This document shows, in pieces, positions 1 to 41,557 of a DNA stretch of 41,557 nt. This DNA is from Aurantiochytrium sp. KH105 (taxonomy: Eukaryota; Sar; Bigyra; Thraustochytrida; Thraustochytriidae), in contig BGKB01000293.1 of assembly GCA_003116975.1 (NCBI GenBank), positions 1 through 41,557 on the forward strand, in the 5' to 3' direction. How positions within the stretch are numbered: the stretch's first letter is position 1; each line of letters begins with the position of its first letter. Under the pieces are notes generated by a model. That model did not search any database. It saw only the letters and a list, made by a program, of their open reading frames with translations, and was not told the DNA's origin. The position numbers were made by a program, and so were the translations under genes.

Positions 1-1281
1 CAAAACGAACTTCTTGCACTCACTGTCACCTGCTTTGCATGCGCGACGTATTCCGCGCAACACAAATCGTGAGCGCAACGCAAATTACAAGCGCAACGCA
101 AATTACAAGCGCAACGCAATTGCGAGCTACTTCGCAAAGTTGGCATCAGCCAGCAGAGAGGTGAAACCTCGGCCTTGAACAAATGATCTCTCTGCTTTGC
201 GGTCCTGCGCAGGAGCCCAACGTTTTCCATCACCATCGACCTCTGGGGGCCCACTGCGACGCGAAAGCCCCAGCAGCGGATCGGTGGAAGCGCGCGTCGT
301 CAAACCAAAGAGCGCCCTCCCTTTCTTCTTTCCTTGACACTGCTAAAGAGCAGCTCGACAAGACGGTCTCATCGCCCATCCCCGGCGGCGGAGACCACTT
401 CGTCGCGCGCTCCATCTAGCCCTGGAAGGGACGAAGCGAGGTCTGTTCGCGGCGCACCTGCAGCTGTAGCGTCTCACTCCATGCGCGCGTCGGCGTCACC
501 AGCGCCGCGCCTGCCAGTCATCCCTGCTCATCAGACGCGTCTGCCACGCGCCCCTCGTTGCCCGTCTGGCCTGTCCCGCTTCTTCCGCAGTCGCGCCCAG
601 CTGGGCAGATCTCATCTCTGAGCGCGCTTCGGAGAATATCCGGCGCTACACGGATAAACTCAGGTCTGCGCAGCCAGGCAGGTGTAATGAGATTGTGGAG
701 CCTCGTTTGCCCGACCGACGAGAAAGTTTCCCCGGCCGATCCTCGCGAGAGCGCGATGCGAGCAGAACGCGATCGATCACACGTTGGCGGGCTCGGCTCC
801 AGGCAAACGCGCGCGCGCTCGTACGCGCTCGTACGTGCGTGTGGCGCCCCCTCCTGCGCTCACTTCGCTGCGCGCCCTTCTTGCCTACCCTCGACCCGCG
901 CGACGTACCGGGCGATCGGCTAACGAGCTGAATTTTAGACGGTCGTTGTCTTCGCCTGTCTGGCTGCTGCGCGCTTGCGTCGGTGCCACCAAGCGCGAGA
1001 CGCTCGTAGAGAAGCCGCGCTAAACGAACAACGCATCCGTCTTGCCCTCGTGCACGTGGCGCCAAGTTTCTCTGGCTGCCGCGCCGCTGCGGTCTTGGCT
1101 CCTTTCGCTCGTCGCTTGACAACGTCCTCGCTCTCGTGGCCAGATTCACGTCATCTTGGAGAAAGACGTGTCGACGTTGTATCAGCTGCAAGCGTATACT
1201 GGTCCCAGCAGAGCATCAATCTGAAGTTGTGCTCTTCGTGAAGAGGCCGCGTAAGAAGCTACAAGTTGCAACGAGGTAGAA
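1..1281. other. Intergenic/upstream region without a supportable gene
   Basis: Several ORFs run through this GC-rich stretch on both strands, but they are Arg/Ser/Ala-rich, overlap one another and resemble no protein family I know. The region contains the 18-bp tandem repeat described separately at 73-120. The last about 150 bases probably hold the promoter and 5' leader of the LRR gene that starts at 1282. An upstream exon of that gene cannot be excluded, because its first recognised exon already begins inside an LRR-like helix. Confidence 0.5.
73..120. repeat. 18-bp tandem repeat, about 2.7 copies
   Basis: The unit GCGCAACGCAAATTACAA occurs at 73-90 and 91-108 without mismatch, and a partial third copy follows at 109-120. 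It is a short direct-repeat array with no visible coding role. Confidence 0.85.
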
Positions 1282-4200
1282 ATGATGAGATTCCGTGGCG
1301 ATGGTGCACTCCAAAAAGCAGTTGAGGCGATCAAAAACGGTGCGACAGAAATCGAGTACGTAAATGACAAATTCTGAGACCTCCCAAATTAAGAGCTGAC
1401 CAAATCTAACGCATGCACGCACGCACCCATGCGTGATGCGACGGAATGCAACCCTTGGCGCGATGTCGTTCATCTTGGCGTCTCATACTATGACGAGCGC
1501 AGTCTTCAGGAGAACAACATCGGCGACGCGGGCGCTGCGGCGCTGGCGAACGCACTCGTAAAGAACGAGTCGCTGCAGTCGCTAGAGTAAGTCATTGCGA
1601 CAAAGTGAAAGTGGGGCCAGAAGCCCAAGAAGCAACAAGAGCTGACCAAATCTAACGCATGCACGCACCCATGCGTGATGCGACGGAATGCAACCCTTGG
1701 CGCGATGTCGTTCATCTTGGCGTCTCATACTATGACGAGCGCAGTCTTGGGTGGAACGACATCGGCGCAGAGGGCGCTACGGCGCTGGCGAACGCACTCG
1801 TAAAGAACGAGTCGCTGCAGTCGCTAGAGTAAGTCATTGCGACAAAGTGAAAGTGGGGCCAGAAGCCCAAGAAGCAACAAGAGCTGACCAAATCTAACGC
1901 ATGCACGCACCCATGCGTGATGCGACGGAATGCAACCCTTGGCGCGATTTTGTTCATCTTGGCGTCTCATACTATGACGAACGCAGTCTTCAGTGGAACA
2001 AGATCGGCGACGAGGGCGCTACGGCGCTGGCGAACGCACTCGTAAAGAACGAGTCGCTGCAGTCGCTACAGTAAGTCATTGCGACAAAGTGAAAGTGGGG
2101 CCAGAAGCCCAAGAAGCAACAAGAGCTGACCAAATCTAACGCATGCACGCACCCATGCGTGATGCGACGGAATGCAACCCTTGGCGCGATTTTGTTCATC
2201 TTGGCGTCTCATACTATGACGAGCGCAGTCTTGGGGGGAACAACATCGGCGCAGAGGGCGCTACGGCGCTGGTGAACGCACTCGTAAAGAACAAGTCTTT
2301 GCAGTCGCTACAGTAAGTCATTGCGACAAAGTGAAAGTGGGGCCAGAAGCCCAAGAAGCAACAAGAGCTGACCAAATCTAACGCATGCACGCACCCATGC
2401 GTGATGCGACGGAATGCAACCCTTGGCGCGATTTTGTTCATCTTGGCGTCTCATACTATGACGAGCGCAGTCTTGGGGGGAACAACATCGGCGCAGAGGG
2501 CGCTACGGCGCTGGTGAACGCACTCGTAAAGAACAAGTCTTTGCAGTCGCTAGAGTAAGTCATTGCGACAAAGTGAAAGTGGGGCCAGAAGCCCAAGAAG
2601 CAACAAGAGCTGACCAAATCTAACGCATGCACGCACCCATGCGTGATGCGACGGAATGCAACCCTTGGCGCGATTTTGTTCATCTTGGCGTCTCATACTA
2701 TGACGAGCGCAGTCTTGGGGGGAACAACATCGGCGCAGAGGGCGCTACGGCGCTGGTGAACGCACTCGTAAAGAACAAGTCTTTGCAGTCGCTACAGTAA
2801 GTCATTGCGACAAAGTGAAAGTGGGGCCAGAAGCCCAAGAAGCAACAAGAGCTGACCAAATCTAACGCATGCACGCACCCATGCGTGATGCGACGGAATG
2901 CAACCCTTGGCGCGATTTTGTTCATCTTGGCGTCTCATACTATGACGAGCGCAGTCTTGGGCGGAACAACATCGGCGCAGAGGGCGCTACGGCGCTGGCG
3001 AACGCACTCGTAAAGAACGAGTCGCTGCAGACGCTAGAGTAAGTCATTGCGACAAAGTGACAGTGAGGCAAGAAGCCCAAGAAGAAAGCAACAAAAGCTG
3101 ACCAATTCTAACGCATGCACGCACGCATGATTTGCGACGGAATGCAACCCTTGGGCGCGATTTTGTTCATCTTGGCGTCTCATTTTATGACGAGCGCAGT
3201 CTTCAGGAGAACGAGATCGGCGCAGAGGGCGCTACGGCGCTGGCGAACGCACTTACAGAAAACAAAACATTGCAAACGCTCGAGTAAGTTCCAAAAAGAG
3301 CTCACAACCCGCATCAATTCCTTCTTCTGACACTTTATAATACAGCATCGACTACGACAATCCTGCTATCAAGGCCGCTCTCGAACGCAATCAAACTCTA
3401 TACGAACAGAGTCAGACGCCTCTTATGCAGGCGTGCAAGAATGGGGACATCTTGGAGGCAGAAAAGTTGGTCGTTGGCGGGACTCAAATCGACGCGCGGG
3501 ACACTTTAGGTCAGACAGCGCTGTTTCACGTTTGCGAAGCCGATGATGATGAGAACAATGGTCTTATTATAGCCAAGCTTCTATTCAAGCACAGCGCGAG
3601 TCTTTCGAGCGAGTCTCTCGGATTAAGGAAGGCAATTGCGAATGCTTCTTCAAAAGATCATACGAAGCTGTCCGCCTTCCTTCTTTTTGTACACTCGCTG
3701 CCTTTAACGCAGCTACAAACCAACACACTGCGAGAGATGGTTGTCAAGCTTTACGAGCAGGGCAGGCAGACATTGAAAAAGATTCGCTGTCTCACTTCCG
3801 CCCAGCTTGAGAAATTGGGGATAGCAAGCTTGCAAGACCGCCGTGTGTTGCTGCAAGTGTTTGTAGGTCCTGGGCAAACGAGCAAGCTCGAGATTCTTGC
3901 CGCGGAGCTTTCCAATGCCCGGGCAAAGCGCAGCGAGGAAAAGGCTGAACTCCATCATCCAATGCTGCGCGAGTTCTTTGCCGAGCAGCTCTCACGCGAA
4001 AACCCGATTGCCATTGTTGCAGACTTTGACTCGCAGCAAGCAACTGTATCTGGGAAAGAGCAAGCGCTCGCCACACTGCAGGAAGCCGTCAAGACAGACC
4101 CAGAAAAGATCCATGAACGGAACCAGATGCGGCGCGACCTTATCGCGTATATTCGAGAGACTCTCGCAAAGAGTTCGCAAATCAAGCTTCATGAGCTTGA

Positions 4201-4777
4201 AGATGATGCAAACGATGTGGCCGATACTTGTCGCAAGCTCTGGCGAGACATCCTGGGTGAACCGGCAAACGTCGACGATGCAGCGGAGCTAGTGACCTTT
4301 GGACAAGTACAGGAGACGACTCGAACCATGATGGAGGCCATCAAGGCGTGGGAGGCTCGCCATGACATAATTGCTTCACGCGAGCGCACCACTGCAGCTC
4401 TCAACGTACTAGAAGAGAGCACGAGGCGCCTTGGCATTCAGCCTACATTCTTCATGACGCTGACTTATCCCGAGAGATCCAAGGAGTTGGTATTGGAACT
4501 TCAGGACGTGCATCAAGCATTTATTGCGGAACTCAACGTCTTGAAGAAAGGCGATCCCATGGCAGATGCCCCGCTCGACAAAGTGCGATGTGCGCTGGCC
4601 TGTATGCTCTCCTTTTACACTCGCACAATTTCGAGCGTGGTCTCGCGCGTAAAGGACCTTGGGCATTTGCTCTCGCGCCTCACGTCTGGACTTACCGAGC
4701 CGAACACCGAGGGGGCAGAGCTTCTTCTCAAGAGTCTCAGAAACAAGACGAGAAAACGCAAGCATCTTGCTATGTAA
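1282..4777 (+). CDS. LRR - ankyrin - SAM-like protein, N-terminal part of a probable LRR-kinase-RBR fusion (10 exons)
   Basis: Exons read as 1282-1355, 1503-1586, 1745-1828, 1987-2070, 2229-2312, 2471-2554, 2713-2796, 2955-3038, 3200-3283 and 3346-4777, all with GT..AG introns. Each of the eight 84-bp exons encodes one 28-residue ribonuclease-inhibitor-type LRR of the form LxxNxIGxxGAxALxxAL, joined in the same codon phase (GA or CA | T). The long exon encodes two ankyrin-like repeats (about residues 269-335; motifs TPLMQACKNGD and GQTALFHVCE). A SAM-like helical segment follows (about 376-425; LTSAQLEKLGI), then a long helical region. To the TAA at 4775-4777 this is 725 residues. The same frame is open immediately afterwards and runs into a kinase domain, so I think this is the front half of one gene. 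LRR and ankyrin modules bind proteins or ligands; the actual partner is unknown. The start is the first of two adjacent ATGs and is the least certain part. Confidence 0.75.
1503..3283 (+). repeat. Tandem exon-intron array, 242-bp unit, eight LRR exons
   Basis: Exon starts at 1503, 1745, 1987, 2229, 2471, 2713 and 2955 are exactly 242 bp apart; the last copy (3200) is 245 bp on and more diverged. Each unit is an 84-bp exon plus a 158-bp intron (GTAAGT...GCGCAG). By eye the introns after the exons at 1987, 2229, 2471 and 2713 are identical, and those after 1503 and 1745 differ by only one or two bases. Exon differences cluster in the first 20 bases, that is at the exposed residues after the first leucine (QE, GW, QW, GG, GR). 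This indicates recent amplification or homogenisation by unequal crossing-over. Confidence 0.9.
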
Positions 4778-6493
4778 CTCGACGACGCCCGCGAGGATGC
4801 CAGAGGAGGTGACGAGGAAGCTCAAGCGAGAATCGCTGACCTGGAGCGAGAGCTTGCTCAAATCGGAAGTGTCGACAAACTGGACAGTGAGCTGCGCAAG
4901 AAGCGAGCTCGCTTGTTGCGTCATGCAGAAGAGCACTACCCTGAGCTGCTCCGGGATCAAGAGTGGCTGAAGCGCCTGGGTGTGGGCGACGACGGAGCAC
5001 CGCTGGAGCTGTCCAAGCTGGGCTTATGGCGGACGACGGCTCGTCGTGAGCACTTTGTCACTCTCAAGGAGCTTGCGTCCAAGCCTGGCAAGTCTGTGCA
5101 AAAAGTGCGTGGCCCCGATGGCCGCGATCTCGTGCTCAAGGCCTTTCATCTCGCCAGCGAGGCATGGAGCAGTCGATTTTACCATCAAGTTGCGGCCCTT
5201 GCCCAGATTCAATCGGCCTACATTGTCCAGATTCAGGGCGTGTTCATGCAGGATGCGCATCACGGCTGCATTTTAATGCCCTTTTACGAAGGCGGCGATC
5301 TTGCCACTTGGATCGTCGATAATCCCCATGCAGACTTGGCGACGCGCAGACGTATTGCTATCGGTCTTTTGAGCGGCCTGCACGATCTGCACTCGCGAGG
5401 CCTTGTGCATTGCGATATCAAGCCAGGAAACGTCTTTCTTGCAAAGGGTCTGTCACCGGTGCTTGGGGACTTTGACGGCGTCCAGAAGCACGACGTGACC
5501 ATGACGCAGCCTTTGCAGGCGACGATCACGTACATGGCGCCCGAGTTGCGCAACGGAAATGTCGACAAGGTCGAGTCTGCCGTGGATATGTTCTCCGTGG
5601 GCGTGGTTCTCGCGGAGCTCTTCGAGGACGCAGAGATATCCGACGCAACTCGCTCGCTCATTTCGGATCTGAAATCCGCAGACCCGAATCAGCGGCCGAC
5701 TGCACTCGCAGCCTTGCGTCACGAGGCGTTCCAGATCGAGCCTGTGAAGGTCGCCTCGTGTATAATTTGTCTTGACAATTGGCTCGTCAGTGAGGGCGTC
5801 CCTTGCGCCGACGGCCACTTCACGTGCAGAGAGTGCCTGAGCGAGTCAGTTGGCGCCGCTGCTCAGCCTCAGGCTCACGTTAACGTACGACGGGATGGAA
5901 GTATGCGATGTTTTTCATCAGACTGCGACCATTTCGTCCCTGGACGTTCCATTGCAGCCGCGGTTCCAGACGAGGACTTTGAAGCTCTACTCGGCATTGT
6001 ACGCGCGCACGTTGAGCGAGACGCTGCAGCCGAACAAGAGCGTCAGCTCCGTGATCGCGTTGACGCAGCGCTCCGCGAGCATGGGTTGGACCCGACGACA
6101 CAGAACCACATTCGTACCATCCAGAATGAGGTCCTCGCCATGTCGTGCCCGCGTTGCTCGACTGTCTTTGCTGACTTTGACGGCTGCTGCGCTCTCAAAT
6201 GTGCCGCTTGCCCATGCTACTTTTGCGCATGGTGCTTGCAGGACACAGGCGATGACTCAGATGCTTGCCATCAGCACGTTACAACATGCGCGTCAAAGCC
6301 TGCTGGCGAAGAAGACTCATTCTTTAGCGATTTTGCTGTTGTAAAGCAAGCTTGGGTTCGGCTTCGAGTGCAGCGTCTTCGTCGCTACATGGCAGAGAAA
6401 ATCGAAGACGCAGGCATACGTGCCAACGTCCAGGAGAGACTGCAACCTCTCCTCACGCCGGATATCCTCGGCGACAACTTTAGGTTTGAGTAG
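4778..6493 (+). CDS. Protein kinase - RING/RING2-like (RBR-type) E3, probable C-terminal part of the LRR gene
   Basis: This frame is the same as that of the preceding exon and opens directly after the TAA at 4775-4777. It first encodes a coiled coil (about 4830-4960). A kinase domain follows: VLKAF with the lysine at 5138, HCDIKPGN with the catalytic Asp at 5414, DFD in place of DFG at 5468, and YMAPEL. The region after position 5759 has a RING-like C-x2-C...C-x-H-x2-C-x2-C set. A helical linker follows, then a RING2-like module CPRC...DGCCALKC...FCAWC...CHQH; its Cys at 6185 aligns with the catalytic Cys of parkin-type RBR ligases. No in-frame ATG lies ahead of the kinase N-lobe, so it is unlikely to be a separate gene. 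An intron 4774-4887 (GTAACT..CTGAC..ACAG, 114 nt) or a 30-nt intron would remove the stop and keep frame. Otherwise the stop is a nonsense mutation. Predicted role: phosphorylation plus ubiquitin transfer, probably cytosolic. Confidence 0.75.
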   Translation, partial: LDDAREDARGGDEEAQARIADLERELAQIGSVDKLDSELRKKRARLLRHAEEHYPELLRDQEWLKRLGVGDDGAPLELSKLGLWRTTARREHFVTLKELASKPGKSVQKVRGPDGRDLVLKAFHLASEAWSSRFYHQVAALAQIQSAYIVQIQGVFMQDAHHGCILMPFYEGGDLATWIVDNPHADLATRRRIAIGLLSGLHDLHSRGLVHCDIKPGNVFLAKGLSPVLGDFDGVQKHDVTMTQPLQATITYMAPELRNGNVDKVESAVDMFSVGVVLAELFEDAEISDATRSLISDLKSADPNQRPTALAALRHEAFQIEPVKVASCIICLDNWLVSEGVPCADGHFTCRECLSESVGAAAQPQAHVNVRRDGSMRCFSSDCDHFVPGRSIAAAVPDEDFEALLGIVRAHVERDAAAEQERQLRDRVDAALREHGLDPTTQNHIRTIQNEVLAMSCPRCSTVFADFDGCCALKCAACPCYFCAWCLQDTGDDSDACHQHVTTCASKPAGEEDSFFSDFAVVKQAWVRLRVQRLRRYMAEKIEDAGIRANVQERLQPLLTPDILGDNFRFE

Positions 6494-7077
6494 TTTATGC
6501 TGCGAGAATGTTTGAAATGTCATTGCCTTGATAGAATGTTTGCCGGTGACCTGAGGTGCTCGTCGAGGCCAAAGTCCCTGCTGCGGCTTTCCCTTCGCCT
6601 CGTTTGCTCCTGGCTCACAAGGTCGAGTCGTCGGACTGCGTAAGATGGCCTTTTCTGCTCACGAGCCTCCATGAGCCGCAGCTCGTCAAACACACTCACG
6701 TTTTGCATCACCGCTCCTCTTGCAACTCGCTCGCGTCGCCGGAACCGCGTCCGAAAACACGCCTTCGCGCCTTCGCGTATTCATTGTCCTCATCATCTTC
6801 CTCTTGTCGTCCTTGAACTTGTCAAGCTCTCGCTCATGTCCTTGTCGCTCTCCCTTCAGAGCTGCCTTTCGCGGACGATCACGTGTGACAGTCCGCCTGC
6901 TTATCGCGGACGGTGGCTTCTAGGTCACGCGTGATCATCGGATCGTTTTCAAGGCTGGATTTTCTTCTCGGGGCAGCCAGGTGCAAACCCACTTCGATAG
7001 CTCTTGCGAGCTCGGCAGGCTCGCCGCACGCGAAGACCGGGCGCACCTCGGTGGCAACGTGGCGGCGGAAATCTGAC
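6494..7077. other. Spacer between the kinase-RBR gene and its partial duplicate
   Basis: No forward gene is visible here. The minus strand carries an open stretch ending near 6879 (frame containing FACGEPAELARAIEVGLHL) and, further on, a charged lysine/arginine-rich stretch around 6740-6840. These could be remnants of a reversed gene. I recognise no family and find no confident splice sites. Confidence 0.35.
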
Positions 7078-7692
7078 GGGCACGTGCAAATCCTTGAAAA
7101 CGGTAGCCTGAAATGCATCACGCCTGACTGCGATCTCCATATCTCTGAACGTACCATTGCAGCTGCGGTACCGGAAAATGTCTACAAGGTGCTTCAAAAG
7201 ATTGTGAGCGAGCACAAGGAGCGCGAGTTGGCGCGAGAGCACGAGCGTGATGTCCAGCGGCGCGTCGATGAAGCACTTCGCGATCATGGACTCGATCCGG
7301 AAACCCAGAATCATCTTCGCAAGATCCAGAATGAGGTCTTGACCATGTCGTGCCCCCGTTGCTCGGCAGCCTTTGCCGATTTTGATGGGTGTTGTGCGCT
7401 CAAGTGTAGCAACAACTGCTCATGCTATTTCTGTGCATGGTGTCTCAAAGATACCGGGAACAGCAGCCAAGGCTGTCATCAGCACGTTGCCAATTGCCCG
7501 TCAAAACGGAGCGCAGATTTATACTATGCCAACTTCGGGACGGTGCAAGAGGCCTGAACCAAAGTCCGGGCGCAGCGCCTCCGTCAGTACATGACGAAGC
7601 GCATCAAGAGCAGTGACAAGCGCAAAAAGGTCCTGAAAAAGCTGCAGCCGCTGCTCACGCCGGACGTTATTGGGGCTCGTTTTAGACTTTAA
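7078..7692 (+). pseudogene. Truncated, stop-interrupted duplicate of the kinase-RBR C-terminus
   Basis: From about 7078 the frame matches the tail of the upstream gene: the C-x4-C segment, the helical linker with HGLDPETQNHL, and the RING2-like module MSCPRC...DGCCALKC...FCAWC...CHQH. Roughly three quarters of residues are identical by eye over the linker and zinc module. Neither the kinase nor the first RING is present. A TGA at 7555-7557 stands where the intact gene has the Trp codon of QAWVRLR. After it the frame stays homologous to the true C-terminus (LQPLLTPD) up to the TAA at 7690-7692. The pattern is a decayed 5'-truncated tandem duplicate. It could still be expressed as a short RING2-only protein if an upstream start exists; none is convincing. 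Confidence 0.75.
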
Positions 7693-7756
7693 GATGAATC
7701 AGAAACTGAAGTTCAATTTCCACGCATCGACTGTGAGACGACTCTTTTGCTGCTTG

Positions 7757-7776
7757 GAAAAAAAAAGCAAAAAATT
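7757..7776 (-). terminator. RNA polymerase III terminator of the tRNA-Glu gene
   Basis: Immediately 3' of the tRNA on the minus strand are a run of six T (plus-strand A at 7769-7774) and a run of nine T (7758-7766). This is the usual Pol III stop signal. Confidence 0.75.
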
Positions 7777-7780
7777 AAAT

Positions 7781-7850
7781 TCCATGTCCGGGAATCGAAC
7801 CCGGGGGTTGACGGTGAGAGCGTCAGATGTTACCATTACACCAACACGGA
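7781..7850 (-). tRNA. tRNA-Glu (anticodon CTC)
   Basis: The reverse complement folds as a 70-nt cloverleaf. The acceptor arms TCCGTGT and ACATGGA pair with one G-U. The anticodon stem TGACG/CGTCA encloses the loop CTCTCAC, giving anticodon CTC. The T arm is CCGGG-TTCGATT-CCCGG. The D arm contains AATGGTAA and the B box is GGTTCGATTCC. The CTC anticodon reads GAG, hence glutamate. No intron is present and CCA is not encoded, as expected for a nuclear eukaryotic gene. Poly-T terminators follow. Confidence 0.93.
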
Positions 7851-8325
7851 GCTGCTGCCATTTCTTGGCTGATGTGGATTGTTCAATCCCAGTCATACAT
7901 ATATTAGTTGTACAAGTGGAGGTTTGTAGGCCATTAGGCTGGTGTGGACTGCGATTGGCGCTTGCGATTCGGTCGCGAGCGGGAACAGGCCTACGTACGG
8001 AGGAAACAGAAATAACATACGGAGGAAACGGACGTGAAATTGTAGATGCGGCGATGAAATGTCGTATGGTGGAAGAGGCAGCGTCAATTGAGTTTGATTC
8101 TGTTTTTTTTTGACGAAAAGAGTTGGAGAAATCGCGTCAGTGCACTTTAAGAAAGAACAAATGGTTTCGAATGTTGTGCCTTTCGGCATCAGCATTATTT
8201 GTCATTTTGCTCAGGAAAAAGGAAAGCAAGAGCCCTTTTTCTCTCTTTGAAATGAAGAGAACAAAAAAAGAAACCTAAATCACATTTTGGTAATCGTATC
8301 AGGGAGAATCGTGGACGCGAGTGCA
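7851..8325. other. Intergenic region downstream of the secreted-protein gene
   Basis: This stretch holds the presumed 3' UTR of the minus-strand gene ending at 8326 and the upstream flank of the tRNA. A short direct repeat TACGGAGGAAAC occurs twice near 7995 and 8020. I see no gene. Confidence 0.5.
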
Positions 8326-9187
8326 TCACTTTTCGTTGAGAAGGAAGAGTCGCATCGCGTCGTATTGAATTTGGAGATCGTAATCACGAAAGACGCTGAA
8401 GCGACGACCGGAACTTCCAAAGTAGTTACCATTCGAGTCCTTTCCGGTCCAGGCCACATAGACGGCGAGATCGCAAAAGCCATCCGGCTCGCTATCGCAA
8501 ACTTCTCGCGTGAGCGCAGTGTCACTTCCCTGCGAAGGCGCGGGAACGCTGTCAATAGGACTCGAGGTGTTGAACCCATACGCATTTGCCACACATGTTT
8601 GCACGCTTTCGGAAACAGATCCATCTGTAAAGTAGCAGCCGTCGTCCCAAGAGATATCCGTGACCCCGTTTTCGTCAACGTTGATGATCGCAGTCAGGAT
8701 GGGAAAGAAGAGCAGTGTGCCATCGTCGGCCTCGGTACAATACCGCTTCCGAAAGCTCGATTGGACGCCCATGCTTTCAATATGAAAGAGTTGTTCCTGG
8801 CAATTGTCGCGGTTTTCCTCGTAAGCTATTTCGTAAAGCCATCCGTCCGTCCGTCCGTCCGTCAGTCAGTCAGTCTGTCAGTCTGTTGGTCGGTCGGTTG
8901 AGCGATTGATGTCGATCAATCTCTCTCTCAATGTGTCTGGTTGTCCTTTTGCCATCAGCTTTGCAAGTGAACTTACTTTGGTCGTACGTTAGGCGCGAGT
9001 ACCGATCTGCGCGCGGCTTGGAAAGCGCGTAGGCCGAGTTGTCGCGCACAAGGCAGACAAAAGTCGTCTCCCCGAGCGTCACCGAGCCGTCGCTGTTCGA
9101 CGGCATGCACGCCTGACCGGACCTGGCGCACAGGGCCGTCACCACGAGCACGGCCGCAAGGAACGTCTTTGCCGCCTGTGCTACCAT
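8326..9187 (-). CDS. Predicted secreted cysteine-containing protein, two exons
   Basis: Exon 1 is 9187-8977 and exon 2 is 8825-8326 on the minus strand. The intron (8976-8826) has GTAAGT at its 5' end and AAATAG at its 3' end. Joining restores frame (CAA A|CT TAC) and gives 236 residues. Residues 1-26 form a signal peptide with a hydrophobic core (AAVLVVTAL) and a likely cut after SGQA. The mature part has eight cysteines, an even number consistent with disulfides. I recognise no domain family, so the function is unknown; secretion or cell-surface location is inferred. It is transcribed divergently from RPN7. An alternative acceptor would lose the frame or hit a stop, which favours the model given. 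Confidence 0.7.
8841..8900. repeat. Tetranucleotide microsatellite inside an intron
   Basis: GTCC units grade into GTCA, GTCT and GGTC units across about 60 bp, wholly within the intron of the secreted-protein gene. Confidence 0.85.
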
Positions 9188-9557
9188 CCTGCCTCGACCT
9201 CTCTGCGCGCGCGCGCTCGCGGGCCCTCCCTCCCCGCGCCCCAGGGTCTCGTTGCTGTTGTCGTGTCTGCCCGATCGGCCGCACGATGCTCATTCGCTCG
9301 CCGTGCTGCGCAAGCCAAAGACTCCGTCCGCTAACATGTGTCCCATGTTGTTATGCCGGATACCTAAATACCGGACGCGGTCGCCGTTGGGCGAACTTCG
9401 CTCGGTGCCTCAGACCGCGATAGATCATCGATCGATCGATCGAGGACGAGCTCTCTCTCTGTCTCTCTCTCTCTCTCTTTCGCGCGCGGAGGGAGGGAAC
9501 GGAGCGAGCGAGGCAAGGAGGAGGAGCGCCGCACGCGCAAGGCAGCCCGCCGCCACC
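9188..9557. promoter_or_regulatory. Divergent promoter region, secreted protein / RPN7
   Basis: 370 bp separate the two start codons. It contains an inverted repeat AACATG...CATGTT (about 9334-9350), a near-palindrome around CCGGATACCTAAATACCGG (9357-9375), an ATCG microsatellite (9424-9443) and a CT-rich tract just upstream of the RPN7 start. No protein binding can be assigned from sequence alone. Confidence 0.45.
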
Positions 9558-10847
9558 ATGTTCCGCATGCTGAAAAGAAAGACCAAGAAGCGGCCCGACG
9601 AGGAGGACGCCATGGAGCTCGAAGGCCAAGCCGAGCAGGCGCCCGCCAAGGTTGGCGCCGCCTCGACGACGACGACGGGCGGGCCGCCTGACGAGGACGA
9701 GGGCCAGGACGTAGGCATGGAGGTTGCCGAGCTCAAGTTCATGCTCGAATGCTCAGACAGCTTGGTGCCCAACAAGAGCGATGTAGAATCGGCGCTCATG
9801 GAACGCATTCAGGACCACAACATGGTTGTTTTCTACAAACTTGCCTGCGACCAGGGCCTGCTCAAGCTTGACAGCAGCCTGGTCAAGTCCATGGAAAAAT
9901 CGAACGCTAAAGAACTCGACGCTCTCGAGGACCGCAAGTTTGATGCCGAGGAGAACCACGGTGAGATCGAGGTCATGGAGGCGCAGCTCAAGCTTGCCAA
10001 GTTCCGCTCCCTAACGGGCTCTTTGGAGGAGGCACTCGCTGCCTACGACGAGGTTGCGGGCCTCAAGTCCATGTCAACGGGCCAGCTCATTGACGTTGTC
10101 TTGCGCAAGGTGATTCTGGGTTTCTTCTGGGGCGACTATTCTCTCGCAAAGACCAACCTCGACGAGGCGGAACGTCTCATGGAAAAGGGAGGCGACTGGG
10201 ATCGCCGCAACCGTCTCAAGGTCTACCGAGGACTTTATTCAATGGCCTCGCGCGACTTTAAAAAGGCTGCCGAGGACTTTCTTTCGGCCGTTGCGACCTT
10301 TACTTCCACTGAGCTCTGCACGTACGAGACCTTTATCTTTTACACGGTTGTCACGAGTGTGCTCGCTCTTGGCCGTGTGGAATTCAAAAAGCAAATCATC
10401 GACTCTCCAGAGGTCCTCTCTGTCGTTCGCGAGGTTGACAGTCTTCAAGAGTTCATGAACACCTTGCATGACTGCGACTACCGCGGATTTTTCGTCTCTC
10501 TCGTCAAGCTCAACCAACGCCTCTGTACAGATCGCTACATTGCGCAGCATAAGGACTGGTTTTTCCGCGAGGTTCGCGTCAAGGCCTACCAGCAGTTTCT
10601 CGAGTCGTACAAGAGCGTCACCATCAGCTCGATGGCCAAGTCTTTTGGCGTCTCGGTCGGCTTTCTCGACACTGAGCTTTCCCACTTCATCTCCTCCAAC
10701 CGTCTTAACGCCAAGATCGACAAGGTTGGCGGCGTCATTGAGACCAGTCAGCCCAATGAGACCAACGCGCGCTACCAAAGTGTAATCAAACAGGGCGACG
10801 TGCTGCTCAACCGTGTGCAGCTCCTCTCGCGCGCCATCAACGTCTAA
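9558..10847 (+). CDS. RPN7: 26S proteasome regulatory particle non-ATPase subunit Rpn7 (PSMD6)
   Basis: The 429-residue product is a PCI-domain subunit of the 19S lid, which helps assemble the lid around the deubiquitylase Rpn11. The helical repeat region (about residues 85-290) contains GDYSLAKTNLDEAE and the PCI winged-helix region (about 300-400) contains SVTISSMAKSFGVSV, both characteristic of Rpn7. Human PSMD6 has 389 residues; the surplus is a low-complexity acidic N-terminus (residues 1-55). The start was chosen at the ATG in a perfect GCCGCCACC context; the frame is open further upstream but without a better start. Single exon. Acts in nucleus and cytosol. Confidence 0.95.
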   Translation: MFRMLKRKTKKRPDEEDAMELEGQAEQAPAKVGAASTTTTGGPPDEDEGQDVGMEVAELKFMLECSDSLVPNKSDVESALMERIQDHNMVVFYKLACDQGLLKLDSSLVKSMEKSNAKELDALEDRKFDAEENHGEIEVMEAQLKLAKFRSLTGSLEEALAAYDEVAGLKSMSTGQLIDVVLRKVILGFFWGDYSLAKTNLDEAERLMEKGGDWDRRNRLKVYRGLYSMASRDFKKAAEDFLSAVATFTSTELCTYETFIFYTVVTSVLALGRVEFKKQIIDSPEVLSVVREVDSLQEFMNTLHDCDYRGFFVSLVKLNQRLCTDRYIAQHKDWFFREVRVKAYQQFLESYKSVTISSMAKSFGVSVGFLDTELSHFISSNRLNAKIDKVGGVIETSQPNETNARYQSVIKQGDVLLNRVQLLSRAINV

Positions 10848-11127
10848 CTAACTTCTCTTTCCTTTTCCTTTTGTTTTTTGGCGAATCATTGGCTATTTTT
10901 GGTCTTGACCTTGTTTTTGTGGGGAATTCTGGTCAGTCTTTGATTGTTTCTTGTCCGTGGTGGAAGGGAAGTTGTATAACTTTCTCTTTTTTCCATTGTC
11001 ATCATACGTTTGTTTGCCCCGCTCTGTGTTTTCTTTCTTCTTGGTCTTTTGATAAAACTTTCAAGTTGATTGGCGATGACCAAAGGGGGGAAGAAAAGCA
11101 AGAAAAAAAAAACGTAAAAGGATATTT

Positions 11128-12324
11128 CTAGTAAATACTGTGCGTGGACGAGAAGGCAGAAGCTTGCGATGGATCCGCCGCCTCCGTCGGTGCTTGAAAG
11201 CCGTGGTCACTATCAGCAGGACTGGCAAGCTGCTGGCCGGCACTGTTTGCATCATCATACGGGTGGGTGAGGCCACCATGTTCATCTTCACCGTTGTCGT
11301 GGTCTTGGTCGAGATGACTGGCATCGCCAGCATCGGATAGCACATAAAACTCAACATAAGACTTGACACCATCGCTCTGCTGAATGAGGTGCTGGAGCCC
11401 AAGCGTGCCATGCTTGTTCATGCGAACAAATGTCTTATCTGCAAAAGGGAGCGCTCGGCCTGCGAGCTGGAGCAGCGAGGCGCGGTAGGTCCGGACCATG
11501 TGTTCCTCGCACTTCATGCTGGAAAACGACTCGTCACCCTGCGGAAAATCCACGCTGCAGCTCGCGAGCTGGCCGTCTGCAGAAAGGCGAAAAAATGGTT
11601 TGTTCGGAGACATGAGGACAGCCACCGTTGCAGCGCCCGTCAACTCGCCCAGTTCCGCAAAGGCGTCGCGGAGCTGCGCGGACTTGACCACCATGCGGTT
11701 CACCGTTGCAGCGCTTCGAAAGTCGGCCTGAAAGTCAGCACGCGCGCCGCGTGCCCCCGCGCGCAACGATCTTCGCACCGCGTCGTCACCATCATCGTTG
11801 TCGCCGTCATCGTCATTGTCGTCATTGTTCATGCTCGCATGGTCGTCGTTGTCAATTTCAACGGGCCCATCGGCGCGAAGTTCGTCAAAGAGCGTGCGGA
11901 TCTTGCACTCGGTCACCACACGTCCCTCGACCAAGTGTAGATTAAAGCATTCCTCGTCGTCATGGTACGAGAGTTTGAGCATGGTGTCCGTGAGTTCCTT
12001 GCCAAGGATCCCCAAACACTGCAGCAGAACCGTCAGGTTTACGCGAAATCGCAATGAACCATTGCCGCACAAATCCCAGACTTCGAATAACTTGCTGCTC
12101 AGGTTTGCCAGGCCCTGTGCTGCCAGCGACTTGTCCGTCACCACGAACTGCAGGCCCTGTGCGTCCAGTTCGCACGTTGCGTGCTGATCCTTCTTTCCAT
12201 TCGAAATGCCTCGAAGGGTCGTGTACAGCACCTGCGCGCTCCCCAGCGTCGCACGGAACGCGGGTGCGCTACGCACCGTCTGCTCACTCTGCTGCGTGTT
12301 GCCGCTGCTGCGCTGCTGCGCCAT
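11128..12324 (-). CDS. RAD1: Rad1 checkpoint clamp subunit (9-1-1 complex)
   Basis: The 398-residue protein matches the Rad1/Rec1/Rad17 family, the PCNA-like subunit that with Rad9 and Hus1 encircles DNA at damage and activates ATR signalling in the nucleus. Family landmarks are FRVNLTVLLQCLGI (about residues 91-104), VVTECKIRT (133-141), and MSPNKPFFRLSADG with the following SCSVDFP. Human RAD1 has 282 residues. The extra length is an acidic insert of Asn/Asp (about residues 155-180) between the two clamp lobes and a low-complexity C-terminal tail. Single exon, convergent with RPN7 with only 280 bp between stop codons. Confidence 0.92.
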   Translation of the reverse strand: MAQQRSSGNTQQSEQTVRSAPAFRATLGSAQVLYTTLRGISNGKKDQHATCELDAQGLQFVVTDKSLAAQGLANLSSKLFEVWDLCGNGSLRFRVNLTVLLQCLGILGKELTDTMLKLSYHDDEECFNLHLVEGRVVTECKIRTLFDELRADGPVEIDNDDHASMNNDDNDDDGDNDDGDDAVRRSLRAGARGARADFQADFRSAATVNRMVVKSAQLRDAFAELGELTGAATVAVLMSPNKPFFRLSADGQLASCSVDFPQGDESFSSMKCEEHMVRTYRASLLQLAGRALPFADKTFVRMNKHGTLGLQHLIQQSDGVKSYVEFYVLSDAGDASHLDQDHDNGEDEHGGLTHPYDDANSAGQQLASPADSDHGFQAPTEAADPSQASAFSSTHSIY

Positions 12325-12678
12325 CCTCTGTGATTCGAGCGCGCCGCAGCGCCGCGCTCCGATCGCTGGGTTCCGTGGTCTGTTTGTCAGCGGCGTAAGC
12401 AGGTGGTGGTTAGCCCTTGTTATTTATACTTTCTCCGCTTTTTTCTCCTTTTTTGTTTTCATCCTTTTCCATTTTTTATTTTGTAATTGCACGCAAGATG
12501 TAGGCCTAAAAAGGCCAACAAAACAAAACAAAAAGCGATAAACATGATCAAAGCTCCGCGAAATTATAGTAAAGACGAGGGCAACATTTGCTTGCAAATC
12601 TATCCATCCATCCATCCATCCATGCACTCATCCGTCTCCCAAGCAACATTGGTAAAGATGGGATGATTGCATGTCCTC
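12325..12678. other. RAD1 5' flank / GDH 3' flank, with ATCC microsatellite
   Basis: About 350 bp between two minus-strand genes. It includes T- and A-rich tracts (12430-12480) and an ATCC repeat at 12599-12623. No gene seen. Confidence 0.5.
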
Positions 12679-14361
12679 TCATGCCAAAAGCAAGCCAGCA
12701 TGCTTCATACTCTCGTGGATCTTGGCAATGCTGTTCACATAGGCCGCCTGGCGAAGCGAGCAGTTGAGCCGCTTCGAGGTTTCAATGGTGTCCTGCGCAG
12801 CGACAATCATGCTGTCGGCAAGGCCGGAAAATACAATATCGCGCTCCGAGGGGCCTTGCAAAACACGATGACGCTTCTCTGCGTCCACCGAGCCGCCAAT
12901 GTCTTCCCAGGCCTCAAGCATGACAAGTTTGCTTCGCTCTTCCCACTTCTTCGTGAGACGGCCAAAACGCACATTCGAAAGCGACTTGAGCCACTCAAAG
13001 TATGACACCGTCAAGCCGCCCGCGCTTGCCACCACGTCCGGGATGATGACAGCAGCGCCGTCGGCCCGCCGCTCCAGGATCTCCTCCGCATACGGGGTCA
13101 CTGGCCCGTTAGCCGCCTCCACAATGATACGCGCCTTGATGCGTGAAGCGTTCTGGACATGAATCTGCTGCTGAAAGGCCGCGAGCACTAAAACATCGCA
13201 AGCCTCCTCCAAAAGCTTGCTCACGTCGGAGCCGCGGTACACGGCGTCAAGGTCATCGTCGGCAAAGGCGCCGTCCACGCTTCCGTGGGCGTCCTTGTGC
13301 TGCTTAAGCGCCTCAGGATCGATGCCACCCCATCGCAAAATGCCGCACTTGCGGTCGCTCACACCCACAATCCTCCCGCCGGCGCGACTAATGTACAGCG
13401 CTGCATGATAGCCCACCTTTCCGAACCCTTGCAAGATGAAGCTGCGCCCCACGAGATTTGTGCCGACGCTGTCGCCCAGACCTGCCTGCTCCATGATGCT
13501 CTTGTCGCTCATGAATTCTCGTACAGAATAGTACACGCCCAGTCCGGTCGCCTCAGTGCGGCCCTCGATGCCTCCCATGCTCAAAGGCTTGCCCGTGACC
13601 ACGCCATTGGCGTGGATGTCTGTTCCGGCAAAGAGCTTGACGTACGTGTCGGCCATCCAGCTCATCTCCCGAGATCCCGTGCCAAGATCAGGACCAGGGA
13701 CGTCACGCCCAGGGCCGATAAAGGACTTTTTCGCCAACTCTGTCGTGAATCTACGCACAATGCGCTCCAGTTCCTTTTCCGTGTAGTCGCTCGGGTTGAT
13801 GCGGATACCGCCTTTGCCACCGCCAAAGGGCACGTCCACGACGGCGCATTTTAGCGTCATGAGCGAGGCCATCGCCTCGACCTCTTGCAAGTCCACGCTC
13901 GATGAGAAACGCATACCGCCCTTTACGGGAAGCCGGTGTCGGCTATGATGCGCGCGGTACCCCTGAATCACCACAATCGTGCCGTCTTTGCGCTTGAACG
14001 GAAAGGTCACGCGCAGGGCCGCGTCGCAGCCTTTGATGAGCTCTAGCTCGCCCTCATCCAAATCCAGAAGATCGCTGGCGCGATCGTAAAACTCCTTGAT
14101 CTGCTCCAGCAGCCGTGGTTCCTCCTTGGGGATCCCCGTGCTCATGCTGGCGGTCCGAAACGGCGTCCCAGTGCGGGTCCACCCTGCCTGCTGCCGCACC
14201 TGGCAATTCCTGTCCTCGTTATTTCCCACGCTCGCTCTCGCCAGGCACGACTCCAGGCGGAGACCCGCGCTCGATAGTCCTCGGATCCACCGCGCACGGC
14301 CCGCCGCGCGAGGCGGCGCCCCGCGCGCGCCGTTCGCGACGGCCAGCCTCGCCGCCATCAT
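12679..14361 (-). CDS. GDH: Mitochondrial glutamate dehydrogenase, animal/hexameric type
   Basis: The enzyme interconverts glutamate with 2-oxoglutarate and ammonium using NAD(P). The first about 70 residues are rich in Arg and Ala and lack acidic residues early on, as in a mitochondrial presequence. The Glu/Leu/Phe/Val dehydrogenase dimerisation domain follows, with KGGMRFS at 147-153 and the catalytic lysine in VPFGGGKGG (K183). The Rossmann domain carries LQGFGKVGYHAA, and IVEAANGPVTPYA and IPDVVASAGG lie toward the C-terminus. Length (560 with presequence) fits the hexameric class and is far below the large fungal/protist NAD-GDH. Coenzyme preference cannot be read with confidence. Single exon; two adjacent ATGs start the frame. 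Confidence 0.95.
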   Translation of the reverse strand: MMAARLAVANGARGAPPRAAGRARWIRGLSSAGLRLESCLARASVGNNEDRNCQVRQQAGWTRTGTPFRTASMSTGIPKEEPRLLEQIKEFYDRASDLLDLDEGELELIKGCDAALRVTFPFKRKDGTIVVIQGYRAHHSRHRLPVKGGMRFSSSVDLQEVEAMASLMTLKCAVVDVPFGGGKGGIRINPSDYTEKELERIVRRFTTELAKKSFIGPGRDVPGPDLGTGSREMSWMADTYVKLFAGTDIHANGVVTGKPLSMGGIEGRTEATGLGVYYSVREFMSDKSIMEQAGLGDSVGTNLVGRSFILQGFGKVGYHAALYISRAGGRIVGVSDRKCGILRWGGIDPEALKQHKDAHGSVDGAFADDDLDAVYRGSDVSKLLEEACDVLVLAAFQQQIHVQNASRIKARIIVEAANGPVTPYAEEILERRADGAAVIIPDVVASAGGLTVSYFEWLKSLSNVRFGRLTKKWEERSKLVMLEAWEDIGGSVDAEKRHRVLQGPSERDIVFSGLADSMIVAAQDTIETSKRLNCSLRQAAYVNSIAKIHESMKHAGLLLA

Positions 14362-15059
14362 CTTGCCACGCGTCGCCCCAGCAGCCGGACCCGCGACGCG
14401 TCCAGCGCGGCCTCCGGTTTCCGCTCTGCGCGCCTCTGCTCGCGAGCGGATCTGCGCGCGAGCGCCTCTGCTCGCGAGCGCCGCGCCACGCCGCGCCGCG
14501 CCGCGCTGCTTCTGGCTTCGCGCTGCCGCGGATCGTGCTGTCTGTCGCTCCTCCGAGTCCTCATCATGTCATCGTCCCTGCCTGTGTACAAGTCCGGCAG
14601 CCCGGCCCGCACACTCGTTTTCTCCGCGCCTGCAAGTCGCCTATCCGCGCCCGCTCCACTCGCGGTATACGGACCAAATGCGGAACGGATACGGAACTTG
14701 AAACGGGCTCGGGAGAAGAACGGAACAGAACGAGACGCGGGGCCTGCGTCCCCGACAGGCAGACTACTTGTTCAAAGTGGGTGAAACACGGGGACAAGTG
14801 CACAAGGGCGGAGAGTTTGATTGATTGACCGAGGCGGCGGCGTATTGCTATACAAGACAAGTAAGGTGAGATCAGTTCGAAAAGCTGCCAAAGCAATCCA
14901 GGTATACTTACTAAACGCGCCACGAGCGACGCCACGAGCTACGCGCGCGCGAGAAAGACACGCCGAGGGACGCGAGAGCTCGAGACGCGGTGGGCCAGTC
15001 CGCTTTGTTTGCTGCAGCGAGGCTATTCCGCAAAGAGGAGAGCGGCGGCGACGACGGAG
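14362..15059. promoter_or_regulatory. Divergent intergenic region between GDH and the 15060 gene
   Basis: About 700 bp, GC-rich in the GDH-proximal half with repeated CGCGCCGCGC-type tracts near 14485-14510, then more mixed. Open frames here are shadow ORFs. It should hold both promoters; no element can be named. Confidence 0.4.
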
Positions 15060-15542
15060 ATGTTGACCACCATGCAGCGCGGCCTCTGGGGAAAAGTCTG
15101 CGCGGCGTCCGCGACGCGTGGCGCGAGACCTCTTTCCAGCCGCGTTACGCGGACAAAAGGAGACGTTGTGGCTGCGGGGCTGTGGTCGAATCCGCACGCA
15201 GCTGCCAGCGCGGCGGCTGCTGCGACGGCCCCGACTTCATCCACGAGTTTGACAGATCCTAGGCTGTCGACGGCGATCCATACCACGCACACGTGCTTTA
15301 CGGGCCATGTACGGTCTCGCGGCGAGGTCACTCATATTTACGAGCCAGAGACGCTCAGCATGCCTTCTTCGGCGGCCTACATTAGCTACCCGAGTACCTA
15401 CATCGAGGTGCGGACGCGTGACATCGGTCGAAAGGAAGACATTTCCGTCCTCGTCACCGAGACGGGCTCCAGTCTTTCGTGCAGTCAGATTTGGGTGAAA
15501 AAAGGAAGTCTTGTGCACCGCGTCGAGCCATTTCGCGCCTGA
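15060..15542 (+). CDS. Unrecognised protein, probable mitochondrial targeting
   Basis: This frame encodes 160 residues from the ATG at 15060 (an in-frame ATG at 15072 in a GACCACC context is equally possible). The N-terminus has Arg, Ser and Ala but no acidic residues (QRGLWGKVCAAS), consistent with a mitochondrial presequence. A Thr/Ala-rich low-complexity stretch follows, then a compact C-terminal part with IYEPETLSMPSSAAYISYPS and SLVHRVEPFRA. I do not recognise a family. The C-terminal half looks like genuine coding sequence by composition, but no membrane segment or catalytic motif is visible. It is divergent from GDH. Confidence 0.55.
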   Translation: MLTTMQRGLWGKVCAASATRGARPLSSRVTRTKGDVVAAGLWSNPHAAASAAAAATAPTSSTSLTDPRLSTAIHTTHTCFTGHVRSRGEVTHIYEPETLSMPSSAAYISYPSTYIEVRTRDIGRKEDISVLVTETGSSLSCSQIWVKKGSLVHRVEPFRA

Positions 15543-16701
15543 CTACGAGTCCTATTATGAACCCGACTCGAGCTGCTTTTATTTTTCCCTTCCTCTTTTT
15601 TTAAAGTCCGCCTGCACTCCTCCACGTATATGCCACAAGAACGACGACGTACGCGTGCGCCACAACCGTCCGTTCTCATCGATGCATGATTCGCCCAGCT
15701 GGACCAATGGTTGTTCTGATAAATTACAATCATCATTTCTTTGTCTCTTTTATCTCACGCTCCATTTCATTGTGGAAAGCCATGTGCCCAAGCGAAGAGG
15801 TCCATCGAACATTTTGGTTTTTATCTTTTCTCCAAACAAAAGCTTGTGCTCCGCCACAGGTCGACTGCGACTGCGTGCAGTGGCAGCAGACAGCCCACCA
15901 CGAACAAGTGGTCCCGAATTTTAACGACCCGCAGTGCGCCGACCACGCGACGAGCAAACGCTTTGTTGTCTTCGCAGATTCTTGTACGACTTGGCCGTCA
16001 CGACCCCGCAGCACCTCCTCATTCCATTGTCGTCTTCATGATGCCCTTTCCGGACCGCCCACCCCTGGTCGATTGTAAGGCTAGGTTAGGTAATGTGCAG
16101 CAGCGGGTGTTCCACAAGAGCCGGTGATGAGGCGCAATTACCTACACCGCACCACCCACCGAGAAACTCTCAACTGGCTGGTTGGCATCATTCATTCATT
16201 GTCAGATTTATTTAGGCGATTGACGTCTGTCAATGAATCAACGAATCATTCACCATGGTCAATGAATCACTGATTCATCGACGAGCCTCTGCGCATCGAC
16301 CCAGCCAGATTGCCCTCAGGCAAACCAGAATCATCGCCCTCGAATACACGCTTGCCCGCACGGCGCGCGAGCCCACTCCACTCCCCGCGCTTGCTTGTAT
16401 CGCTACGGGCGTCACCCCGACCGCGCGCGAGCAAGTGCAAGTTGGAGGAGAGGGGCGAGCGAGAGAGAGAGGAGACACAGAGCGAAAGCGATCGGATCGT
16501 TCGCAAGATCGCTAGCACCAGCAGGAACAGAGTCCTTCCCAGCCCGCGACCGTCCGCCAAACGGCAGCAAACGGACGAGAAGGGGGACAGCGCGCAGGAC
16601 CGAGACGAGCTCGGCGTGGCACGTTCGCACGCACACAAGCGCGCACGCGCGAACGCGACTACCTAAAGAAGCACGTGAGTAAGCTTCAAGGCGACAGCAC
16701 C
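15543..16701. other. Intergenic region with a cluster of short palindromes
   Basis: About 1.16 kb between two plus-strand genes; no convincing gene. The first part is T-rich 3' UTR-like sequence. 16219-16277 carries the perfect inverted repeats ATTGAC/GTCAAT and TGAATCA/TGATTCA. 16440-16660 is purine-rich and then GC-rich up to the next start codon. A GTGAGT at 16675 looks like a splice donor but has no usable acceptor before the ATG. Confidence 0.5.
16219..16277. repeat. Two adjacent perfect inverted repeats
   Basis: ATTGAC (16219-16224) faces GTCAAT (16229-16234) over a 4-base spacer. TGAATCA (16263-16269) faces TGATTCA (16271-16277) over one base. The intervening bases repeat related GAATCA words. 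Confidence 0.7.
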
Positions 16702-17508
16702 ATGAACCTCGCCACGACAATGTACAGGCTCATCGTGCGTGATCTCCGGCACAGCGGGACCGGGGGCTGGGCGAAGCTTACGCCCGTGCTCATCCCGGAC
16801 CCGATTGCAGAGGATCACTTTGGCACGGGCCGTATGCTCTTTCGCACGCCAACGCTGCAGGACAGGGTCGAGCTCTGGCAGGACAAGATGGCCCTCGATC
16901 ATGACATTGTCGCGGAATGGGCAAATGATCTCACATCCAAGAATGACGACCCGCCCGTCAACTACCACGACCTCGTCAATCTCGCGCACATGCACTTCAA
17001 AAACATTGATGCAGGCCTCGAGGTTATGGAGCGCTCCACGCGGGTGTTGCAGTCCTTGCCATCCTTTTGGCGCATGGCTCGCGCGTCCCAGGTCCACACC
17101 ACCGAGGAGGGCATCCGCCTCGAGTTGACAGCAACAAATACCTCCAACATTCCAGGCTCTTCCTGGTTCCTTTACCGCGTCCGGCTTTGCAACATTGGCC
17201 CGAATCCCATGACAACATACAGGATTCTGGGTCGCCATTGGATTTTCCGGAACGAGGAGGGCGAAATCGAGGCAGAGGTTGAGCGCTTCGCCGATGGCGT
17301 CGTTGGTCTCAAACCTGAACTCATCAACATGGCTAACGATAGTGGACAGGTCTTTGAATATGTTAGTGGTGCCGAACTCACCACGAGAAGTGGGTCTTTG
17401 GAAGGCGCTCTTCTTGCGGAGAATGTCGACACCGGCAAAACCTTTGAGATACCCATCAAGCACATGCCACTTCTTTCCTCAACTCCGGCGGTGGCGCAAG
17501 AGGCATAA
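16702..17508 (+). CDS. ApaG-domain protein with LYR-like N-terminus
   Basis: The 268-residue product ends in an ApaG/DUF525 domain (about residues 136-258). Its diagnostic strand-loop pattern is visible: YRVRLCNIGPNP, GRHWIFRNEEGEIE, VVGLKPEL, FEYVSGAELTTRSGSLEGA and a final FEIPI. In eukaryotes this immunoglobulin-like fold occurs in POLDIP2 and FBXO3, usually for protein contacts. The N-terminus begins MYRLIVRDLR (residues 7-16), which resembles the LYR motif of small mitochondrial Fe-S/OXPHOS assembly factors (inference, weak). The start is the ATG at 16702 in a GACAGCACC context. The open frame reaches back to a GTG at 16675 only. The exact role is unknown. Confidence 0.85.
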   Translation: MNLATTMYRLIVRDLRHSGTGGWAKLTPVLIPDPIAEDHFGTGRMLFRTPTLQDRVELWQDKMALDHDIVAEWANDLTSKNDDPPVNYHDLVNLAHMHFKNIDAGLEVMERSTRVLQSLPSFWRMARASQVHTTEEGIRLELTATNTSNIPGSSWFLYRVRLCNIGPNPMTTYRILGRHWIFRNEEGEIEAEVERFADGVVGLKPELINMANDSGQVFEYVSGAELTTRSGSLEGALLAENVDTGKTFEIPIKHMPLLSSTPAVAQEA

Positions 17509-18129
17509 TTATCTTTGTCTTATCTTGCCTTGTCTACTTCTGCAAAAAAGAAAAGAAAAGAAAGAAAAGGAGGACATCGCCCGAAGCTTCTTTCTCCTTT
17601 TTTTCGGCTGGGCGTTTGGCCGTTCCCAGAAACAACTTTGGCATTCTCTTTCTTTGGACAAGAGAAAGCGTGTTCGATGCGAGTCATCGCAGCAGCATTT
17701 TTGTACCCCTTTTCTCTAGAGCTAAAAGCAGAAATTATCGTGTCGAGTAAGAAGACTTTTCACAAATAAAAGAACAAAACAACGACGAACACAACGGGCG
17801 TCGGAGGAGAAGGTTTTGTGATAACGAAAGGAACCTTTGCTCGACAACGCGTAGAATCGCTTGTCAAGTACCTTCGTGATTCTCCCAAGAAACCCAAAAG
17901 AATTGACCGCGACCTCGAGGATGCAACAATCAAAGCAGACGACGGCGACCTCATTGCTCGAGCCAGACTTCCGGAACTCGAGAGAGAGAGAGAGCTCGCA
18001 GAGATTGACAGTGTCGACGCCTCCTGGTCGTCCATGTAATGAAAGCCTTGTTATTGTGTGTCCCCAAGGGGGTATCAAGATGAATCAGGTGATCATGTAC
18101 GTTTTGATGATTTGTTATTATTGTTCACA
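17509..18129. other. Convergent 3' region, ApaG gene / SET gene
   Basis: This region holds both 3' UTRs. It starts with an AAAAGA-rich tract (17545-17575). The only notable open frame is the small one at 17818-18039, listed separately. Confidence 0.5.
17818..18039 (+). CDS. Possible small ORF or terminal exon (uncertain)
   Basis: The frame is open from 17770 to the TAA at 18037-18039. It encodes a charged tail that looks coding (LVKYLRDSPKKPKRIDRDLE, then acidic and Leu/Glu-rich). No in-frame ATG precedes it after the TAA at 17767, so it would need an upstream exon or a non-ATG start (GTG at 17818). A GTAAGA at about 17749 could be a splice donor. I recognise no family. Confidence 0.25.
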   Translation: MITKGTFARQRVESLVKYLRDSPKKPKRIDRDLEDATIKADDGDLIARARLPELERERELAEIDSVDASWSSM

Positions 18130-19449
18130 TCAGAGCTCATCTCGAGAATTGTCAAGCATACCCCTCATCGCGACAGTCATCGCGGTTTCTATGGCACGCT
18201 TGTATGTGCGTCGGTAATCAATGGCCAAATGAAGCATCGTTTCTTTTCCAAATGTATGACTCTGGTTCACATTCGGGAAAGAAGACGCGGTAAACGATGA
18301 AAGCAAAGCCTCGTCTTCGTCTGCCGTCGTAGGCAAGCTTTGGAGAAAGGCCCTCGCAGCACCGGCAAACTCTGCGAGCTGCTCCATGGACAAAGAAGCT
18401 GTCCGCGCCGCGGCTGCGGCACTGCGCTCGGCAAGAGTACGCCCTCGCCGATCATGCATTGAGATTTTCTCTGGCATGATCTCAACGACATTGTCGGGAA
18501 AGAGCAAAAAGTAGTAACGCAGGGTGTCGCCGATGCCCCAAAGCTGCGGCCAGGGTTCGACGAATCCATAATCACGGAAAAGTTCATGCGACCAGCCTTC
18601 CCCATAGCTATTGTACAGCTGCTCGCCGGCAGTCACCTTTTGCAGGGTGACGACAGCTACACTGTCCTCGCGCGCATCGATTGCGACATTACGCAAGCCA
18701 TTGTGATGATTGAGAAGATCATACACGGGAATGAGGCCGCGGTCGCTGGAACGCGTGATAAAGCTTACAAGAGCGTGAAGTTGAGACTCTTGCAAGTCTT
18801 CTTGTGGTCTTTCACCAGAGAGGCAGATTCGAATGTACCACTGGACGTGGCGTTTGCAATCTTGCGGTGGTAAACCTTGCAAGGCCTCCAAGGCTGCGTC
18901 GCTCCAGAGCATCGGTTGCGGCAATCCGCGCATGCTTCCGTCCATGCGCACATATGGAGCATACCATGGATCCGCCGTGGCCAGGATGTGCTCGTATGCG
19001 TCAATGAGCGCGCACATTCTTTTCGCGTCGTCATCGTCCGTACCGAGGCGTGAAGCCTCGCCAGACCCCCCAATAACGAGTTTCCACGGCACCACGAGGA
19101 TCTCTGTATTGGCCTCAATATCTGCGCTCGCCACGACCCCGCGAGTCCCGCTCGCCGCATCGTGCTGCAGCGACAGCCGTCGGTCTACGCGGCCATCGTG
19201 CTCGCGTACCCAGCTGGCGAGCACTTCGAACCCGTGGCTCTGCTTGGCGTCCCCGCGCATCGACGCTTCTTCTGCAGAGCAGCACAAGGTCCGCGTCAGA
19301 ACCAAGCTTGCCGTCATCAAGATCGCAGCGACGAGCAAGCGCATCGATCTTGACGCTAGTTCAACGCGCGCGGCGCGATCCTCGATCTCAAATTGGTCTT
19401 GGTCTTTCACGTTTGTCGTGCAGACGCACACGACTGACCTCGGCGCCAT
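18130..19449 (-). CDS. SET-domain protein of the SETD3/LSMT type with an N-terminal hydrophobic segment
   Basis: The 439-residue protein has the layout of SETD3/Rubisco-LSMT-type lysine (or histidine) methyltransferases. An early strand TRGVVASADIEANTEILVVP is followed by a long iSET helical insertion, the SAM/substrate core LIPVYDLLNHHNG, and YNSYGEGWSHELFRDYGFVE. A helical C-terminal substrate-binding lobe completes it. The canonical NHS is NHH here. Unusually, a hydrophobic stretch LLVAAILMTASLVLTRTL follows the in-frame Met at 19344, so the protein could enter the secretory pathway or be membrane-anchored. The start may be 19449 or 19344. Substrate unknown. Divergent from PreP with only 184 bp between starts. 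Confidence 0.85.
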   Translation of the reverse strand: MAPRSVVCVCTTNVKDQDQFEIEDRAARVELASRSMRLLVAAILMTASLVLTRTLCCSAEEASMRGDAKQSHGFEVLASWVREHDGRVDRRLSLQHDAASGTRGVVASADIEANTEILVVPWKLVIGGSGEASRLGTDDDDAKRMCALIDAYEHILATADPWYAPYVRMDGSMRGLPQPMLWSDAALEALQGLPPQDCKRHVQWYIRICLSGERPQEDLQESQLHALVSFITRSSDRGLIPVYDLLNHHNGLRNVAIDAREDSVAVVTLQKVTAGEQLYNSYGEGWSHELFRDYGFVEPWPQLWGIGDTLRYYFLLFPDNVVEIMPEKISMHDRRGRTLAERSAAAAARTASLSMEQLAEFAGAARAFLQSLPTTADEDEALLSSFTASSFPNVNQSHTFGKETMLHLAIDYRRTYKRAIETAMTVAMRGMLDNSRDEL

Positions 19450-19633
19450 GCAGGCTTGACACAACTCGCCTGTCGTCGCTTGCTGTCTAACTTTTCTTCT
19501 TTTTTGTTTGTTGTTGTCAGGTTGCTCTTGTTGTTGTTGTTGTTGTTGTTGTTGTTACTGGGCATGGCACGCATTCAATGGATAGCCTGGGAGCGACTGT
19601 GAGACAGACGCCCGGGCAGAGTACGATCGACCG
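19450..19633. promoter_or_regulatory. Short divergent promoter, SET protein / PreP
   Basis: Only 184 bp separate the start codons. Most of it is T-rich, with a TTG trinucleotide run at 19527-19556. It probably works in both directions. Confidence 0.45.
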
Positions 19634-22600
19634 ATGGCGAGGAACTTGCGCTTGAGCGCCGTAACGAGCGCGGGCGCCATGGCGGCGCGCCGCGGCATGA
19701 GCACAGCGGCCGCGCAGCGGGGCGCCGCTCGCGCCGCGGCACCGGCGTGGCTGCAGGTGGGTGGCAAGATGCACGGCTTCGAGGTCAAGGAGGTCTGCCC
19801 CGTGCCCGAGTTCGACGTGGTGGCCTACCACCTCGAGCACGAACGCACCGCGGCGCGCCACCTCCACGTGGCCTGCGACGACACCAACAATGTCTTTAGC
19901 GTGGCCTTTCGCACCCCAGCCCAAGACTCTACGGGTCTGCCGCACATTCTCGAACACACGGTGCTTTGCGGCTCGGAGCGCTTCCCCGTGCGCGATCCGT
20001 TCTTCAACATGATCAAGCGCAGCCTCAACACCTTTATGAACGCCATGACGGCCAGCGATCACACCATGTACCCGTTCGCGACGCTCAACGAAAAGGATTA
20101 CGCCAACCTCATGGACGTCTACCTTGACGCGACGCTTTTCCCGCGACTCGACAAGATGGACTTTTTGCAAGAGGGCCACCGTCTCGAGCGCGACCCGGAA
20201 GACCCGAACCGCATTGTACGGACTGGCATCGTCTACAACGAAATGAAGGGTACACTCGGAGACGCCGCCACGCTCTACCACTACCGCCTCCAGCAGGCCA
20301 CGCTTCCAGGAACGACCTATGCCAACATTAGCGGTGGCGAGCCAACGTCCATCGCCAGACTCACGCATCAGGATCTCGTCGACTTTCATCGCGTGCACTA
20401 CCATCCGAGCAACGCCATCTTCTTCACGTACGGCGACCTTCCGCTCGAGCCGCACCTCGAGCGCATCAATGAGAGCGCTCTCTCGCGCTTCAACTTTTCG
20501 CAGGACGCCTTTGACGTGCGCCAGGCCTTGGCCACCTCGCGCATCGACCATGCCAAGGTCGAGTCCGAGGTCATCGTCACGGGCCCGGCAGAGGTCATGA
20601 CCCCTCTGGATCGCCAGGCCAAGGTCGCCATTTCGCGGCCCCTGGAGCAAGACCGTCACGACGAAGAGTACCAGAACCTTGTGGGCCGTGTGCTGTCCTC
20701 GCTCCTGCTCGATGGCGCGAGCGCGCCGCTTTACGCAGCGCTCGTGGACTCGCAACTGGCGCCGGACTATGCGCCAGGCACGGGCTACGACGGATCCACC
20801 ATGCATCCCTTTGTCAGTATTGGCGTTCAGGGTGTCTCGGACAAGCCCGAAGACCTTGCGCGCATTCGCTCCACCATTGAAGAGTCGTTGGTGCACGTCG
20901 CGCGCGAAGGCTTTGACCCGCGACGTGTCGAGGCCATCCAGCACCAGACTGAGCTGGCTATGAAGCAGCCGCGAACGAACTTTGGTCTCATGGTCATGTA
21001 CGCCGTCTCGAACGCCTTTGCGCATGCGCCCTTTGCCGAGGGCGACCTCATGCGCGCCATCAACGAGAGCATGACGGTAGACGCCAAGATGGAGCGTCTT
21101 CAGTCCGAGCTGGACGCCAACCCCAATTTTTGGCAAGATGCCGTGATGCGCTTCTTTTTGCAACCCAAGGCGGACGGCTCGGGCGACCTTGAGCTGCGCG
21201 ACGATATTACGACCTTTATTATGAAGCCCGACGAGTCGTATACGCAAAAGCTCGAAGAACAGGAGCGCGAGGCCCTTGCGGAGATCGCCAAGGGCCTCAG
21301 CGCCGGCGAGTGGGAAAAAATGGATAGCGTTGCGGCCGAGCTGCAAGAGATCCAGGCCGCCGAACAGGACGTCTCGTGCCTGCCAACGCTGTCGGTGGAC
21401 GACATTCCGCGCATTCCGCAGGAGATGATTTCGGTCGACGCATCGACCCCACGTGGCCGCAACCTGACCTGGGTCGAGGACCAAAAGACGAATGGCGTCG
21501 TCTACTTTCGCACGCTCTTTGACACTTCCGACGTTCCTGCGGATCTCAAGCCGCTGCTTCCCCTGCTTGGCACTCTAATTGGCAATGTGGACACGGCCTC
21601 GCACTCGTACCAAGAGCTTAGCGTGGATCTCAACCTTGCTTGTGGCGGCGTGGGCGTGGCTTCGCCCGTGCTCTCATGGTACGGCCAAGGCGCAGAGGCC
21701 ACTGCGCTCGAGCCCTCGAATCACCGTCTTCTCGATTCGGCGCGCGGCCTCACGCGCTACCGCGAATGTGTCTCCGTCTCGTCGCGGGCTTTGGCGCGCA
21801 ATTTGGACCGCACGATTGACCTCGTGGGTGACATGCTCACGACGTCGGATTTTGGTGGCAACCTTCACCACGTGGAGAGCATCCTCGCCACGAGCCTGAA
21901 CGCCGCCACCTCGGGACTTTCCAATGACGCTCTCGGCTACGCGCGTCGTTGGTCGCTCGCCTCGCTCGGCGGCGAGCACGCCAAGCGAGAGGCGCTTGCT
22001 GGCCTGAGTCAGGTTTCTTTGCTCCAGCGCTGCGTCGCCGATCCGCGCGGAACAGTGGATCGTCTTCAGGCTTTGCTCCGTGCTGTTTTTCGCGAAGAGG
22101 CCATGACCATGAATGTGGTCGCTGGCGGCACGGAGATTGACGAGTCTGCGGTGCGCGCCTCGCTGGATGGTCTGTGGGGCCGTCTTCAGGACCACAATGG
22201 TGCCGCGGTGGACGCAGATCTGACTCAGGGCGGGCCAGCTGCGGGCATGCTTGCCTCGATCGAGGCCCGGACCGCCATGGATGCCACATACATTCCGCTT
22301 TCCATCTCGGTTCACAACTGCACGGCCGCGCTGCCCACCGAAGTGTGCTGGGGCCACCCGGACGACGCTGCCATGATGGTGCTGGCGCAGGTTGCCTCGA
22401 GCAACTTTCTGCACCAGCGCATTCGTGAGCAGGGTGGCGCCTACGGCGGCGGTGCCGCGCACGATCTTGGGGGTCTTTTCATGATGCACTCGTACTATGA
22501 TCCGAACGCCGAGGACACCTTGCGGGTTTTTGCCGAGGCGCTGCAGTGGATGTGCGACGGCGCCAAATTCTCGGAGCGCGACGTGGAGGAGGCCATTTTG

Positions 22601-22897
22601 TCCGTCTTTGGCAGCCTTGACGCGCCTCAGAGCGTGAGTACCAAGGGCACGGGGCCTTTTGTGCATGGTGTTTCCCCGGAGGCGCGTCTTGAGAACCGCG
22701 CGCGATTCTTTGAGCTGTCCAAGTCCAAGCTCGTCGACGTTGCGAACCGTCATCTCGGCAAGTTCGCTGGCAACACGGACCTCTTCCTCGCGGGTCCGGA
22801 ATCGGGCGGTCATCCGGGCTGCGTCGCGGTCGCGGGCAACAAGAGCACTCTCTTTGCTGAGAACCTTCAGGGCTGGTCTACGTACAAGTTTGATTAA
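19634..22897 (+). CDS. PITRM1: Mitochondrial presequence protease PreP (M16C metalloprotease)
   Basis: At 1087 residues this matches PITRM1/PreP/Cym1, the zinc peptidase that degrades cleaved presequences and other peptides in the mitochondrial matrix. The N-terminus (residues 1-40) is Arg/Ala-rich with no early acidic residues, as in a presequence. The inverted zinc motif HILEH lies at 104-108 within GLPHILEHTVLCGSERFPVRDPF, followed by LNTFMNAMTASDHTMYPFAT. The M16C-associated linker (around residues 530-610) and the inactive C-terminal half with REQGGAYGGGA are present. Single exon, start in context CGACCGATGG. Confidence 0.96.
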   Translation: MARNLRLSAVTSAGAMAARRGMSTAAAQRGAARAAAPAWLQVGGKMHGFEVKEVCPVPEFDVVAYHLEHERTAARHLHVACDDTNNVFSVAFRTPAQDSTGLPHILEHTVLCGSERFPVRDPFFNMIKRSLNTFMNAMTASDHTMYPFATLNEKDYANLMDVYLDATLFPRLDKMDFLQEGHRLERDPEDPNRIVRTGIVYNEMKGTLGDAATLYHYRLQQATLPGTTYANISGGEPTSIARLTHQDLVDFHRVHYHPSNAIFFTYGDLPLEPHLERINESALSRFNFSQDAFDVRQALATSRIDHAKVESEVIVTGPAEVMTPLDRQAKVAISRPLEQDRHDEEYQNLVGRVLSSLLLDGASAPLYAALVDSQLAPDYAPGTGYDGSTMHPFVSIGVQGVSDKPEDLARIRSTIEESLVHVAREGFDPRRVEAIQHQTELAMKQPRTNFGLMVMYAVSNAFAHAPFAEGDLMRAINESMTVDAKMERLQSELDANPNFWQDAVMRFFLQPKADGSGDLELRDDITTFIMKPDESYTQKLEEQEREALAEIAKGLSAGEWEKMDSVAAELQEIQAAEQDVSCLPTLSVDDIPRIPQEMISVDASTPRGRNLTWVEDQKTNGVVYFRTLFDTSDVPADLKPLLPLLGTLIGNVDTASHSYQELSVDLNLACGGVGVASPVLSWYGQGAEATALEPSNHRLLDSARGLTRYRECVSVSSRALARNLDRTIDLVGDMLTTSDFGGNLHHVESILATSLNAATSGLSNDALGYARRWSLASLGGEHAKREALAGLSQVSLLQRCVADPRGTVDRLQALLRAVFREEAMTMNVVAGGTEIDESAVRASLDGLWGRLQDHNGAAVDADLTQGGPAAGMLASIEARTAMDATYIPLSISVHNCTAALPTEVCWGHPDDAAMMVLAQVASSNFLHQRIREQGGAYGGGAAHDLGGLFMMHSYYDPNAEDTLRVFAEALQWMCDGAKFSERDVEEAILSVFGSLDAPQSVSTKGTGPFVHGVSPEARLENRARFFELSKSKLVDVANRHLGKFAGNTDLFLAGPESGGHPGCVAVAGNKSTLFAENLQGWSTYKFD

Positions 22898-23058
22898 TCT
22901 TGCGATTGATTCCTACCATTGTGTCAGTCTGAGTCCGAGCTGAACCTGCAACTAGTTTTTCTTTCCTCGCTACTACTTTACTTGCCAACAATTATTTCTT
23001 CTTTCTATTCAACCATGACAAGAAGCTTGCGTCGTCGTATCGTCGCCAAATTTTTATT

Positions 23059-23510
23059 TTAAGACCGTCTCCACGTAAGACCAGGAGACGATTTCCCATA
23101 TTGGTGTACGGAGATTTGGCACTCGCGATATTCCGCACTTCAGCCAATCGCCTCGCCGGCGCGCAGGCTCGCTCCGCCGCCGCCTGGCTGCCCAGAACAC
23201 CCGGCGGCACGGCCGTGCAAGCCTTCGTTGTAAAGTTGTGTCACCCCCCTTTTTTCACCTCATGCGTCTAATCATCGACGATGGACCAGCGCAGAACTGC
23301 GCGAAAGGGCGACTNCACCCCACGCGGCCCGCAAACGCGATAACTTTCCGTCTACGAAATTTCGTGGCTCGAAAAGACCAGATTCGCGCTCTCCAGGCCA
23401 AGCCGAAGCCAGGCGTCCTCGCCGCGGTCTGCGAAACGCAAGTGCGGATTTTCGGGTCTGTCAAATCTCCGTATATTTTTGCTCCTGCTCTTATAAAAAG
23501 ACGGTCTTAA
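23059..23510. mobile_element. MITE-like non-autonomous DNA transposon, 452 bp
   Basis: The element begins TTAAGACCGTCT (23059-23070) and ends AGACGGTCTTAA (23499-23510), a perfect 12-bp inverted repeat. Inside, the arms continue as an imperfect inverted repeat: TACGGAGATTTG at 23107-23118 faces the complement CAAATCTCCGTA at 23462-23473, and CCGCACTT near 23133 faces AAGTGCGG near 23440. No transposase frame is present. TTAA at both ends would fit a piggyBac-type target site, or TA a Tc1/mariner type; the superfamily cannot be decided from one copy. The unresolved base at 23315 lies inside. Confidence 0.75.
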
Positions 23511-23512
23511 TT

Positions 23513-23552
23513 AAAGCAAAGCAAAGCAAAGCAAAGCAAAGCAAAGCAAAGC
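23513..23552. repeat. AAAGC microsatellite, eight units
   Basis: Eight AAAGC units run directly from the right end of the MITE-like element. Confidence 0.9.
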
Positions 23553-24524
23553 ATCGCATTGCATTGCCAAATATAGCTTAGGCAGCCGTGCGCTCACAGT
23601 CGATCAGAAACGCATGCCTTGCTTTGCATTCGCCGATCAAACGGCTCAGGCAACCACCTCCTTTTGTTTTAAAAAAAAAAACTTGTATTGCAATCGAACA
23701 AAACGTCGGGCGCTGCTCTCACTCATCTCATAAATCAAGTCACCAAGCTCCACCCACGAGTCTTGAGCCCGCCGCACGTCGCTGTCGCTGTCGCTGCAAG
23801 CTACCTCTTCCGGGTTGCTCTCAGGGCAGGTCGCAACACAGCGCCTTCAATTGGTCCGTCCCACGGCAGTGACCTCGCCCTAAAATCTCGTGGGACGCGC
23901 CCGCCGCAAGGCGAGGCGGTAAGTACAGCCAGGTGTGAGCTACAGCTACACTATACGCAGACATGCGCCACGCTCGAGATCAGGACCAGCGACGTGCGAT
24001 TGCAGTGCAGACGCCGGGACAATTGATAACTCGGCCCTCTGGGTCCCGCCGCACTGCTGCTCGTGCCGCAGCCGCGCGCAACAGCGCCGCATGGCGCGTC
24101 CCACCCCTCTGCCAGTACCGTGCACGATATCTTGTTCTGCGCCCAGGCCGGCAAAAGTGACCGGGAAAAGTAAAAAAAGCAAGCGATGCGAGCAAAATTT
24201 TGCAAAGATACGAGTTTCACTTTCCTGCACGCACCTCGACCCTAGCCCCACCCACGCGAAACCCTACGCCCTTGCCGGCTGAAATCCTCGCCGCCGACTG
24301 CAGCACATACATAACACCGCCGCGAGGCGCAGCGCAGCAGCAGCTGCAGCAGCGTCTGGGCATCGCATCGCGGGCGAGGAAGGCGGCCTCGCTCACGAGG
24401 AGGAGCAACGAGCGCTCTCCGCCTCGACTCCACGCGCTATCGATAAGCTTGGCGGCCTCCTCCTTCCGCGAGAGAGACCCGCCTTTGTCTATTTCCCCGG
24501 CCTTGCTGCAGCCTCTCCGGCACT

Positions 24525-24572
24525 TCGCGCGCCGCCCATTCTCCACTTGCGCGCCGCCCATTCCCCACTTGC
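24525..24572. repeat. GC-rich motif cluster A (two tandem copies)
   Basis: The phrase CGCGCCGCCCATTCYCCACTTG occurs twice in tandem. Related copies occur 560 bp downstream at 25087-25156. Confidence 0.65.
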
Positions 24573-25003
24573 CGCCCCCCCTGCATCCCCCAGACTCGCG
24601 CGCTGCCCCCCTTCCGCTGCCCCCCTCCCTTCGCGGCCTGCCGCGGCGCGGAACGACGCGGCACGCGGCGGGGACACCGGCGGCGCGTCCCCTGCCTGAG
24701 GGCGGGCCTATAAATGAATGCAGCTTACTTACATTACGAGCTGCCTGCGTCCTGCGCCTCGCCCGCTTGCCCCCTGCCACAGTGTCACCAGCCAGCTCCT
24801 ACGTCTGCGCTCGGCCTCGCTATCCTCACCCGCTTCTGCGCCGGCGTCGTCCGTGGCCGGCGCCGCGCGGCCAGGCGCGGGCGGCGCGCACGCACGCATG
24901 GCGCCCCGCCTTCTCGCGGCGCTGCGAGTCGTGTCGACCGGGATTTCGAGGAGCTCCGCATCGCTTTCCTCTGCCTGCTGCTGATTACCCGCCTTTACCT
25001 TAT

Positions 25004-25039
25004 TTTACTTTACTTTACTTTACTTTACTTTACTTTACT
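25004..25039. repeat. TTTAC microsatellite
   Basis: Seven consecutive TTTAC units. Confidence 0.9.
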
Positions 25040-25086
25040 ACCATGCCTCGCTCGGGGTTTCCAGGTTGCGCCCTGCGGCGGAGGCC

Positions 25087-25156
25087 CACTTGCGCGCGGC
25101 CATTCCGCACTTGCCCGCGGCCATTCCGCACTTGCGCGCCGCCGCTGCAAGTGCGG
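25087..25156. repeat. GC-rich motif cluster B with hairpin
   Basis: Copies of GCGCGGCCATTCCGCACTTG recur in tandem. The last copy forms a perfect 9-bp hairpin: CCGCACTTG (25126-25134) pairs with CAAGTGCGG (25148-25156) over a 13-nt loop. Confidence 0.65.
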
Positions 25157-25549
25157 CTCACCGGCTCCGACTTTGTGGCGCCGCCATGCGCGAACACTGA
25201 TGTGAAGCAAGGGGCAGCGACACGCAGAGAGAGAGAGAGAGAGGAGGAAGGGAGGAAGGAGGGGAAGGAGCAGCGCAGCACTGCGCCGGCCAGTCCGCTA
25301 TCGCCCGCCTCGACTCGACCTCCTCGCGCCGACCCGAGCGGTAGCAGACCCCGAGCCCGCCCGCCCGCACGCACGCCCGCACGCACGCACGTACGCGCGA
25401 GCACGTAGCGCCGGCCTGCACGCAGCAGACGCGCGAGCGAGCAAGCAAGCAAGCCTGCCTTGGCAACCTCCGACCTCGCGTCCGTCCATTTGTTCATTTA
25501 CACGCTCGTCGCGAAGCGAAGCGTACCGAGCTAACCCGAGCACGTCAAG

Positions 25550-27220
25550 ATGCAGCGCGCAGCCTCGCAGGTGATCACCAAGTGCCCGTTCATCAAGAGC
25601 GGCGCACTCAGCGACAAGACCATCAAGAACCAGGATGTCATGCGCGGCGCCGCCTCGCTGTGCCCCCACATGGCCAAGGTCATGGGCACCGAGGTTGGCC
25701 CCGAGGCCGCCAAGATGCAGGCGCCCGCCCAGCCCTGCGAGGGATGCCCCTGCAAGTCGGCCCAGGCCGTGAGCCAGGCATGCAGCAAGCACGCCGTCCC
25801 CGAGGCCAAGCCTGCTGCCGCCGCCGCCGCCGCCAAGGTCGAGCCCCAGCAGCGCTACAACGCCCTCTTCGCTGGTGAGGTCGAAAAGGTCAAGCGCGAG
25901 GGTCGCTACCGCGTCTTTGCCGACCTCGAGCGCAAGGCCGGACAATTCCCCGTGGCCACCTGCCACAACGCCAAGACTGGCGAACCCATGACCATCACCG
26001 GATGGTGCTCCAATGACTACCTTGCCATGGGCCAAAACCCCAAGGTCGTCGAGGCCATGGTCAAGGCCGCGCGCGAAACCGGCGCTGGAGCCGGCGGTAC
26101 CCGCAACATCAGCGGCACCAACCACTACCACGTCCTGCTCGAGGAGGAGCTCGCCGCCCTTCACAACAAGGAGGCCGCCCTCGTCTTCTCGAGCTGCTTC
26201 GTGGCCAACGAGACCACGCTCACCACCATGTCCAAGATGCTTCCGGACTCGATCCTTCTTTCGGACCAGTTCAACCACGCAAGCATGATTCAGGGCATTC
26301 GCAACGGAACCTGGGCCCGCAAGATCTACCGTCACAACGATCTCGATCACCTCGAGTCCCTGCTTCGCGAGCTTCCTTACGAAAAGAACAAGGTCATTGC
26401 TTTCGAGAGCGTCAACTCCATGGAGGGCACTGTCGCGCCCATCAGCGACATCGCTTACCTGGCCAAGCGCTACAACGCGCTCACCTTTAACGACGAGGTC
26501 CACGCTGTGGGCATGTACGGCAAGCAGGGCGGTGGTGTCGCCCAGCGCGATGGCGTCGAGGACGGCATCGACATCATCTCGGGCACCCTGGGCAAGGCCT
26601 TTGGTGTCGTTGGTGGCTACGTCACCGGCTCGGCCTCCTTCATTGATGCCATGCGCTCCGTGTGCCCTGGCTTCATCTTTACCACGGCCATCCCTCCCCC
26701 CGTCGCGGCTGCAGCTCTCACGTCGATCCGCCACCTCCGCGAGTCCAACGATGAGCGCGTCGCCATGCATAAGAACGCGCGCATGTTCCAGGCGCGTCTT
26801 CGCGCAAACGGCTTTCCCATGCTCCCCACCGTCTCCCATGTAACTCCTGTCCTTGTCGGTGACTCCATCAAGGTCAAGCAGGTCACCGATAAACTTCTCA
26901 ACGAGTACGGCATCTACCTCCAGCCCATCAACTACCCCACTGTTCCCCGCGGCACGGAGCGTCTTCGCATCACCCCGGCCCCTGTTCACACCCCTGAGAT
27001 GATGGACCGTCTCATTTTCGCGCTCAACCAGATCTGGGATGAGCTCGACCTGCCCCGTGCCCAGATGCCTTCCAACCTCAACGAGCCTGCCGCCGACGGT
27101 ACTCTCGACCTTCCCCTCGATGATCTCTCTGTCGGCGCGGCCTCTTGCTACGACTTCTTCGCCGAGAACCCCGAGCTTGGCGTTCTCCCCGAGGACCAGG
27201 TCGCCTCTGCTGCGGCCTAA
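25550..27220 (+). CDS. ALAS: 5-aminolevulinate synthase (mitochondrial, C4/Shemin pathway)
   Basis: The PLP enzyme condenses glycine with succinyl-CoA to 5-aminolevulinate, the first step of heme synthesis in the mitochondrial matrix. The 556-residue protein has the alpha-oxoamine synthase core from about residue 100. [17 protein letters not shown] binds substrate, [12 protein letters not shown] carries the PLP-contacting Asp/His, and the Schiff-base lysine is K349 in SGTLGKAFG. The N-terminal 90 residues contain three Cys-Pro motifs typical of heme regulation: KCPF (Cys12), LCPH (Cys38) and GCPC (Cys66). Heme binding there blocks import or promotes turnover in animal ALAS (family knowledge). 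An acidic C-terminal tail follows. Strong codon bias to C-ending codons suggests high expression. Single exon. Confidence 0.97.
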
Positions 27221-27770
27221 ACAAACTCCTCTCGACACCCTACCACCCTCTTTTTAATTTACAGCTCTCTTTCCGGGAGCACACTTCAAGTCAACTCAAC
27301 TCAGCTCGATCCGAGCATAACGTCATGTCCGCGCAATGCGCGCTTTTCCTCCTTTTTTTCTCCTTACTTGAGCATTTCTTCTTGGGCTTGGCTTGTGATG
27401 GTTATCGACCAAATCACCAAACCCTTCACCCAAAGATCCTACATACGTGCGCTGGAACATAAGAGAGAGACAATTTTGCTCGTGCTTCCTCTTCGCAATG
27501 TATACGTATTTACAACTTCTCCCGCTTCTTCACAAACGCGTAAACTCGTATGTCCAGCTTGACTATAGGCCTATTAGACCATTTCTTTTTCTCAAAGAGA
27601 AGAACAAATTCTTTTGTCGGGATGATTTTAAAATGGCCGAACGGACACTTGTGCTCGTCCGAAGCGCGGTCACTCGCGCGCGCAACAATATAGTTTGCAG
27701 TGAGCGCGCGCGCGCAAAAGCACCAGACCGCGCCTTCCACGCGCGCGCGTAGTCCGTTTCCGCGCAGACA
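27221..27770. other. ALAS 3' region and dynein LIC upstream region
   Basis: 550 bp. The first part is T-rich 3' UTR-like; the last 120 bases include CGCGCGCG-rich tracts just upstream of the next start. No gene seen. Confidence 0.5.
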
Positions 27771-29084
27771 ATGGCGCGCGAAGCCAGCATCAGTGGCAAC
27801 AGCAGCGGTGGCAAGAGCAAGACGCCAGACATCTTTGCCCACATCGAGCGCCTGGAAGCACAGCTTGCAAAGGCATCTACAACGGCGAACGAAGAGCCCA
27901 AGACCAAGACTCCCGATGCAAACAACACACTTAATGAGCCTAGTGCACCCAGGGACGAGGAAAAAGTGCAGGACAAGGCTATCGAGGGAAAAGAGGAAAC
28001 AACGACATCAGCGACACCTGAAAGTGAGCCTCATGACCAAGCCCAGGAGAACAACAACGGCGGCGTCGATGACAATAACGACGCAGCAAATACCACGCAT
28101 AAACTCACGGACCTGTTGGTCAATATGAACGAAATCACGCCACGAAACTCTTGGATGCTCTTTGTCGGCCCCCGTGAGGCTGGCAAGAGCTCCCTCATTG
28201 CTCAGTTTCTTACTCCAGGAAAAGCAGACGAAAAGCCCAAGCCCACCGTCGCACTCGAATATACATACGGGCGACGCTCAAACACATCCGGTGAGCGCAA
28301 GGACCTTTGTCAAATCTGGGAGCTTGGTGGCGGCGACAAACTTCTCGATCTCGCATCCATTGTGCTTGCGCAAAAAGAGCCCGGGCTTGTCGTCGTCTGT
28401 GTAGACCTCTCCGCCCCCGAAGAAGCCTTTGATGAAGCTACAAAGTGGATGACCGCCATCAGAAAGCGAAGCCGCCGCGTACCCATCATGCTCGTGGGAT
28501 CGAAACACGACCGCTTCGAAAACGAAGATGGACTCAAGCGCAAAGCTCTGGCTCAAGCGCTTCGTTATGCTGCATGCGTTCATCGCGCGGGTCTCATTTT
28601 CATCAGCAAAAAGGACAAGACCACGCTGAACTATTATCGCGCCATTCTCAACCACTATGCCTTTGCCACAGAGAAAAAACGTTCCCTCTATGTCGACCCT
28701 GCCAAGCCCATTGTCATTGCTCCTGGTCGCGATTCGCAAAGTAAAATTGGACTTCCCCCCGGCGTCGCTGATGATGCTCCGCAAGCCACCGTCGAGGCCG
28801 CTTGGCGCGACCTCCTACAGGATTATTTTCCGCGCGCGCGCTCAAGCACACGAGAGACCAAGGATCTCGAGGCAGATGATATCGACACTGGCGCCAGCGA
28901 AGACCGCGAGGAAGATCAAGACGAGGCGCTTAATCTCGAGCCAGAAGCCGTCGTCGACGCGCATCGTCAGCTAAAAGACAAAGAGCTCCAGCGTTATCGC
29001 GCAAGGACAGCCTCTTCTGCCGCAAAACCTGCTGCTGCTGCTGCTTCAACGCGCTCGCGTCGTTCCAAAGACATCAAGGCGTAA
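27771..29084 (+). CDS. DYNC2LI1: Cytoplasmic dynein-2 light intermediate chain (D2LIC/DYNC2LI1)
   Basis: The 437-residue protein is the GTPase-like light intermediate chain of dynein-2, the retrograde intraflagellar transport motor in cilia. The P-loop GPREAGKS is at residues 133-140. The family-specific KPTVALEYTYGRRS and IWELGGGDKLLDLAS follow, and MLVGSKHD is in the position of the G4 NKxD-like motif. The first about 110 residues are Asn/Glu/Thr-rich low complexity, longer than in animals (about 350 residues in all). The C-terminus is a charged coil with Ala-rich tail. Its presence implies the organism makes a flagellated stage. Single exon; ATG in context GCAGACAATGG. Confidence 0.93.
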   Translation: MAREASISGNSSGGKSKTPDIFAHIERLEAQLAKASTTANEEPKTKTPDANNTLNEPSAPRDEEKVQDKAIEGKEETTTSATPESEPHDQAQENNNGGVDDNNDAANTTHKLTDLLVNMNEITPRNSWMLFVGPREAGKSSLIAQFLTPGKADEKPKPTVALEYTYGRRSNTSGERKDLCQIWELGGGDKLLDLASIVLAQKEPGLVVVCVDLSAPEEAFDEATKWMTAIRKRSRRVPIMLVGSKHDRFENEDGLKRKALAQALRYAACVHRAGLIFISKKDKTTLNYYRAILNHYAFATEKKRSLYVDPAKPIVIAPGRDSQSKIGLPPGVADDAPQATVEAAWRDLLQDYFPRARSSTRETKDLEADDIDTGASEDREEDQDEALNLEPEAVVDAHRQLKDKELQRYRARTASSAAKPAAAAASTRSRRSKDIKA

Positions 29085-29401
29085 AAACAATAATAAAGAC
29101 AATGTGTGGCGATGTTTAGCACATATACGTAATCTGCACACACTCACCCTCGGCCAAGATCGAAAGTGAGATGAACGTTTTTCGTACTACCTTCATGCAG
29201 CTTGCTATAATTTAATGTATAATGTGTGTGTGGGTGGGTGGGTGGGTGGGCAGCCCCCGATCGCATGTGAAAACCTCCTGTCTTGCGTACTTGCTTCGCA
29301 TCCAGTTCCATGCCATCCTTATCCTTGACAATTATTCATCATTTCTTGCATTCGTGCCCCGTTTCCGAAGTGATTGCTTCCATCCTTTCCAAGCAGCACG
29401 T
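29085..29401. other. Convergent 3' region with GGTG microsatellite
   Basis: About 320 bp between the stop codons of DYNC2LI1 and the channel gene. A GT/GGGT repeat lies at 29223-29250. No gene seen. Confidence 0.5.
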
Positions 29402-31600
29402 CTATCCACTTGTTGTACCATCAACTCTCTTGTCTGCATCTTTCGGGCCCGCACGACCATTACTCTTTTCGTCCTCCATTGCGGAAGTATTAATTGCTTC
29501 GGTGAGCGTCGCGAGCTCCTTAGCCTGAGCCGTCAGCAGTGACTTGAGCGCAAGAATGTCCGACGCCAGCGAGGATTCTCCATGGGCACTTGAAAAGGTG
29601 GCAAACTGCACGCTGTTTGCTGGGTAGCTTGCATCACCCTGTACCGCGGCCACGTATGAACTATACGAGCCAACTGACCCCGTGTTATCTAGGACCATGG
29701 TACCAGGGGATAGCGGCGCATTCGTTGCTCCAATCGAAGATGTCGACGGTGACAGAGGTTCGGGCGAATTGAGACGAAGCAAGGGTGCGATTTGAGCGAC
29801 AGTGTCTCCAGTCATGGACGAGGTTCGACTGACAGATCCAATGTCAATACTCGGGACGGTAGGCATTGCTCCAATCGAAGCTCGGCGTCTGGTTACACGC
29901 GCCGTCTCTTGCTGCGACTCGGGCGTCTCCGGGGGTCGTGCCGTGGGAATGCTTCCAGTTGGATTGTCCGGAATCATGTGAAAGTGATTCTCCTTGCTTC
30001 CTGTCGTGACCTTACGAGCCTTGCGCTGGGTGCGCAAGTTCTTGGCGATCGTCTTGCGACGCTCCGTGATCTCATGCATCATTTTCAAGACCTCGGGGAA
30101 GTTGCGCGAAACCTCTGCGACGTCGCTCTTCGAAAAGGAAAAGAGGTCGCAGTATGTCAAGGCTCGCACAGAAGCGGCGCGGCGCTCCTCAACATCTGAG
30201 TCCAGATATGTGATTTCGCCAAAGTGGCTTCCCTGCGAAAGACGTGTGTAGACGAGTCCATTGCTGGCCAGGACTTCAACCGTCCCGCGAACGATGAGAT
30301 ACATTTCCAACGCGAGGTCACCCTCACGAATAACAAAGTCTCCCGGTGCCGCGGAAAAGGGCTTGAGCATTGTAACAATGGCCGACATGAAGGACGGGTT
30401 CTTAATGTCCTTGAAAATGTGAATGTTCCGGAGCACGTCCTTGGTGAGGAACATGCTCAGCTCCACCTTGAGGCCATGCGTGAGCTCATTGAGAATCTGC
30501 GACTCGTCAAAGAGCATCTTGCGCCCAATGTAGTAGCGAAAGAATCGCCGAATGCGTTTTTGCAACTGCGGCGGGACCTTGCGGTACTTGAGATAAGCGT
30601 TGATGGAGTCCATTTTTCGGTGGTATTGAAAGCTGATCTGATTCAGGTCGGCGACCATGGAGCTCATCTGGCCAATCACATAGCCAAAAACGGTGGCCCC
30701 CGCCCAACAAGCCAATGTCGCGACAAATCGCTCTGCGTTATTGGCCGGTTTGATATCGCCAAATCCAACCGAGGTCAGCGTGCTGACACTCCAGTAGAGC
30801 GAGGTTAGATACAAGGACCCATTGTCTTGTGCCCCGTAGTCGTCCTGGTAGCTTTCGATCCACGACCCCTCGTTGGCTTCCCGCGCAGTCGACGACACAA
30901 AGTACCATAGGCATGCTGTCAAGTGTGAGACCACAAAGGTCAGAACAGCCGTCTCGGCCAGGCGTCGAATGCCGGGATTAATGTCAAAGATGCCGAGACG
31001 GTCCTCCATGCCACTGACGAGCTGACGCAACTTGCTCACCTTGATGAGCTTGGCGACGCGCATGAAGCGAAGCGCTTTGAGCAGCTTGGTAAACAAGAGG
31101 TTCGCTTCTTCGGCCTTGGTGTCCTTGCCAAAGACAAAGACCAGGTCGAATGGAACGGCTGCAACAAGGTCCACGATGAACCAGGTGCGTAGATACCTGC
31201 GCAAAATGACGGCTCGACGAAATTCGTACTCGTCGAGATTGCCTGGTTTCTTGATAGCTGTGCGCGTTTGAATGTACATGTCAATAGCGAAAAGGACGTC
31301 GACAAAGAGGTCAATCCACAGCGCTGGCGACGTCTTGCTTGTGCCAATGTCAAAGCTGATGCGCACGGGAACCATTAGGGTCGCGTAGAAAATGAGAAAG
31401 CTCATGAGAAGGCTCCAATACAACGAAAATGCGCTCTCGGGGTGGATGATAAAGGCGTGCTCGCCATTGACATCCTGGGGGCCGCGTATGCTTTTCGCGA
31501 GGTACTTTGCTCGCGAGGATCGTCCACTCGGCATGCCTGACCCTCCGTCCAGAAGACCATGCCCTGCGGCATCTCCCGCGGGCGCAACCTGCGTAGGCAT
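29402..31600 (-). CDS. Voltage-gated K+-type channel with cyclic nucleotide-binding domain (HCN/KCNH-like)
   Basis: The 732-residue protein has six transmembrane segments between about residues 58 and 318. The S4 sensor (170-196) has Lys/Arg at regular spacing (KALRFMRVAKLIKVSK). The pore filter TSVGFGD (276-282) is K+-type. A C-linker follows, then a cyclic nucleotide-binding domain (about 395-510) with HFGEITYL and ERRAASVRALTYC. The Arg that contacts the cyclic phosphate in HCN channels is retained, so cAMP/cGMP binding is plausible. The C-terminal 200 residues are Ser/Thr/Pro-rich and probably disordered, with an acidic end. Location: plasma or ciliary membrane (inference). Single exon. 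HCN versus KCNH versus CNG cannot be settled without a tree. Confidence 0.92.
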   Translation of the reverse strand: MPTQVAPAGDAAGHGLLDGGSGMPSGRSSRAKYLAKSIRGPQDVNGEHAFIIHPESAFSLYWSLLMSFLIFYATLMVPVRISFDIGTSKTSPALWIDLFVDVLFAIDMYIQTRTAIKKPGNLDEYEFRRAVILRRYLRTWFIVDLVAAVPFDLVFVFGKDTKAEEANLLFTKLLKALRFMRVAKLIKVSKLRQLVSGMEDRLGIFDINPGIRRLAETAVLTFVVSHLTACLWYFVSSTAREANEGSWIESYQDDYGAQDNGSLYLTSLYWSVSTLTSVGFGDIKPANNAERFVATLACWAGATVFGYVIGQMSSMVADLNQISFQYHRKMDSINAYLKYRKVPPQLQKRIRRFFRYYIGRKMLFDESQILNELTHGLKVELSMFLTKDVLRNIHIFKDIKNPSFMSAIVTMLKPFSAAPGDFVIREGDLALEMYLIVRGTVEVLASNGLVYTRLSQGSHFGEITYLDSDVEERRAASVRALTYCDLFSFSKSDVAEVSRNFPEVLKMMHEITERRKTIAKNLRTQRKARKVTTGSKENHFHMIPDNPTGSIPTARPPETPESQQETARVTRRRASIGAMPTVPSIDIGSVSRTSSMTGDTVAQIAPLLRLNSPEPLSPSTSSIGATNAPLSPGTMVLDNTGSVGSYSSYVAAVQGDASYPANSVQFATFSSAHGESSLASDILALKSLLTAQAKELATLTEAINTSAMEDEKSNGRAGPKDADKRVDGTTSG

Positions 31601-32462
31601 TGTCGAACCCGGCTCCCGGTCCTGCGCGCCGGTGCTCGGATGGTATCTGCGAGCGCGCGGCCTTCAAGGCCGCTCCACTCGCCTCCGAATTATCTTGCCA
31701 CCTTGGGAATTGCGCTCCGCCACTCGAATTACTGGCAAAATGAGAGTGCTCGGCAAGGCGACGTCATCGCGACCAGGCGCGGCGAGTCTAGAGTTCAACG
31801 CCAAGGCTCTTTCACCACAAGCTACAGTTTATTCGTTGAGTCCGCATCTCTGTACGTGACCATAGCGTTCCGATTCAAGGCTCGTATGCCTCGTTTCAAC
31901 TCAGCTTTGGAGAGCAAAAATGTTCGTTTTTCTTCACCCACCATGAACCACAGCGCGATTCTTGGAAGCTCTGCATGGCGAGTTAAAGCTGAGTTGGCAC
32001 CATATTGAGCAAGCTGCGGCGGACACACGACACTGACAGACGGGAGTCGCCGAGGGTCAGAGTGTCGTTTCCTGCTCGCGAGCAAAAACTGCGCTGTGTG
32101 TGCCCTATGGTCTTGCTTTGCGCTGCACTGGACTCATGTTGATAACTTAGCACAGTAACACGTCTCAGGCCGACTGAGTGAGGGACAGGGCTCGGACGCT
32201 TTCGGCAGCCTGATTGATGGCGTCCGGGCGGCAGCGGTGGCGTGGCCCGGGGCGGCGCCGCGGCATTCTCAACGGACCCCTCAGGCCTTCTGTACTCAGC
32301 CAAAAAAAAAAAGAAAGAAAAAAAAGAAAAAAAAGTAAAGAAAAAAAGAGGACGAATTCACTTCAACCGACAAGTGAGGTCGCGTCAAAGTGGGCGGAAG
32401 TCCATAAGAGACTGAAAAAGAACCTTAGTTGACCTATAATTTAAAAGCTAGCATTTCCTTTC
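31601..32462. other. Intergenic region between channel and D2HGDH genes
   Basis: 860 bp separating two minus-strand genes. It contains a 12-bp perfect inverted repeat (31897-31908 with 31985-31996), a GC-rich patch (32215-32275) and an A-rich AAAGAAAGA tract (32300-32350). No gene seen. Confidence 0.5.
31897..31996. repeat. Inverted repeat, 12-bp arms
   Basis: CAACTCAGCTTT (31897-31908) is the exact reverse complement of AAAGCTGAGTTG (31985-31996). Inside the arms GGAGAGC and GCTCT also partly pair. It is a possible stem-loop or a remnant of an inverted duplication. Confidence 0.7.
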
Positions 32463-33962
32463 TTATCTCTCCCCCCCCCTCTCTGAAGCCTGCTCTGGAA
32501 GAACCTTGCCTGGGTTCAAGATATTCTTGGGATCGAGCAGGTTCTTGATACTGCGCATGAGGGCCAGAGAGCTCTCCGTGTTGCTAATGTGCATCTTTTT
32601 TGCCTTGAGCACACCAATGCCATGCTCAGCACTAATGCTGCCGCGGTGTTTGGTTAGAAACGCGTACAGTTCGTCCTCGAGGGCGTCGAGCACGTCTTGG
32701 TCAAAGGCCGGGCTCCAGCCGTTGACGTGCACATTGCCATCGCCAATGTGACCATACTGCATCACAAAGGCGTCCTCGGAGACGGAGGCAACGCGTTTGC
32801 GAATAAGGTTGGTCAGCTCGTCAAAGAGCGAGCTCGGAATCGACACATCATACTTGTAAGTGCGACCCCCTCGATGCTGCAGAGCGACAGGAAGGTTCTC
32901 GCGAATGCTCCAAAGCGAGGCGACCTGAGACTCATCCATGGCCAGCACACCATGCTCAAAACCATCGAGGAAGCGCTCGAGCTTGGCCATGTCGTGCTCT
33001 GCGTCGCTGCCAGCAGCCTCAATGAGAAGATAAAAAGGATGGTCTCCTTCGATGGGCCGCGACGAGACGACTTCCGGCATGGTATCCAAAAGCATATTCA
33101 GACTCGGGCTATCCCAAAACTCGGCGGCCGAGAGAACCTCACCGAGGCAGAAGCGCGCCTTTTGCAGCGTCGAGAGAACTTCGTCAAAGCTGTCGAGGGC
33201 GAGCAGCGCAACCTGGCGAGCGACGGGCTTGGGAGGCGTAATAATCGCGGCGCCCGTGATGACGCCCAAGGTTCCCTCGGACCCTACGAGGAGCTGCTTG
33301 AGGTCATAGCCCGTGTTGTCCTTGCGCAGCGTGTTCATCATGTCGAGCACCGTGCCATCTGCCAGCACTGCCTCGAGACCAAGCACGTTGGATCGAAGCG
33401 AGCCGTAACGTACGAGGCGGATTCCACCCGCATTGGTGGCAAGGTTGCCGCCAATCTGGCAGCTCCCCGAGGCGCCCAAGTCGAGCGGCATCAGGTATCC
33501 TCGCGCTGATGCGTACGACTCAAGGTCGGCCAAGATGCAGCCGGCCTGGCAGGAGATGACGCCGCCAACATCGTCAAAGTCGAGAACCTTGTTCATGCGC
33601 GCAAGGTTGAGAACGACCTCGTCGCCGCGTTTGGGCACGCTTCCGCCCACGAGGCCCGTGTTTCCACCCTGAGGCACAACGGGTACCTCATGCTTGTGGC
33701 AGTACTTGAGGATCTCCGAGACCTCCTCTGTGGATCCAGGTCTCAGCACAAACTTGGGCGTGCGGTCGTTGTCGAGCACGGGGCCTTCGAACTGTTTAAG
33801 CCAGTCCATGCGGTGGCCCTCCACGGTGCTTGGGTCTCGCTGGAGCGCCGCCTCCGGGAGCATGGCGGCAAAGTCCTTTTCCAGCTCGCTCGACGTCAGC
33901 GTCGCGAGTCCGCGCCGCGGTGCCGTCCGCACTGCGCTGCATCGCGCCGCAGAGCTCCACAT
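32463..33962 (-). CDS. D2HGDH: Mitochondrial D-2-hydroxyglutarate dehydrogenase
   Basis: The FAD flavoprotein oxidises D-2-hydroxyglutarate to 2-oxoglutarate, passing electrons on to the electron-transfer flavoprotein. The 499-residue product begins with an Arg/Ala/Ser presequence (SSAARCSAVRTAPRRG). The FAD-binding type-4 domain carries VPQGGNTGLVGGSVP, LDLGASGSCQIGGNLATNAG and LLVGSEGTLGVIT. The C-terminal oxidase domain has metal-site motifs GHIGDGNVHVN and SAEHGIG. The frame continues upstream to a GTG at 34043, but the ATG at 33962 gives the normal presequence and length (human 521). Single exon. Confidence 0.95.
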   Translation of the reverse strand: MWSSAARCSAVRTAPRRGLATLTSSELEKDFAAMLPEAALQRDPSTVEGHRMDWLKQFEGPVLDNDRTPKFVLRPGSTEEVSEILKYCHKHEVPVVPQGGNTGLVGGSVPKRGDEVVLNLARMNKVLDFDDVGGVISCQAGCILADLESYASARGYLMPLDLGASGSCQIGGNLATNAGGIRLVRYGSLRSNVLGLEAVLADGTVLDMMNTLRKDNTGYDLKQLLVGSEGTLGVITGAAIITPPKPVARQVALLALDSFDEVLSTLQKARFCLGEVLSAAEFWDSPSLNMLLDTMPEVVSSRPIEGDHPFYLLIEAAGSDAEHDMAKLERFLDGFEHGVLAMDESQVASLWSIRENLPVALQHRGGRTYKYDVSIPSSLFDELTNLIRKRVASVSEDAFVMQYGHIGDGNVHVNGWSPAFDQDVLDALEDELYAFLTKHRGSISAEHGIGVLKAKKMHISNTESSLALMRSIKNLLDPKNILNPGKVLPEQASERGGER

Positions 33963-34603
33963 CCTCCTCCTCCTCCTCCCTGCTCCTCGCGCCGCCCTTG
34001 CTGACCCCCTTTTCCTGTTTGCTCGCTCGAAATGGCGCGGCACGGCCGGACCGGACCACCTATGCGCGCCCTAGTCGCTTGGAGATTCCGGTTTTACACC
34101 TCTGGCCTGGATCGCCAGCAAACACGATTTGCGCAGTCGCAAGCGCTGCCGCGAAGGCCCGAGTCGAATCGTGCTTCCGCGGTGTACGCGTACGTCCGCG
34201 GTGCGAGTCGCGGTGCGAGGCTGATGACAGACAGGCAGACAGACAACCAATGTGGTCTCCCTGACCCCGTCGTTCGGCGCCAGGCGTCCGTCCGTCTCGA
34301 GCAAGAGTTGTATCTTGAGCCGAAGAAAACATCATCGTCCATCCGAGTTGAGTTTGGTTTGCCTTTTATGTTTGCTGATGGCATTACGCGCAAGCTAAAG
34401 CGTGGCACCAATGTGAGCGCTCTGCTGCCAGTGCTTGCCGGCTAGCTGGACTGGCTCAAGTACTAGAGCCTTCTCCTCATTGCAGAGGTCGCAGTCGCTG
34501 TCGGCCATGTGATACCGCGGGCCGCAACCCTTTTTCGGGTTCTCAGTAGTCGCCGTGTAGACCTGCAAACCAAAGAGCAGCTGCGACGTCGCTGCTCACG
34601 AGG
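33963..34603. other. Upstream region of D2HGDH, with a doubtful small ORF
   Basis: 640 bp on the 5' side of D2HGDH. A plus-strand ORF from an ATG at 34224 to a TAG at 34443-34445 (73 codons) ends in a plausible-looking stretch (FGLPFMFADGITRKLKRG) but matches nothing I know. ACAGACAGGCAGACAGACA at 34227-34245 is microsatellite-like. Confidence 0.35.
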
Positions 34604-34768
34604 ATGTTCCTGCCCTTTCGTAACCTGACGAACAAGGGCGCCCTCGTGGCCGTGGGCGTGTGCGTGGTCCTCACCGGTACGTTCGCGTCCAGCGCGCGAT
34701 GAGAGCGCGTGCCCGCGCGTGCGCGCGCACGCGCACAAGAAGAGAAGGACGCGAAAGCCAGATCATGA
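34604..34768 (+). CDS. Possible small single-pass membrane protein, two exons (speculative)
   Basis: An ATG at 34604 opens a short frame with a hydrophobic segment (GALVAVGVCVVLT). A GTACGT donor at 34677 and an ACAAG acceptor ending at 34739 would join it in frame to a charged tail ending at a TGA (34766-34768), giving 33 residues. The intron would be 63 nt, close to the 62-nt intron at 3284-3345. It lacks a pyrimidine tract, so this model is tentative. Unspliced, the frame ends after a few more codons. Confidence 0.28.
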
Positions 34769-35196
34769 TGATGGCGACGCTGTTTGCTCGTGCTGCTGTT
34801 CGGGCTGCTTGTGAGAGGGACGACGACAGGGTGAAAGACTGACCGACGGAGCGACGCCTGAAACGCACGGATACAATGGATGCACGTTATTTTTTTTTTA
34901 TGGAAATTCTGTCGGCGACAATCAAACTGAGCAGGCGTTTTATACAAGCTCGAAGAGCACGAAAAAGCACACCCCGAGAAGTTTCAGAAATCATCGGAAC
35001 AGGCTTGGCGCACATCGCGCTAAAAACGAGAAAGGAAAGAAACGCATAATAAAAAGCAGAAAGAAGCCACATTCTCACACGCCTTTTTAAATCGACTTCC
35101 CATTCCCAACCTCCACGCTCTCCGTCCTCAATATCTGTTCCTCTCTTTCCTTCTTTCTCGCAACTTGTTGCGCTCCGCCTCCGCCTGGTCAAAAAT
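34769..35196. other. Upstream region of PIG-L
   Basis: 430 bp, A/T-rich in the middle (T run at 34889-34898), with a CT-rich tract close to the start codon. No gene seen. Confidence 0.45.
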
Positions 35197-36000
35197 ATGC
35201 CACCCATGCTTCTCGTTGCTGGGGCTTTGTTGGTCGCCTGTCTCTTGATGGCTGGACTCGTGTTCATGAATGCTCTGAAGCGTTTGCGGACCATCCGCAA
35301 TTCTTCTCGGAACGAAGAACTCTTGTTGGTGACGGCGCATCCCGACGACGAGAGCATGTTTTTTCTCCCCACAATTCGTGCCTTTGACCCGCGGCACGTC
35401 ACAGTTCTCTCGCTCTCCAACGGCAACTACGATGGGATTGGCGACAAACGCCAAGAGGAGCTTCGCGTCTGTTGCTGTGAGCAATTGGGACTGCCTGCAG
35501 AGAATGTCATTGTGGCCAATCATCCAGACCTCCAAGACGGCCCTGATCAAGCGTGGCCTGCTGCCGTGGTTGCTGATACAGCGGACAAGGAGCTTTCCGC
35601 CTTGCAAAAGCGCACTGGAATGAAAAAAGTTCTTGTTGTGACCTTTGACGCCCAAGGTGTCTCTGGTCATGTCAATCACCGCGCCGTTTCGCAGGGCCTT
35701 CGCGTGCTTGCAGCACGTCGCCGCGCTGACCCATGGTCGTCCTTTTACGAGCTCGAGTCCGTCGGGCTTTCAGCAAAGTACGGCGGGCCGGCAACCGCTT
35801 GGAAATGGTACGCGGGCGCGCCAGCGTCTGCGCTGCAGTTTTTCAATGCCAATCTCGGTCTCAATTACGCGGCCATGTCCGCGCATGCTTCCCAATTCGT
35901 CTGGTATCGGCGTCTCTTTGTGCTCTTTTCCGTCTATACCTTTGCAAATCGCCTCGCCCCCGTTTATCCCGAACGTTGTCTGCTCAAGAAGGAGGACTAA
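35197..36000 (+). CDS. PIGL: PIG-L, N-acetylglucosaminyl-phosphatidylinositol de-N-acetylase
   Basis: The 267-residue protein catalyses the second step of GPI-anchor synthesis, removing acetate from GlcNAc-PI on the cytosolic face of the ER. An N-terminal membrane anchor spans about residues 4-24. The zinc-binding AHPDDE motif lies at 47-52, with a second histidine pair in SGHVNHRAV. VLSLSNGNYDG and the C-terminal WYRRLF are typical of the LmbE-like family. Length fits human PIGL (252). Single exon; the ATG follows an A/T-rich leader. Confidence 0.94.
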   Translation: MPPMLLVAGALLVACLLMAGLVFMNALKRLRTIRNSSRNEELLLVTAHPDDESMFFLPTIRAFDPRHVTVLSLSNGNYDGIGDKRQEELRVCCCEQLGLPAENVIVANHPDLQDGPDQAWPAAVVADTADKELSALQKRTGMKKVLVVTFDAQGVSGHVNHRAVSQGLRVLAARRRADPWSSFYELESVGLSAKYGGPATAWKWYAGAPASALQFFNANLGLNYAAMSAHASQFVWYRRLFVLFSVYTFANRLAPVYPERCLLKKED

Positions 36001-36518
36001 AATTATTAGACGTTCACTGTGCAATTCACTTCAAGAGTTCTATTTTTCCACAAAACAATCCTAATCCACCTTTTCCTTTTTCCGTTGTCTCCCCGGCGTT
36101 CCCCGGCCCTCAGAAAGCAAGCGACTGCAAGATTTCTACGACACGACTACTTTTTCACTTTTTCACAACAACAGACAATCCAAGGTCTCGTCCACCTTTT
36201 TTCCTATTGTCTCCTCGGCGTTCCCTAGGCCCAACAAGCAAACCCAAAAGTCTTAGCTTTACTACTCGCATGCCTTCTTTCCCGCTCCTTCCCCGAACAA
36301 GCTCGTCGCCGAGCCTGGCTCGCGTCAGCGGCATAGTGGTGTTCCAGGAATCGCGCCGCGCCTCGCTCCCCCTGTTCCCCCTTGCCCTTCCTTACCTTGT
36401 AGTTAGCAGCAGCAGTCGCGCTTGCTGCTGCTTGTGCAAGTCGTGGCTCCGAGCAACCAGCAAGCAAAGAGCCTTTGCGGAGCAGGAGACGGAGCGCAGG
36501 CAGCGCGCGGGCAGGACG
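36001..36518. other. PIGL-HIS7 intergenic region with a direct repeat
   Basis: 520 bp. An imperfect direct repeat of about 55 bp occurs at 36064-36120 and 36190-36243, sharing TCCACCTTTT..CC..TTGTCTCC and CGGCGTTCCC. The upstream open frame here is not credible as a HIS7 extension. Confidence 0.55.
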
Positions 36519-38375
36519 ATGGCGGCGGAGACGAGCGCGGAGGCGGCGGCGTCGCAGGGCGTCGTGCACGTTCTGGACTACGGCGCCGGCAACGTGCGAA
36601 GCGTGGAGAACGCCATCACCAAGTGCGGCTATGAGGTCAAGACCATTGTGCGGCCCGAGGAGATCCTCGAGGCCGAGCTCCTTGTGTTCCCCGGCGTCGG
36701 CAGCTTTGGTAACGCCATGCGGAGGCTCCAGGAAAAGGGCTTTGAGGCACCTCTGAAGGAGTATATCGCCGCAGACAGGCCGTTCTTCGGAATTTGCCTC
36801 GGCATGCAGACCCTCTTCGAGGGGTCCGAGGAGGAGCCTGGCTTGCCCGGCCTGGGCGCCATTCCCGGGATTGTGCGCCACTTTAACGCTGTGGAAGGCT
36901 TCTCGAGCGATGGCTCCGACGACACCAAGCTCACTGTGCCGCACATTGGCTGGAATGGCGTCGTCTGCAGGAAACCCTCGCGACTTTTCGCTAGCGTTGA
37001 GGGCAGCATGGCGGACAAGCGCGCCTACTTCGTTCACAGCTACTGTGCGCTGGCTACTGAAGCCAACAAGGACTGGGTTCTGTGCACGACACAATATGGA
37101 ATCGACTTTGTGTCGGCCGTTCAAAAGGGCAACGTTATGGCTACACAGTTTCACCCGGAAAAGTCGGGCGGCCTTGGCCTCGCAATTCTCAAGGGCTTTC
37201 TCAGCCGCAAGTCGGACCCGACAGAGCTCGCGGCGCCTGACGCTCTTGCCGCAGGCGAGGGCCAGGTCGCTCAGGTCGGCCTTTCCCGTCGCATTATCGC
37301 CTGCCTCGACGTGCGCAAGAACGATGCCGGCGACCTCGTGGTAACCAAGGGCGATGGTTATGATGTGCGCGAGAAAAAGAAGGTCAAGGAGGACGAGGCC
37401 GCCAAGGAGGAAGCCAAGGCAGAAAAGGGCGCAGTGCGCAACTTTGGCAAGCCGGCCGAACTCGCCAAACGCTACTACGAGGATGGTGCCGATGAGGTGA
37501 CCTTTTTGAACATTACCCAGTTTCGCGAGGACACCATGGAGGCTGAGACGATGCACGAGATGCTGCGCGCCGTCTCGCAGAACGTCTTTGTGCCTCTGAC
37601 AATTGGCGGCGGTATTCGTGACTACGGTGACCGCACTGCCCTGGAAGTGGCGGCCAAGTACTTTCGCTCGGGTGCCGATAAGGTCTCTCTGGGCAGCTAC
37701 GCCGTGGAGGCGGTCATTCGTCTGCGCGACGAGCTCGGCGGCAAGCCGGACGGGTCGACCGCCATCGAAAAGATCTCGACTGTCTACGGCAACCAGGCTG
37801 TGGTGATTTCCGTCGACCCGCGACGCATCTACCTCGAGACGGACGACGAGGTCGCCGAGGCTGAGGCCAAGGGCTACAAGGTTTTTGAGGTGGTCGACGA
37901 TCGCGCGGCGGCGGACCGTGCCGCATACGCGCGCTGGCTCCGGACCTCGGTGGGCGAGGAACCGCCGGCGGAGTCCGAGGTCTCTCAGGACGAGGCCGAC
38001 GCTGCGTCGCGTCCCTCGCGCTGCTGGTTCCAATGCACGGTGGCGGGTGGACGTAAGCGCCGGCCTCTTGATGCCATTCAGCTCGTGCAGGGCGTGGAGA
38101 AGCTCGGCGCAGGTGAGATTCTCCTCAACTCCATTGACAAGGACGGCAAGAACTCTGGATTTGACATTGCCCTTGTTGACGCTGTGCGTTCCGCCGTTGG
38201 TATCCCTGTCATTGCTTCGAGTGGCGCCGGTGCCCCGGAGCACTTCGTCGAGGTCTTCAGCAAGACCAAGGCGGAGGCTGCGCTTGCGGCTGGCATTTTT
38301 CACCGCGAGGAGGTTGAGATCGACGCTGTCAAGGCCGCCGTGGATGATGCAGGCCTTCCCGTGCGCAGGTCGTAA
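36519..38375 (+). CDS. HIS7: Imidazole glycerol phosphate synthase, HisH-HisF fusion (HIS7)
   Basis: The bifunctional enzyme of histidine synthesis makes ImGP and AICAR from PRFAR and glutamine. The glutaminase half (residues 15-230) has the nucleophile Cys93 in GICLGMQTLFEG and His212/Glu214 in FHPEKSG. The cyclase half starts near residue 257 with RRIIACLDV (Asp264 catalytic), then DGADEVTFLNIT, PLTIGGGIRD, GEILLNSIDKDG (second catalytic Asp) and PVIASSGAG. At 618 residues it exceeds yeast HIS7 (552). The surplus includes a Lys/Glu-rich insert (about 285-305) and an acidic Ser/Pro/Glu loop (about 476-500). The start is the ATG at 36519; the open frame goes further upstream but is not protein-like. 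Single exon. Confidence 0.96.
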   Translation: MAAETSAEAAASQGVVHVLDYGAGNVRSVENAITKCGYEVKTIVRPEEILEAELLVFPGVGSFGNAMRRLQEKGFEAPLKEYIAADRPFFGICLGMQTLFEGSEEEPGLPGLGAIPGIVRHFNAVEGFSSDGSDDTKLTVPHIGWNGVVCRKPSRLFASVEGSMADKRAYFVHSYCALATEANKDWVLCTTQYGIDFVSAVQKGNVMATQFHPEKSGGLGLAILKGFLSRKSDPTELAAPDALAAGEGQVAQVGLSRRIIACLDVRKNDAGDLVVTKGDGYDVREKKKVKEDEAAKEEAKAEKGAVRNFGKPAELAKRYYEDGADEVTFLNITQFREDTMEAETMHEMLRAVSQNVFVPLTIGGGIRDYGDRTALEVAAKYFRSGADKVSLGSYAVEAVIRLRDELGGKPDGSTAIEKISTVYGNQAVVISVDPRRIYLETDDEVAEAEAKGYKVFEVVDDRAAADRAAYARWLRTSVGEEPPAESEVSQDEADAASRPSRCWFQCTVAGGRKRRPLDAIQLVQGVEKLGAGEILLNSIDKDGKNSGFDIALVDAVRSAVGIPVIASSGAGAPEHFVEVFSKTKAEAALAAGIFHREEVEIDAVKAAVDDAGLPVRRS

Positions 38376-40130
38376 GAAGTGACGTCTTGTTCTGATTGCT
38401 ACGTCATCTCGCCATTGTAACGTCTCTGCTCAGAGCATGATTTAAGCAGACTTTTCCTTTCTTTCCTTTTCTTTCCTGTCGTCAGTCTGAATATACGTCG
38501 ATACCTTTCTTTTCTTTCGTGTCGGGCCGACAAAATTTGCCTTTGGATGTAGACGTCAAGCGGCGCTTGACTCGTATTGTCCTTTTCTCCCGAATTGTCG
38601 TTCAAAAAGAAAGATTGGAAATCGATCGACCAATGTTCGTCGTCGCTCTCTTGCTAGCGAGCATGGTATTATTAGCATCCATCCAGACCTTTCTTTTCTT
38701 TTGTGTCGGGCGGCGCTTGACACGTATCGTCCTTTTCTCCCCAAAAAATATCCATAAAGAAAGATGGACAATCGATCGACCAATTCTCGCCGTCACTCTC
38801 TCGCTAGCGAGCATAGTATTATTAGCATCCATCGAAACCTTTCTTTTCTTTCGTGTCGGGCTCGCAAAATTTGCCCTTGGATGCAGACGTCGACGGCGCT
38901 TGACACGCATCGTCACATCGCCCTTTTCCAAAAGAAGTTTTTCGGCAATCGACCTTGCTCGCTCGCTCGCGAGCAGAAAAAGTCTCTCTTCCTCCGGCCG
39001 CGCCAAGCTCGCGTCATCAAGCTATGTCATGTCGTGCCAAATCAATCTATCGCTCTTTCTTTTTAGACGGCGATGAAGCAAGTAGAGACGTCATCACGCA
39101 CACGCACACACACCCTCCCCCTCGCATGCACCACCAGCACCACGACGTCCTGCATTTCGCACCTCGCTGTGTGTCCATCACCCTGGCCTCCTCCGATTCC
39201 TCTCCACGCATACTATACACCCTCGCTCCCTGGCCCCAAAGTCACGGTTATTACCGCCGTCGCCTGTCCGCACCGCCGCCCACCGTGTCGGGAGGAATCA
39301 ACCACCCATCCATCGCCCGCCGCCACTGCAAATGATGAGCCATCACCGCACCAAGTCCCAGCTACCCGCCAGCCAGTCCTCCTCGGTTCGTCCCCGTCGT
39401 CGTCATCAACCTCCGCCGTCGACGCCATCATCCGCCACCCTTCGCGGACGCGCCGGCCGGCCGGCGCGGGCGGCTGCACTTGGCGTAGCTGGCTGGCACC
39501 GCCGTCGCGCGCGAGCACGCTGCACGCCGCGGCGCCCGTCTCCGCGCGGGCGCTTCTGCTTCTCCGCTTCTCCGCTTCTTGGCTTCTCGTTGCGCATTGC
39601 GCTTCTTCGAGTCTGCGCGCATTACATTACTTATTTCGACACCACACTGACAGTGAATACTATACACTCCGTGCAGGCTTCCTTCGCAGTGTAGAATAAG
39701 TAAAGCGCAGGTTGTCGTCGCCAACAGGGCCGTGCTTGCGCCTGTGCGCGCGGGCGCGGGCGCGGCGCTACGAGTCTGGCTGCGCCGCGCCTGCGGCTTG
39801 TAGCAGCCGCCGCGCGCAGCGGCCGCCGCCCTGCTTCGAGCGCGCGACCGCGGCAGGTCCGCAAGCGGCAACCAACTCCGAGTCGCGGCGAGCGGGCGAG
39901 GCGACCCACGCGACCCAGGCGCGCGCGCGGGCGGGCGGGCGGGCGGGCGAGCGAGCGGGCCCGCGCGAGGCGGCGGCGCACGCGGAGAAGGCGGCGGGGG
40001 TCCGGCGCGGCGAGGGCGGCTCCCGCGGCGGGGGCGCGGTTCTCTGCCTCTGTTCGGCCCTTTTCTTGCCTCGCTTGCACAGGGAGGCAAAGAGACGAGG
40101 AGGAGGCAGACTTCGTTCATACTCGCCGAC
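38376..40130. other. 1.75-kb gap with tandem repeat and GC-rich leader
   Basis: No convincing gene. 38500-38980 is a three-copy diverged tandem repeat. 39100-39700 has low-complexity CAC/CCG-rich sequence with shadow ORFs. 39720-40060 is extremely GC-rich, including a GGGC microsatellite at 39927-39949, and is probably the promoter and leader of the gene at 40131. Confidence 0.5.
38500..38980. repeat. Three-copy diverged tandem repeat, about 150-185 bp per unit
   Basis: Units start near 38500, 38684 and 38834. They share CCTTTCTTTTCTTT, GTGTCGGG, GGCGCTTGAC, a TCGATCGACCAAT block, CTAGCGAGCAT and GTATTATTAGCATCCATC. Unit 2 lacks about 30 bp (AAAATTTGCC..TGGATG..AGACGTC) that units 1 and 3 have. 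Unit 3 is degenerate at its 3' end. No coding frame persists through the units. Confidence 0.8.
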
Positions 40131-41009
40131 ATGCTGAGCGCCATGACGGCGGTGGAGAGCTCGGACGACCTCCTGGCGACCGCGGCGGGCTCCGCGCGGC
40201 CCGGGATGACGCGGATGCGACGCGCGGGGACGTGGTCCCCGCGGAGGAGAGACTCCTCGCCCGTGGAGATGAGGGCCATGCGCAGCAGGTCCGTCTCGGG
40301 CCTACTCAAAGAAGCAGACGGGAGCAATACCGTACTTGGGACGCGAGACGCCTTTAGCACCGGGGCCGGCGTGCTCGTCGGGCTCTCGCTTTTCGCAAGA
40401 AACCACTCCGAGTTCCTCGCCGGATCCACGGTGCTCCTGCTCCTGCTCCGAGCGCTGTCCACGCCCGAGGTTCTCGATATGGAAACGCAGTTCTCAAACT
40501 ACAGGCTCTACGTCCCGAGGTCCATGATCCGCGTCGTGCACCTCGCATGCGTATGGCCGCTCCTCTGGACCGGTATGTGGATGATTGCCAGCGCTTCACG
40601 CTGGGCGCTCATGCTCACAATGTTCTACGTCATCTTTTACGTCTTGGCCGAGCGCTCCGTTGTGGGTCTCACCTCGGCAGCTCTCGTCGCAGGCGTCTAT
40701 GCGAGTTCGCTCGTGGTAATCAAGCACATTGACAGCCCCTTTGAGTGGGGTGCATGGATTCACGTCGCGCTCTGGGTTTTGCAATTTGTTGTCGAGGTTA
40801 GCGTCGAGGGTTGGGCAAATACTCTGCACGTTCTCAACCTTTTGCGCGGCCATCTGCTGCAGGTCATTCTCATGACGCCGCTATTTACGACGATTGAGAT
40901 CTTTTTGGCGCTAGGATTCCGCAAGGATTTTGCGAGGAGGGTGCGGACCAAGGTCGCCGGCCTGCGCCGCGAAATGGAAATGGAGAATGCGCGTTGCCAA
41001 GAGTTCTAA
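40131..41009 (+). CDS. Multi-pass membrane protein resembling Mpo1/DUF962
   Basis: The 292-residue protein has an Arg/Ser-rich N-terminus (1-75) and about six hydrophobic segments between residues 75 and 265. Its last third resembles the Mpo1 family (2-hydroxy fatty acid dioxygenases of the ER involved in phytosphingosine degradation): ALWVLQFVVEVSVEG, then LLQVILMTPLFTTIEIFLALGF, match Mpo1 in spacing and character. The family histidine in the QF-x-GH position is replaced (QFVVE), so the iron-binding activity of Mpo1 may be missing. Start at the first of two nearby ATGs. The family assignment is tentative; membrane location is secure. Confidence 0.7.
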   Translation: MLSAMTAVESSDDLLATAAGSARPGMTRMRRAGTWSPRRRDSSPVEMRAMRSRSVSGLLKEADGSNTVLGTRDAFSTGAGVLVGLSLFARNHSEFLAGSTVLLLLLRALSTPEVLDMETQFSNYRLYVPRSMIRVVHLACVWPLLWTGMWMIASASRWALMLTMFYVIFYVLAERSVVGLTSAALVAGVYASSLVVIKHIDSPFEWGAWIHVALWVLQFVVEVSVEGWANTLHVLNLLRGHLLQVILMTPLFTTIEIFLALGFRKDFARRVRTKVAGLRREMEMENARCQEF

Positions 41010-41557
41010 ACGCGCGGGGGCCGCCGCCTTCGCGTTGTTTGCAAAGCATGCAAGCGAGTCAGCGAGTCCAACAAGGAACGAACGACAGAAGGATGAGGCA
41101 AAGAGAAGAGGAGAAGAGAGAAAGACACACGCACGCGAACACACAAGTTGGCGCCGCACGGCTTAAACACCGCGCTCAAGCCGTCTTCTTTGTCGGTTTC
41201 GTCGTGGTCTTCTTTTTCTTCTTCTTCTTCTTCTTCTTCTACTTTGCCCTCTTTCAAAACCTACGTTCTTGCAATCAAGCTCGCATGCATGTTCGCGCGC
41301 ACGTTCGCTCGTCCCGTCCCGTTTAGGAGGTTCATTGTATTTCCAACTTCGCACAGACTTTTTTGGTCTGTTGTACCATGCCCATCCGTTTATGTCTGCC
41401 AGCGGTTTCTCTTTTGTTTTCATTGTTTATTTCTTCGTTACAACCCCTTAACCCCCCACGTATCGGCATGAGCGCGCACAGTCAGCGTTGCAACGAACAC
41501 TGTCGCTGCTGCTCCTGCCGCTTCGCAATCGCAAGGGAAATGCACGCTCTCGAAAAT
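41010..41557. other. Window end, no gene seen
   Basis: The 3' flank of the 40131 gene contains a TTC microsatellite at 41207-41239 and pyrimidine-rich sequence. Any further gene lies beyond the window. Confidence 0.45.

Follow-up and report, generated by a model that had tools for sequence, protein, structure and literature searches.

In LRRK1 and LRRK2, LRR, ankyrin and kinase lie within one chain, while PINK1 and Parkin are a kinase and an RBR-type ligase that act together as two proteins. The LRR-ROCO genes of brown algae were reportedly studied by Zambounis in 2012. The available part of one account describes them as having one LRR per phase-2 exon of 72 bp, a Roc-COR effector, exon shuffling and concave-face sites under positive selection (PMC11378527). 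The LRR genes of Tetrahymena, in the excerpted description, consist of uniform phase-2 exons of 90 bp, lie in tandem arrays, number in the thousands and are concentrated in subtelomeric regions with ectopic recombination, some being fused to a kinase (PMC6564038). For fungal NLRs, the accessible text gives repeats under positive selection, signs of concerted evolution and varied effectors (PMC4986451). Among the publications listed, by title and opening of the abstract, none describes a kinase–RBR fusion, or an LRR/immune family of the present kind, in thraustochytrids or other protists.

We analysed a 41,557-nucleotide stretch (the window; contig BGKB01000293.1) of the thraustochytrid Aurantiochytrium sp. 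KH105. Dozens of genes in this protist belong to the family found here, which combines a variable recognition region, a kinase and a ubiquitin-ligase-like tail. On balance we favour the view that the window gene is a member of a large thraustochytrid family of probably cytosolic LRR–ankyrin–kinase–RING1–Rcat receptors working by the mechanism proposed below. As far as the excerpted accounts go, the brown-algal LRR-ROCO genes are the closest precedent, with other effectors: both groups are stramenopile, with one LRR per phase-2 exon and exon shuffling, and an LRR–Roc–COR–TIR architecture exists in the same thraustochytrid genome, but the 72-bp exons and Roc-COR of the algae are replaced here by 84-nt exons and ankyrin–kinase–RING1–Rcat. 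The Tetrahymena genes resemble the present family in their tandem arrays of uniform phase-2 LRR exons, some joined to a kinase, but differ in their 90-bp exons and in that the available text mentions no ligase tail (PMC6564038). Unlike the fungal NLRs as excerpted, the present family has LRR in place of WD/ANK/TPR and lacks NACHT/NB-ARC, for which Pfam showed nothing in either half of the window's last exon at E values of 1 or less. A Roc-COR tandem was likewise absent from both halves by Pfam; compared with LRRK1 and LRRK2, the window gene has a ligase tail in place of Roc-COR or WD40.

The locus is a real gene (Table 1). The reading frame is kept across the splicing of exon 1, eight LRR exons and the last exon, with GT...CAG borders throughout, and the spliced LRR part matches LRR_6 (E = 1.1e-59), bearing out the sequence-only reading that LRR exons are joined to a long ankyrin-bearing exon (Ank_2). 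The acceptor pattern of the LRR exons, allowing up to 2 mismatches, has 561 matches in the genome against 1 for a reversed control; together with the E-values and the conservation, this excludes chance. Exon 1 with the same donor was found in 11 of 21 sequences (that of the window and those of 10 among the 20 loci fetched, several of these loci being truncated). In 18 of the 21 we counted 137 LRR exons with one LRR per phase-2 exon, the search pattern itself requiring 84 nt. The repeats are 28 residues long and of the RI/NLR type, and PDB matches include ribonuclease inhibitor and NLRP chains. The small helical segment behind the ankyrin repeats gave below-cut-off scores to SAM_1, SAM_2 and SAM_Ribosomal_mS41 (E = 0.044–0.053), and no SAM fold was among the structural matches listed, ankyrin chains filling that list. 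Downstream of the gene lies a degraded second copy of part of the tail, with 207 nt at 71% identity to positions 5996–6202.

Table 1. Features of the locus (window positions)
Feature	Positions	Strand	Remarks
Exon 1, LRR N-cap	1282..1355	+	74 nt; donor GTACGT
Eight LRR exons, 84 nt each, phase 2	1503..3283	+	Introns between them 158–161 nt
Last exon up to the stop	3346..4777	+	End of the 725-aa reading frame
Ankyrin repeats	3398..3703	+	Ank_2 E = 1.6e-8; profile and fold
Small helical segment, possibly SAM-like	3695..3868	+	Helices in model; weak SAM-type scores
Long helical region containing the stop	3869..4963	+	AlphaFold helices, part before the stop
In-frame TAA	4775..4777	+	Sense codon in 20/20 fetched paralogs; 31/33 near-full-length last exons stop-free
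Protein kinase domain	5021..5743	+	Pkinase E = 2.1e-28; Lys 5138–5140, HCD Asp 5414–5416, DFD Asp 5468–5470
Mosaic breakpoint	5228..5242	+	Paralog type A upstream, type B downstream
RING1, C3HC4 spacing	5759..5926	+	Family profile to RNF216, E = 2.3e-6
Helical linker at IBR position	5927..6145	+	No Cys in window; helical in model
RING2/Rcat-like module	6146..6289	+	Cys 6185–6187 at catalytic position; family profile
C-terminal helices	6302..6490	+	Model; part of RNF216 match of model residues 114–239
Degraded second copy of RING1-end/Rcat part	7060..7690	+	Stop 7555–7557; limits set by eye

When each half of the last exon was searched against Pfam, the first gave ankyrin repeats and the second a protein kinase, as had been expected. 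The window kinase has the N-lobe Lys, catalytic-loop Asp and DFG-type Asp in the motifs VLK, HCD and DFD; the first and last of these residues are present in 21/21 sequences, and the catalytic loop reads HCD in 16 of the 21 and HCN in the other 5 (5/20 paralogs). The HCD loop is what we take to be the mark of a non-RD type kinase. No glycine-rich loop could be recognized in the kinase domain.

The tail behind the kinase is RBR-like, comprising RING1 and Rcat without an IBR, and is not a canonical RBR; its ligase activity is putative. Both modules are backed by the family profile and by fold. The Cys/His spacing of RING1 is invariant among the aligned sequences, the last Cys being nearly invariant. 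The Rcat-like module of the window has the spacing C-x2-C-x9-C-x4-C, with the catalytic-position Cys in 14/14 aligned sequences, and its family profile matches Cullin-9 (residues 2221–2298, E = 3.2e-4) and was also aligned to Parkin. Taken alone, the window tail does not reach the Pfam cut-offs (zf-RING_2, E = 0.016), the family profile gains only 0.2 and -4.8 bits from its Rcat part on RNF216 chains, and TM-scores of the tail model to the RNF216 complex are 0.30. We considered whether the second module could itself be an IBR; IBR_1 scores were below the Pfam cut-off (E = 0.0021 to 0.28), and in one Parkin chain the family profile scores RING2 above the IBR. No IBR (BRcat) zinc domain lies between RING1 and RING2 in the window, and in the 26 proteins parsed this interval holds only the RING1 pair and scattered Cys (at most 7 including the pair, in P0073). 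The RBR-type tail proposed by the sequence-only reading is better called RBR-like, with RING1 and an Rcat bearing the catalytic-position Cys. The tail has RING1 and Rcat/RING2 with that Cys in common with the RBR E3 ligases RNF216, Parkin, Cullin-9 and Ariadne, but differs from them in lacking the IBR and in being fused behind a kinase.

The chain encoded by the window copy ends at 725 aa, ahead of the kinase. At the position of the stop the fetched paralogs have Glu (15/20) or Asp (5/20), and of 33 near-full-length last exons in the genome (matches from residue 13 or earlier to residue 1045 or later, of 1049) 31 contain no stop, the window exon contains one and the copy on C122 four. Since 31/33 last exons are open and all 20 paralogs have a sense codon at this position, the predicted single-chain succession LRR–ankyrin–helical–kinase–RING1–Rcat is a true architecture of the family. 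A single frame from the LRRs to the ligase tail, as earlier proposed with no mention of the stop in its argument, therefore holds for the family but not for the window copy. The TAA itself could indicate two genes, an LRR–ankyrin protein and a separate kinase–ligase protein beyond it. However, the kinase half has no in-frame ATG ahead of its N-lobe, as previously noted: beyond the stop, no Met occurs before residue 883 of the spliced frame, which is 36 residues downstream of the catalytic-Lys position (847). As, in addition, 31/33 last exons are open, two transcripts are very improbable, and we reject the two-gene model; the Hondaea protein P0058 also reads across the stop position. A mini-intron at the stop was rejected, because the 18 paralogs compared have coding sequence there without gaps, and an alternative genetic code is not needed, as 31/33 copies are read without internal stops.

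In the last exon of the window copy, two paralog types are joined into a mosaic. The switch between them is not the origin of the TAA, which lies about 450 bases before the breakpoint. The interruption of the window copy probably reflects either a recent nonsense mutation or a fault in the assembly. On the second view the true allele would be intact, and either the TAA would be an error of sequencing or assembly or two paralogs would have been wrongly joined. This would fit the presence of only one lesion in a gene whose remaining sequence and splice sites are undamaged, the sharp A-to-B switch and the fact that some family contigs end inside LRR units. Yet neither of the B copies sampled is identical to the B-type part (L024 and L026; at best 89–95% per 50-codon block over residues 651–900), and stops occur in other copies too (18 of 77 matched rows), so that we regard this explanation as unlikely, though deserving real weight. 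If the sequence is correct, the copy is predicted to yield a 725-aa LRR–ankyrin–helical protein without enzymes. Such a product might be useful, as a decoy or regulator lacking kinase and ligase, since last-exon stops such as this one usually trigger little nonsense-mediated decay and the upstream part is intact. There is, however, no sign of selection for a truncated form, and the sequence beyond the stop retains signs of conservation (median dN/dS for window pairs 0.16 in the kinase and 0.16 in Rcat, an argument weakened by the B-type origin of much of it), which makes a functional truncation improbable. The dN/dS from changes unique to the window lineage (0.34 before and 0.14 after the stop) was not counted as evidence, since many of these changes are inherited with the B-type segment rather than new.

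Variation in the LRRs is focused on few positions, and the hypervariable residues are those expected on the concave face. The non-synonymous/synonymous ratio at variable codons is only 1.07 (bootstrap 0.86–1.22), for codons chosen after their entropy had been seen, and single four-fold sites reach 0.61. Both points count against our best explanation, as do the missing IBR, the low RNF216 scores, the HCN paralogs, the lack of a recognizable glycine-rich loop and the Hondaea models described below. In the same genome other LRR-exon arrays precede kinase–TIR and Roc–COR–TIR exons, the sister architecture L030 having Roc-COR. The hypervariable residues and the arrays ahead of TIR-bearing exons strengthen the suggestion that these proteins serve immunity or allorecognition; they favour the proposal while the function itself stays presumptive. 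Alternatively, the family might be no recognition system, its LRR and ankyrin parts being general scaffolds of intracellular signalling and its copy number the product of neutral duplication. Consistent with this, 20/21 sampled copies are found no more than 25 kb from a contig end, against an expectation of 10.75, copies share upstream flanking sequence over as much as about 3.9 kb, and the kinase–RING–Rcat core is also found elsewhere without LRR. The concentration of variation at few LRR positions and the TIR-bearing sister architectures speak against it, and we hold it to be a minority prospect. Several Hondaea gene models of the family begin at the ankyrin repeats or later, without LRR; a search with the N-terminal half returned 4 proteins.

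The best reading, based on sequence, is that the family would form one arm of a shuffled repertoire of LRR receptors, for immunity or self/non-self discrimination, and would link recognition with phosphorylation and ubiquitylation; its members look like internal recognition receptors of an undescribed kind. The exon-encoded LRR solenoid with its hypervariable face would be the sensor, and the ankyrin and helical regions a scaffold or a site of partner binding. A ligand on the LRRs may release or cluster the kinase, whose substrate could then be ubiquitin, the ligase itself or a bound target; RING1 would take E2~ubiquitin and pass ubiquitin to the Rcat Cys. Diversity may arise by duplication and shuffling of the symmetric 84-nt LRR exons and by recombination between copies. 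PINK1 and Parkin are two proteins, whereas the present family has one chain, and ubiquitin as a kinase substrate is speculative here; a further likeness to that pair is the ubiquitin-like domain of P0066, a distant relative. More tentatively, and with somewhat less than even confidence, we propose an undescribed single-chain thraustochytrid receptor in which a hypervariable LRR part acts through the kinase on an IBR-less RBR-like ligase, kinase-controlled in a PINK1-and-Parkin-like manner, as one arm of a combinatorial repertoire together with the kinase–TIR and Roc–COR–TIR arms.

To our knowledge, animal and plant pathways spread sensing, phosphorylation and ubiquitylation over several proteins. 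If intact copies work as predicted, the three would be united in one protein. A unicellular marine stramenopile would then possess a large repertoire of recognition genes that recombine, it would become possible to test for innate immunity or self/non-self discrimination in a protist, and a natural IBR-less RBR-like ligase would offer a way to learn the purpose of the IBR.

The window gene had been read, from sequence alone, as a single-frame chain running from leucine-rich repeats (LRR) through ankyrin, kinase and RBR-like modules. As seen from the Table, exon 1, the LRR exons and the last exon indeed join in frame, giving a spliced frame of 1298 codons whose only stops are codons 726 and 1298; because the first of these interrupts the frame, however, the copy as assembled lacks the continuous chain. 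The same reading had noted that the kinase half lacks its own ATG ahead of the N-lobe, and the first Met does lie 36 residues past the kinase Lys position. The closest named proteins are those of another thraustochytrid, Hondaea fermentalgiana, which match the kinase-ligase half at 76% identity over its full length, with another match at 79% over 81% of it, and the N-terminal half at 85% over 73%.

Features of the window gene, its surroundings and four sister LRR arrays
Feature	Position	Strand	Remarks
Exon 1	1282-1355	+	in-frame splicing, GT and CAG borders
Eight LRR exons, 84 nt each	ends 1586, 1828, 2070, 2312, 2554, 2796, 3038, 3283	+	in-frame splicing, GT/CAG
Last exon	from 3346	+	joins upstream exons in frame, GT/CAG
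First in-frame stop, TAA (codon 726)	4775-4777	+	spliced frame
A-to-B switch	5228-5242 (last-exon residues 629-633)	+	diagnostic sites, 7 A vs 2 B paralogs
Degraded second copy, RING1-end/Rcat part	7060-7690	+	by eye like Hondaea P0008
Stop in degraded copy	7555-7557	+	
tRNA-Glu (CTC)	7780-7850	-	adjoins family copy
L029	contig C16		LRR-exon array, then exon with kinase then TIR; TIR_2 E 2.0e-7
L032	contig C9		LRR-exon array, then exon with kinase then TIR; TIR_2 E 6.8e-8
L030	contig C149		LRR-exon array, then Roc-COR-TIR exon; Pfam, TIR_2 E 1.1e-15
L031	contig C72		LRR-exon array, then Roc-type exon resembling that of L030; sequence likeness (of this pair, Pfam run on L030)

Judged by the paralogs, the TAA is not a family feature. 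With the whole last exon of one paralog as query, the genome gave 50 matches, 33 of them near full length (starting no later than residue 13 and reaching at least residue 1045 of 1049); 31 of the 33, the query included, are stop-free, the window has one stop and a copy on C122 has four. Glu or Asp occupies the stop position in all 20 paralogs fetched from 60 listed regions. The kinase-ligase half itself gave at least 77 matches, the window and fragments included, 18 with internal stops. Read most simply, the window TAA marks a nonsense allele of recent origin or an error in the assembly.

The last exon is also a mosaic. At diagnostic sites, where seven type-A paralogs share one base and two type-B paralogs share another, residues 1-640 are type A (439/458) and residues 641-900 type B (69/82); for residues 901-1049 the type is not clear (A 11, B 8, other 2; 21 sites). 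Paralogs may have recombined here, or the assembly may have joined two of them.

The assembly spans 76 Mb in 367 contigs, of which the window is one entire contig. Among the 21 highest-scoring copies, 20 are no more than 25 kb away from a contig end, where 10.75 would be expected, and upstream flanks are common to copies over up to ~3.9 kb. This fits both subtelomeric spread and assembly breaks in repeats; TTAGGG- or TTTAGGG-type repeats were not seen in the fetched loci. The family also has a non-terminal copy, at 342 kb of C15 (at least 897 kb long). Elsewhere in the window, 9117-41009 holds long frames that by eye look housekeeping-like (glutamate dehydrogenase, 5-aminolevulinate synthase, cyclic-nucleotide-gated channel and HisHF, for example).

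We analysed LRR diversity with a pattern of AG, 84 nt and GT matching 9 of 12 LRR positions, which found 137 exons spread over 18 of the 21 sequences, with a maximum of 17 in a gene, and none in L017 and L028, cut by contig ends, or in ~6 kb scanned upstream of L023. Of 115 internal repeats, 110 are distinct. Residues 2 and 3 have an entropy of 3.5 bits, residue 5 of 2.4 and residue 8 of 2.0, the junction residue being likewise variable; from the LRR consensus, we take these positions to form the concave face. For residues 2 and 3, heterozygosity by codon position is 0.54-0.72; four-fold sites average 0.20 (range 0 to 0.61), and the introns, well conserved across copies, 0.128. Within window units 2-7, 13/84 exon sites vary, against 3/158 in the intron. 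At four variable codons, picked after entropy was seen, the non-synonymous/synonymous ratio was 1.07 (bootstrap 0.86-1.22), so positive selection is not demonstrated by the ratio alone; non-synonymous change at these codons was 2.26 times core synonymous change (1.93-2.68). The LRR introns (1587-3199) have a 3' part that stays open in the LRR frame, and Hondaea models P0012 and P0059, judged by eye, begin within a stretch of this kind.

The RING1-Rcat tail of a distant relative, P0018, retrieved 14 proteins including itself, 11 with a kinase domain; P0066 has a ubiquitin-like domain and P0074 an LRR. Hondaea P0012 carries LRR, ankyrin and kinase (Pfam), its listed sequence extending into RING1. 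These domain assignments thus indicate that kinase-RING1-Rcat is widespread and that the LRR-ankyrin front is present in at least two thraustochytrids. In five of the 20 paralogs (L018-L022) the kinase loop reads HCN in place of HCD and the Rcat Cys is retained, as if the kinase had turned pseudokinase and the ligase been kept.

Published accounts describe LRR-exon arrays like those of this family, with concave-face diversity in brown algae (PMC11378527) and in phase 2 in Tetrahymena (PMC6564038). Among the papers listed when kinase-RBR fusions, or LRR or immune families of thraustochytrids and other protists, were looked for, we did not find the effector combination; the family therefore seems a new combination on a known plan, the set of effectors being the new part. 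Most likely, a ligand would release or cluster the kinase, which would then control the ligase or a target common to both.

Genome-wide, the LRR-exon acceptor pattern (up to two mismatches) gave 561 matches versus one for a reversed control. Four arrays outside the kinase-ligase family were fetched (Table); their kinase-TIR and Roc-COR-TIR exons have 64 and 100 genomic matches, which are pieces rather than counts of LRR-array genes. These sister arrays are the strongest argument that the family may belong to a recognition repertoire.
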